The notes beneath the pieces were generated by a model. That model saw only the letters and a list, made by a program, of their open reading frames with translations, did not search any database and was not told the DNA's origin. Positions 1 to 64,000 of a stretch of 64,000 bases of DNA are shown here, piece by piece; positions within the stretch are counted from its first letter, which is position 1; each line of letters starts with the position of its first letter. The translations under genes and the position numbers were made by a program. Location: assembly GCA_025617745.1 (NCBI GenBank), contig CM046857.1, positions 26,754,094 to 26,818,093 on the forward strand, written 5' to 3'. Source of the stretch: Heliocidaris erythrogramma (taxonomy: Eukaryota > Echinodermata > Echinoidea > Camarodonta > Echinometridae).

Positions 1-299
1 TTGGTATGTTGACGAAAAGTGTTGCTTTTTAACAAAATTATAATTTTATCCTTTAAACATGGTTGAGAGAAATCATGAACTTGCCAATATACTTGAGAAA
101 GTAGTGTTTTTATCCATTAAATGAGAACAACTATGGTAGTATGTTTATAATTACTACTATGAACATTGATTACATTAGATTTTTAGGAAAATGCCCTTTT
201 TAACATTTCTATACCCACCCAATTAATTTCGCTTCAAATATGAATATATATTGCAGCATTTTCCAACTAGACTACAAATTAGTAATTTATATGTTTATA

Positions 300-606
300 T
301 ATTATATTATTTCTATATTTCTCTACATTGCTCTCTCTCGCTCTATCTCTCCCTATCTTTCTATCTCTCTATCGATCTCGCATTCTTTATTTATTCTCTT
401 ATTCGCTCTTCCTTTTTTATCTATCATATTTTCCTTAAATCATCTATCCCATTCTTCTTCTCTTACTCTCACCTCTTTACATTTTTCATTATTTTCATCA
501 TATATTCCTCATTCCTCATTTTACTCCTTTTCTATCTTCCTCTTTACTTTCTCTCCATCTCTCTCTCTCTCTCCTTCTCTCACTCTCTCTCTCTCTCTCT
601 CTCCCC
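300..606. repeat. pyrimidine-rich (CT)n low-complexity tract
   Basis: An impure TC/TCTC tract runs up to the splice acceptor at 623-624 and probably serves as an extended polypyrimidine tract for the first visible EGF exon. The open frames across it are Ser/Leu/Phe-rich and only reflect the CT repeats. Confidence 0.85.
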
Positions 607-624
607 CCTTCTTAATGCCCTCAG

Positions 625-2385
625 ATATCAACGAGTGTGCTAGTCAGCCATGTTTGAATGGTGGAACATGCATCAATGGACTAGGCATGTTTACATGCCA
701 GTGCTGTGATATATTCAGTGGCGACCGTTGTGAAATTAGTAAGTTTGTCATACCCTCTACGGAAGGTTTATCAGATGTATGGGTCATCCGATTTTACATA
801 ACTGATGATATCCCTGAAGTTAACATAGTCAATAAATTTTCATGGAAAAACAAAGGATATATCAATATATTGTCAGATTCGAACAATTTTCAGTCTCTAT
901 AGGGCCTACTGGGTAATAAAATGCTATAAAGTTTTGGAAAGGTACCGACTTCATAAAATGGAAGATATCCCAAATGTTATGAATGGCGAGAAAAAAGAGT
1001 GCCAATGGAAATTTTCTTTCTTTTCAGAAAAAAATTAAATTTGTGGATGATGCTGTATCACACATTTAGAAAATTGACAAAAATGAAATGAAATTTTAAA
1101 AAAATACCTATAATCAGTTTGCTTAAAATGTAATATTTTTCATCAAGCATTTTAGTACATATTTATGCATAATTCATATATTTTTTTATTTCACTCAAAA
1201 ATGTAGAAGGCCATGACCTACCTTTAAAGTAAGTCTGTACTCAGAAATAACTTTCATGATCATTATCACTAAACGATTTCAACTTGTGTTTCCCTCAAAG
1301 TATTAATTCATCATGTTAATTGTACACCATTTTTCTACTGATCAGGTGTGGGTGATACTATCTGCGACACAAATCCATGTGTGAATGGCGCCCTCTGTGT
1401 CCCACCCCAGGGTAATGATATACAGTATACTTGTGTGTGTCCGGATGGTTACATTGGAGCTAACTGTGAACTGGGTAAGTTCCTGTCCATTACATGATAT
1501 GCTCATGCCATTGCCCTACCAGAAGCAAAATACAGTCCCACAGTGTCATAAAATGTGATCAGGTTAAACGTACAATCATATTGTCTATACTGTATCACCT
1601 CGTCCATCCCAAGTGATTATTTTCTTTCTTTTCTGTTTTAATATAAGACCATCAGAGAGTGAGAGAGAAAGAGAGAGAAAGGTGGGGCCTAGTCGTCTAG
1701 GTCCTATGGTCGATGTCAGGGGCAGATGTCCAGAGTAATTTTCCAAAGGGATAGTAGTGTGGGGATAATTGTCCAACTGTACAATGGTAGTCTAGAAAGT
1801 AGGTGTCCTTAAATTCAAAATTATATCAAGGGAAAGACGTATTGGCCGATTATACATTATAACATGCTTTAGGAGCCTTGTCTACTATTAGCTCTTCTGA
1901 ACTAATCACCAATTTCAAATCTTCCACAGAAATCGACGAATGTGCCAGCAACCCCTGTCTGAACGGCTATGAATGCATAGATGAGGTCAATGGATACAGA
2001 TGTAACTGTGATACAAGTGCCTTAGGACCTAACTGTCGAGGAAGTAAGTACCTCATTTTAAGACCTTAAGGAATTTTTAACATAAGAAACTTTCAACAGC
2101 ATGGAACTTTCGCCAATTCCGAGAGTGGTCGAGATTCACAAAAAGTTTCATACCGCAAAACAGGTAGATTGAATCACAACATGAAATATTTCCAATCCAC
2201 AAAACTTTCTTGACGCGGCTATCATTGATAATCCGCGAAGGTTTAAAATTTTACAGAAAATAACAAATTATGGTCTTTTTCAGGGTTATCTCATACAAGG
2301 ATTCTGCTCTCGATATTTTGCTCTTTATCACAATCTCTCCTGAATGTTGTCCTATAAATGCCAATATGAACAGAACTGAAGTGTA

Positions 2386-2419
<34 letters not shown>

Positions 2420-5400
2420 TTTTAACATATTTTAAATCTTTCCTTCGGTAAACTTTATAAAAAAAAATTCTACCTGCTTATGTTGTTATTATTCGTATAA
2501 ATTCTGATAATTACCTTTAGTGTTCTCCATGTTTTTCCTTCGGATAGCTCGCCTTGCCTGCCGCAGTCTGCCTTGCCAAAATGGCGGTACCTGTATTGAA
2601 CCATCACGAGGTACCTTCATCTGTAATTGCCCGGATGGTTGGACTGGCGTTGACTGCAGAACAGGTTAGATGACCTACCATAGTGTCATGATCAGACATT
2701 AGCTCCGGGTTATATTACGTCAAATATATATCGTTGTGCAATAAGCCACTTGTAATTCGTTCATGTTACAAATGACCCTGAAATTACCCACAGTTTTACG
2801 CGCACGCCCATTTAGTTTGGTGGACGCTCTACTTGTTACTTCTCAATTTGTCTATGTCTAAGACTGGTGCGAAGCGTATAAAGGTCAATATTATTGTACT
2901 CGACACAAATGACCTTCATCTGCACATGCCACATGCGCAGATTGTAATTACAAAGTGGCTTATTGGGCTATAGCTTAGATTTCAGGTTATGATTATATAC
3001 GGGTAGGTATAATGTTCAAAGGTTCAAGTTAAGAATTCAGCTATAAATGTGGGGTAAATGACTGAGGAGCAATTGTTACCAGACCATGTGCCGTGGAACC
3101 GATGTTTAACCAAAACTCTCATCTCCCATGTTTAGCCCAATATACCGTGAAATAATCCAACTATGTGTGTTGTTTTCTGTATTTTCTTTATTTTTCTTGT
3201 CAGGAAAATTCATAAACAATTATGGTTTTGTCTGTATTGTTTGTCTCTTTAAGAAAAAATGCCCTTGTAGCTCTAGGCAGTGAATGGAAATTTTTAAAAA
3301 GTTCACATACAAAGAGTCTTACATCATGTAATTATTGATGTAATCATTTATTGGTTTAGTAATGTCTATTTTCATCTTCCTATACAGCTGATCCATCGGC
3401 AATCGTGTGTTCTGATAGTTCTGTATGCCAGAATGGTGGTTCATGTATCAAACAGAACGGTGTGCCACAGTGCGTCTGTCTCAAAGGATTCTCTGGCCCC
3501 GTTTGCGCTTCCGGTAAGTCATTTGATTTAATGTGAAATACTTCTAAAAAAAATTTATATTTGTATAATGTCTCACAAATCTAAGGCGGCTTATGGCAAT
3601 GCTATAGCTTCAGAACAACACAAGTAATGTTCAAGCGGATAAGAAAGCCCCGCATCACGTGTGGTTCTGGTGATACACATATCACAATCATATTGGAAAG
3701 GAAGAAGAAGAATCTTCTAAAAGCCTTTTCTGCAAAAGGAATAGTGCAAACTTGTAACGTTTGAAAATTCATTGTTCAAGAGCATTCTGTTCAGTCACAT
3801 TTAAATGAAGTCACAGTTACGTGGAAAAGGAATAAACAACATGGAGAATAGATGTGTTACATACTGCAGTAGCATTATTTGTTCACAAATTCAAAATTGA
3901 CCGGATCGGTCAAAACGCGCAGAATAACAAGAATACATACAATATAGATTATGCATTTGTATAGTGCAGCTACTTGGCTCTAGCTGAGCTGCCATGATCA
4001 TGATTATATCAAACTAATGTTAGTTTGAATGTTGTTCTAAAACATAATTACATTCTAAAGCGTTACCATGTGCCTTGAAGTTTGAAGTTTATTTGTCCCA
4101 CTTTTACATCAAAAACAATTCAGATTTTACAAGCATATTTGTAAATTTTAAAACATATGGGTAAAAAACTAAAAGTACTATGTACGTAGATAAGTAGAAA
4201 GTTTCGAGAGATATTATGAACGACTGGCAAAAATAAAGAAAAATGTTAAAATGTGGGGACCTAAATTAAAAGCATTGCTTGTAAATGATTAGGTTCCCGT
4301 ATAGAGTAAGTAATTCTGATTTGGAGGCAAGTCGTTTTTAAGTGGTATGGTTCAGTAAAGTTCTATGATCGAATGTTACTTTCTATCTTGCTACAGCTGA
4401 TGACGTCTGCCGACGCCACAGGTGTCTGAACAATGGCTCGTGTGTAGCCATTTCCAACGAAGCTTATGAATGTCGATGTGACCCGACTATGTACGAAGGA
4501 CTCTACTGTGAAAAGGGTAATTATCTTTTTTAAGATAAGTTGATAATTTCAATGGGTATATCATGTATATGCTATGTCCATGTGGACATACTCAAAAAGT
4601 GGTCATCAATAAAAGAATAATGCTACAATACAATAATGCTACCCAGTATAATAAAGGAAACGTGAATAAATAAATGAATATTACTAGGCATTACTGATGT
4701 GGGGGCTTTATCATAGTATCAGAACATTTTCCATTTGGACTTTGTAAGCCCCCCTAGTTGGTTACAAATGCAGTAATTTCCTTACATTTCCACAGTCGAA
4801 GGTAAAATATCTATTGCATAACTTAAAAGAAAGAGATGCTCATCTCTCACTCCTAACGTGGAAATGTATGCTTTCACTACATTGAGTCACACTGTAGCAC
4901 TTCCATCGAGAGAATTTGGAACACAATCTGCATGTTTTGATTTCCAGCGATAGACACACTAATTCTAATTTACAAGCACAAACTCTGCTCAGTCGTAGAA
5001 GAGTAGAGTAGAAGAGTGTCTGCAGTGTAAGACTACCATAGGCCCTTTACTATAGCTACTCTTGACGCAGGACACGACCAGGAGGTAGCTGGGTTAGGCT
5101 TCTCTCAAGACACAATGGTTTTCAGATAAAGTCAAATTAGGGTCCGTGCTTGCAGACTACTCAGTGCCATTATTCCATTTTCTGTAAGTTACCGATTTAT
5201 GTTCCTCTTTTTTAATACAGAAATCGACCACTGTAGTTCGAACCCCTGCCAAAATGGAGGAACATGCATGAATCTTAGATCGATCTATGTGTGTGCGTGT
5301 CCATCAGATACAGTGGGTATCGACTGTGAGACAAGTAAGTCATCATACTAATGACTCCAACTTAAAGAAAACAACCTTAATTATTCGATTGATTAACAAT

Positions 5401-6082
5401 TAATTTGTTTTAACAGCAGATGGGATAAACTCGTTTACTAGTGAATTTAAGGGTGGCACACTAGTGAATTCCTCGAGTACACTTCTCTTTTCTTTTTTTG
5501 TTGTTGCTCGTCTGAGGTTTTTGGCTAATGCCCGCCCCCTTTTTTTAGAATCCTATAGATCCGTCCCTGACTTATAAACAAAAAAAATAATTTCTTTGCT
5601 TTCCTTTTCTTCAAAGAAAGTCAATAAATGGAAAATTATATCCTTGAGACAGGATACTACCAACGACTACTTTGTACAGACAGACACGTGGTAATTATGT
5701 GCTTTTAACATATGTGCCGTTAATATATCGTATACTAAGTATATGCTGAAAAAAATGAATGATTCAATTCTATATTCAGTTATTGTTTGTGGTTTACTTA
5801 TTCATTTATTATGAGTTTATACGGCAGGATAATGTATTTTGTAAACTACAATAAAGGTTGAGTATTTTGTTTTCGAAATAGAAGTTCCATTGATAATTGT
5901 TTGACTTTTGTTTTCTTTCTTTTGCAGAAGTCGTTGCACCATCAGCATTACCTCAGACAAGTTTGGAGGAAAACTGGATAATCATCATTGCCATCCTAGC
6001 CTCATTAGCATTCATTCTCATTGTTTTACTCTTAATAGCAGCCTGTCATTTCTGCGGGCGGCGAGAAAAGAAAATAGAATAG
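625..6082 (+). CDS. EGF-repeat type I membrane protein, 3' part (fibropellin/Notch-like EGF gene)
   Basis: Eight exons fit consensus splice sites: 625-738, 1346-1474, 1930-2043, 2548-2664, 3388-3513, 4397-4516, 5221-5334 and 5928-6082 (TAG stop). The first seven each encode one EGF module and all are phase 1-1, the usual symmetric arrangement of shuffled EGF exons. Modules 1, 3 and 7 open with DINEC, EIDEC and EIDHC; the first two match the start of calcium-binding EGF domains, and in the third His replaces the usual E/Q. Module 1 has a seventh cysteine (CQCCD), which could leave one thiol unpaired. The last exon encodes a short juxtamembrane stretch, a hydrophobic span starting [17 protein letters not shown] and a basic tail GRREKKIE, so the product is a cell-surface protein with almost no cytoplasmic domain. 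The signal peptide and any earlier modules lie upstream of the window. Family-level identity is firm; the orthologue is not, since fibropellin-like, Notch-related and other EGF membrane proteins share this layout. Confidence 0.85.
1640..1800. repeat. degenerate GTCC/GGAC-rich intronic repeat
   Basis: In the second EGF intron a GA-rich stretch is followed by recurring variants of ATGTCCAGAGTAATT and ATAATTGTCCAACTG. The words resemble the larger degenerate array at 7150-7560, so both may come from one family. No protein is encoded. Confidence 0.4.
2387..2418. repeat. (TA)n microsatellite
   Basis: An uninterrupted TA dinucleotide run in the third EGF intron. Confidence 0.95.
2739..2965. mobile_element. 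MITE, 'CAATAAGCCACTT' family, short copy
   Basis: Terminal inverted repeats of about 19 bp read CAATAAGCCACTTGTAATT on the left and the complement AATTACAAAGTGGCTTATTG on the right. Interior words (CAAATGACCCTGAAAT, AATGACCTTCATCTGC) recur in the longer element at 24331-24991, so the two are one family. It has no coding capacity and lies in the fourth EGF intron. Confidence 0.75.
3514..4396. other. EGF gene intron 5, no other gene seen
   Basis: AT-rich intron between EGF modules 5 and 6. Around 4075-4140 the words GAAGTTTGAAGTTTATTTG resemble LINE or SINE 3' ends, but not well enough to call an element. Confidence 0.4.
4517..5220. other. EGF gene intron 6, no feature recognised
   Basis: Unique-looking intronic sequence with normal splice sites at both ends; no open frame, TIR or long tandem repeat was seen. 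Confidence 0.5.
5335..5927. other. EGF gene intron 7, no feature recognised
   Basis: AT-rich intron ending in a T-rich acceptor (TTTCTTTCTTTTGCAG) before the transmembrane exon. I see no further exon or repeat. Confidence 0.5.
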
Positions 6083-6440
6083 ACACAAATGTATATTAAT
6101 ACCTTGATAATGTTTTATATTCAAATATACCAGCACTATATTGATCAAAAGGCATCGATCCCGAAGCATTTGAATAGAAAGGGTCATTTATATTAATATA
6201 TCTTTTATTTATTTATTTATTTATTTCAAGAATAGATTTTTTTTGGCTATGACACGTTGCAAATGGTAGTAATACGAGAAAAAAAACCCCGTTGGTCGTG
6301 GGTCATATCAAGAGTTTTTTGGCCATTATTGGATCTTAATAAATGGATAAAACGCATTATGTCGTATAAGTAGTACATTGGACGGAATCACTCATATTTT
6401 TATCAAATAATTAATTAGAAGAGAAAGATTGAAGAATAAA
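6083..6440 (+). terminator. 3' UTR of the EGF gene with two AATAAA signals
   Basis: After the TAG at 6080-6082 the AT-rich sequence contains AATAAA at 6338-6343 and 6435-6440. Either could direct cleavage and polyadenylation; the choice cannot be made from sequence alone. Confidence 0.5.
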
Positions 6441-6894
6441 TTGAGTTGGTTCTCTAGTCACCTCTCATCTTGCTTTTATATAGATGGCATGGGTTCCAAC
6501 ATGATTAAAGTATTTTGGATAGTTACGTCATTGAAGGTTGATCTAAAAGTAAATAATTCAAATCTAATTGATACATGACTGTGAAAACCTGACTCCCTCA
6601 CAATGCACTGATTGACGGGTTATTTTACACATATAAGACTCACGTGAATTAGGATGGTTCCGTGGTCGTTCACATATGAATCAATGAGCTTCCAGTCAGT
6701 TTGTTTTTATTTCTGTGCAAGTGTTTAGATGTAAAATGGGGCACTTGCTTCATACAATGTACATATCTTTATAACTTTTATTATATAAAATGTATTTGTC
6801 TGACTATAGCAATTATGACTTTAATTATATATCTTCTATTTATGTTGTGTGGTTTTTTTTTCTTTCGCGATATTATAAATGCACCTATGCACCT

Positions 6895-6942
6895 AAAGAA
6901 CAAGCAAAGCAATTATACATGTAATTGCTTTGCTTGTTCTTT
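6895..6942. other. perfect 21-bp inverted repeat (strong hairpin)
   Basis: Arms 6895-6915 and 6922-6942 are exact reverse complements around the 6-nt spacer TACATG; the left arm begins AAAGAACAAGCAAAGCAATT. It lies about 0.8 kb past the EGF gene stop. It could be a tiny foldback element or a structured RNA of an extended 3' UTR. The perfect pairing and short loop are not typical of a microRNA precursor. Confidence 0.8.
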
Positions 6943-7149
6943 TTTAATGTAATATTTCAATTTCATGGTTGTGTCTTGACATACTCTTACATAACATAAT
7001 TCTAATCTACTTCAGTGATAAGATTGATTGTAATGTGTTCGACGTCATTTTATAACTGAAAAAAAGTTGCACTATATAGGATTTCAGTAGACAGCACAAG
7101 CCCGGTAGGAGATGTTAGGATGAATATCAGACCCTTAACCTTTACAACC

Positions 7150-7560
7150 CGGACAGTAGGGTGATTTACATTATTACCTCTCATAACTGCCTCGTATAGA
7201 GCAATCACCAATGTAGGATAGTAGTGAATCTTAATTGTCCTAGATGGATAGTTGTCCTACATTGGTTGGAATCGTGTGGGTATTTGTTTGAGTAGTGATC
7301 ATCTGTAATGATGATATCATCCAAGTAATAGTTACATGTTTGTTCATTATCCAAGATATGTAATTGTCATACTGGCACAATCATCCGGATGTCAGTTGTC
7401 CGCTATGTAATTATCCTATCGATGAGGGATCGTCCTAGTGGGACAATTATCCTGGTTTCAGTTGTCAGCATGGTAATTATGCTGATGGACAATTATCCAG
7501 ATATCTGTTGTCTAGATGTTAATTATCTTTGATAAGTAATTGACCAGCATGGATATTCGT
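7150..7560. repeat. array of degenerate short repeats (ATTGTCC/GGACAAT words)
   Basis: Variants such as GACAATTATCCTGG, TAATTGTCATACTGG, AGTTGTCCGCTATG and GGACAATTATCCAG recur in both orientations about every 20-30 bp. Similar word arrays at 28490-28690, 30180-30500 and 63735-64000 suggest subterminal arrays of non-autonomous DNA transposons. No clear outer TIR was found here. Confidence 0.5.
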
Positions 7561-10424
7561 CATGCATTTTTAATGCAGTTATAACGTGAAGGGTATCTTT
7601 GAGATCTGAGGAATTTTTACAAATTTACTAAATGCTTTCATTTCATTTTAGGTCCTTAAACAAATATAGATTGTACAATCCGATAGTAATTATAAACATA
7701 TAGAACAGAGTTTAACCCGTAGCATACTGGAACCAGGTGGAAACAGGAGAGTTCAGTAGTCAACGGATTAAATTACTGCGTTCATCAATCTCTCAGGATA
7801 TGTATAAACCCCTATTTTATATACATTTTTTCTGTTCCAGTAATATATCAAAGTCCTATGTTAATGTTGTGTTCTTTTGTTTTACCACCACACCTTATCA
7901 CGAAACTGAAGAGTCTGCAAAATACCACAAAGTCACAAAGAGGTTTGGTTATTAATTTTTTTAAAGGGTGTAAAATGCACGATGTCGTATTCTGAACTCG
8001 AGTTGAGTTTGATATTTGGTTACAATCTTTATGCCGTGTATCAAACACGACTTTAAAAGCTATATTTTAGTTTGCTTTTTTAATTCCATTGAAGATTTGA
8101 TATGAAATCTAGACCATGTGATTTTTTAAACAAATGTATCCAAACATTTGATCAAAAGTATATATATCAAATCGTGAATCACAGAAATATAGTACAAAAA
8201 ATGTTTTGAGATTAAATTAAATATATTAAAATGTCATGTTTCATGCTCAAAATCTTATGTGAAAAAAAAAGATTAAATTGCCAATAATTCAAATGATTTT
8301 GTCTTATCATCCTTACTATGGACTTGGAAGCAGAGGTCAAGGGTCAACCGGGTTCAGAGTACAGGCCAACATAGGAATGGCGTTTCACACATGCCAATTA
8401 ATTTTATTGACGTTAATTGATTTAGTTTGTTTCCTCACCGTCACCTCACAATATGTTTTAATATAAAGATGCAGTTTCCACGGTGCTATAGGAGGTTCAA
8501 CTCACCCACACTCACACCAACACACAGTCGCGCCAACACTCACCAATGCACTTTATATATATACACACACATGTACACCTATATCCACGTCTTTATTGTT
8601 GTCTTATAGCTGATGTCATAATTTTGAAAATATGTTTTATATAATTGTCAGAAGTTAAACTGCATCTTCACGGGGTTTAAAGTACATCGCGATTAATTTA
8701 TCCATGATAGTGTGTTGCGGGGGAAAGTGATTTTCGAAATCAATGAAAACGAATGGAAATAAATATCAATTTGAATCAAAGCTATAATTTTGGGTTATAA
8801 AGATACACTTTTATGTCATTCATTGAATAATCAAACCACGCTTTTTAAGAGCAAAATGGGAATTTGTTCATTACGCTTTCAACATAGATTAAAAGTCAAG
8901 AAAGGCAATATGGAAATATCGAATTCACAATAAGTTTTTGCTTGACTTCTATATTTTGAAAAGATGGTGACTGAAATTATACCATGCAGATTTGTATTAA
9001 GAGACATATAATTTCCAGCAGATATTTTACAGTGCATAACATTGATTATTTCGCACTTTGCTAAACATTTGCTAAACATTTCCATCGTCTTTCAGTTTTA
9101 AATTCTAACAAAGTGTTGATCTTTATACGCCTTTTGTACTGTGTTATGAATAAACCGTTGTTTTTCAAGAAATGAAATAAAAACCTGAAGTTATCTCCTT
9201 CATTTCGGCTTAGTAGGCTATATCTGACGATAGAATTATTAGGTATAAGTAACAATAGCTTATACGTTTACATGTGGTTCCCTTTGCACATTTTCCGAAG
9301 ATAGACGTTTATAAGTGTACTATTTACCATTTTGACGTAGTCGAGAATATAGCTCAGTTGTTTCTTAATTTTCTTCAGAATTATAAAAATATTTTCCTGA
9401 AAGTTTAAAGAACACGTAATGATTAATGTAGAAAATTTGATGGTTATTTTCAATATGATTAGAAATTCTATTCGTTCAACTGATTTGTCACTCATATTTT
9501 GTTTAAGTAATATAATTACCTTAAATCAAATCAAACGTCCAAAACGAGGACACTCTTTGGCATTGAGCATGGGATTGCGGTCAGTGAAACGGCATAAATA
9601 GAATACGACAATTTGGCAAGCGAATAATTCAAGTGATTTTAAGTATAGAGTACATTAAAAAGTCATGAATTATAGAATGAGAGTCAAATATATTGGAAGT
9701 GGGAGAGAGAGAGTGAGAGAAAACTGAATTTGTTAGAACAAAGACTTGAGGAAAATGAATATTGAATTACCAATGATGTTGCGTATGAATTAATCAGTAT
9801 AACAAAATAAATGTTAAAAAATATAAAGATATCGTGAAATATATAGAAAAACGGTCTAGTACAAAAATGATTAGAGGAATATACCAGAATATGTTTTAAA
9901 AACCACTACGTCATTAATATTCATAAAGAGCATAAACTATTTGCATCATTAATGAGGATCTATATCTAAGATCTCATTTATTATTGAAACAGCTTTGGTG
10001 CTTTCCTGCTCGATAGAATAATATCTTACATGATACTTGGACATGAAAGGTGACTGAACTTAGGAATATTACGTTTGTGGATGAAATCAAATCGGAAGGA
10101 AAAGGAGCTTCTTAACTTCCTAGTTAGAGCAAAGACTCTTTCCTTTTTGCCACTTTAAAAACAACCTGACTCGATATTCTATGAAGACCTGCTCTGGAGT
10201 AATACCGGTAAACGGAAACATAACACTAAAGCACCAAGTTGTATTATATTTTCTTCACCATTTTGCCTTCTCGTATGAACACTACATGTATCATGTTCTA
10301 CTTTCACGTATAGTGGAGGTGAGTATCACACCTACTTTCTATCTTACTAATGTGTGCATTATTGTCTACTCGGTCACCGAAATGGGTAACCAAAAACTCC
10401 AACAGGGAGGCAGGCTTATACATT
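7561..10424. other. intergenic, no gene recognised
   Basis: AT-rich sequence with a short CA-rich patch near 8510-8580. All open frames are under 85 codons and resemble no family I recognise. No convincing exon or structured repeat was seen. Confidence 0.5.
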
Positions 10425-10614
10425 AGAGTACCTTTATATAGAGAGAGCAGCGACAGAGACGTCCGACTTTTCGGGAAACAAAATGGCGTTTGAATTCTTG
10501 CTATTGAGAACACCCAGGTGCTCATCGGAATTGAAATAGAAATGTTGCATAGCAGAGGAAACAAAATGGCGTCCAAATCATGAGTTGTCGCTACTCTCTT
10601 TATGTAGGTACTCT
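10425..10614. mobile_element. small foldback/MITE with 'AGAGTACCT' ends
   Basis: The left end reads AGAGTACCTTTATATAGAGA and continues into GAGCAGCGACA; the right end is its imperfect reverse complement (TGTCGCTACTCTC...AGGTACTCT). The interior has two direct copies of GGAAACAAAATGGCGT about 82 bp apart. A 181-codon minus-strand open frame over the region is unlikely to be a gene. Confidence 0.55.
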
Positions 10615-11273
10615 TATTATACATATACGTGAGCGGTTTTAGAGAGAAATTTTTCTTGGGCGTCATTTCGCTGTCCATACGATGATTTGTCATGCCGCTC
10701 TTCCTAGCACAATATGGACAGCAATCGTGTTTTAAATCACGTGATAGGGACATACATTGGTACCCTGGAAGACATACAAGTACAGGAACAGGAAAATAGA
10801 CAAGGCATGGACAGAGTGATATAGAGACAGAAAACATTGATATTGTCACTTATTGAGCTTGGGTTCAGTCATTAAGTGGGCATGGGATAGGTGGGGGAAC
10901 CAGTCTTACTCGATGTGCAAAATGGTAATTAAAACAGGTCACCGATTAGGAGGAGGGGTGTCATGCGTTTCTATCAACTTCCTCTCTCCCTTTAAGTTTC
11001 TTTTTCTATTTTCTGTTTAATCATTTGAATGAATACGTACCGCCCCCCCCCCCCCCCCCCCCCCCCTGCGCTGAGACTGGACTTGGTTATTGGAGAAATA
11101 TCTCAGACAGGTGTTCCAACGTCGATTTTTAGAATAGTTTTTTTTTTTAATTTGTTGTTGTTGTCTAAATTCTACAAGTTCTAATCACGTTCTCCTTATA
11201 ATGAAGAGATTTCTCTCATCGCATATGGACGGACAACTTATCTGGTATCACACACAATAGAAACCATTCTATG
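10615..11273. other. intergenic; poly-C run at about 11041-11066
   Basis: Unremarkable sequence apart from a cytosine homopolymer of about 26 nt, one of many G/C runs in the window. Confidence 0.6.
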
Positions 11274-11484
11274 CACTCTTAGAAATGTTGGGTAAATGCC
11301 ACTGGGTAAATGAAGATTGGGCATAGGTTGGTTAAATCTTGCTCAACTTTTACATGCATTTACCCAACATTGGTCAAAAATAAGAATGAAATTGGTAAAG
11401 TTTACCCAAAAGTTGGTCGGACTCATAAGGACCCTCATGTTGGGTAAAATTTGGGTAAAATTTTGCCCAATATTTCTAAGAGTG
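11274..11484. mobile_element. MITE with CACTCTTAGAAAT inverted ends
   Basis: The terminal inverted repeats are CACTCTTAGAAATGTTGGG on the left and the complement of CACTCTTAGAAATATTGGG on the right, 211 bp in all. The interior is dense with GGGTAAA/TTTACCC words that extend the fold. It is non-coding; the superfamily cannot be assigned because no clean target duplication is visible. Confidence 0.8.
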
Positions 11485-11489
11485 TGGCT

Positions 11490-12080
11490 GAGACAAAGGG
11501 AAAAGAAAAAAGACGCATGTTATAAGGTCCTGAACTTGTAGTTACATGTCTTGTCTCTCTTTCTGAAACATGTTCCTCGTATTCATATTGATGTACATCA
11601 TGTACATAGAGAGGTAACACTTACTTAGTATATATGTATAATATTATCAATTTGATTATTTACTTGAGTTTAACATGATTCTTGAATTGAGTCAGAGCCT
11701 GCGGTTACGTATTTTCCATCTCGCAAAATGCACTATTGTAAGCTGTGTTCTAAAAAGTCCCTTCTCAGATTTTGGCTCAGCCTGAAATCGACTGCCTAAC
11801 AATATCCTGCATTATGACAATCCGTGTCAGTCGCGTGCGTTGTCACAGAATATTTCCTTCATCCGTATTTGCACGATGAGTTTGTGTTTAGGTGATTTGT
11901 CTATGTTTATTGTTTACAATTATTAGTGATTTCCTCACTCGGGATTATCCTAGAAGCTGACGCGGTTTCAGAACCGCGGGGCGTAGACCTTGGCATTATA
12001 ATCATTAGAGTGCGTCATGCATGGATGAAAGCTATACTGCTCGAGTGCTCTTAACCCATTGACTTCAAGACATAGTGGTC
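11490..12080. other. intergenic, no gene seen
   Basis: The only structure noticed is a short palindrome near 11960 (CGCGGTTTCAGAACCGCG). No exon is recognisable. Confidence 0.45.
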
Positions 12081-12082
12081 CC

Positions 12083-12510
12083 TGTCAGGCGCGTAGCCGG
12101 GGGTGGGGCGGTCGCCACCCTCTTAAAACAAACCCGCCACCTAAACTATTTAAAAAAAAGAGCGAGAGCGCAAAAAAGAGGGGGAAGTGAGAGAAAAAGC
12201 CTAAAAAGGCGCTACAAGCAGTTATCTTTCTCTCCAAATTTGCTAAAACGTCAAAGTTTTCATGCTTCGCGCGGAAAGGGGAACCCCCCCCCCCCCCCCC
12301 CCCTCCCTGCACACAGCCCCTGTTACATACAGTGCAGTATTGCGTCCAGATAATTGAAAAGCAGTCAGGGCGTCGAACTACAACTTTCTGCCTAATAAAA
12401 CGTTTGCTACGAGCCATTATCTCTGAAATTTGCTAAAACGTCAGAGCTTTCGCACTTCGCGCGGGAGGGGGAATCTCCCCACTCCCTGCACCCACCCCCG
12501 GGGGAGCACG
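12083..12510. repeat. GC-rich dispersed repeat, about 1.5 units ('TTGCTAAAACGTCA' family)
   Basis: Two related segments (about 12195-12300 and 12340-12480) share TTGCTAAAACGTCA, TTATCT and the TTCGCGCGG tail before a C- or G-run. The same unit recurs at 37925-38030 and in several copies at 39597-40270. It starts near GGCGCGTAGCCGGGGG, resembling the ends of hAT-type MITEs, so it may be the body of a decayed DNA transposon. Confidence 0.65.
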
Positions 12511-12626
12511 CTTCACGTGAGAGTGAGAGAATTCTGTAGTCAATGGGTTAAATCCATGAGCAGAAGTTTTTATATAGAACAGTTTTCGGTGAAAAAAGCC
12601 TACTACATCAGTTTGGGATGTAATTG

Positions 12627-13575
12627 ATGTAACTTTACTCGTTTTGTTAATCTCTGTATTAATCATAATCATTTTTGTTCTTGTTTCAGCGCCAACAAAA
12701 TGACTTCGGACAAATAATGGCAAAAAGGACTATGCGAAAGTCTAAGCACTGAAGTCTGCCGGTATGCTTTTCCCATAAGGAGAAATTTGAAATAACAATG
12801 TTTCGGGAGCTGTCACCTCATATTTAGGCAGTCACCAACTCATATTCGGGAAACGAGGTGTTCAATTTGTAATTTGCTTACTTAGTGTCTTATCTAGTAT
12901 ATCTTCCGAAATTACATTGTCACTTTAAGAAATATAGACCACTGTACTGTAGAGGCTCTAAGTATTATTGCAAGAGCAGGAATGACAGTGGATTTAAAAA
13001 GATATTTGATTTGATTTGATTTACTGGTTTCTGCATCATATTTTGAACATACATTTTTCATCATGGTACAGAAGTATAATACATAACTATACTTGTTGAA
13101 TGCATAATGGAATACATTATTGAGTACATAATTGAATCATGACTGGATTCACAATCAAATATGTATTCATTTATGATTGAATTCATAATTGAATACATAT
13201 TTTAATATATAACGGAATGTATATTTGAATATATATTGAATGCATAATTATGCATAAAAATGTACAAAATTAAACAAATACATTGTATACACTATGATAA
13301 ACAAAATTGAATAAATACATCGAATATATTATGATAAACATTTCGGGAATAGATAATGATAAAACGTTCCCAATCAAAGTGAACGACCGAGAAAGGGTTT
13401 AACAAAGGAAAGTTTTAATATCATAAACCAAGTGACCGTATGATTCATATTTTTGTAAAGTTTTTGTTTATCATTTTCCCGTAATGTCTGCCATGTCGGG
13501 CCTTTCGGGTGACAGTCAAGATAAGCGCCCTTCACAAAAGCACATTGTTCACCGTCGATATTGCACGCAACAGCA
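12627..13575. repeat. decayed dispersed repeat enclosing an AT-rich minisatellite
   Basis: 12629-12650 and 13415-13575 match, in inverted orientation, parts of the element at 24480-24665, including the words GTCTGCCATGTCGGGC and AAGCGCCCTTCACAAAAGC. Between them 13085-13260 is a degenerate array of variants of AATTGAATACATA. A TTTGATTTGATTTGATTT tract at about 13000 looks like a LINE/SINE tail on the opposite strand. Confidence 0.55.
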
Positions 13576-16500
13576 CCATTTGAGAGGCCTTACTGCGCAA
13601 AGACTACCCTTATTTCTGACAATTTCAACATCGCTGCAGAGTGGCATTTCCCCAAAGTTAAGAGCGATGACGTATTGTAAATGACATTGTTTCATATTTC
13701 AGCTATGATTACAGGCATTTACTTAAATTTCACTTCGAAGTAGACAACTGAAAGCGCCATATGGACAACGATCTGATGTTGTGATAGTTGAGTTGGACTG
13801 CTTGGGCCTAGGTAAGATTTTATAGTTCATAGTTTTGGGGGAGCAATTATAAATAGTGTTACTCACTTTCGTTCTCGGATTCTTCTGCTCTTTCTGAAGT
13901 CTTATCATTCGCTTTCTTTCCATTGGTTTGCGTCAATATCAAGAGTTCTGTCAGGTATTATCGGATACGTTGATTTATTCTTATGGACTGCTGAGAGAAA
14001 CAGAGAGAGAGAGAGAGAGGGGGGGGGGGGGTGTTCTCCGTGAAAGTGGTTCGAATTTCAGCTAGGATTACAAGCATGATCTGTTTAGATCTCATTTTGA
14101 ATATCACTTACTATGCCTGTAGAAACGTGCATGGGCAATAGACGAGTTGATATTTCATGTTGAAATCTGGTGCATTCATACTGCTTTGAACATGGCAAGC
14201 TATAGCCTATATACATGTATATATATATGCAATACATGTTTTCTGGATCCTGACAAAAGACTTGATTTTTTCATAATGTTTTTAATATGATACCAGTTTA
14301 TACGTCATCTTCTCCTTTTCGTCTCTGTACTCAAGAAGAATCGGGAAAGGAATACATTTTTTTAAAATCATCTATAAATCGGTAAGTGTGTTAAATAAAC
14401 TGGCCAATGACGTAGACGTGCAGGTTAATGTGCATTTTTGTGGTGCATCTAGTTAACCAAATATTTTCTTCTATTAGTATTGGATAATCTAAATTTCAGG
14501 GTCATCCGTCCCAACTAATTCAATTAAACAAAAGAAAGGATATGTGCATCCACGATGATTGAAATGACCTTTCCTGATTTGAAAGTCAGCCCAATTTACA
14601 ATTAAATATCATAGAGGAAATTATAACGAAAAACATCAGTGTACGTGATGGTTGGGTATCAAATTTGATAAAACTTTGATAAAGCAAATGAATGACTTTA
14701 AATAATTTCATTTAATGCCCCGAATCTGAATAATTTTTCCCTTGTTTGATCGCCGGAGGGGGCACGATGATGGGCTAGTAAATCACATCCTAAATACGGG
14801 AATACGGGAACCCGTGGTTTTGGGCCAGGGACCCCGATGTATATCAATGTTGATATAAACAATGTATTTGAATTTCTTTTTATTTACAACAAAATGAATT
14901 GCTTTTTATCAGTTTGGAAAATTCAGGATTCGTGCATAATACGTATATCAAAGTATAAACGAAGCTCTACTCGTCAAAAATGATGAATAAGAATATAACG
15001 AACATGGAGAAAAACAAAAAACAAAATATATATTTGGTTTAATTGTAGGGTTTCATCCATTATTAACTCTTTATTCTCCTCGATTCTAGTGGGAGTGAAT
15101 GGGTTGCCAGATGAATTATCTTACAATCGTCCAGTTGACAAAATACCGAAACACATACTGATAATTATAATCATGATAATCTCGTATATAAAATGTGGAA
15201 ATTTGAATCATGGTCTTTTGTTCGATACAGTATAGCATTCCCAATATATTTAGTTAATTTAGTTTTACTTTTATTTTCAAACTCACTTTTCACTGTATCT
15301 ATTGGTTGCAATGTACGTGTACTGTAAAAATGCACAAACCTTTCCTATCGTAACTTTTATTGATATTTGTCAGGTGTGTATTATGTAAATGGCATGCATG
15401 CAGATATCAATTCAGTATAATTTGTAATGTAAAACACTATCTTAATCACACATTCAAGGAATCCAACTAAAGGTATGGTGACTAAAGTAATATGATGTGA
15501 CCATTATCTATCTTTATTGAAAAACAAATTTTGTGTTCTTTTCACACAAAAAATGGAGTGAACTATATCATGAATATAACACTAACTCCGCCAATTCAAT
15601 ATGTATTTTATCTTGACAGCTACAGTAATACTGGCGGGTATGTGCTCAGTTTATGCCGGCAGATTTCTTTTCGTGTGTATTATCCCCGGTAATAATAATC
15701 GAAAGGGGCTGATAGAACCCCTTTTTCTTTCATGGATTTTAAAAATATAGTATTGGCAAAGTTTTTTAAATTAGATTCTGCCAGCATATTCGAATTTGAT
15801 ATTTTTATACATCTTTAGAAACATAAATTTAAGAAAACTAATATTGTATTGTTCAAAAATGGTCCTTCAAATCAAGAGTCATCCTCAAACTGTTTTATAA
15901 ACATCTTTCAGGGAATTGTTTGCGTCATGAAAGTGCTGAACAAACAGTGTATCGTTGCCTAGCAATGTATGAACACAGTGCTTCACGCTAATCACTTCTC
16001 AATATCACCTTTCACTTGGCAATGACGATATTGACGGCTTGCTTTGTACTCATCATTTTCAATTCAACTTGATTCTGACAGTTAGTTTTTGGCTCCTACT
16101 CATCCATTGACCCAGTTGGCCTCTGTTATACCAGCTATAATGACAAATAACCATATTCTGAGAATTGTTTCTTTTTATAAAGTGGTATAGCTACAGGGGG
16201 CACACCAGGCACATTCCCCCCCCCCCCCCACCCGCCTTATCGCATGGCGGAAAAAAGAGGAAATTGAAAAGGAAAGGTTGAGGGGAAAGGATTGGATCCC
16301 CTCCCATAACCTCCAACTATTCGGTGGCTTTACTAATTCTAATTTCACCTCCCCCCCCCTCCCCCATGATACTAGTGTCTGTACCCACGCTTCGCCACTT
16401 CCCTTGATATCATCAGTATAAACATGGTAAAACAAGTTCATCGTTTCATCGCTAATGTGACGTTTGGATTGACAGCTTGGTACCGACAACTGGTACAACA

Positions 16501-17079
16501 AATAACGACGTAGAATGACGAACTGATGTACATTTACAGTACTTTCATCATCATGGGCGTATTTGATTGACCAATTAGACATGTTAGAGCCCATATATAT
16601 ACTAGGTCATTTTAGGCCGCTGATCAACTCATAATCTTCAGGATATGACTATTATTCACTCTATCACTGACCCTTTGACTTTTAGCAAAGGCCTGTTTTC
16701 TTTCCATATATTATCCATACTAACATTTTGAAGGATTCAGAAGTTTCTGGAATTTCGTATATTGGCCTACTGGTGTCCACTATCAGGGTTTAGACGTTTA
16801 GGCGGTTGTATAATTCCTTCTGTCACTGGTTTACTTATTAACGACTTAGAGGATTGTTCAGCATAGTGTAAAAAACTAAGTAAGTTGTTAGACTGGAATT
16901 TGATATGATATGGTTTTGTGCAGCCGCGTTTTTCTCCTCCATTTTTCCTCTTTTGCCCCCCCCCCCCCCCCCCCCCCCCCCCTCCCCCCCCCCCCCCCAC
17001 TTTTGTATTATTGTATTATTATGTAATGCAATCATGTGTAGAACAAAGTTAATTGTTATGAAGATAAAAACTGTATATA
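13576..17079. other. intergenic, low-complexity patches only
   Basis: Contains a GA/G run near 13998-14030, a C-run at about 16208-16221 and a very long C-rich run at 16957-16999. Open frames are short, mostly caused by homopolymers, and match no family. I see no exon with splice support. Confidence 0.5.
16957..16999. repeat. about 42-nt poly-C run with one T interruption
   Basis: The longest of the cytosine runs in the window, interrupted by a single TT-containing step. It produces artefactual poly-Pro and poly-Gly frames on the two strands. Confidence 0.9.
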
Positions 17080-17300
17080 CACTGTAAAAAATAACTGTAA
17101 AACTACAGGTTTCCTGGCCCTTGAAATTACAAGTTATTGCCGTCATTTCAATTTTACAGGCTTTTTCCTGTAAAACAACAGCAAGTTTGTTGGTTTACCG
17201 GAAATCAGCATTTATTTTCAATCGCCCGATAAAAAACACCGTTAAAAAACATTTCTCATAATTATTTTAACAAGTTACCCTGTTAAATTACCAAATATGT
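17080..17300. mobile_element. MITE, 'CACTGTAAAAA' TA family, right end decayed
   Basis: It begins after a TA with CACTGTAAAAAATAACTGTA and aligns through TTTTTCCTGTAAAA with the complete copy at 19397-19603. The right end cannot be placed exactly. The repeated CTGTAAAACTACAGG words are subterminal motifs. Confidence 0.6.
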
Positions 17301-17435
17301 GGGAAAACACTTATATGAATATTCATGAATTTTTAGTAAGCGTATGGTTTGGGGTTGCCCGATTTAGTAACTGTCACAAAAGGAATAAAAAAAACTATAA
17401 GGTGCATATAAAAGATTGCATTAAATTGAATTTAA

Positions 17436-17560
17436 CTGGGCGTTGTGGCGTGCGCCTGTAATCCAGCTACCAGTGGAAGTTATAAACTGATTCAGCGGAC
17501 CCAGGTTCGAGACTGAGTCACGTCTTTCGGATGGTGACGTTAAAGGTTGACTAAATTAGA
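17436..17560 (+). mobile_element. SINE candidate with a 7SL/Alu-like head
   Basis: 17436-17471 (CTGGGCGTTGTGGCGTGCGC, then CTGTAATCCAGCTAC) resembles the conserved 5' Alu domain of SRP (7SL) RNA, about 30 of 36 positions by eye against the human sequence as I recall it. About 30 bp further, GGTTCGAGACT at 17504-17514 matches a Pol III B box, and the segment after it (CTTTCGGATGGTGACGTTAA) resembles a common SINE tail module. An A-box-like element overlaps the GTGGCG region. The 3' end is not defined; an unrelated composite repeat remains possible. Confidence 0.5.
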
Positions 17561-18389
17561 GAGAAAATGGGTGCTCTTTCCATGTAGTTTTGCCTTCTAA
17601 TCACGAATCTGCCAATCGATTGTCCAAATTATGTCTCGTTTTGGCGAAAAAGGGGGAAAAGTAGAGGTTTTGGGACCGTTCCTTAAAACTCGTGAGCTGA
17701 TTGGCTAACCCCCAAGTGACGTATGAAAAGTAAGAGGCACAAGATCTGCAGGCTGCAGCATATAATACTGTACACAGAATGCGGTATTTGACCCCTCTGT
17801 TCAATGGACAATTCATGAAAAAAGGAAATTAATCAATATAATCTTAGGAGTGAATAATCATTAGCAATATATTTTCTACAAGATCAGAAAACGCTTTTGC
17901 CCAAATATACAGCTCTTGTTTTGTTTTTAGCTTTTCTTTTGAACAATGTTCTCATCCATCTGAGCTTGCCGAACGAAAGTTTTGCATTGGTCATAAACGC
18001 GTGCACAGACGTTTTATGCGTCTGTATATAATTATGTACAATGTCCTACACATCTTTAATACGGCAGTGACTATGTTCCCCTCGTACATAGCGACTGGTG
18101 AACGCTTTTGTTTTGTTTATTTCACACGGCTTTTTTTTTTTTACTTCGCTTTACATAGTACGTTAGTACTGACCTAGATTTTGGCTGAATTCGAGTAACT
18201 TATATAGAGAGAGGAAAAGTGCCCGCGATTCTGAGTTGGAGGACTTTTCTGAGCCATGCAGATACGAAGTCTGATTTATCAAATGATTTATCAGACACCG
18301 AAGGCAAAGTAGCTCGGGTGGCAAGGGGAAATTCGACCATATTATATGTTTGAACCCCTCGCAGAATACGGTGAAGGGCCGTGGGTGAA

Positions 18390-18433
18390 GTAACTACAGG
18401 GAGCTCCACCGCGTTGGAGCTCCCTGGAGTTAC
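18390..18433. other. hairpin 1: 19-bp arms, bounded by GGTGAAG
   Basis: Arms 18390-18408 and 18415-18433 pair with one mismatch around a 6-nt loop and carry GGGAGCTCCA. The sequence immediately outside each arm is GGTGAAG, as if a target had been duplicated. See the neighbouring hairpin. Confidence 0.8.
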
Positions 18434-18442
18434 GGGTGAAGT

Positions 18443-18512
18443 AGACCGAAAATTCTGTCTCTCGTTCGTTAGGTCGTCTTAGCTAACGAACGAGAAACAG
18501 AATTTTCGGTCT
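18443..18512. other. hairpin 2: 29-bp arms, bounded by GGTGAAG
   Basis: Arms 18443-18471 and 18484-18512 pair with one mismatch around a 12-nt loop; the left arm begins AGACCGAAAATTCTGTCTC. GGTGAAG lies just before the left arm (shared with hairpin 1) and again shortly after the right arm. Both hairpins interrupt the RPYYMFEP exon remnant. Confidence 0.85.
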
Positions 18513-18599
18513 CAGCGGGTGAAGCTGCTGCAGCTGCTGTCGTTGAAAAACAGATTGGAAGACTTGACTCCAAGTCTGATCGTTGGAATAGCTGAATCT

Positions 18600-19289
18600 T
18601 TTAGCTAGCTTATCCTTCTCTTCATGTCAAATTCTGAATACAGGCCAGGGTCCTCAAATCATCTTCAGCAAAGTGATCGCTGCAGATTGCACTCACTCAC
18701 TTGGCCGGCCCTTGCCACTCTGCCCGCGTGAGCTTTACCTTTGCGACCCACAATTTCCGTAGATTTTCATATTTAGGAAAATGATGTAGGCTTACACCAT
18801 CTTTAGGGGTCTTGCTACAGCCCGCAACTATACACCGATTAGGCATTATTGATGAAACTGTGTCCCAAAATCAAAGTTATTGTGAGGAATTAAACACACG
18901 AAAATACGCAATGCAAATGGTCGATGCGGTGAATATCATGCTCGGCACCGGGCTGGGCCTGCCGGGGGCCTCTGGGCGCGCACGGTATAGGTTAGTGGAA
19001 TATTTTCCCTTACTTTTCATGCGTCACAGATCACGTGATCACGATGTCGCTTCGATGAGTTTTTTTTAGGGGCGGGGCTTATGACTGTGTAAATCAGCAA
19101 AAATGTACTTTTCAAATGATTATAAAATATGACTGAATGCATAAAAAATTGTGTGATGGATATTTTTTGGCTCCTGATGACACCTTCCTACGAAAAATGG
19201 GCAATTATTTTTTTATTTTAGTGACCCTTTAAAGGTCGGTCCCAGACGTAAATAATCATATCTGATTGATACACGTCTGTAAAAACCCA

Positions 19290-19325
<36 letters not shown>

Positions 19326-19396
19326 TAACTAGATAGGATATGTTTAGGATAGGATAGATTAAGGTAGAGAATAGGATAACATAAAGCATGGTTTTA
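18600..19396. other. upstream region of the DUF4239 gene, with a (CA)n microsatellite
   Basis: Contains a GC-rich patch near 18940-18990 and an AC dinucleotide run at about 19295-19322. An 85-codon frame at 18812-19069 has no recognisable domain. The transcription start of the downstream gene may lie here, but no core promoter motif is convincing. Confidence 0.4.
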
Positions 19397-19603
19397 CACT
19401 TAATAACTGTAAAACTATTGACTTTCTGGCTTTCCTTGAGACTGACTACAAATTATTTTAAATTTACGGTCTCTTTCCTGTAAAAAACGGAAATATTATT
19501 TACAGACTGTAGTTTTACATGAGGCTGTAAAATAACGTGCACTCCTGGCGTTTCGACTGCCAGGAAATTTCCTGTAAAAATACCCACATATTTTTTAACA
19601 GTG
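19397..19603. mobile_element. MITE, 'CACTGTAAAAA' TA family, complete copy
   Basis: Starts CACTTAATAACTGTAAAACT and ends TTTTTTAACAGTG, flanked by TA on both sides as expected for Tc1/mariner-like target duplications. It aligns with the copy at 17080. Confidence 0.7.
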
Positions 19604-19928
19604 TATCTCTCTCTGTCTCTGGCTTTCTGGTCCCCTTTTTTTCCCCTTCTTTATATTTCCCTAGTCTCTCTCTCTCTCTCTATCTATCTCTTTATCACTC
19701 CTCTCTATCTCCTCTCTTTCTCCATGTCTCTTTTCTTTAAAAAGGTGATTGTGCATAAATATGAAAAGTACCCTTAATTATTCTACAGACATAGTAGAAT
19801 CGCAAGTGAAACATTTTACCTGTCAATTAAGTCATTGTCTTTCGGTCATAATACCTGTTTGCTTTTATATGTTGATCTATACATAGCTTCTTAATGACAA
19901 ATTATGTTTCTTTTGTGATCTTTTACAG

Positions 19929-20067
19929 AGTTTCCTGCATGACAAAAAGAAATCAACGGATGCTAACGGAATAACACACACGTTCACCGCTAGACCTATA
20001 TTCCAAGTATCTTCATAAGGCGACTGTTATTGATTCAGTCGATTAACGAAGCTCGATCGTGTTTTCA
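19929..20067 (+). other. 5' UTR exon segment of the DUF4239 gene with a short upstream ORF
   Basis: A good acceptor (TGATCTTTTACAG) ends at 19928 and the sequence stays exonic to the start codon at 20068. It includes an 11-codon upstream ORF (MTKRNQRMLTE) that ends before the main start, so translation may be reduced or regulated. The first non-coding exon upstream is not located. Confidence 0.5.
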
Positions 20068-20518
20068 ATGATGGGACCGGAGCCCGAGCCCGAGACGACC
20101 GCCGAGCCCGAGCCGAAGCCCGAGTCAGAGCCCGGGTATCCAGGAGGGGCGCCTTCTCAAGGCGGTGTGACACTCACTGAAATGATGGTTCCCCCCTTCG
20201 CGTTGATAGCCTTGCTCTTAGTAGGTAAGTAGGCCCCTGTAGATTTATTTCTAGAAGTCATAAAGGGTGGACAAACTGGACGCAGGTTTCAGAAACGTCT
20301 GAATCTGTCTTTACAAACATGACAAAGTGACGGATCAAGAGGCCGGGGCAAGGGGCACTTGTCCTTCCTTTCAAAATCCAATATGCCCTCAAACTATCTT
20401 CTTGGGTCCCCCTCAAAAAAATAGCTTGATTTTTTTGTTAATCTCCCTTGTCAGGGTAGTACTACTACCCTGACAGGGTAGTAGTAGTACTACTACTAGT
20501 AGTTGTAGTAGTACTAGC

Positions 20519-20577
<59 letters not shown>

Positions 20578-23500
20578 GAAGGGGAATTTGCAGGAGAAGG
20601 AGGGAAAAAGGTAGGAAGAGGAGAAGCTAGATATGGGAAGAACGGGAGGAGGAGCGAGAGGGAGGATAGAAGGGGTGGCAAGAACAGGAGCAGGGGAGGG
20701 GTGATAAAATCAGTAGTTATACCTTGTGACAGTTCATAATTATTGATCAATGATCAATGATAAGTCTCTCCTTTCACAATCAAAATCAGTTTTATAACAG
20801 AATTTTATTCTTATCAGCAAATACCAACTTTTATTCGTGTTTATATTCTTTTTTTTATTTCCGCCGATCCTCTGTAAGGGATGGTAATACTGATGATTAC
20901 GACATGTTGGAAGAGGAGAGCGAATAGATTACAATTTCGACAAAAGAGCTGTGACAAAGTCGACGTGATTCTACTTGGATCTATGACTGAATCTCATTGC
21001 GGCGCGCAATCGGATCAATGTGAGTATATTATAAAACAAGTTTTAAAAATCAAGAATCTCACAAAGTATCAGATATCTTTCACCCCTTTGCCCTTCAAAT
21101 CATTATGTTGATCAAAGCTGAAATATCAATATTCAACTTTAAAGTTAGGTATATTCTTCTAAAAATCCCGCAGCTTTAAAGAAAAGCCATTCAATGGTAC
21201 CATTATCACTATGAAAAAGTGAACTTTTTGTGTTATCAAAATGTATGTGCTCTTTCATGATGTATTCAACTATAGTGAATAGCTATAGAATGTGTACACT
21301 GAAAATAGTACAAATGCAAGTTCCGTTTGGTGCTATTACAGAAGATATTATAACTTATACTTGCTGTAATACGAATGATGTATTTGGCAACAAAAGACAT
21401 TTTATTAAACTGGCTTTCTTCCATTATACGTTACACCGGTTGCGGAATATTGAAGGCTAAATCATTATGATTAAGTTAATAGAGCTAAAGCAATGGCTAA
21501 ATGCTTGCCTTTGATTTCAAGCAAATAATCAAAACAAAAACAAAGCGTGAATGTCTACGTCTGACAGCTTGTCACAAAGGTATTGTAGAAGGGACTTGTA
21601 AAACTCTCAGTGTACCGATGAAACATCGGCATGACCTTGGATAAGAGGTGCAAATCTTGCACCCCTAAAGAATATTTCGCTCACCTACGTTCATTTAGGT
21701 GTGCAATATTCTATTAATAAATAGGATGAGGTACTATGCTTTACCTAGTATGCTTTTCTTTTCTGATCTGTTGATAGCTTTCCTCAAACGCTGTTTGGCA
21801 TCAACTTTTGAAAGACATGTCGGTTATCATCATTTCCATTTTGTCCTCTCTTTCCTGACAGTTTTAACCTCTGAAGAAGTCGAATCCATGGAAGCACTAA
21901 GGCGGCACTACAACAGACCACTGTCTTTGTTTCTCATTACTCTACCAGCTATCATCTCTCTAGCTATCTGCCCATGTCTCCTGCTTCTCAGAGCCCCTCT
22001 GATAACCGCCTTCTGGCCTAACGGTCTGCCTAATATCAATGATGGCGTAGGTTAGTGAAACTGAGCCAGTATGACCGAGAAATGGTATTTTGGAATGTTT
22101 AATTTGATATCAAGATTCGTTCAAACCACAACCATAACAATTTAATGAACATATTGTCATTTGGTAGAGCATCCATTTTCATATACAGCCATAGGTCCAG
22201 GGGATCTTCTTTATAGGCAAATATTTAAGGTAATTTTCCTTAGGATAGCAATCTGACCCTTCTACAAAAATTCCATGTACATGTATGAAGGAGAAAGAGA
22301 TCATCATCATCTTTCATGTCGTTATCATTATAATCGTAGATACTTCTAATTGCATTCATTTACATAATGGATGATGACTCTTCTTTCTTTTTCCAGGTTG
22401 CTTCTTGGCACCAGCTGGACTTGTATATGCGTAAGTTATGTCATTCTAAAAATAGTGTAAAAGGTATTTTTACAAACTTTCTATCATGTCTGTCTTAAGA
22501 TAATACACCATTTTTCTCAGAAAGCATACACATGCTGAATGTTAGAACAACATTGTACTTGTATTTCAGCTGGTCAGTATTTGTGATTTAATTGGATAAA
22601 GGATCCTCTCCAAAACATTTGCTCTTTCATTCACATATAATGGACGATCCATTTGCTGAAGTTTACCTGGAATGGTTTTGATTTTATCGGAATATTGACA
22701 CGCAGTTATATTTAATAATCTGACTGTATACGTTTCGTTTAATAATCACAATTTGGAGGACTCAGACGCAATGAAATAGCAATTCGCCAGTCTCTGGGTA
22801 GGTTTGAAAAGTTTGTTTCGCAACGATTGATTATCATTATGAACTCTGCTTTTTTGCAGTATTTATTCTAAGAAGATTGGTATAACAATCTCTTTCTCTA
22901 TCTTTCTCTCTCTCTCTCTCTCTTTCTCGCTCTCACACACTTTCTCTCCTTAATATCTCAATATAGAGTAACATTCGGTTTTACCTTCCAATCCGTGCTG
23001 GACAAACAACGTGGTATTACGACCACTGTCTCAACAGAAGTTGGACTCCTCGATCAGATTCTAGCAATGACGTCAAGAATGACGTCACTGACAACACAAG
23101 ACAGACTCAAAGTGAGCATTAGCACAGATAGATTGATGTCTACGGGGCTTTCGTAAATAGCCTTTAAAAAGATAATAATAAAATTTTTGGAAGGACTTGT
23201 GTGAGCGCCATAAATGTTGCTTAAAGTCGGCCAGCGAATTTTGTTTTGATAACTAATATAACCAGGATTGGGACATGATGCATAGATGAGCTATGTGCAT
23301 ATTTTTCTTTCATCTTAAAAATCATTTAGAAATTTAGAAGATCTGTGAGCCTTGCCGGAGAGCCCCTTGCAAACACAGGGTCCAGTTAGGGTCGACATAC
23401 TGGTCTCATCAGGTCGTCTAACGGCAAAGGTTACATTGACCCCCGGGGGGGGGGGGGGCACTCAGATATATGTGTGTAGACATGCGCGTCCAAGAAAACG

Positions 23501-26500
23501 CGTAAAAAGGGGTATTTTTATCAGGTGGAACGCGTTAAGGGGCCCCAAAACGCTGATTTTCAACAAAAAGGGGTGCTTTTGACTAATCTGGCCGAACGCG
23601 TTTAGGGGGTATATTTTTCACTTTGGCACCAATATGTAAATGGGACATTTTCTGATATTTTCAGGGATTTTCACGGGGATTTACAGCCCGATTTCAGTTC
23701 AGGGAGTGGCGCGCGGCAGTGCATGCAGATGGATGCAAAAAAGAGAGGAGAATCGGGAGCGGAGAGTTCTACCGACGCAGCCATAGTGCACTGAAATGGT
23801 TCCCCCTCTGAAATGTGTTGTTGCTTATAAGTTATAGCGCGCGCTAGCTTGCACTAAGTCAAACCTGTTTAGGGGGTTGGATGATGAAAAACCGCGCAAA
23901 TATCCTCGTTTAGGGGTCATTTTTCATCCAAGTATAAAACCTGTTTAGGGGGTATTTTGAAAACCCATGGACACGCATGTGTACACCCATATATCTGAGT
24001 GCCCCCCCCCCCCCCGGGCATTTACCTTCCCGTTTATTTTGTTTATTTTTCTTTTCCCTTCCCTCTCTTTCTCTCTTCCGCCACACAACTAGGCAAAGGT
24101 TAGACCAAACAAATGCATTTCATTCCTTCTTTGTTTTTTTCTGCCCTTAGATCTACAAGTTGGTGAAGATAGAAATCATTTCGATCATGCAGCAGGTGAC
24201 TGGTCGTCGAGGTATGAGCTCTAAGGATTACCGCCATGAATACTCAGCTGGTCAGATCTGGGATGTGGTTAATGTACTGCAGAAAGGTGACAAGGATAGA
24301 GACCATTGTGACACCACCATAGTCGTAAGTCAATAAGCCAGTTCGGGGTTAGCGCATGGTATAAATGACCCCAAATATCCACATATATTTTAGACATGGA
24401 GGGTCCCTTTATGTGCACTTCAGAAAAATAACTCTGGGAGTGATAGAGGTGCCTCATGAATAGCTTTTGTTTCCCCCTAAAATGGTGCTGTTGCGTGCAA
24501 TATCGACGGTGAACAATGTGCTTTTGTGAAGGGCGCTTATCTTGACTGTCACCCGAAATGCCCGACATGGCAGACATTACGGGAAACTGATAAAAAAAAA
24601 ACTTTACAAAAATATGAATCATACGGTCACTTGGTTTATAATAAAATAACAAAACGAGTAAAGTTACATCAATAAGCCAGTTCGGGGTTAGCGCATGGTA
24701 CAAATGACCCCAAATATCCACAGATATTTTAGACATGGAGGGTCCCTTTATGTGCACTTCAGAAAAATAACTCTGGGAGTGATAGAGGTGCCTCATGAAT
24801 AGCTTTTGTTTCCCCCTTTAAAAAGAATACTTCCACCTGGATATCATGGAATGCACCATTAGTGCATAATTGAATAATGATTACATGACATTCATGAGCA
24901 CATATAGAATATTAGTGTCAGTGGGTTTTAGAATTTGGTACAGATGACCTTTATCTGCTCATGCTCAGATTGCATCTCCGAAGTGGCTTATAGCAAGCAC
25001 TGCACACGAAAGAGGGGGGGGGGGGGGGGGGGGGGTCCTTACCCCTTTTCTCTTCAGATGACTCGTTGGCAAAGACACCCCAGTCCCTCACTGATCGTCA
25101 TCCCATCACGACTATTCTCTCCCTCTCCCTCTCTCCCCTCTCTCTCTCTCTCCATCTTTCTTTCTTTCTTTCTTCCCTCCGTTTTTCTTTCTCTCTCTTT
25201 TTTTCTCTCTCTTTCTCTCTTTCTCTCTTTCCTTTTCTCTGTCTCTTTAAATACATACTTTATTTCTCATGAACGCTGACATAGACATTAGATAGACACA
25301 TCTTTTGTTTCTCTTTTAAATTAACCGGGAAAATCATGCATGGATAAAAGAGAAGAAAAAGAAATACTGAATTTCCATAGCTGATTTTGGCTATTCTTTT
25401 GCAGGACAAAATTATGAGTAATCTTCAGGAGTTGGCAACCTGTGCGACACAGCGCTACATGACACTACACTATACCGTGCATCCTCTATTATGGATGTTC
25501 TTAGAAGTGCTTGGGTTCTTCTCTTACTTTGGTGTCATGCTTATTGTGGTAAGAAAAATATTCATCTATTGGCATATCCTTTCAATTAATGGACAACTAC
25601 ACTGTAAAAACTGAAGTGCTACTTTTTCGGGGCATGTATAGTGACCGCACCTGAAATGCTGTTTTAGCACTTGTAGTGTGCTAATTTACCAGCAAATAAA
25701 AATGTGACCGTGGCGAGCCTCGAACCAGGTTCCGCTGATTGAGAGGCATGGACCTTACCGATAGACTAACGAACTCGTCTTGCAATCCAGCTTAGTCGTG
25801 GGAGTCAAGTCAACATGAACTATGTGGTGTCGTAAATTCACTATGTAACAATATGATCTGCTCTAAATCGTACGATGTGAGTGAGTCTAGCGGTAAGCAG
25901 GTAGACCCTGGTTCGAATCAAGATTTTTTTTAAATTTTTTTTTAGCAGTTTAAGGAGCCGGTCCAGCTCCCGTGAAAGTGCTGAAATAGCACGCTGTGTG
26001 CATTCCAATAGCACTCTGAGTGCAGTCCCTATGCAAGCCCACAGAAAGTGTTAAATTTAGCCGTCCTGTTGCTGAAAACAGCACTTAAGTTTTTAGAGTG
26101 TAGAGGCAGAATATTCCATCTCGGTTCAGTACACGGCAAATCCGGTCTTGGCGTCCCCGTGTGACCATTGCAATATTTCCTGGGCTCCCAAACAGAAGGG
26201 GCGGCCGACGTCACCCCATGTTGGATACGCCATAGGAATGTTATGCCCATGTTCTGTAGTCCGTTTGAAGTTGTATTATATTGCTGACCCGCCTCTTTGT
26301 TTTCTGTTACAGACGGAATCAAGTCAGATGGATCTCATGATGTGTATCATTACAGTATTCTCAATCAGTTTGCTTTGTTACGTCATCGGTGATCTCGACC
26401 AACCGTTCAGTGGTTACTTCAGGGTGAGTGTAATAAAAATAGAAACTTGTTGGACTATAGTTTGTAGAATAAAGTATGCATCCTTCTGTGATGGTTGCTG

Positions 26501-27000
26501 ATTTGGAATGAAAACTTGGGACGAATTAATGCTTGTCGTATTGAAAATGTGTCTAAATATTTTATTCACTATCAGAATAAAGCTGTTATAACTTGTATCT
26601 CATAATAATCCATCTTGGTGGAACAACAGTTACTGAATCTTTCTCATAATCATAATGTATTTCAAAGATGTCTGAATTTTTAGACATTGTTTTATTCTTC
26701 AAGTATGTTCAAAAAGACGTACTTTTTGTTCTTTCTCTCTATCGCCCTCCCGCCCTCCCTCCTTCTCTCCTTCTCTTACTCTCACTATCTCTCTCTCTCT
26801 CTCTCTGTCCGTTCATCAACTAGGTTAATCTGAGTACATTGTGGCATCTGGTAGGTAAGGTCGAGTATTTCTACACTGAGGAGCAGGGTAAAGAGTCAGA
26901 CTGCATCCAAACACCAAGTACCAGATCCCTTTCATACGCCACGCCCACCAAGCAGCTCTCGCCCTCCACACCCAGCGTTCGATCCAGACAGACCTTATAG
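20068..27000 (+). CDS. bestrophin-like-domain (DUF4239) multipass membrane protein, 9 exons, 423 aa
   Basis: Exons: 20068-20224, 20879-21019, 21862-22050, 22397-22430, 22967-23111, 24151-24324, 25405-25548, 26313-26423 and 26824-27000 (TAG). All junctions are GT-AG, phases agree, and the total of 1272 nt is an exact multiple of three. The protein starts with an acidic PEPEPE/KPESEP segment (residues 4-22). Hydrophobic spans lie near 40-62, 118-140, 160-180, 305-328 and 335-355. The C-terminal pair (HPLLWMFLEVLGFFSYFG, then CYVIGDLDQPFSGYFRV) matches the hallmark of the bestrophin-like domain family PF14023/DUF4239, usually LDxPFSGxxRV. That family is widespread in bacteria and plants and its function is not established; a channel or transporter role is only a suggestion from its name. 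A Ser/Thr/Pro-rich tail (about 380-423) could be regulatory. The start is the first of two adjacent ATGs (20068, 20071). Confidence 0.85.
20455..20577. repeat. (GTA/TAG)n microsatellite with a palindromic lead-in
   Basis: A pure AGT triplet run covers about 20517-20577. Just before it CAGGGTAGTACTACTACCCTG and its neighbours form a near-perfect hairpin. It lies in the first coding intron of the DUF4239 gene. Confidence 0.9.
20578..20878. other. DUF4239 gene intron 1, 3' part
   Basis: GA-rich sequence (about 20578-20700) followed by an AT-rich stretch and the acceptor at 20877-20878. No other feature was seen. Confidence 0.5.
23441..24019. mobile_element. MITE with G-run-bearing terminal inverted repeats
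   Basis: Both ends read CCCGGGG..., then a run of about 14 G and GGCACTCAGATATATG, in inverted orientation; homology continues about 50 bp inward (GTGTAGACATGCGCGTCC). The interior repeats the words AACGCGT and TTTAGGGGGTAT. It lies in the intron after exon 5 of the DUF4239 gene and shows that at least some G/C runs here are structural parts of transposon ends. Confidence 0.85.
24331..24991. mobile_element. MITE, 'CAATAAGCCACTT' family, long copy abutting a splice donor
   Basis: The ends are CAATAAGCCAGTTCGGGG and the complement of CTATAAGCCACTTCGGAG. Inside are two direct copies of a ~149-bp block (24331-24479 and 24670-24818) separated by a segment that also occurs inverted at 13415-13575. 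The right end is followed by a G-run at 25013-25036. The left end begins directly after the GTAAGT donor of exon 6 of the DUF4239 gene. Confidence 0.7.
25080..25245. repeat. (CT)n/(CTTT)n low-complexity tract
   Basis: A long pyrimidine-rich stretch in the intron before exon 7 of the DUF4239 gene. Its Ser/Leu/Phe open frames are artefacts of composition. Confidence 0.85.
25600..26100. mobile_element. foldback element with inverted tRNA-like boxes, TA target site
   Basis: TA-flanked ends: CACTGTAAAAACTGAAGTGC and the complement of CACTCTAAAAACTTAAGTGC. Each arm has a Pol III B-box-like word, CTGGTTCGAATC near 25908 on the + strand and CTGGTTCGAGGC on the - strand near 25720, and the surrounding 60-70 bp of the two arms align as inverted repeats. 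The tRNA-like segments therefore belong to the foldback rather than to a separate tRNA gene. It lies in the intron between exons 7 and 8 of the DUF4239 gene. Confidence 0.7.
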
Positions 27001-27234
27001 CGAAAACTATAGACTGTATTTTGAATTTTCGATTTTCTATCCATTATGTAAATAATTCATTGACCCCATCTATTCAACATGTTCAATTATCATGTAGCTG
27101 CAAGATCGATCATAAGTTGTTTTAACTTTTCACAGAAAAGGAAATGTTGTTGGCCTTAGCCGTATTATACCACAATGATATTACTATGCACATGTATGAA
27201 AATAGACATTATCATGACCCTCTTGTCAACTCCT
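27001..27234 (+). other. 3' UTR region of the DUF4239 gene
   Basis: AT-rich sequence after the stop. No canonical AATAAA lies within the first few hundred bases, so the polyadenylation site is uncertain. Confidence 0.4.
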
Positions 27235-27422
27235 ATGGGGTGTTGCAGGGGTGTTGCAGGAAAGTTGCGATTGATCGCAAGTTGCGACTGATCGGTACTG
27301 ACCAATCAAAATCATTGTTGCAAGCGCATCTTCTTGAATGGGCAGACCCTGAACCATTCGGAATGGCTGTTCCAATTTGCTTTACAATTTGCAATCGATT
27401 GCAACTTTCTTGCAATACCCCA
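27235..27422. mobile_element. MITE with ATGGGGTRTTGCA ends
   Basis: The left end ATGGGGTGTTGCAGGGG and the following GAAAGTTGCGATTGATCGC match the reverse complement of the right end (GAAAGTTGCAATCGATTGCA up to ATGGGGTATTGCA). The TIR is about 33 bp, with an 11-bp duplication (GGGTGTTGCAG) in the left copy. Confidence 0.75.
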
Positions 27423-27429
27423 TTAGTTT

Positions 27430-28060
27430 GCCTCTGCAAGTGATTCGATTACATTAATTGACAATGGCCAAAGACATTATTAGCAAACGTTTTACAAGGT
27501 CATGTGGAGGTCTCACTTGTGACTTTTTTTGTCTATATGAATTGTAAACACAAAAATCGAAAGAAAACCTATAAGCCCTTTGTCCTTTGTATATTATTTT
27601 AAGAAAAAAATAATTGGTGTGAAATGCAAGTTTTCTGTTCCAATTAATTTGAATTTTTTAAAGAAATATTTACGTAAGCTACACTAATCGTCCGTTATTA
27701 GGCATCAGTCATGTCAGTGAATCAAGAAAGTCATTTAAAATGTATAACACCATTATTCAGTGAATAATTTGTAATTTGAGTAATTTTAAATTTTGCCCTT
27801 TTTGCCGTTCTAACATTAATTCGTGGAAATCATAACAAAACGGCATTTTTAAAGGGTCGTTTTTGTATATACAAGGGTCTAAAACTTCACAGAAAAATTT
27901 TGATATGCCTAGAAACGATTTTTGAAGGTACAGATGATAATATTGTAATTTGCCAAGTGACTCCTTGTTACTTTTGAATATAGAGGAAAGGCATAACATT
28001 ATCTGCAACAGCAAACCAATTTGATTGGCCTATCCAGGACTCTCCTTGTGGGGACTGCAT
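27430..28060. other. intergenic, no gene seen
   Basis: AT-rich sequence with only short, unrecognised open frames. Confidence 0.5.
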
Positions 28061-28063
28061 GCA

Positions 28064-28441
28064 ATGTAAAAAAAAATCCTCAAAAAGTTCGTCAACGGAT
28101 TGCCTTGATTATTTTAAGTATTTGTAACAGGGAATTTTTAAGTAGAATTTACTTATTTGAATAAACATTTACTCAGTTAAATTGAGTTACATTAACGTAA
28201 ATAATTTAAGTATTGTAATTAGGTAAAAGGCGGTATCCTCGAGCCCCGGCCAGTCCCCCTCTTCCGGGACCCTGCATGCCCTGTAAAAAATTCCTCAAAA
28301 AAAAAGTTCGTCAACGGATTGCCTTGATTATTTTAAGTATTTGTAACATGGAATTTTAAGTAGAATATACTTATTTTGCTTAATAAACTTTTACTCAGTT
28401 AAATTGATTTACATTAACGTAAATAATTTAAGTATTGTAAT
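28064..28441. repeat. tandem duplication, about 219-bp period, two copies
   Basis: AAGTTCGTCAACGGATTGCC and about 150 following bases occur at about 28085 and again 219 bp downstream with few differences, separated by a GC-rich stretch near 28235-28275. No coding potential is visible. Confidence 0.85.
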
Positions 28442-28489
28442 CATGATAGATAACAATTAAAAAAAAATATGACATCATTATTCTTGTAC

Positions 28490-30500
28490 CCATCTAACAT
28501 TCACTGACACTCTTTCATTCAATTTAACATTTCGAACAATGAAATCTGCACATGTGCTTTTCGAATTCATAAAAGGTCTTCAAATTGACACGTGCTCTAT
28601 ATTCAGTCAAATTCGCCAACACCGGTCGAAGGGGTTATTTCAGTCATTCAATTTCGTGGATGGGCATCCAAATTCCCAACATTTTCAGTCAAATTACCTC
28701 ATAGTTTAATTTCCATTTCAAAAGGTGAGAACATATGTATTTAATTTTATTTTTGTTTCGGCCACACACTGTTAAAACAGCAAATAACTCAAATTTGGTG
28801 TTCTGTAACGCCCCTCTTCTTTCATACATCCATAAGGCATATGTATATCGGTACGACAGAGCCCCTTCATCTTCTTCGGTACAGTCAGGGCAGCACAAGT
28901 TAGATACAGGCGCATATCTCAACAAGATAGAGAAAGACTTATAGAAGCATTGAGGGACATAACCTTGACTACCTAGAGCTGGCCGACACGCTCGGAATAA
29001 AGCGCTCAACGGCCAGATCAATAATATTGTGGCCACATATCTCCGGACCGGGAGACGCAACAAGCTGCCAAGGGGAGGCGAGCGAAACGTGAAGAGCCAC
29101 TGTAAGCAGTAACCCCTTAGTCACCCTTGAGCAACTGAAGATAGATCTACGGGCAGCTCTTCCCCAGAAGCCCTCGGTATCCGTCTCTACTATTGCTAGA
29201 GCACTTGACGGAATGCCCATCACGACGAAACTGGCCGAGGATGTCCCAGATGCTAGAAATTCACCGAGAATCCTATACACGCGCATGGAGTACGCACAGT
29301 GGTTTATGGCCGAGGGTGTCGTTGCACACTGTGTCTACATTGATGAGACCGGCTACAACTTCTGGACCAGACGCTCTTTTGGAAAAGCCCCACGCGTGGT
29401 CCCTGCACGTCGGGTCGTACATGGCCAACGCGGTCGGCAGTGCAGTGTCACTTTTGCAGTTTCAAGTGAGAATGGGCTCGTCCACCACACTGTTGCAGTG
29501 GAAACTGTGACGAGGGAAACTTTCGAGGCTTTCCTGGCTACCACCGCTCATGAATGCGAGAATGTCTTCCCCCCTTGATGAGGACGTGTACCTGATTTTA
29601 GACAACGCACGTCCTCATGTAAGAGCTAAGCTACCTGGTGATGCAAGCCCAAGGATTCATTTGAAGTTTCTTCCTCCGTATTCTCCATTTCTCAACTGCG
29701 TGGAGATGGCCCATTCTGCGTTTAAGGCAGCCATCAAACGAGATCTGGCCCGCCCGGAGTTGTAGCAGAGGGTAGGCGACAGAGAAGCAGCACAAGAAGC
29801 TAGGGTCAACATGCAGGAGTGGAGAATCAACCTTGTTCAGCAGGCAGCTCGACGAAATACGGACGCAATAACACAAGAGAGAAAGCCATCCGGTGGTTTA
29901 ACCACACCCAGACATACCTCCCAGGATGCCTGGGCCGCCAACAAATTGATGGCTAGAACTGATCTAAGAACTGTATTCGTACCCACCCAATGCAAATAAT
30001 GAAAGACATATGAAAGAAATAATCACGATGTAAATTGAAACCTCCACACACAATACACCATTGAAAGAAAAGTTTCCAAGATGATACAGGAATAAAGAAT
30101 AATCCGAAAATATGAAATATTCTGATGCTCATACAAAACAATGATGAAAGAATTGAAAAAAGTAGAAGAATAAACGCTTAAAGACGTCTGCTAAATTGAC
30201 TTAAGTACGTGTTAAATTGGATGCCTAGAAATGAATTCGAATGAACGAGCGCACTATATTTGTGATCACGTGACTACATAATTCTAAATTGAATGAACGA
30301 TTTGCGAATTCATGCTTGTTTAATGAATTTCAGTTGAAAAAGTATTAATTAGAATGAGGTTAAATGTAATCTGAATGCTCCAAAAATTAATTTGAACGAA
30401 TAAATAATGAAATTAAAATACCGAGCGTGTCCTCTTGGCTAAACTTGGCTAAATTGAATGAATGCTCTATCAAATGGACTGACAACAATACGAAATTGGC
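28490..30500. mobile_element. decayed IS630/Tc1-type DNA transposon with repeat-array arms (approximate limits)
   Basis: A transposase remnant (28920-29880) is flanked by two arrays of degenerate short words in opposite orientation: TCAATTT/TCAAATT on the left (about 28515-28690) and AAATTGAATGA on the right (about 30180-30480). This fits subterminal inverted repeat arrays. Exact termini and target duplications were not identified, so the outer limits are estimates. Confidence 0.5.
28920..29880 (+). pseudogene. IS630/Tc1-like transposase (DDE_3 type), disrupted
   Basis: In order: a first helix-turn-helix (DYLELADTLGIKRSTARSII, about 28968-29028), a linker with YLRTGRRNKLPRGGERNVK, a second HTH-like part (LVTLEQLKIDLRAALPQK, then VSTIARALDG), and the catalytic core. 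The core shows the first Asp in VYIDETGYNFW, the second in LILDNARPH and the Glu in LNCVEMAHS, with 33 residues between the last two. Frame changes occur near 28965 and near 29572, and an in-frame TAG at 29763-29765 precedes a C-terminal continuation (VGDREAAQEARVNMQEWRI). It belongs to the IS630-Tc1-mariner superfamily, in a group with the DETGYN motif. It is not functional as read. Confidence 0.85.
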
Positions 30501-30599
30501 CGGGAAAACCTATAATATCGAAATTTTGGTTAACTGCAGTTCTCCTGGTTGGAATAAAGGCCAAATCGACTTCAAATCTTAGTCGATCGCAAGAATGGT

Positions 30600-30816
30600 A
30601 TGACGTCACTACAATTTGGAATTGAATTCGCTTTTATTCCTACACGGGGGCTCACAGTAGCCCGGAATTGCGATTTTAGTATTCATACTACTATTCGGAA
30701 CTGTGATCACGAAGATTTTACACGTTTGACTCAAGGTTCATATCAAATGTATAATAACAACTTTTCCCAAAATCGCATCGTAGTCGGATCGTGCAGTGTG
30801 CGCCGGGCTATGTTGA
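30600..30816. other. unassigned interval between transposons
   Basis: No conserved protein or clear repeat is visible. Confidence 0.4.
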
Positions 30817-31242
30817 CAGTGGCGTATCTAGGTATTCTACCCCCCGGGGAAAACTATCAAATCTGCGCCCTTTTTTCTTCTTTAGGATGTTTAGTAGAAT
30901 CAGTTGTAAAAAAGCAAGACGTATACGTATGTATGTTTTGCTGTTAGTCAATGCTTGTTTGAATATGCTGACAGTGGCGTATCTAGTTATTCTGCCGCTC
31001 GGGGAAAGCTATCAAATCTGCGCACCCCCCCCCCCCCCCCCCCCCATGCCCAAACTCAGATTAATGAGCAAAGCGACCGATCTTTAGAAAAATTTTGCAA
31101 TTTCAAACCCTGCAATTTCTTACGCATTTTGTCTTGTATTTCTCCTCCTTTTCTTTTTCTCTTTTGCGTTTTTTGCGCCCCTCTTGAAGTGCCGCCCGGG
31201 GCACAGGACCCCTCTGCCCCCTCCCCCGTAGATACGCCACTG
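30817..31242. mobile_element. hAT-like MITE(s) with CAGTGGCGTATCTA ends, left part duplicated
   Basis: A complete copy runs from CAGTGGCGTATCTAGTTATT at 30972 to the complementary TAGATACGCCACTG ending at 31242 and includes a C-run at about 31024-31046. A second left end (CAGTGGCGTATCTAGGTATT) at 30817 precedes it and shares about 70 bp, so one copy is partial or the left part was duplicated. The CAGTGGCG terminus is typical of hAT non-autonomous elements. Confidence 0.75.
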
Positions 31243-31299
31243 TATATGCTAACCCTGCATGATATAGTAACATAAACAATAAAACAAGTTAGATCAAAA

Positions 31300-31960
31300 G
31301 AAGTTTAAAATTATACAGAACAGAATGGTGAGATTCATCAAGTATTCTGGTCCAAGAACTCATGTTTGTCTATACATCGAACTTTCTAAAGCTGGTTTTC
31401 AACCAAAGATCAAAATAACTCGTATTGCATCACGTGCATAAAATACGAGGTCAAATCATTATATTAGATCCAACTTCAATCTTGTTACTGACTTACATAA
31501 TTACAATAAAAATATAACTTACCAGAAAGAGTAGGTAGAATTGGAAATTCGTTTTATTACATTAAAAATACTGGAATTCCCCTCCTAGTGCATAATTATA
31601 AAGAAAATAAGAAAATTTGCTCATTTTAAGAGGAAATTAAGGGAATACCTATCACGTGAGAGTCAGAGGAAAGAAGCGAATGATATGGTATATGATTGAA
31701 ATAGCCTGAATACAGAACACTTTTCTTTTCTCTACTAGGTTCGAACTGTCTAATTTTGTATATACTTTTGTTTTTGTACGTTTTAGAAATTCAACATATT
31801 CTTTATTTTTGCTCCTCCTCCTCTTCTTCTTCTTCTTCTTCTTCTCCTTCTTCTTCTTATTGTTATTATTACTACTACTAATGTTGTTGTTATTCTTTTT
31901 ATGCTGTACGTATGCTGGAGGCTTGGCGAATAAAATCAATCAAATCAATTAATCAATAAC
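31300..31960 (+). mobile_element. 3' fragment of a CR1/RTE-like LINE
   Basis: Decayed + frames read QNRMVRFIKYSGPRTH, LVTDLHNYNKNITYQKE and AHFKRKLREYLSRES. These match the usual C-terminal end of CR1/RTE/Jockey-type reverse transcriptases, where RN..RFI, HNYNTR and F.KKLK.YLL occur in that order. A low-complexity stretch and a tail of ATCAATCAAATCAATTAATC type near 31930-31960 follow, as in these LINEs. It is 5' truncated and no longer open. Confidence 0.6.
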
Positions 31961-32062
31961 TTAATAATGATAGTAATAATAATAATGTTAAAATTAATAA
32001 TGATAAAAATAATAATGATAATAACAATAATAATGATAAGAAGAAGAAGAAGAAGAAGAAGA
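31961..32062. repeat. (AAT)n and (AAG)n microsatellite at the 3' border of the Tx1 LINE
   Basis: An impure AAT/GATAAT tract passes into a pure AAG run at about 32038-32062, exactly where LINE sequence begins. A matching AAG run followed by AATAAT stands at the other border (37827-37860). Confidence 0.9.
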
Positions 32063-32321
32063 CTTTTCAGAGTAAAACTTTATTTACAAATATAATAAAA
32101 CTTACAAACAAAACACATAAATCAATGATGCACTTTACAATTACAGTGATCGTATGTTTTACCAGTATAGTACATAATAGGTAATACAAGTAAAGAAATA
32201 ATCTCCAAGAGAAACAAAGGAAAAAACCATGAACAACTCAGTGATGTCAAAAGACATCAAGGGGGGGGGGGGGGGGGGGGGGGGGGGGGATAAGGCTCAT
32301 GTATAGAGCCTCTTCAACATA

Positions 32322-35300
32322 TTAAATCAACCATGTTGTGATACCGGTATTATCTGAAAGAAAGAGTACATGGTTATGTGACCAAGTTTTGTGAAATAAA
32401 GCCAAATTATTTTGAACTTTGTAAAACTCATAATCAATAATTATCCTGTTTTTTATTCTGAATGTCCAAAAAGGAACAGGATCGAAAAAACGGGTAGTAC
32501 GATAAAGCCAATACATTGTACTTTTAAAACTGATAAGGTCGTTGAAAAGGCGTACAGCTTCCCGACAACGACCTCATGCATGTGGAAGTAGAGTCCAGTA
32601 CATATCAAAGTCAATTTTAACGTTCGGAAGAAGACGTGAGAGAAGATGATGCAGAAGATCAAGAGCTGGCTGAATAGAAGCACACTCGATGAAAAGAAGA
32701 ACAATAGTTCCTTTCTCACCACACCAACCACATGAAGAAGAGATGTCTGGGTTGAGATGATGGGGAACAACAAGCGATGGAAGAACATTGTGCAAGAGTT
32801 TATACTGAATGTCACCGTCTTTCTTATACGATGGATAGCGATAGACTTCAGTCCAATTTATTGACGTAGACGGGGAAAGCATCCGAATATCATGCCAGTG
32901 AGTAAATTGAGTTCTCGGTATAGAAAGTTAACAGCTCGATTGGAGATATGGTAAACTAATTTACTCGGTATGGTAAGCATGTTCTTGGTGTCGTTAATAA
33001 AAGAGAAAAGGAGTCACAATAGGTGCTGTCAACGTAGCCAATTTCGGAAGATGTGAAGTGACGGAAGACATTCTAAGTCCATTGGTGGAGAAAAACTCAG
33101 GGAAAATGCTTGAAATCACAGCCTGAAGTCTTAAAAGTTCACACTCAAGGAGGCGAAGGGATTGACGTTGTAGAACAGAAGAGATGACCACATCTGCTGC
33201 TCGAAGCCAAGTGCCATTGTTGTTTACTAAATGTTTGACGAGTTTGATTCCACATGCAAAAAGTCTAGAAGGGAAACTGTTAACGCCACTCGATGTACAA
33301 TAAAGGAAACGATGATAATTTAAAGGAATATTTAAAACATGGTTGACAGAGAAGGACGATGTGTCTACGAGAGCTCCGGAGAGGCTCCAATCACGCAAAA
33401 TTTCAGAATAAAAACAAGGGAGGCTGCTATAGTACTTTGGGTCTAATTCAATTAAGAATAATTGATAATTGAAATCAAGTTTTTTTTGTATCGTCGTAAA
33501 AAATAATAAAATGCGTACGCGGGGTGAGAATAGAGCTTTAAAAAGCGTTGTAAAAAAGTAAACCGAAAGGTAAGGGTCCGTGCTTGGAGACATACCAAAC
33601 CAAGTCCACCTTTGTTAGGTTGTTAAAATCTCTGATTTCAAAAGATGCCTTTTTATGGACCAAATGAAAGCAATAAGCAATCTTTGGAGTTCATCCAGGA
33701 TATGAGGAGGAGGAGAAACAATGGCCAAACAATGAAAGAGTTTAGTTGAAGCTAACTGATTAGCGACAATAATCTTTCCTTTTACATGTTTTAAGGATAA
33801 GGAAAAACAAGATAACTCCAGCGAGAGAGAGTTTTGTTTAGTTTCTCTTTGCATTTAATCCAGTTATTATTCACATAACTAATACTATTGCCTAGATGAA
33901 CCCCAAGAAAAAGTAAACCCTCGTTATTCCATTGAAAATTAAGAGGCTTATCTTTCCGTCTGGACCAGGATCCTGCCCATAGTCCCTGTGATTTTGCATG
34001 ATTAAGGCAAGCGGCTGATGCCTTAATACTGAAAAGATTATATGTATTAGAGATTATGTCAAAACCTGTATCATTGGTTACAAAAATTGATATATCATCA
34101 GCATAGGCTGAAACAGCAACATTTCCACTGTTATTAGGAAAAACGGTAAGAGAGCCACACACTTTGACTAGGCCCTCTGCGTCATTATACAGAAGTTGAA
34201 TACAAGAAATAAAGAAATTACCAATGCCCATACTCCTCATTGTATTAAAGAGGTAGCTATGGTCGACGTTATCAAAAGCTTTCCTTTTGATCTAAGTTAA
34301 CAATAGCAAGGGGGTGTCATTACAATTAGAAAAGTGAATAATGTCACGAATTAAACTAAGATTGTGGTATATTGTTCTTTCAGGAATACAATATGTTTGA
34401 TCTTCGGATATTATTTTCGATATATGTGTTTTAAGTCTATTAGCCAAAACCTCTGCAAAAATCTTATAATCATTGTTAAGTAACGAAACTGGACGCCAGT
34501 TGGAAATATCTGCTAGATCTCCCTTTTTAGGAATTAGTGTAATTACAGCTTTACAAAGTTTCTTAGGAAGACATTCAGATTTTATGGCATATTGAAACAC
34601 AGAAAAAAGATCATTCCTAATTAAGGGCCAAAACGTCCGATAGAATTCAGAAGAAAGGCCGTCTAAACAAGGTGTTTTGTTTTTGCCAAGTTCGTCAATA
34701 GACAAAGGAGAATCAAGAGATTTAGAATCTTCAGGGTCGAGTTTCGATAAATCATTTAAAATAGAGTTAACTGAATCAATATCAATAGGAGTACGACAGT
34801 ACAAATTCTTGTAAAAGTTTCGAACATGACTTTTAATTTCACTCTGATCTTCTGTAACAACACCTTGTGGAAGACGAGTGCGAGTGAGTGTTTTGAAAGA
34901 AGAATTAGGTTTCTCAAGACCATAAAAGAAGGCTGAATTTGTGTCTATCTCATTAGCATATTGAAAACGTGACCTGACAAGGGCACCTTTGGCTTGATTT
35001 TTTAAAAGATTGTTAAATTAATTTCTTTGTTCAGCCAGGGTCCGCTGAATGTCAGGTGTGAAAACAGGCGCAGACTGCAACTCATCAATAAACTTATTTA
35101 TTTTTAGAAAAGCTTCTCTGTTTTCATTTGCTAGTTTAGAACCATACATTTGGCTGAGCCGCTCCTGAGCGATTTGATGTGAGATTTACCGAAAATCCCA
35201 CCAAGACAAAATATTTGGAAAATCCGTTTTCTGTTTTTGTCAGACCAAAAATGAGTAATTATATTTATGAACTCATTATCTCCAAGAAGAGAATTATTAA

Positions 35301-36126
35301 AATGCCAAAAAGCACTTCCTCTTGGTTTCTTTGGAGGAATTTTAATTTTAAGGGAAACTGCACAATGATCAGAAAGAGAACATGGAAGAATACGGCAAGA
35401 AAAAAATGAAGGTGCTAAAGATAGAGGTACATAAAAACGATCAAGTCTTGCTTTGGAAACGCCATATATATGCTATGGGGTTGTTTCTATGCCACGTGTA
35501 TTTCTTTTCGAAAGGGTGCAATCTACGCCAGCTATCGCATAAGTAAGTTGATACTTTCAATTATATGTTTGAGAGAAGAAAATAATTTTGTTCTGTGTTC
35601 AGTAGGCCTACAAAATCTATCCAATGAAGGGTCAATGGTGCAGTAAGTTGAAATCTCCACCAAAAATAATAATCCCATCACTGCATTGGTTAACATGAAC
35701 AATAAGAGAATTGATAGCTTCAAGAGCAAAGCTGTCTTCCTGTGGCATTAAAATATTGTACAAAAGATAAATATTAGAGTCAAATTCAATTTTTACATAG
35801 AGAATATAATTGTTAAAAATAATTTGATGCTCACAAACACTACATTGTCTACACTTTACAAGGGTGGCAACCCCAGAGCCCCGAGTACAACCCGGAGCAC
35901 AAAAGGGGCTGTAAGAAGTCCACACTTTCCAACAATGTGAGTTACAGGAAAATTCATTAATTTCTTGCAAGAAAACAATATCGGAGTCAAAAAACAATTT
36001 GTCAACATAAGAGAAAATGGAGGCATTCTTAGTGGAATTGGAACAGCCTCCAGTGTTGAAAGTGAGCAACGACAACGTCATAAGTAAGACAAAAAGAGTA
36101 TGCAGGCCTACGTCCATAGTACACAT
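32322..36126 (-). pseudogene. Tx1-type LINE ORF2: endonuclease plus reverse transcriptase
   Basis: It begins just after ORF1, a 12-nt gap. The apurinic-endonuclease part shows LTFNTGG, DIVFLQEI and IIFGGDFN (about 35640-36080). The reverse transcriptase shows ITLIPKKGDLADISNWRPVS and DQTYCIPERTIYHNLSLIRD (34292-34804), then the catalytic SAYADDISIFV (about 34085). The C-terminal region includes IIVANQLASTKLFHCLAIVS and CGWCGEKGTIVLLFIEC and ends at 32322. About 1,270 codons in total, usual for the clade. Frame changes lie near 35640, 34290 and 33800, among others. Confidence 0.85.
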
Positions 36127-36138
36127 AAAAGGAAAGGA

Positions 36139-37623
36139 TCACACATCTAGATTTTTAATCAATTTAAAGATCCGCTGCTGTGTACTCTTTAGGAAAAGAG
36201 GGCTTTTACGCAGGGGCCTTAACTGTCTTACAAGTCCTGGTATATTCGAAGTAAATTTCCTAGCGACCTCTAAAGGTTTTTTCCGAGCTTTGACTATTTT
36301 AAGGAATTTGATCAGTTCTTTTTCTGAAAGGGGTCCTTGACTTGACGGGAAAGAACAGGCCCAATCCAAGGAGTCATCATCGGACTGTGTATCTTCTAAC
36401 ACAACATCATCAGTATCAGCAGTACCTGCTGTTGAGGCTGGGGAGGGTGGAATTGAAGATGTAGGTGATGTACGGTGTGAGGCAGGGGTAGGGGAAATGG
36501 GCTCTGATGATACAGGGGAGGAAAATTTTTTCATCATTTTCCGCGAAGGGGTATCTGAAACAAGCTGCATAAGTTTGGGGGAGTCTTCTAAAAGAGGAAT
36601 GGTAGATTGTTTCCTTTTTGCAACAACGTCAGAGAAAAGTCTCGATGGGACGGGTGATGAGCCCCAAACAGGGGGTACATGAGGGGAATGGGTCTGTGAT
36701 AACTCCTTGGTTAAGGGAGGCAAAAGTACTTCAGAATGCCGTTTGCTCTCGGCATCCAGGTTGCTTTCCATTGGGGTCTCTCGGCTTAGGTTGCGGAGAG
36801 GGGTGCGGAGAGTGGGGCGCAAGAGCATCACCATGGTGAATAACGTTTTGAGTTTGCTCCCGACTTGAGGTTTTAGTCAGAGATCTAGACTGCTTGGAAG
36901 GATGTCGTGGATCAGATTTTCCTTTGCTCTGCACCAAACGGGGGGGGGGGGGGGGGGGGGGGGGATGGAATTTGTAGGCTCATCTTGTCGAGCTGTTTTT
37001 TTTTCTACAGATTGTACTAAAATGGCCAACCTCCCCGCACATAAAGCAGCGAGCTGCCTCCGTGGAAATAAAAACACGATAATTGATTCCTAGATGAGTA
37101 AAATTAATGTAACCGGGAGGGGTGACATTAGGATTGTACCTGACGACGAAATGACATAAAATTATGTGAGAAAAATCTTTTTCCTTAAAGCCAGCAGGAA
37201 TAGGGCGAATTTGAGAAACTACTTTACAGAAAGAAGAAATTTGTTTCACTAAAACGGAATTCGGAATTTCCGTATAAACGTTAGACATTGTTAGCCTTGT
37301 TGTTGGCAATACAAGTGGAGAGACCTGAACGAATGAGCTCTGGAAAGTGATGCCATTGTCTACAGCTCGCAAGACTGCATCCCTGGAATTGAGGTAAATG
37401 GCAATCCGCTGATTACTAATGCGAGAAGCAGAAACAATACTTTGTGCAGGTGTGGTTTGTGCGAACGCTTTAACTTAGTCAGGAATGGGAACATGTTGCT
37501 CAGCAATGAAAGAAATTCCATTATTTCGCCTAACAGACTTGAAAGGCTCCGGGCTGAGCCATAAACCTGAGCCGTACTGGTCCCCGGCTCGTCCCGGGAG
37601 GCCTGTTCGACCCCGGTGGCCAT
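36139..37623 (-). pseudogene. Tx1-type LINE ORF1, RNA-binding (gag-like) protein with CCHC zinc knuckle
   Basis: It starts at MATGVEQASRDEPGTST (37623). A central part ends with a CX2CX4HX4C knuckle (CFMCGEVGHFSTIC, about 37000), and the C-terminal part is Ser/Pro/Glu-rich and ends RIFKLIKNLDV at 36139. The frame changes at about 37480 and again around the poly-C run at 36941-36963, so it is broken. The protein would coat the LINE RNA during retrotransposition. Confidence 0.7.
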
Positions 37624-37869
37624 GTTGGCCTCACAAAAAAACTTGAAGCAAAGTAACAAAAAAGACTTAAAAACCACAGAAAAAACCTAACAAAATGTGG
37701 ACTTGACCTGGTATTACAGCAAAAATGTGTATAAAGACACTTAGTAAAGTAAACCTGTAAAAACGACAGGATATTACGGTAAAAACTTACAAAAGTCTAG
37801 AGCAACTTAGACACACGTCCTTCCGCAAGAAGAAGAAGAAGAAGAAAATAATAATAGATACATAAAGAC

Positions 37870-38121
37870 AAAGGGCACCGGGGGCCATAGCCCTCCCTAT
37901 TCAGCAATTTAAGAAAAAAAAAGGCGAGAGCGAAAAAGCGGGGGAAGTGAGAGAAAAGGGCCTAAAAAGGCGCTACAAGCCGTTATCTGGCTCTCAAAAT
38001 TTTCTAAAACGTCAAAGTTTTCCTCTCCCTGCACCCAACCGTGTTACCATGGGTGTCGATCCCGGGGGATGGGGGTATATATCCCCAAAAACATTGAGGT
38101 GGAGGGATGGCCTGTATTATC

Positions 38122-38152
<31 letters not shown>

Positions 38153-38170
38153 AAAAAAAAAAAAAATATT
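37870..38170. repeat. GC-rich dispersed repeat fragment and C-run/A-run
   Basis: Half a unit of the TTGCTAAAACGTCA family (about 37925-38030) is followed by a C-run at about 38124-38142 and an A-run at 38143-38166. It lies next to the TTC border of the LINE. Confidence 0.65.
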
Positions 38171-38501
38171 TTGGGATAAAATAAATAAGAATTATGATAC
38201 ATTAACTTAAAAGTAATAATTATCCAAACTCATGATGTCCAATCTTGAAATACCATTTAATGATTACAAGTAAGGAAATAAGAAATGCCATAAGAAATAA
38301 GAAAATTCGTTCGCTCGCATTGTTATTCTCAATTAAGGGGTTCCGTCCATTGGCGTAGATCCGTGCATTCCTTCTTTTCATTAAAAACCATTTTGGGATG
38401 CTCTAAAATGCAAGTTTTATAGACAGATTGCGCTCCCAATATAGGATAAAGTGTATAAAAACAGCTTTTGCAAAGGTTCAACTTTTGAAAGAAATCTCAA
38501 C

Positions 38502-38836
38502 TTAAAGGGAGTGGCAAGTCGTAATCCATGGGCCTGACCAGTTGGCCTGACTCGGGGAAATTCGGATACAATCAGGTCCAATCGTGCGCTATCGAAGAAT
38601 TGTTATTGCCGAATTCCTCGCGTGATCGTTAACTCGAATCCCTACATACGTAACCGACCAATGAGATTCAAATACTGGAATAAAGAACACGCGATCTTGT
38701 TTACCGAAATTTGGGTCAATGTGCGAACTTTTATTAGCTGCGCGCGATAAATTGAAGTCGCTTTGAACTTTGATCCAGAGAAAGGAGCAGCCAACTGTAA
38801 AACCGCCCATAGATTGCGACTTGTCGCTCCCTTTAA
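38502..38836. mobile_element. TTAA-flanked MITE (piggyBac-like), copy A
   Basis: It begins TTAAAGGGAGTGGCAAG and ends CTTGTCGCTCCCTTTAA, so TTAA stands at both termini and the TIRs match with two differences. The interior is nearly identical to the copy at 58008-58348. The TTAA target suggests mobilisation by a piggyBac-type transposase. It has no coding capacity. Confidence 0.85.
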
Positions 38837-38903
38837 GGTCGCCTTGCCGAATTTCTCGACTCTTTCTCAAGCCTATAGGGTTTTCGTTAGTTCTGCTCCC
38901 GAT

Positions 38904-39294
38904 CATTGGCGGATTCAGGAGGGGGGGGGGGGGGGGGGGGGGGGGCACAGCCGGCCCGTGCCCCCCTTTTGGAAGAGAAGTATGAATGTTTACCATAGAC
39001 GATCCGCCATTTTCTCGATTGTGCCCCCCCCCCCCCTTTTAGAGTGAAGACCTTTTTTTTTTTTTTTTTGCTTGTCAGGGAATTATGGAGGGAAACTAGA
39101 CCCCATAACCCCTTACTAAGCGATTTTTGAAGGTTTGGCGATCTTTTTTTAGTCCCTACAACCTACCCCCCCCCCCCCCCCCCCCAACTGAGCGACTTTT
39201 CGAGAAGCTGGCGAGACCAAAAAAATACGGGTCTACCTTTTCACAAACTTTCATTTTTGTGCCCCCTCTTTTACTAAATCCTGGATCCGCCCCT
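38904..39294. mobile_element. hAT-like MITE with target duplication GCTCCCGAT
   Basis: The ends CATTGGCGGATTCAGGA and TCCTGGATCCGCCCCTG are inverted repeats. The 8-9 bp direct repeat GCTCCCGAT flanks it at 38895-38903 and 39295-39303, fitting hAT transposition. The interior holds G/C-runs at 38921-38946 and 39166-39185 next to GCACAGCC/GTGCCCCC words. Confidence 0.85.
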
Positions 39295-39596
39295 GCTCCC
39301 GATTGTAGAAGTGAGTGAATAGAAAACCGTTTATCAATGTATAAAATTCGAGCTTCTCTACCGCTCAACTGCGGTGGTCAAATGCAAAATTTCCTGGGTA
39401 AAATGCACAAGAAAATGTGTTTTTTAGGGTCAGAAATTGAAAAATGTGCCGCTCGGTCGCTTTGCTCCTCGCTTGTACAATAACGTAAGATAAGTTTGGG
39501 CACTCGGGGGGGGGGGGGCGCCTAACTTCATTTTTGCCCCGGGCGCCATAATCCCAAGATACGACACTGGCTTCGCTCCCTCGCATGTGAAATGTT

Positions 39597-40440
39597 GCGT
39601 CCAAATAATTGAAAAGCAGTCCGGGCATCGAACTATAACTTTCCGCCTAAAAAAATTGTTTGCTACGAGCCGTTTATCTTTTTCTCAAATTTGCTAAAAC
39701 GTCATAGTTTTCGCGCTTCGCGTACCCACCCCTGTTAGGCCTACATACAGTGCAATATTGTTTAATAAGCAGTCGGGGAGTCGAACTATAACTTTCCGCC
39801 TAAAAAAATTGTTTGCTATACAAGCCGTTATCTTTCTCTCAAATTTTCTAAAACGTCAGAGCTTTCGCGCTTCATGAAAAAAAAAACACACACAAAATGT
39901 GTGTTCAAAATCAGCATTCACGTCACAACCCCTAAATTTCCCCTCGGGAGTCCTTAAATTGCAGCATAGAGCATCTAGATTTTAACTTTCCGGGGGGGGG
40001 GGAGCATGCCCCCGCCCCCCGGACCCCCTAGCAAGGACCTGCCTTCGGCCGGTCCGTATTGATTATGACAAAAAGGTCCACTTTTGCCATAAACGACCCA
40101 CCCGTTAGAAACCCTGGCTACGGGCCTGGTGAATTCTTGCGTCCAAATAACTGAAAAGCAGCCAGGGCGTCGAACTAACTTTCGGCCTTAAAAAACAAAG
40201 TGTTACGAGCCGTTATCTTTCTCTCAAATTTGCTGTAGGATTAAGAGCTTTCGCTCTTTGCGCGGGAGGGGGGGGGGCCTCCCCCCTCCCCCGCCCCCAG
40301 GCTTACACCCATCCCTGGGGAGCACGCTCACCACCAGTTGTGCCCCACAAACGCCATCCTGAAATGAAATCCTGGCTATGCGGTTGGATCCTTCACTTCT
40401 GCCCCCCCCCCCTTATTGAAAAATCCTGGCTACGCCTGTG
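39597..40440. repeat. clustered units of the 'TTGCTAAAACGTCA' repeat and MITE ends
   Basis: Three fuller units start near 39597, 39745 and 40138. Each runs through AATAATTGAAAAGCAG, TCGAACTATAACTTTC, TTTGCTA..GAGCCGTTATC and TTGCTAAAACGTCA to a TTCGCG tail. The ends CCTGGCTACG at about 40110 and 40430 suggest nested insertions. The same unit occurs at 12195-12480. Confidence 0.65.
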
Positions 40441-40537
40441 TGCGCACATATCCATCCCAGGTGATGCTCAAGGCGCCTACAAAGTACTATTATTACCCTG
40501 GCTTTACTGGTGCCCAAGGCGCTGAAAGCATTCAAGG

Positions 40538-40620
40538 AATAATAATAATAAATAATAATAATAATAATAACATTAATAATAGCAATAATTATACTTATAG
40601 GCCTACTAATAATAATAAAC
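40538..40620. repeat. (AAT)n microsatellite
   Basis: AATAATAAT with scattered changes, upstream of the POLDIP3-like gene. Confidence 0.9.
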
Positions 40621-40859
40621 AACGGATAGATTTGTTATCCCATCCTACACAATTCTATTTGGGTTATTTTTTATATCAAGTATTGGGACAAGATACTAAA
40701 AATCATGTGATGCAAAGTATTTTGCTTTCTCGAAGGGGCAATTTAATATAAATATATCACGATGGGCGATGGACCTTTGTCACTGATCTCTTCACCCCTT
40801 CATCAGTGGGACCTGTAATTATAGACTTTGAATTTGATTCCTCAACACTACCATACCAA

Positions 40860-41047
40860 AGAACGCACACACATTGATGAGTGCGCGCGGCGAACGCCAT
40901 AATCCAACGCTGTATGAAAACTGCGACACACGCAAGCGCGTGCACGTACAATATACGTAGTATTCTCTCGCGGCGCGGTTGATTACCGAAAACTTTCACA
41001 ATTTGGCTTCCTATTTTACAAATTTTGTTTATCTTCGTGGAAAAGTG
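40860..41047 (+). promoter_or_regulatory. CpG-rich promoter/5' UTR region of the POLDIP3-like gene
   Basis: CpG is far more frequent here (GTGCGCGCGGCGAACGCC, CGCAAGCGCGTGCACG, TCTCGCGGCGCGG) than in the AT-rich surroundings, directly upstream of the start codon. No TATA box is evident, which suits a broadly expressed housekeeping gene. The transcription start is inferred only. Confidence 0.5.
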
Positions 41048-44000
41048 ATGGACAAGTCCCTAGATGACATCATCCGCGAAAGGAAAACGGCGAAACCTTC
41101 CAATTTTCAGAATCGTTTAGGGAGGTAAGATTCACCGTTTTGTAGGCGTTGTATGGCTGGACTGTAACGTGTAGAGACTAGAGTGCCCACGTCTATGCAA
41201 TGCCCATGTCTGCGCACACGCGTAACTGCGCGATTCTAATATTAATAAAAAACACATAGGCCTAGGGCTTAGGGCCTAACGATAGGCATTCATGCAAAAA
41301 ACGAGTCAAAATAATGAAAAAAACTGTCTTATTTCAGACATTTTATTCACAAGCCTCAAAATGTTGTCTTTCACGTCAAAACTTCCGAACTACGTGTGAA
41401 ATGAATGCGTGCGCAGACATGGGCACCAAACTCCAAAGCCAAGGGCAAGGCAAAAAAATTTTTTTCATTTTAATGTTGAATTGACAGGGCCACCGTTTCT
41501 TGTGAAAATGGCATTGTTCTTTCTCTAATTTTGATGAGATTTTTTTCAAACTTACGTTACTCTTTAGAATATCAGGAATTAAATAAAATAAAGCTTTAGA
41601 GGAATATTAAAGAAATTCTTGTTCATTTTCCACTCAACCTGCTCAAACAAAACCTTTGGCGTAGGCACGCTCACATATTTTTTAATGCTCATGAAAATCT
41701 AGTGAAACTTACCTTAAATTGAAGAGATTTTGTCACAGAACATGAAAATGTATTGATCTAGACGTAAAATTTAATATAACTATAGTTATGATTTTTTATA
41801 TGCGACAACCTCGCCAATGGGCAGTCGGCAAATTCGTCGGCATTTTTGATGTCCGAGAGATCAGCTGATCAGTGCGCATGCGCGTGTTGCATTCGGTTCA
41901 AATTCGTCAATATACGGGACTACATGTTGGAAAATTCACCGCGAAACTGGCTGACAAGGGTTAGTGGCAGAAAGAACTGTCACGAATTTGGTATCAAATC
42001 AATCCTTACAATTTCAATTTTATAGTAGAATATGTACTTTTGATGTAATATGTCTGATACTTAAATTATATTCACGAAATCGGACAAATTGAAGCAAAAG
42101 TGGTACTTATAGACATATTCAAACGCAATTTGCGTATGGATTATGATGTCGTCGTCGGCGAAAAATACTTGCATTGTAAAGCTGAAGTCGCAAGGAAAAT
42201 GATGTCATATTTCTTTTAACCATTGATTTATATAAAAGCCCCTAGAATGGGAACTTTGAAGGGGGTGTGCATGATAGCGAATGGACAGGTGACCGATCTA
42301 GCACTTTTGTACAGCAGAAATGAACACGGAGAATGCGCCCTCTCGCGTTGGATGAGCGTGCCTAGGGCTTAGCCTAGCCCTAGGACTACATGTAGGGCCT
42401 AGTAGGAGTTAGGGCCAAAGTCGTTTTTATGCCCAGCCGCCATTAAATCCGCCTGAACAAGTGAATAATTAGTCAAGCTTCTTGGTTTTCATTGTTGAAA
42501 TTCAGTTATTTACATGTATAACGGAATAAACGCTATCGTTATCGATTCATAACTGAAAAAATTATCAGTAAGAAAGAGCGTGATTCGAACCCGGGACCAC
42601 TCATAGCTACATTCCTATACTTCGTGTGTATAATGTAGGCAGTCATACACCTCAACTTTTTAAAACACCACTGCACAAAATTCATTCAAAATCGGCATTT
42701 AATTTACAAAAACCGACCCCAAAATATCCAAGAAATACAATAAATTCAACTCACCGATGTTGGAAAAGATATTTCCAAAAATCAAATCCGTAATTTACTG
42801 TTGATTCTCGCGAAACGAGCTATCGGAGTCAATGTGTACATTTCCTGGTCGCCGCGGGCGCTGACATCTCCCCAAAAGAGTTTTGTCCTTAAAAATTTGG
42901 TCCCTATCAAATGGAGGTTTTTCTATGTGTGTTTGGATGTGTAGCATGCATTAAGTGGCGTACGCGTTAACACTTAACAGTGCAGCGAATTAGCATATTT
43001 TAACAATTTGGGCCCCTTTTGGGGGCACCGTTAATGGATAATTATCACCACGAGACTTTTATCATTGACCTAAAACAGAATTCTAAACAGTTTCTGATAA
43101 AGTAAAAACATCGTATATTCGAGAATCGAGAGGATGGGAATTGTCGATTGAATCCTCCGATTTTTATTGTTCTCGAGAGTAAAGCAGCGTCGCCATGTTC
43201 CCAGTGCGATCGGGCTGTGTGACGTAGGGCATGGAGTTGGCCGTAGCGCATTGTAATTGGCTCGCAATAGTTCACCGACATTATTTTTAAAAGAGTTTAT
43301 TATTATTATTAATAACATAAATTACGCAAGAGTTTCATAATTAAATTAAATAAATCAATTTATATTATCTACGTAACTATCACATTTGAAAAACATTTAT
43401 TAGAGTAAAATAATCATCGTAAGTAAAACGTGTTCCAGGACACACTAGCTTGATTATACGATTCGCCCGGGCATAAGCTTAGCCCGCAGATCTACGTGAT
43501 AATCGGCCTCCGTGAAATGATCACTGCAGATCACATCATTTTTCCGATCAAGTTTGAAGTCTTTTCCTTGGAATTTTTCCACGTTCAATATGGTCACCCA
43601 ACGCTTGAACAATTGCTGACATTTCTGCGGGTCTGGGAACCGATGGAATGATTTCCCTATCGTTTTCTTGGAAGAGTTACAACAGCCGAACGCTTGACAA
43701 TACACCATGTTTACCGTGTGTATATGCAGCGCGCGCTTCATGCAAGCTAGCTACTAGCTAGTGAGTTCTCCATCCCCTACGTCATCACGCGCAAGGTTTT
43801 ATGGGAAATTTAGAGAAAATGGACGCCGCCAGTAGGAGTAGACATCGTAAAAAGTGGTCTCTATTTTCTGCTCTTACAACGGCATCAGTTGGTCTAAAAC
43901 GGTGATTTTTATATCAAATTAAATGTTATTTTATTCACTATGACCCTATTTACATTTAAAAGCCTGGGGATAATTCTCCTTTAAGGTCATAGTTAAAATA

Positions 44001-47000
44001 GAGTGTACAAATGTGACATATTCTTCAAGTACTCATTGAAAGCTATCAATATTGAAAAAATGTGAGACAATAAATTTTAAGAGTGTATAAAATTCACACA
44101 TGACGGCAAATTAGCATTATTTAATGATTTTGGACCTTTTGGGGGAACCTAGTCAAATTATAGTGTACAAATGTGATAATATTCTTCAATTCATTTAAAA
44201 CTATCAATATTGTAAATAGCACTATGATCAGGCTTTTGCGTTTGTGAGAAAATCAATTATGGAATATGCTCTAAAGGTCACACGTTACCAGAAATGAGCA
44301 TATTTTAAGTGTATAACTGTTTTTTGTTGACTTTGAGAAGCGATTTCAAGGTCATTCTCCTATAAAACAAACTTACAGTAGTATATTTTCTTTTAGTATC
44401 TATAACATACTGCCAGCACTGTTAATATCACTGTGCTTGGCCTTTTTATCTTGAAGGAATTAACATTTGAAATATGATCTTAAGCCCATATGTCAATTTT
44501 CTTTGATTTTGATGCGTTTATGACCATTTTCGACAGTGTACATTGGCCATTGAACGTTCCGGACGCAAAATTTCTTTGGTAACTCGTTAAAATATACATG
44601 TAGGTACCTTGGGGCCTATCCATACACAAGAATTGGTGGTGTTCCGAGATTGGACTAAGGGTGATCCATGACCTTGAAATTGGCTTATTTTGAAAATATC
44701 CCAAATTTGAGGGCGCTCTTTAGCAAAACCGCTTGGACAAACGTCTGATTTTTTTTTAGGTAACTTGTTCAATTACTAAAAGTGTTCAAATATACAAAAT
44801 ATTGGGTCCTAAGCTTATTTGATTTTGAAGCTATGAACCTCCAAACATACGCTTGAAATCACAGATTTGACAGTGCACGCCATTTTCGGTGACCTTGTAC
44901 ACGAAAATGGAGAATGTATTTGTGTCATGATTATTTTTTTTTTGTAAAGGGCATAAAGTTCTCTCAATATCCAGACAATGAGCTCTCTGTGTGAAGAATT
45001 TTGGCTACAGTTGTCAAAAATGCATAAATTTAATTAGCCCTATTGCTTTGTCTGTGCATTGGTTGCTAGGCGAGGCCATATCTTAGCAACCGTTTGACCT
45101 TGGGGCAAAATATTTTGGAGTTTTCCGTCAGACACTTGGGGGAACATTTGGTGCGAGTTTAAAGAAAATCGAAGGGGGTCGGGTGACACCCATCCGTTGA
45201 TTTGATGTGGATTGACCCATCTACTATCTAGATCTACATGTTGAAAATATTGAAAAACTAGGGTGGTGTATTCCGACCTAAGCATACATGTAGGTCGGCT
45301 GTTCGGACACCTTGTTGGTGATATACGGTCATACCGTCTGTCTATGGGGAAGGTTGAGAAATGTAAGAAATATTAAAGATTTCCCCATAACAGACGGTTA
45401 TTTCTGTCTAGCATCGAGTGAGCTTAAAATCATTGTCCCTACGGGTGAACTGCCTCACCCCAACCCGTAATTTAAACTATGAAGTCGTAAATGAAAAACA
45501 AATACGCAGTCACAGAATGTAATGATTATCATATACTTATTATAATGCACCCACCTGAGTTTTGAAATAATCCAAGATGAAATTAACCTCAATTTGCCAT
45601 GTTGTCAACGGGGTTTCGCAAGTGAATCGAGGCGAACAGAATAGTATATAGCGAGCGGACTTTAGGTCCCAGCTCAGCAGCAGAGCTCTGCACTCAAATG
45701 CAGTCAAAGTTGATAAATTTGTTGTTTCACCATATTTCGATAAAAATATTACAAATACCACATATTAAAGATAATGTCACAAACACTACTTAAACTACAA
45801 TAAAAATTCATAAACTTGCGTGAAGGGGGATGAATTTTATGATTTGAATATTTGCCGATGAAAAAAACGAGAGTATTATATCGAGAACGATCGCGAACAA
45901 TCTTTTCTCCCATGTTGAAGCACTACTGTTCGTGCGCAATGGTGATTGGCACCAGATTGACACTCCGATTTTCGAGAGACCAGCACTGAGAAAAGATCGT
46001 TTGTGACATTCTATTACATTTTTTTATGCCAAAGAAATACAGAAAATGTACAAATTATCACTCCTATTGCAAGTTTTTTTATGTTCTTGTAACTAGGTGT
46101 TGAGTTGGTGATTTTATGTGATGTAGTATTTGTGCTATTTTCATCGAACGAGCCAAATATTTGTAGCACCATAGGGAAACACATAGCGATGGACCCCAAC
46201 AGGAGTGGCTGTGGCAGACTTAGGTCTATTTAGGAGAGGGATTCCGTGAAGCCAGACGTCTCAGCAGAGCATATCCCGGAACGAAATAGACTGATTTTTC
46301 GGTCTTTAGCTGTACGAGCTCCTTGGCTTATCAATCTGTAGGAGTGTAGACAGAAAAATCTGTCTGTTTGGAGGATTTTTATAACATTTTTTGACTCTTG
46401 AGGTTCTCCTCCAAGACAGACGGCAGCCTCCCATAGGCACTGTAATCGAGTACCTCTCTGCTAGCCTTAAGCACTAGGTCTATGCCCAAAATGGGTTATT
46501 TATTATTTTCATACAACTCCTTCAATTGAATTTCAATTACCTTGATCAAGTGAAATCTTCATACTGTTTTTGCCATGTTGACCAGCAATCTTGTTCCTTT
46601 GAAACTCACACAAGTTCAGCAACTACGCATCCTCGGCTTTAGCGGCAGTACGGACGTATGGGTGCGAGGACATTTATGAATAACCTTGCATATGTATCAG
46701 TGGCTAATTGATAATTGTTGACCACTAGAATAATACCAGTCATCAAGATTTACTACATGATAAATGATTGCATGGACTCTATCCCATTTTCTTCCTCCTC
46801 ATAATGCAGGGGAAGAGGCAGAGGTATAGGAGGCAGAGGTGGAGGAGGCAGAGGTTCGGCAGAGGTACGGGAGGTACAGGAAGCACCAGGGGTGGAAGAG
46901 CACCTCAAGGGAACCCCAGAGGCCAGAACAGAGGCAGGGGCAACTGGCAAAAGCAACCCGCCAAATTTCAGGAGAAGCCAGTCATCGTCGATGCAAGACA

Positions 47001-50000
47001 GAAGCTGATTCAGAAGGCTCACCAGGGTGATGCTAGGGACAGACTTGCTAAGAAAGCAAGGCAGACCGATGCAAGGCTGAAGCTGACATCGAGGAAGAGG
47101 AGTACAGATGACCAGTTGGTGGCGCAGCCAAGGAGCGGGGAACAACCACCTCCTGCTGATCTGGCTAGACCACTCGCAAGAACAGTGCCAAACGTAAGAG
47201 GAAGCTTGGAATGTATTTATTGTATGGTTAGCTGTAGAAGGGACAGGATCTCTCTTTTTTTTTTGGGGGGGGGGAGGTCTTCTTCTTGTTTTCTCATTCT
47301 TTCTTTCTTTTTATCAACATTGACAATTTGCCAAGTATGTCTTACCTGAAAATAAAGCAGCAGACTATTCCTCACAATTTTTTTCTATTTCTTTTTTTAT
47401 GGCAACATTTTGCTTTTACTTAACTGGTGTTTTTTACCTGTAATGACAGAATACACTCTAAAATGTCATAAAAGCCCATGCAACCCTCTGGTAAAATGTT
47501 GATTTATTTATGTCTTCACTGTAGAGAACTAATTGTTGTACTATCCCCATCAGTTTTCAACTGTCGAGCTGTGGATGTATAATAAGCTCACTGAATATTT
47601 AGTAACTCTTGAATTGTTTGTGTAGAAAGTCTCTCTTTACTTGATATACCTTTTAGCTCTGATTCTCCCCATAACTTTATGATCAAGAAAGCTCCTCTCT
47701 CATGATACCTTCGCTGTAGTAATGACAGTATCCTGCTCCATGTTCCTCAAACATATGCCATATAACACTTTCCAGGCATGAACTTCTCGACTATGGAACA
47801 AGCTTCCAAGAATTATTCTTTGATCCCCTTCTTTGGATGTGTTCAAGAAATTCTCAAAATTCTCCTTTTCAATAAGTAATCAACAACAATATAATTCCTC
47901 AATAATTTCCATGCCTCCGCACACTGAAGGTGGGTGCCGGAGGCATTTAATGTTTTTGGGTTGTCCCGTCCCGCTTTCTCGTTATAGCGATAACTCAAGA
48001 ACCACATGAGGTGTGAACTTTAAACTTGGTGCTAGTATGTATCACCATAGAAAGACGATCTGATTAGATTTTGGGATATAAAGGTCAAAGGTCATAGAGG
48101 TTCCTTCTGAAATTGCAATTTTTAGCCTTGTTAACATGATATCTCAAGAACCATTTGGTCCATTAACTTCAAACTTGGCACTAGTATTCATCACCATAGT
48201 GAGACAAACTTATTAGGTTTTTGTTCACGTAGGTCAAAGGTGACAGGTCATAGAGGTCATTATACAGGTGTGAAATTAATGCTTTTTTTGCCTTATCTTT
48301 TATTCTGGTTCAATCAAAATTTTAAACAAATCAACATGAATGTGCAATATATTTCTGATCTGGAAAGGGCGGAGGCATAACTTCATCTAGTTATGACAGT
48401 AAGTTTTGTGTAACAATAGTTATTTTGTAAGAACACTTTATACAAATTAAATTGTTGTACTGTATTGTATAAGTTTCTCTTACATGTACTTTCCAAATTA
48501 TGGTGCAGTTGGGATCAACCTTCACAGTGCGCAATCCCGCCAGAGTACAGAACAAAACACAGATCACCATAAGGAATCCCCCTCAGCAGGAATCCCCGTC
48601 ATCTCTTTCCATGTCCACCTCCTCCCACCATGGGACCTCCCCACGTCGGAGTAACAACCCCTTGCTGGCTGGAAGCAGTACTCTCAGAGTCACCAAGGCT
48701 GTTCCACAACCTCAAAAGGTATGTCAAGTGGTTATAGGCCAACAAAAGCCTCAATCACACTGGCACAGTATACTTGCAAGTGAATAGCAAGTGAGGGTAT
48801 TAAAAAAGGAGCATCACCCATCAAATTCCTCTACAGTGTGAGTCAATAAAAAGGAAACTCAGATTCAACCATGAATTCTGTTGCAATCAGTACAGTTTAC
48901 TAAGTAGATTTAATCAGATACTCAAGTAGTTTTAATACAAGATACTCATAGTGTAGCCTATCATGTTTCCTTTAATTTGAAACCTTGATCAATAAAATCC
49001 AACTATGGACAGCTGAGCAGTACGGTAATATTTTTCCCGACGCATGCCAAATTTGCCTCTGCCCAAGTTTTGAATGAAATGAACGGTCGACCCAAGGTTG
49101 ACTGAATGATCTCTATTCCAGATGAATGCACTCACAAATAATGAAAGTGACTCCTGAGTGGCCCCATTGCATAAAACTTACCATTAATGGTAACTCCCAT
49201 GGAAACCTTGATTTTGATTGGCTGTTGAGTGATGTTACTACATGATGGTAGTTACCATTGATAGCAGAGTTACCATTAATGGTATTAAAGTTTTATGCAA
49301 CGGGGCTTTGAACACCATCCAGCCCAAACTTGGGCAAAGATAATTCTGACATGCTTTTTGAAAATGACCAGTGCTCAGTTATCCTTTATTGCATTTTGGT
49401 TAGCAGCCTATCAGTTAAAGAAGACATCAACTATCATACCATTATAATACACTTCAGTGATTTCACTTGGTTTTAAGATATTGAGGCTTGAATATTGGTA
49501 TCTTTTTTTTTACTCACACAATATGTGCTCGTTGATCTCTGTGCTGTGTGCTACAGACTTTCGATGCGCAGAATGCTGACATTTAATTTTCTTGCTACTG
49601 CCTTTTAAGGCAGCCTACAGCCTACAGCGTCTAGTGTTATGAAAAGGCTTAATTTGGTTGCCCAGGGTTAGTGATGGACAGGTAAAATTATCAGCAATGC
49701 AAAAATGAGTGCTCTTCATTGGATACTTTCCTCTTCTATTTTATACCTATTGACACATAAGTGAACTGGGATTAGAGCACACCATAGTCCACACACCTTG
49801 GGAAATCTTACAATGTCTACGATGAACTCTATTCATGTAACAAAAACAATGATACTCGCGATGTAGCATGATTTGCAATGAACGGCCTGTTACCAAGATT
49901 GGCATTACCGCATTCATCCCCAGTAATTATTTTGCGAGTACACGTGGTGGACTGGTGGTGTAAAATATTTTTTTAATTTACATTATTAAGCCCTATTTTC

Positions 50001-53000
50001 CCTACCTGTATACTGTTTTCAATTAGAACATTTTATTGTCATACATTAAGAAAATAGATATTCATGCACTGAAAAGTTACCCCGAATAGAATGCTGTATA
50101 GATGGCAGAAAGTACCCCTTAATGTCTTCCCATCAGTCACAAATATCCAAATGCATTGTTTTGATGTAGTGTGTTCACTTTGTACATTTCTCTCTACTTT
50201 TTGTGCCTGCAGAGACCAGCTGTTGACTATCCACACTTTGATGATGATTTATTAAGTGCTCGTCCATCTAATCCTCCTAAAGTACAGCGACGCCTGCCAG
50301 AGAGTGTAATGACACAGAATCGAGCTTGGGTAAGTTCCGTAAACCTGTTAGAAAATTATATTTTTGGACAAACTCTCTTTAGTGACTGTAAAAATATATA
50401 TTTTTCAATTATTTAATAGGAATTTTTGATGTTCGATGCCTGTAAATATCATTTGTTTTGGAAAGACAAGACATATGTGACCCGTCACGTCAAAATGAGA
50501 CAGAAGTCGCATTTTTCGAAATTGCATTTTATTATTGATTATTATTCCCCGTTTCATAAGCTTTAATTTGGTATATATTTCAACTATAGAGAGTGAGTAT
50601 TAGTGGAGATAATAGCTTTTGAATCTTGAGTAAAGTAGGGCTGTGACAAAGTATTTCTTCGAGAAAAACGCTTCCAAAGTTTGACTTCCGTTTTGCAGTC
50701 ATGCAGCATTTTCCGTTTGTAATGTCAACTAGATTTTTATAAAGCCCTTAGCAACCGTTTATTAATTCTAATAAAAACTAGTCCTTATGTTTCTTTAGGA
50801 TCTCTTCTCATGAAAACATGGATTTTAATTCATTTAAGCCATGAATTCTAACGGTTTAAAGGGTAACAAATCAAGTAGTTTCACGGCACTGAAAAAGCTT
50901 CCCGCATCAACTGCATGCTTTTTTCGTTGAGCCTTTCCTATGCCGGTATGATATTCTTAAAGGGTTGATTAACCTAGCTATAGTCAAAAGGTTTATAAGT
51001 CTGTCATTTTGTGCGGGGTAATGTATTAGATTATGGTTCAAACTTTCAGAGGTTTTTATGTCATTATATCTTTTTCTAAGTTAATCATGTAAACTTGATT
51101 TCTTTCAATGTTATTTGCTTTCTTTTTATAGCTTGGATTAGATTGTCGCAAAGTCATTCAATTTTGGCAAATTTACTGATGAGACTAGTCTTTACCAAGA
51201 ATAATATTGACAGAGATCGTTGATGTCTGCATATGAAGCTTACTTTTTTTACTTTTCGTCTTGTGAAAGAGCAATAGAAATCGCCGCTTTCTTAGGCTGA
51301 AGAATTAACACACGATTATTGATTTTCTCTCTCTCCTTCTACATCACGCACCTGTTTCATAATCTCCACAGTTTTATTTCTTTCTTTTGAAAGCTAACTC
51401 TCTTTTCGGTTCGCTCTTTACTTATTACCAGATTAAACAACGATGGAATGAAACAGAATCATAATAAAGAAATTGTATCCTGCTCTACTTAGTTCTACCT
51501 TTAAAAAATGTTTATAAAAGCGTCTTTCTTTTCTTTTCGCCATGTCAAAGAGGTATAGAATTCGCCCCTTTCAAAGAACAAGGATTAAGTCACATCCTGC
51601 CTTCGCGAGACGATTGATTTTTCTTCTCTCTCATTGTCCTTCTCAGGGGCCGCGGAACGTCTTGGAAAGTGGGGGGGGGGGGGGGGGGGGCTGCGTGTAT
51701 AACTACATTTTTGCAATGCCGTACATTTGCATGTGTTTACTGAAAAAAGTGGGGGGGGGCTGCAGCCCCCTGCCCCCGGTTCCATGGTCCCTGCTTCTCA
51801 ATCACGAGCTTGTGTCATAATCTCCACACAGGTCCTTTTCTGTATGGTTAAAAAGCTTCACTTCCTTTATCATCAATTCCCCATGTTCAACAGCAGGATA
51901 AAGATAAACTGTTTCTTAGCGCCGCTCTATAGTTAATAGAGCTTTAATTTTTTTTAAATTAACGCCCGAACAATCTCTCTCTCCTTCTAAATCTTTCACC
52001 TGTATCATAATTTCGACTGTTCTTCTTAATTCTATTTTGAAAGCTAACTCTTTCTTGTCTGTTCGGCTTTTTTAACGAATAAGAGATTTGGCCGCTAATT
52101 ATCATTATGTTGACTGGCGGTATGAACATGACGAAGACAAACTGCATCTTAGCTTGAAAGTCATCGTTTCTCCCCGCCCAATAGTTAACTCAAGCTTAAA
52201 ACAAATCAGATACTTGTTTCATTATCGCAACCGAGGGCCTTTTCATTCTAGTTTTACAAAATAATTTTCTTTTATTTTCGGCTGTTAAAAAGAGTTATAG
52301 AATTGGCCGCTTTTTATCGTCATGTTCAAAAGCGGGATAGAGATAAACTGCTCTTAGCGCCGCTCTAGTTAACTAGAGCTTTAAAAAATAAATAATAATG
52401 ACAACTGCTTTTTGTAAAAATTGACACCCAGACAATTCTCTCTCTCCTTCTAAATCTTTCACCTGTATCATAATTTCGACTGTTCTTCTTAATTCTATTT
52501 TGAAAGCTAACTCTTTCTTGTCTGTTCGGCTTTTTAAACAAATAAGAGATTTGGCCGCTAATTATCATCATGTTGACTGACGGTATGAACATGACGAAGA
52601 CAAACTGCATCTTAGCTTGAAAGTCATCGTTTCTCCCCGCCCAATAGTTAACTCAAGCTTAAAACAAATCAGATACTTGTTTCATTATCGCAACCGAGGG
52701 CCTTTTCATTCTAGTTTTACAAAATAATTTTCTTTTATTTTCGTCTGTTAAAAAGAGTTATAGAATTGGCCGCTTTTTATCGTCATGTTCAAAAGCGGGA
52801 TAGAGATAAACTGCTTCTTAGCGCCGCTCTAGTTAACTAGAGCTTAAAAAATAAATAATAATGACAACTGTTTTTTGTAAAAATTGACACCCAGACAATT
52901 CTCTCTCTCCTTCTAAATCTTTCACCTGTATCATAATTTTGACTGTTCTTCTTAATTTTATTTTGAAAGCTAACTCTTTGTCTGTTCGGCTTTAACGAAT

Positions 53001-56000
53001 AAGAGAATAAGCAGAGGGGGGGGGGGGGGGGGTGCGCAAGGGGCGTGCGCCCCCCCTGTTTTGTGTGACAAAGTATGCCCCAGACCCCCCAGATGGCCGT
53101 TTGGCTTCGTCAAACGGAGGGTTCCTCAGTGTGTGCCCCCCTTTCTGAAAATCCTGTATCCGCCCCTGGCTAACTGGCAGTATGAACATGATGAAGATAA
53201 CGCGCGTCTTCGCTTGAAAGTCATCGATTCTCTCCGCTCTATAGTTTACTCCAAAAGAAATGTATACAATCTACTGGTGTCTAATAGCTAATTTCTTTTC
53301 TTCTTCGCCATGTTATAAAGAGGTAGAGAATTCGCCCCTTTCAAAGAACAAGGATTAAGTCACCTCCAGCAAGAGACGATTATTGATTTTCTCTCTCTCT
53401 CTTTGTCCCAAAACGCGCTTGTTTCATAATCTCTACACAGGTACATGTACTGTTCTTTCTGGTTAAAAGGCTTATTTTCTTTTCGGCTTTTCAAAGGGTT
53501 ACAGAATTTACCCCTTATTATTATTGTGTATCAATAGTTTCATTGTTCGTAAGTCATCTTTCCAGTTCTTCTTACTTCTGTTTTGAAAGCCAACTCTTTT
53601 CTATTCCCTCTCTACTTTCAATAGATTAAACAGCGATGGCTTAAACCAGCTTCGTAATGAAGAGATCTATCATTGACGATTAACAATTCTCTGCGCTAGT
53701 CGAGTCTTGCTTTACGAAATCTACCACCTTCTCAATTTCGACTTTTTCTTTTTGCTTTTATTAGAGCTAATTAATTTGTTTATTATTTTCACACGCACCC
53801 TCACCAGATGATTAGTGAATTCTTCTCTCTCTCTCATTCTGAACATGTATCACATTCTAACACATTTTCATTCGCCGTCACAATTTCATTTGGTTCACCC
53901 CCCCCCCCCCCCATTCAAAGGGATCTTGGGACTTTATTTCACTTTCAGACTCTCTTTAAAGTGATACTAGGCTGAGCAAAGTAACAAAATAATCAACTTG
54001 TAAAGAAAAAGAGACAGAGAGGGGAGGTACTGATAACTGAAACAGAGAAAGAAGAAAAAGATTTTTGTTTAGCCTGCACTCAAAACGAAACAAAGACTCC
54101 CCAAAATAAAGATTAATGAAATATTGATAATATTGTACTTTATTCTAACGGGACCAAAGTAGTACGAATGCGATGATAACAGAAGCAATATCTGATCTTA
54201 ATCTTCAGAACAATTCGAGACGGCACGAGCAAGCCAGCGCGATCGAGCATTAAGTACATGTACTTGTTGCAAATTCTTGTACAGAGATCACGTGACTGCG
54301 AACGTCCAATGAACAAAGCCACGCATCGCTAGGGGCGGGGCCTAGCGGATGGCTTTCTTTTCGCTCTGGGACGAGCCAGCTGTCCGAAAAAATAGAAGAG
54401 TTGACCAAAAAAAACACTCGTAGCAAAACTGCTTTTTCTACCCTTTCCCGTTATATTTAGGACTCAATTTTTTTACAGAGCATTCATGAAACAATGAAGA
54501 TTCAAATCAGCTAAGAAAAAAAAAATTACGAAATTTGAAGTTTTTTAAAATTTGCCCAATTTTCTTGAGTTCTAGCCCAGCGACTTCTGTCTCATTTTGT
54601 CGTGACGGGTCACATATGTGACCCGCCGCCTCAAAACCTACAATAAGTCGCACGGACCACAACGTAGCAAACAGCCCAAAATAGTAAATTTGCTTGGATC
54701 AGTCGATTTTCTGTTTTTGATAGAAATGTGTAGTTTCATTATCATTCTATCATGTCTCAAGTTTGTGAGTAGTAATTCGACTTAGAAATATGTTTTTGGG
54801 GCATTTTAAAATGACTCCTTTTTTCACCTGTCGAGCTAATGAATGTTTGGAGAGCTTTTGTAATACTTTCATTCAATGCCAAATTACTACTTTACCTCTA
54901 AAGGTATTAAATTGATTTTTGGAGTGAGTAATGAATAGGTCCTCCTGGAGCAGTATGCCAAAATTCAGCCTAATCTGATAATCCCTTCATACCGGTTGCT
55001 AGGCCATTTGAATACCCAGTTTTACTTGGGCGCACACAGAGAGCGAAAGTTTAGCACTCTTTTGTTCGGAACTTAAATGGCCATTTTCTCTGAATAGGAG
55101 TTATTGATTGCTGGTTACATACTGATTCTAAATGTGATATTTAACATTGAGTAAACTAGGCAAGTGATATACCATTGGAAAGCTGAGAATCTCTACTTTC
55201 AGAAAATGTATAAAACAAACAAAACATTTCTGGCGACTTATTGTAGGTTTTGAGGCGTCGGGTCACATATACAGATTTAAAGAGAAAATAATTGTGCATG
55301 GTGAGGGTAAATGTTAGATGAAGAGACATATATTTTTCTGTCTCTCCCCCCCCCTATCTTCTCTCTCATTTGTGATACATGTACATCTAGCATTTTAAAA
55401 CTATTGTGGCTGTGATCCAATGTATATTCCAAGTGTTATGGGTGGCAAGATAAGCAACAGATGCAATCTTAAAGTGAAATATATCTCCCAAAAGAGAAAT
55501 ATGTACGGAATAACCCTTTGAATATATCTAAGAATAATTCAGGCCAACGCATTGGGGAAACAAGCTAAATTATTGTTGGCACCATTATCTAAATGCATTT
55601 AAGGTTTTATGAATTATTGCGTATATTTTGATGTTTAAAACGTTTTCATTTTTTTCTGATTTCATGTCCATGTGTGCAAGCTTCTTGTGATTCTAAAGTT
55701 ACATGGTATCAATAATTTGGTGGTTATATGTTATAGGCTTCAGGTTTCTCAGCAAGACTTCATGCCCCTACGCCGCCCGCAGGAACAAGACTTATCATTT
55801 CCAACCTGCAGATCAGTGTCACAGTGGATGATATCAAGGTATTCTTTTAGTCATGGGTTTCTTGCTGCTGTATTCCAAATGTAGTTTTCGTAACAAATCT
55901 GAATTTGGACAACTCATTGCTTAATATCTGCACAAAGCGAGATGGATACTTGTAGAATTTAGAAAGACATTTGCATGAGCACCGATGATCAATATTTTTT

Positions 56001-58809
56001 TCCATGCAATTTCAATGTGTTATCATGGTAATTAACATACCTTTCACTAACATAAAAGATTGTTTTCAGAATGTGGCCCCAGGTTTTCTTTGTGTTGTGT
56101 TTTCCACGAAAGGGGGTGAAAGAAAGAGTGAAAGCATACACTAATCGAAAATCATTTGAAGCAAAAATGTACTCATTATTCTACAGCTATTTTCTCTCAG
56201 TTACTGAGAAAAACCATTCTTCCAAAGTACTGAATTTATCATGTATCTATGTCTTACAAAAATGATGGTACTGTATTGGCTTTCTTTTAACCAATATATT
56301 AAATGAAAGTAAATAAGTAAATTTTATTGCAATATAACAGTCACTTGTTTAGCATATATGTCTTTGTGATGCCAGTTTGAAGCATTTCATAGTGATTTTC
56401 AGGCAATTTCTTTTATTTCCTCTCTAGGAATTGTTTGGAGCAATTGGTGAACTAACCAAGACTAGAATGGTGCGACCAGGTCTGGCTGAGGTGGTTTATG
56501 TTAGCAGGACCGATGCCATTCAGGCAATAAGCACATATCACAACCGTGAGCTGGACGGGAAACCCATGCTCTGCAAATTGGACACAAGCACCATCCCTGA
56601 AGCATCTGGGAACAGGACTATGCCTAATTCACTCAGTGACAGATTCAAGTGAGTATCTTTACCATGACATGAATGGTAGTTTTACGACACATGCGACAAT
56701 CGGTCCGTGGTCGATTTCCTATACTAATCAAATTCCTAACTTTAACCCTTGACCCAAACACTAATACCCAATAGTAACTGTAACTCTAACCGTGTTATCA
56801 CTGATGAAATGAAGCCCAGGGAATATGTGGACAAATCAAATGTTAGGTCACCTTGCGTGTTTGTATGCTTGTAAGGTAGCTGTTTTCCTCAAGTCTGTTA
56901 TTGATATTGATAGATAGTTATGAAAATATTGTGGGCACTACTGTATGATCTCATTATAAATCGATCCTGAACCCTAAAAAGGCCAGGTTATTTTGGCAAT
57001 CTCTTGGGGGGGGGGGGGATGGATTCCACCCCCCCCCCCCCCCACCCCCCCGGATTTCGGCCATGGAGCGACATAAATCTCTGCAACTTGGCACACAGAT
57101 AAGAGTATCCTCTGAAGAATAAGCCTGTAAACTTATCTGCATGTATATCTCAAACAGTTTTTTAATTGCCGGTAAATTCTGCATTGTGTAGAATACATAT
57201 CTGTCGAAATTTTATAAATTTGGTATCAAAAAGATGCGTGAGACAATAGGCGAAAAGGTCATGGAAGCTTGCTGGGCAAAAAAAAGTTATTCTCGTCCAG
57301 GGGGGTTGATTCCCCCCGGTCTTGTAGGGTTAAAAGGGAATGCCGTAAATAGGAGCAAATTGAATTAAGGTGTGGAAATAGATGTTTCTTTTTATTACTC
57401 CAGTAATTCTTCCATGAAGCCTAAGTACTGCATAAAGTGGTATGCATCCTCGAAAGTGGCTTAACTTAAGCCTGACTTTACTTACGCTGCTGTTTTATGG
57501 AAGGCCATTTGTTAACCCCTAACTCCTTATAAATTACTACAGGGGAAATTTGATGTAACGAGGCCCTCGGGATCGAAGGATTTTCCTCGTTATAGCCGTT
57601 ATCTTGTTATATCAGAACATACATAAAAATAGAATTACAAGCAAGTAAATTTGGGACCGTGACAATGATCTCATTATAGCCGCTACCTCATTATAGCCGT
57701 TACCTCGTTATAGCCGACCTTGTTATGTCGAGTTTCCCCTGTATATTTATGTAACAAAATAAAGAAACAAACTTATTTCCTGGCATGAAATTAACATCAG
57801 AAATCAATTTTATCGTGAGGATTTTGTATTGGCATTTAGTTCCATAACTAGAGGGAGTCTATGGTGATTTTGTAGGATTAAATTTGGCTGACATTTGGCT
57901 CTCCGTAATTCAGTGGCCTAAATCTACATGTACACACCTTAGGCAGGGGCTAACTACAACTATACTAACATACTAGGGGCAGGGAGCATCTGCAAATAAC
58001 TGCTAACTTAAAGGGAGTGGCAAGTAGTAATCCATGGGCTTGACCAGTTGGCCTGACTCGGGGAAATTCGGATACAATCAGGTCCAATCGTGCGCTACCG
58101 ACGGAATGTTATTGCCGAATTCCTCACGTGATCGTTAACTCAAATCCCTACATACATGTACGTAACTGACCAATGAGATTCAAATACTGGAATAAAGAAC
58201 GTGTGATCTTGTTTACTCAAATTTGGGTCAATGTGCGAACTTTTATTAGCTGCGCGCGATAAATTGAAGTCGCTTTGAACTTTGATCCAGAGAAAGGAGC
58301 ATCCAACTGTAAAGCCGCCCATAGATTGCGACTTGTCGCTCCCTTTAAAGTGTATCATTTGGGGATAAACACTTTCCTGCAACTGAAATTTATTATAAAA
58401 AGTTCAGTGGAGGATTTTAGTTTGCTTCTCTTATTTGACCAGCTATCATTGAGTTTGAATATGACTTATTTGCAGATATGAGGGTAGTGGGTAAACATTT
58501 CATGTTAATGCATGCTTTCTTCCCTTGTAGAGCTGTTACCACTATACTGCACCAACCCCATGGTACATCTTGTATGAATTGATAGATTAAATCATTGATT
58601 CTAATTTCAATTTAGTAAAACTTCTTATTGTCTTTTTCTTATTTCCCAGGAGCATGAGACCTGAGAACAATCCTAAGCTACCCTTTGAAAGTATGCCCAA
58701 AGGAGTCATTCCTGCAGGCATCGATCCTGGAGTCGTCCAGAAAGCGCTCTTTAAGAAGGGAACAACCACGTCGGCTCAGAAACCAGTGGTTTTTACCGTC
58801 AAAATATGA
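41048..58809 (+). CDS. POLDIP3: POLDIP3/SKAR orthologue, RRM mRNA-export and exon-junction adaptor, 7 exons
   Basis: Exons: 41048-41124, 46810-47193, 48509-48718, 50213-50329, 55737-55838, 56428-56648 and 58650-58809 (TGA). Exon 1 encodes MDKSLDDIIRERK, a UAP56/DDX39B-binding motif like human MADISLDELIRKRG. Exon 2 has an RG-rich stretch and three DAR repeats (DARQKLIQKA, DARDRLAKKA, DARLKLTSRK) typical of POLDIP3. Exons 5-6 form one RRM (RLIISNLQISVTVDDIKELF, then RPGLAEVVYVSRTDAI). The end (DPGVVQKALFKKG ... FTVKI) parallels human DPDTILKALFKSSG ... FKIKL. In vertebrates the protein links the exon junction complex and TREX to S6K1 and translation, and binds polymerase delta p50. Exon lengths sum to 1271 nt, one short of a frame: exon 1 joins in phase to an RG-rich frame of exon 2, but the DAR frame is offset by one base near 46850. 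Alternatively an acceptor at 46816-46817 restores the frame and yields 420 aa. Intron 1 (5.7 kb) and intron 4 (5.4 kb) are transposon-rich. Confidence 0.9.
41125..43453. other. POLDIP3 intron 1, 5' part; no coding feature
   Basis: Mostly unique AT-rich DNA. Near 42570-42595 the minus strand reads GTCCCGGGTTCGAATCACG, a B-box-like tRNA fragment with no cloverleaf around it, likely a SINE trace. Confidence 0.4.
43454..43708 (-). CDS. THAP-type C2CH zinc-finger exon (5' exon, partial gene)
   Basis: From MVYCQAFGCCNSS at 43708 the frame shows the whole THAP core: the first pair C-x4-C in YCQAFGC, FHRFP, a conserved Trp (KRWVTI) and the second pair C-x2-H in VICSDHF. It ends LRAKLMPGRI next to a GTATAA donor-like site, so the AVPTIF-type end of the domain and the rest of the protein would lie on a further exon at lower coordinates, which I could not find. 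An upstream in-frame ATG at 43741 exists, but THAP proteins normally start just before the first Cys. THAP domains bind DNA and occur in host regulators and in P-element-type transposases; which applies here is open. It lies antisense within intron 1 of the POLDIP3-like gene. Confidence 0.65.
   Translation of the reverse strand: MVYCQAFGCCNSSKKTIGKSFHRFPDPQKCQQLFKRWVTILNVEKFQGKDFKLDRKNDVICSDHFTEADYHVDLRAKLMPGRIV
43742..43870 (-). promoter_or_regulatory. putative promoter of the THAP gene
   Basis: CpG-containing sequence just upstream of the THAP start, with CTACGTCATCACGCGC (a CRE/ATF-like TACGTCA). Inferred from position only. Confidence 0.25.
43871..46809. other. POLDIP3 intron 1, 3' part
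   Basis: No exon is recognisable. Holds the hairpin at 45333-45398 and several short inverted words near 46280-46440 (GACAGAAAAATCTGTCTG). A short TTCTCCTTTAA near 43975 resembles the right end of the TTAA element at 59937-60862. Confidence 0.4.
45333..45398. other. hairpin with 18-19 bp arms and a 29-nt loop
   Basis: ACCGTCTGTCTATGGGGAA (45333-45351) pairs with 45381-45398 with a single bulge. The size resembles a microRNA precursor, but a small foldback repeat fits equally well. Confidence 0.6.
47911..48378. mobile_element. TIR element with ATGCCTCCGC ends and two internal ~125-bp repeats
   Basis: Ends ATGCCTCCGC and GCGGAGGCAT. The interior has two diverged tandem copies of a block that starts ATCTCAAGAACCA, passes TTCAAACTTGGCACTAGTAT and ends AGGTCAAAGGTCA/TCATAGAGGT. 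It is in intron 2 of the POLDIP3-like gene and non-coding. Similar repeats occur widely in animals. Confidence 0.7.
48082..48094. promoter_or_regulatory. consensus DR1 nuclear-receptor motif in a repeat
   Basis: AGGTCAAAGGTCA is a perfect direct repeat with 1-bp spacing, the consensus site for HNF4/RXR/COUP-TF-type receptors. A second, one-mismatch copy (AGGTCAAAGGTGA) lies at 48231-48243 in the other internal repeat. Whether it is bound is unknown. Confidence 0.4.
48719..50212. other. POLDIP3 intron 3; one MITE, otherwise unique
   Basis: Apart from the MITE at 49161-49306 I see no element or exon. Confidence 0.45.
49161..49306. mobile_element. MITE with GCCCCRTTGCATAAAACT ends
   Basis: The left end GCCCCATTGCATAAAACT and the right end, the complement of GCCCCGTTGCATAAAACT, enclose paired words TTACCATTAATGGTAACTC. 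The whole 146 bp folds on itself. Confidence 0.85.
51644..51793. mobile_element. hAT-like MITE with CAGGGGCCGCGGAAC ends
   Basis: Ends CAGGGGCCGCGGAACG and the complement of CAGGGACCATGGAACCGG; a G-run at about 51669-51690 and a second one internally. It is inserted within the tandem array, and CTTCT is shared on both flanks. Confidence 0.7.
53012..53168. mobile_element. hAT-like MITE with CAGGGGCGGATACAGGA end
   Basis: The right end is TCCTGTATCCGCCCCTG, the left end CAGAGGGGG, then a G-run and GTGCGCAAGGGG. It is related to the element at 38904-39294 and is inserted in the tandem array. Confidence 0.6.
54617..55267. mobile_element. 651-bp TIR element abutting the 4.1-kb element, TA target
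   Basis: The ends TGTGACCCGCCGCCTCAAAA, then CCTACAATAAGTCGC, match inverted over about 38 bp. TA stands at 54615-54616, shared with the neighbour, and at 55268-55269. The first 8-10 bp of its TIR equal those of the 4.1-kb element, so both were probably moved by the same enzyme. Confidence 0.85.
55839..56427. other. POLDIP3 intron 5, no feature
   Basis: AT-rich intron between the two RRM exons; nothing else recognised. Confidence 0.5.
57000..57055. repeat. G-run followed by C-run
   Basis: A G-run at about 57006-57019 and C-runs at about 57029-57052 in the last POLDIP3 intron could pair into a hairpin. Confidence 0.8.
57540..57741. mobile_element. pogo/Tigger-like MITE, TA target
   Basis: Ends CAGGGGAAATTTGATGTAAC and the complement of CAGGGGAAACTCGACATAAC, flanked by TA. 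The right half has three ~20-bp copies of TCATTATAGCCGYTACC. The CAGGGGAAACTCG terminus resembles Tigger-type elements. Confidence 0.75.
58008..58348. mobile_element. TTAA-flanked MITE (piggyBac-like), copy B
   Basis: Same TTAAAGGGAGTGGCAAG terminus and interior as 38502-38836, with few differences over about 335 bp, so both moved recently. It lies in the last intron of the POLDIP3-like gene, about 300 bp before the final exon. Confidence 0.85.
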
Positions 58810-59594
58810 CTTCTTACAAATAGTTTTGAGCAAACCAATGAACATTTTTTTTTATCCACGTCAAAATGCTATAGTGAAAGGAAGGAAGAATCATTATCAG
58901 GCAGTAGCCTTGCATCGACTTCTGTGTCAGAGGCTTGTCAGAGAGGTCAGATAGAGTGAAGAACATTAGCACAAGCCATGAAGATTATCATATTATTTTT
59001 AGATACAAAGTTGCTTTCATTTGCAAGAAAAATGAGTGATACTGCTTGCTAAACATTTTATGTTTTTATGTTGTGTTGTGTTCCATTCAAGACTTGTAAT
59101 TAAGTTAGACTGTACAAGCTTAAAAGTATGTTTTAAAAACCTCACTTTATACAAGTCATGCAATCATATTTCAGGAATGTATCCTCCCCCCTGCAAAACC
59201 TGTATTATTTAACATTCAAGTGATAATAACATGATGAAAGTCAATTAGAAAGTGTCACGGACAGATTTACACCGTTCTCCCCTCTAAGCACCACCCCACC
59301 CCACTAAGAACATACATGTATATGTATTATACAGCAAATTATGTTGAATTTTCCTCTTGTTGGCCAAGAGTAATGACATTGATACATTATCTAATAAATA
59401 TTAGCTTAAAAACTATTAAATATTTTCCCCTCATATTTAAAAAATTTTGAATAATACCGTACTTGTGACAGGAAATTTCTTGGATCATCTCTAAAAAAAT
59501 TAATCTTGCATACGGAATAACAACCTATTTCCTGCCCAGTCTAACATAATTTGAAATTGAATATTTGACTCTTTGAAAATAATTCTCATACTTA
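58810..59594 (+). terminator. 3' UTR of the POLDIP3-like gene with AATAAA
   Basis: AT-rich sequence with AATAAA at 59393-59398, about 585 bp after the stop. Transcripts could end just beyond it, or further downstream if later signals are used. Confidence 0.5.
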
Positions 59595-59936
59595 GACCCC
59601 TATTACACATACCTCTGAGAGTGGACTCGGCGCCGGCTTATAAGCGGAAGTGACGTAACCCGTAAGAGGTGTGCATGCACGGACTGTTCGCGATGTCAAT
59701 GAGAGAGTACAGCACCTGCAGTGCGAGTGTGCAAACCGCGCGAAAATTTTTACATGGAGTGCGCCTCAGCGTCAGCTTGTGAAAAGGCGACGTGAAGCAG
59801 GCCTATGTGTAGACACAAAATTGCGGGCCCGAGGTATGTGTAACAGGTTTTAATGGTCTCGAGGCGGCTTCAAATTGCAGGCGTGAAGCCGGCTCCGGGG
59901 CCACCTTTGAAAGCCGACGCATGTGTAACAGGGATC
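59595..59936. mobile_element. MITE with GAYCCCTRTTACACAT ends
   Basis: Ends GACCCCTATTACACATAC and the complement of GATCCCTGTTACACATGC, 342 bp. The interior is GC-rich (GGCGCCGGCTTATAAGC, GGCGTGAAGCCGGCTCC) compared with its flanks. Confidence 0.75.
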
Positions 59937-60862
59937 TTAAAGGACAATCAACCCCTAATTACAAATTTACTTATATTGGAAGGTGTAATATATTCCTACT
60001 TGTTGGCCTAAATCATTTTCTAATAAGAAAATCAGAAAAGGGTGTAAATAAAGATATTCCAACACCCGTTATCGTCTCCTCCTCATTTCCATGGGGGCTG
60101 CCATGTTCTTGCTGATTTGGAGTTGTACATGAACCATTGAGAAATGTTCCAGTCAAGAAGATATTTTGAATCCAAAACCTAAATTGCTTTTCTTCATTAC
60201 CTAAAATCCCATATGTGACAAAAAATATAAAGTGGGTGTTTACATGTATTGTAAAAATTAAATCTTTATAATTAAATCTTTATAATTATATATTTAAATT
60301 GTCTGGTTTTGCTTAACAAAAATCTATTTTCTTGGGTTTGCCAAACAGAGAAGAATATAATATATGCAGCATGCATTCTGACTTTTCAAGTCCATTATCC
60401 GAAAGCAGGTGAATGCATAGTTTGCCGCTATAGATGCTCGGGGAAGAAGCATCCATAAATTTGAATTAATTTGCTCCGTCCCATGCGTCACAGTATCGAG
60501 AAAATAGATTTCTATTAAGCGAATATCGATTTTCAACAGAAATATATAAGGAAATCTTCAGTTTAAAAATAAATTGACATATCTATTCTATATTTTTAAT
60601 CTCAAACGGGTTTTTAATTTTGAAAGAGGCAATTGGGCATTTGGATTAAGAAAATCTTCATGTACACATAAAAAAAATGGCGGCCCCCATGTACTGCTAG
60701 CAGACGATACATGTTGCGGGCAGATGATAAATTTTGCTCAGAAAATCTTGATTCGTATCGATATCGTAAATTTTGACGCGAAGCCATATAGTCTAACAAG
60801 TAGGAATAAATAACACCTTTGAACACTTTCGTCTGTATTTTTTTAGGTTAATTCTCCTTTAA
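59937..60862. mobile_element. 926-bp TTAA-ended TIR element
   Basis: Begins TTAAAGGACAATCAACC and ends with the complement of TTAAAGGAGAATTAACC, so TTAA stands at both ends. It starts exactly where the preceding MITE stops. No protein; piggyBac-like by target site. Confidence 0.6.
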
Positions 60863-60882
60863 AGGCACAGTAGGAGTTACGA

Positions 60883-60957
60883 TCAAGCTATGCTACTGTT
60901 GTACTGCAAGATATGCTACTATTGTACTGCAAGATATGCTACTATTGTACTGCAAGA
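60883..60957. repeat. 23-bp tandem repeat, three copies
   Basis: ATGCTACTATTGTACTGCAA plus GAT is repeated three times, the first copy with one change. Confidence 0.9.
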
Positions 60958-61795
60958 TGTATGCATAAGTTTGAAGTAATGTTAGCAAAAGGAATAGGTT
61001 AGTTAAAAGGCTTTTTAATTTACACTAGAGAAATGTTAACTCTTTTTACTTTTGTACATGTATATGATTAGTTTAATTGGAGCATTACGTGAACACATGT
61101 TGTAGTTTAGAGTTGTAAGGGGATGATGAGTCCTTAACTTATGGAAAAAGTAGCACTCAACAGCATCTGTAAATTAAGTGTTAACATTAAGTGTTAACGT
61201 CAATTGTATGTAATGGTACACTTGTTAATACGCTCTTGGAAGCAACTGAATTGGTGAAATTTTTGGATAAGTTAGATGTTATTTTTACAATACATGTATA
61301 ATGAGCTGCTTATAAACAGGACACTGGAATATTATTGTGGGTAGTATCACTGTAAATACATTGTTTCTTTACACTACATGTATATGTTGTCAATCAAAAC
61401 CTTGTTAGCTTTGTTTGTGAAATGGTAAACGGGAAAAGCATTTCATTATCGTAGATAACTGTTTGCACACACTATGAAAAAAGGCAGAAAGCCAGAAACA
61501 GACAAACATCAACCTAAACCAAAAACAAACGAAATGAATTAAAGTAATTATGTAGTTCAGAACCGAAAGCACTTTCTAATTCACCAGACTGAAGTTTTTG
61601 AGCCAAGTGGGAAGGTGCTATGACATTTGCTCCGGCAAAAATTGCTACATGCTTTATTTCATCAAAAATTTGAGTTTAGGGTTTCGGTTGCAATAGAATT
61701 TGAGGTTATGGTTGGGTTTAATGTTGGATCCAGGGTTGATTTGAGGATTTCTTGTAGTATAGGATATTGACTGAGGAGCAATTGTCAGCAGAGCA
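60958..61795. other. intergenic or extended 3' UTR, nothing recognised
   Basis: AT-rich, with only short open frames. Confidence 0.5.
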
Positions 61796-61997
61796 GGGGG
61801 TGTTTCACAAAGAGTTAAGTTTGACTTGGAGTCATGCGTAAGCGCCAGTGTGCATCCGGTATTTAACGCATAATCTCATTGATAGACTTCCCAATAGTGC
61901 GCGTCCCTGGAGCATGATCTGACCAGTGCGGTGATGCATAATATACAGCACGCAACCAGGAATTTAAGTCCAATTTAACTCTTTGTGAAACACCCCC
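61796..61997. mobile_element. MITE with GGGGGTGTTTCACAAAGAGT ends
   Basis: A left GGGGGTGTTTCACAAAGAGT and TTAA mirror the right end exactly over 24 bp. The interior is non-coding (202 bp). Confidence 0.85.
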
Positions 61998-63734
61998 GTG
62001 GTATCATTGTTTTGATTAGGGGGAGTGACTGTTCCAGAACCCAATAAGAAATTTACAATGTTAGTGAGCCAGACCAGATATAGAAATCAGGGTTCCAGGC
62101 TAAAACATTTCATTTAGGATATTTTCCACAAAACTTGATAATGGAAGGAGAAATGTTAATGGCAACTTAATGATGAACTATTACATGTATGAGAAAAAGG
62201 GGTACATAATGGTGATGTTTAGAGGGTCTCCATTTTTTCACCTGATGTTAACAACCCTCTTGCAGAGACAGCCAGAGAGGTGTACATGTATATGTATCCA
62301 ATATAAATTCCAGTGAGTGTTCCCTAAACTTGTGAAGTATGTACAGATTTTTTGTATTAATAAATCTAATGACTCCTTGTATGGTGAATTGAAAATGAAA
62401 GGAAGCCACTGTTTGTGCAGTTTGTAGTGTTTTTTGTTGCTTCATATATCTACATGTAGTTAGTATGGTATGAAGATGAAGAGACTTTGACTATCTAGAA
62501 TGGGTGAGTGAAGAGAAAGGAAGAAAGCAAATGTTGACCACTAAAAAAACCCTAAAATTTTACAATTTGAGGTTTGAGAGTGTCAAGCAATTTTCATAAA
62601 TCAGCACATCTTGAAATGCACTAAAAGGTCACCAATAGTAAAAGTTGTTATTCGCACATCTAGCCCCTGCCCCCGCCCCCAAAAAGAAGAAATCGTCCAG
62701 TGTACCTGTCAAAATCCAACATTGTCGAGAACAAAATATAAGGAACAGGCAGTTTAACATTTATTTGTTTCTTTTTCATCCTCCGCCTCCCCCAGGTTCT
62801 CACTCCCGCGCCAAATTTAATGGTTGAAGGAGGGAGCAGATGTGTTTACAGATTGAAGACAATGCAAATGTTAATTGTAAACTAGTATAATAATGCCCCC
62901 ATTATGCATAGAGCCCAACCTCGCTCTGGACCATGATGGACTACCTACGGTTTACCGATCATTCTATCAACAAAATATAACAATCAGTTATTGAATGTTA
63001 TAATTATTGTTGTTCTTCTCTTCTGCATTTTTTCTATTTTTGAGGCTTTATAAAATGCATAATCGTAACAAATTTGCGTATTTCGCTGCTCTAGTTTGTC
63101 ACATTCAAATTATTGAAACAGATAATGTAATCTTGCTCTTAGTCTTACTTTAATTTGTATGCTTTCATTTTGATCCTCAAATTATTTTCTTTTATTCGAT
63201 CCTCTATATGGTCACCTACTTTCTTTTTTCCAGGCAGTTGTACCAGTGCTTTCCATCATGGGCAACAGTAAATGCAGTATAATTTTTAAAAAGTAAAATG
63301 TAAAAAAAAAAATCAAATTAGCAATACTTACACTGACAGTTATTTATAATAGCTATTTAAGAGCAAATACACATCGGTTCTTTTTAGAGCATGGATATAT
63401 GCTCATTTATCAGTTGTTCTCATTCTTGTGCTTTATTGTTTGTTCCGATCTGACCAGATATTGCATTCTTTTTTAGTAGATTGAAAAAAGAATTACATAC
63501 TCTTTATATTTCTGTGAACACTACATGTGACAGTATTGATTTTTGAAGAACCTGTTTCCTTTTTAGAATTTTTATATTAATAATACTAAATAAAATATAA
63601 CAATGATGACACACATGATCTTGTTACCTAGAAAACTTTTGGCAGCTATTTCAAATTATCCTGTATTATAACGGATAGGTGACTAAGAAACAATCTCGAA
63701 AACCGTATTCGATCAACAAAATGGATCTAGTAGT
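61998..63734. other. intergenic, no gene seen
   Basis: Open frames stay below 70 codons. A T-rich acceptor-like site at about 63233 (TTTTTTCCAG) is not followed by a convincing exon. Confidence 0.45.
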
Positions 63735-64000
63735 AGTAGTACTGTTAATTTTGTAACAGAATGTGTTTCACAAAAAGATTTTTGACTTGCAATAACAAGT
63801 CAAATAAAAAATGGACAAAATAATTTTGTCATGATAATTTTGTAACAACATGATATTTGTCACAAAATGAAAATGAACACAATAATTTTGTCATGTTAAT
63901 TTTGTAAGTCAGAAAGACAGAATGATTTTCGTTACAAAATGAAATTTGACATGTTTATTTTGTAACAGATAATTCTTGTGTTACAAAATTACCTTTTCAA
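63735..64000. repeat. array of TTTTGTAACA/TGTTACAAAA words, cut by the window end
   Basis: Words such as AATTTTGTAACA, TTTTGTCATGATAA and TTGTCACAAAATGA recur in both orientations every 20-40 bp up to the last base. It resembles the arrays at 7150-7560 and around the IS630-type element and may be one arm of a DNA transposon that continues beyond the window. Confidence 0.65.

Follow-up and report, generated by a model that had tools for sequence, protein, structure and literature searches.

The window analysed here, 64,000 nucleotides of Heliocidaris erythrogramma DNA, carries a well-supported, intact, nine-exon gene for a membrane protein (20068-27000 on the + strand, as are all features given below). 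The nine exons give a reading frame of 1,272 nt including the stop codon, coding for 423 residues without internal stop. The ATG lies at 20068, with an in-frame stop eight codons 5' of it, and all 8 introns start with GT and end with AG.

As predicted from conservation, the exons would be joined in the following way. Exon 1 (20068..20224) holds the start codon, an acidic Pro/Glu-rich N-terminus (residues 1-40) and the first half of an extra predicted helix, TM0, and ends with a phase 1 donor. The second half of TM0, followed by the basic KRRANRLQFRQK linker, is encoded by exon 2 (20879..21019), and a helix S1 (residues 124-142) is predicted by hydropathy in exon 3 (21862..22050). Helix S2 starts in a micro-exon of 34 nt (exon 4, 22397..22430; FLAPAGLVYA) and ends in exon 5 (22967..23111), which includes a neck-like FGF motif and the beginning of a helical domain. 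This domain, predicted to be cytosolic, continues through exon 6 (24151..24324) and ends in exon 7 (25405..25548), which also carries S3 (residues 311-329). Exon 8 (26313..26423) encodes S4 (residues 336-354) and a DLDQPFSGYFR motif, while the end of the core, a Ser/Thr-rich C-terminal tail and the stop codon are found in exon 9 (26824..27000). The first AATAAA or ATTAAA 3' of the stop, at 28160..28165, is a possible polyadenylation signal by consensus match only. An earlier note on this DNA had claimed an intact, intron-rich host gene with nine exons in frame, and the canonical borders of 8/8 introns together with the unbroken frame bear this out. LINE remnants and an EGF-like ORF were also noted and, like the spliceosomal introns and a genome of 1.06 Gb, fit an animal host.

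A diverged paralog on contig C9

The genome searched (1.06 Gb in 26 contigs) contains a diverged paralog on contig C9, with 39.3% identity over 399 columns (E 2e-94), which excludes a chance origin of the window gene model. In the paralog gene model, 8/8 introns fall at the same alignment column and in the same phase as in the window gene, the phase of intron 2 being imposed by the exon search procedure. Exon 1 of the paralog likewise encodes an acidic Pro/Glu N-terminus similar to that of window exon 1, ahead of the extra predicted helix, and is followed by a matching intron; the acidic N-terminus is thus not unique to the window gene. An in-frame possible signal peptide, judged by eye, lies upstream in the paralog. 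The composite paralog protein matched PF14023 with E 1e-35. Compared with the window gene, its helical domain is shorter in the model, where an exon may have been missed, and its tail is different.

The paralog is present as two near-identical tandem copies, A and B, of which copy A is apparently partial. Six of the nine exons are identical between them. Exon 4 measures 34 nt in the window gene and copy A and 33 nt in copy B, exon 8 measures 111 nt in the window gene and copy B and 115 nt in copy A, and exon 9 of copy A was not found whole. Exons 5 (145 nt) and 7 (144 nt) have the same length in the window gene and both copies. No similarity was detected between the window introns and copy B. 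Mismatches between the window gene and the paralog occur at frequencies of 0.48, 0.34 and 0.66 at the three codon positions, a pattern that reads as under selection on the protein; dN is 0.60, and dS was not computable, which we read as saturation. By eye, the best-conserved parts of the two proteins are the helices of the core and the PF-G segment. Judged from these comparisons, the window gene and its paralog are an old host gene family and not contamination, so that the settled host gene proposed earlier is strengthened by a second locus with matching introns.

PF14023 membership and bacterial relatives

The window protein matched the Pfam profile PF14023 (Bestrophin-like) with E 1.8e-34 and 119.8 bits (Pfam gathering cut-off 32), residues 146-368 being aligned with profile positions 13-229 of 232. 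The family assignment made previously under the name DUF4239, which we take to be the old name of this family, therefore stands. Both the acidic Pro-Glu N-terminus and the Ser/Thr-rich tail, already described as additions to the core, lie outside the match.

For comparison, 58 matches were collected and 10 removed, 7 of them as duplicate, fragmentary or outlying and 3 because they were seeds, re-entered with their own coordinates. Forty of the remaining 48 rows (8 left out by choice), together with these seeds and the animal pair, formed the family profile A5, of 43 bacterial and 2 animal rows. The motif DLDxPFxG was defined from the bacterial rows gathered here. Its counterpart in the window protein, DLDQPFSG, which overlaps the LDQPFSGYFRV taken earlier as diagnostic of the family, is found after the last helix, at residues 355-362 (26391..26414), and its residues are kept in 34/43 (D357), 38/43 (P359), 28/43 (F360) and 41/43 (G362) bacterial rows.

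Could the gene have come recently from bacteria, or be an assembly contaminant? PF14023 is common in bacteria, with matches over the cut-off in 39/299 genomes of one phylum and 19/199 of another. However, the eight introns have their counterparts in the C9 paralog, which lies on a separate contig and is 39% identical, and the best-scoring bacterial rows reach just 21-22% identity across about 200 columns, with up to 32% over 82 in shorter stretches. We therefore reject contamination, as the earlier note had done, and recent (as opposed to ancient) transfer, and consider either hardly credible. The gene would also be a pseudogene, or wrongly joined, only very improbably. Both C9 copies as assembled do differ in length in a way that alters the frame, and copy A apparently stops within exon 9, but the window gene itself has no frame break or aberrant splice border, and its mismatch profile and dN with respect to the paralog are as under protein-level selection.

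In a tree of 45 rows, the animal pair grouped with bacterial rows L066 and L067 (98/98), which pairwise scores also place first among bacterial rows for the animal protein. Unusual composition was flagged for precisely this set of four rows, and long inner branches lead to them; no bacterial donor is therefore claimed. When the animal profile was searched in 392 genomes of one bacterial phylum, a sample overlapping one of those used for the frequency counts, 5 matched (best E 3.4e-11), the top two being the L066 and L067 genomes. Tblastn gave no match for the whole window protein in plasmids nor for its core in phages, PF14023 was found in 0/3 chosen plasmid records, and in viral contigs the bacterial (A3) and animal (A1) profiles gave 73 and 36 pattern matches, respectively, 0 of them confirmed. 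PF14023 and PF01062, the bestrophin family proper, were both at 0 in 14 control genomes, which is uninformative for either family. The gene neighbourhoods of three bacterial members (L026, L028 and L029), inspected by eye, had no common partner.

Probable remote relation to bestrophins and proposed function

We compared A5 by hhalign with a profile of 10 bacterial bestrophins (YneE and 9 rows hand-picked from 60 of 126 records). The two profiles aligned colinearly over 190 columns with a probability of 88.0, P 3.1e-6 and a score of 47.4, with LGF placed on LGF in the neck and DLDxPFxG on ELEDPFG after the last helix. Reversal of the bestrophin or of the A5 profile reduced the score to 17.0 and 16.7, respectively. 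Shuffling of columns gave scores of at most 15.7 (40/40), and shuffling in blocks of 15 columns at most 32.0 (n=40). With blocks of 30 columns (n=40), scores reached up to 44.0, so much of the signal is carried by local segments. Random subsets of 20 bacterial rows scored 41.5-52.6 (6/6) and random subsets of 7 bestrophin rows 46.5-52.7 (4/4), with just 53 or 65 columns aligned in 2/10 of these tests. At the level of sequence profiles, these comparisons support remote homology of the PF14023 family, taken as a whole, to bestrophins.

Neither the animal pair by itself (probability 0.2) nor the pair combined with the two bacterial rows closest to it (probability 1.0) gave a significant link. The relation of the animal protein to bestrophins therefore runs via the bacterial PF14023 family. 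PF01062 was absent from the 3 Pfam families matched by the window protein at E up to 10; exon matches to PF01062 in the same genome are separate, on contig C3. A profile search of the PDB returned 9 matches, none of them a bestrophin, and the single window protein returned one, irrelevant match.

Given the support for remote homology of the PF14023 profile to bestrophins, a channel is a reasonable inference. The earlier note had suggested a channel or a scaffold; the first idea is retained on this ground, and no support was found for the second. Topology, oligomerisation, pore, gating and selectivity are all predicted here. Hydropathy peaks were found at residues 44-62 (TM0, 2.73), 124-142, 161-179, 311-329 and 336-354. 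The charge distribution, with 6 K/R in the 15 residues following TM0 and 0 in the 15 preceding it, agrees with an N-out orientation of TM0. The acidic Pro/Glu-rich N-terminus would then be extracellular or in an organelle lumen, followed by TM0 and a basic cytosolic linker. Helices S1-S4 would make up the core, S2 and S3 being separated by a long helical domain in the cytosol, where the Ser/Thr-rich tail would also lie. S2 may line the pore, and the DLDQPFSG stretch following S4 would sit at the place of the bestrophin PFG segment.

Bestrophin neck residues have been defined, the animal neck being I-F-F (PMC8496536, as consulted in part). The predicted hydrophobic neck of the window protein does not have this composition. 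It would be formed by L171 (codon 22420..22422), aligned with bestrophin I76 and KpBest I62, V175 (22968..22970), aligned with F80 and I66, and F179 (22980..22982), aligned with F84 and F70. In the 43 bacterial rows, position 175 is L/F/V/I and position 179 F/L throughout, and position 171 is not kept hydrophobic (V13 G10 T8 I5 A3 L2 S2). At 175, the C9 paralog carries Thr, a polar residue. The window protein lacks the R/N/Y residues that follow the neck in bestrophins. The same partly consulted review places the acidic calcium cluster of BEST1 at 293-308 and describes KpBest as Na+ selective, without a calcium site (PMC8496536). The window protein has no acidic residue at 358-378. Without the IFF neck and the acidic clasp, chloride selectivity and calcium gating are not to be presumed; the KpBest-type neck and missing clasp rather predict an absence of calcium gating through that site and an uncertain ion preference.

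The bestrophin likeness might instead reflect common membrane-helix composition, PF14023 being an unrelated four-helix transporter or structural protein. The missing matches to PF01062 and to any PDB bestrophin, the silent animal-only profile and the 30-column-block shuffles speak for this. We consider it improbable, as the reversed profiles preserve composition and yet score far lower, and the match is colinear across both signature segments in a family that Pfam itself names Bestrophin-like. A loss of conduction is possible, though rather unlikely: the protein would keep the bestrophin fold, its acidic ectodomain and Ser/Thr-rich tail making it a sensor, an adaptor or an accessory subunit. 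The variable position 171, the Thr of the paralog and the location of the acidic N-terminus, extra helix and tail outside the core are consistent with such a role. Against it, paralog conservation is strongest in the core helices and PF-G segment, and F/L at 179 and G at 362 are kept in 43/43 and 41/43 bacterial rows, respectively. Our somewhat favoured reading thus remains that of an intron-rich nuclear animal PF14023 gene whose product most likely assembles into an oligomeric ion channel of the bestrophin type, the window protein being, from its sequence, probably a subunit of such a channel that carries an additional helix at its N-terminus. More tentatively, it could represent a second animal class of bestrophin-related channel beside BEST1-4, of PF14023 type and kept as at least two ancient paralogs. 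Channels of this class would have the additional helix, an acidic domain outside the cell or in a lumen, a neck resembling that of KpBest and no calcium clasp.

No animal PF14023/DUF4239 member was found in the open-access literature searched, which supports, to that extent, the earlier suggestion of an undescribed animal protein; under PF14023 this literature held only Plasmodium papers, matching by gene numbers. In the portions consulted, one study places DUF4239 in a co-occurrence cluster and states that 'DUF4329', perhaps a misprint for DUF4239, is homologous to bestrophin (PMC6155114), another has bestrophin in a table only (PMC4602095), and the main text of a bestrophin review makes no mention of DUF4239 (PMC8496536). 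If our reading holds, some animals have a class of bestrophin-related channel that this review, as far as consulted, does not name, and its neck and absent calcium clasp would offer a natural test of what sets ion preference and gating. The window protein would also be a definite candidate for testing the role of a family common in bacteria.

Likeness to animal BEST1-4 is limited to the overall layout, as predicted; the neck is L-V-F instead of I-F-F, and the acidic calcium cluster has no counterpart. With prokaryotic bestrophins (KpBest, E. coli YneE), the window protein shares a neck of aliphatic-aliphatic-Phe type and, as in KpBest, the lack of a calcium clasp; for the PF14023 family, a distant homology to them is supported by the colinear match of profiles between the neck and the PFG segment. 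The window protein differs from them by the lack of a PF01062 match and of conserved R/N/Y after the neck, and by the extra helix. Compared with bacterial PF14023 proteins, it has in addition the extra N-terminal helix, the acidic N-terminus, the Ser/Thr-rich tail and eight introns, but shares with them a near-complete domain match, DLDxPFxG and two predicted helix pairs flanking a long helical domain.

Gene structure and an own-genome paralog

Nine exons at 20068-27000 on the forward strand join into 1,272 nt encoding 423 residues. All eight introns start with GT and end with AG, the exon start phases are 0,1,1,1,2,0,0,0,0, and an in-frame stop lies eight codons 5' of the ATG at 20068. In a Pfam-A search, residues 146-368 matched PF14023 with an E value of 1.8e-34 and 119.8 bits (cut-off 32 bits), while the two further families listed for this protein were both far under their own cut-offs. 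The earlier note, which had proposed these coordinates, this length and this family, was right on each. Two introns carry repeats. Intron 5 contains, at 23442-24018, two 51-nt arms, 94% complementary, separated by 475 nt and tipped with G/C runs; this arm pair looks like a non-autonomous DNA transposon. Intron 6 contains a 149-nt direct repeat (24330-24478 and 24669-24817, 99% identical) beginning right after the exon 6 donor.

The best evidence for the reality of the gene is a paralog in its own genome. The window lies at 26.75-26.82 Mb of contig C5, in an assembly of 1.064 Gb and 26 contigs. Among the matches listed, genome-wide searches with PF14023 (at least 4 own-genome matches) and with the protein (at least 16) hit only the window and one region of another contig, C9, which holds a tandem pair of paralog copies, A and B. 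A composite of copies A and B, used as the C9 paralog for comparison, aligns with the window protein over 399 columns at 39.3% identity (E 2e-94) and also belongs to PF14023 (E 1e-35). In our model, each of the 8 introns of the window gene has a C9 counterpart with identical alignment column and phase. The C9 exon borders were set using the window gene as guide: exon 2 was searched among lengths divisible by three, so that the phase match of intron 2 was imposed, and the remaining borders were based on exon-by-exon similarity and GT/AG sites. Exon 4 is a micro-exon, 34 nt long in the window gene, the same in copy A and 33 nt in copy B. Exon 5 (145 nt) and exon 7 (144 nt) are equal in length in all three. 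Exon 8 has 111 nt in the window gene, the same in copy B and 115 in copy A. The window gene introns showed no similarity to copy B. Mismatches per codon position were 0.48, 0.34 and 0.66; dN was 0.60, and dS was not computable, which we read as saturation. Chance or contamination could scarcely account for a diverged gene pair with a common intron pattern and a conserved micro-exon.

The two C9 copies lie within 49598000-49667999 of that contig, in a tandem duplication with a spacing of about 33.7 kb, and are near-identical, with 6 mismatches and 24 gapped positions in 7.3 kb. Six of their nine exons are identical, exons 4 and 8 are unequal in length, and each copy has a frame-changing length difference. 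In copy A the duplicated stretch runs only a little way into exon 9, and this copy apparently ends within that exon. These length differences reflect either decaying copies or assembly length errors; the window gene, unlike the C9 copies, is free of such frame problems.

Around the gene, remains of a LINE-type retrotransposon occupy several frames at 33791-37474 on the reverse strand, with ORFs matching reverse transcriptase (RVT_1), endonuclease-like and CCHC zinc-knuckle families (1 of 4 matches over its own cut-off). On the forward strand, an ORF at 29093-29578 has a DDE_3 transposase-like match just under cut-off (26.7 against 28.6 bits), an ORF at 204-902 with an EGF-like domain (E 5.7e-6) is perhaps a piece of an adjacent gene, and an Arg/Gly-rich ORF at 46768-47349 had no Pfam match at E 0.01; we take the latter to resemble the N-terminus of POLDIP3.

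PF14023 in bacteria and its probable relation to bestrophins

A motif scan of one genome per species (84,980 species) found 7 stretches. Read as ORFs, 4 are PF14023-like genes and 2 carry the motif in unrelated proteins; in the remaining one no ORF encodes it. Of these 7 genomes, 5 were searched with PF14023 and 4 matched. In drawn samples, it scored above cut-off in 39 of 299 genomes of Pseudomonadota and in 19 of 199 genomes of another phylum, that of genome G004. From 58 hits we chose 43 bacterial rows, which with 2 animal rows form the alignment A5. The best-scoring bacterial rows against the window protein, L066 and L067, align with it at 21-22% identity (212 and 200 columns, respectively); shorter pieces are up to 32% identical (82 columns). 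A tree groups these two proteins, both from one phylum, with the animal gene, but they also resemble it in having an unusual composition.

Against a profile of 10 bacterial bestrophins seeded from E. coli YneE, A5 aligned by hhalign over 190 columns, starting at the S2 neck and ending at the PFG segment following S4 (probability 88.0, P 3.1e-6, score 47.4). Reversed controls scored 17.0 (bestrophins) and 16.7 (A5). With gappy columns removed the score was 49.5; on this form all 40 column shuffles stayed at or below 15.7 and 40 shuffles of 15-column blocks at or below 32.0, while 40 shuffles of 30-column blocks scored up to 44.0 because true segments stay whole. The bacterial rows alone scored 48.9, six random 20-row bacterial subsets 41.5 to 52.6, and four subsets of 7 bestrophins 46.5 to 52.7, although 2 of these 10 runs aligned just 53 or 65 columns. 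In contrast, the two animal rows alone gave no signal against the bestrophin profile (probability 0.2 percent), the animal rows with L066 and L067 gave 1.0 percent, and no bestrophin was among the matches of a PDB profile search. Taken together, these results make the PF14023 family a probable remote relative of bestrophins and link the animal gene to them by way of this family.

Pfam itself names PF14023 Bestrophin-like, so the bestrophin idea is not new here. Matches to the canonical bestrophin family in the same genome are separate, six exon-wise matches on contig C3. No animal PF14023/DUF4239 member was found in the open-access literature searched. Uncharacterised animal PF14023 entries are listed in sequence databases. 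Given these entries and the Pfam name, what is new is an additional well-supported member of PF14023, not a new kind of protein.

Predicted membrane layout, neck and gating

Hydropathy peaks of the window protein lie at 44-62, 124-142, 161-179, 311-329 and 336-354, the last four of which fit the PF14023 core. Bacterial genes like L028 and L029 begin near S1 and have nothing equivalent to the first helix. Six basic residues follow this helix within 15 positions and none precedes it; by the positive-inside rule, the Pro/Glu-rich N-terminus would be outside and the core N-in and C-in, as in bestrophins. The N-terminus of the C9 paralog is similar, and an in-frame stretch 5' of the ATG in this paralog's first exon resembles, by eye, a signal peptide, which would place this N-terminus outside as well.

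The bestrophin neck is formed by I76, F80 and F84 in chicken BEST1 and bovine BEST2 and by I62, I66 and F70 in the prokaryotic KpBest (PMC8496536). By alignment, the equivalents in the window protein are L171, V175 and F179. Positions two and three are hydrophobic in all 43 bacterial rows, the first is poorly conserved among them, and the C9 counterpart of V175, the middle one, is Thr. The prediction is of a hydrophobically gated channel whose ion preference is open. The main rival reading is a relative that does not conduct.

For the predicted channel, the comparison with known bestrophins also bears on calcium. BEST1 carries an acidic cluster at 293-308, and KpBest is a calcium-insensitive sodium channel (PMC8496536). 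The equivalent region of the window protein, 358-378, differs from BEST1 in having no acidic residue. Its gating would thus not be by calcium through the BEST1 mechanism.
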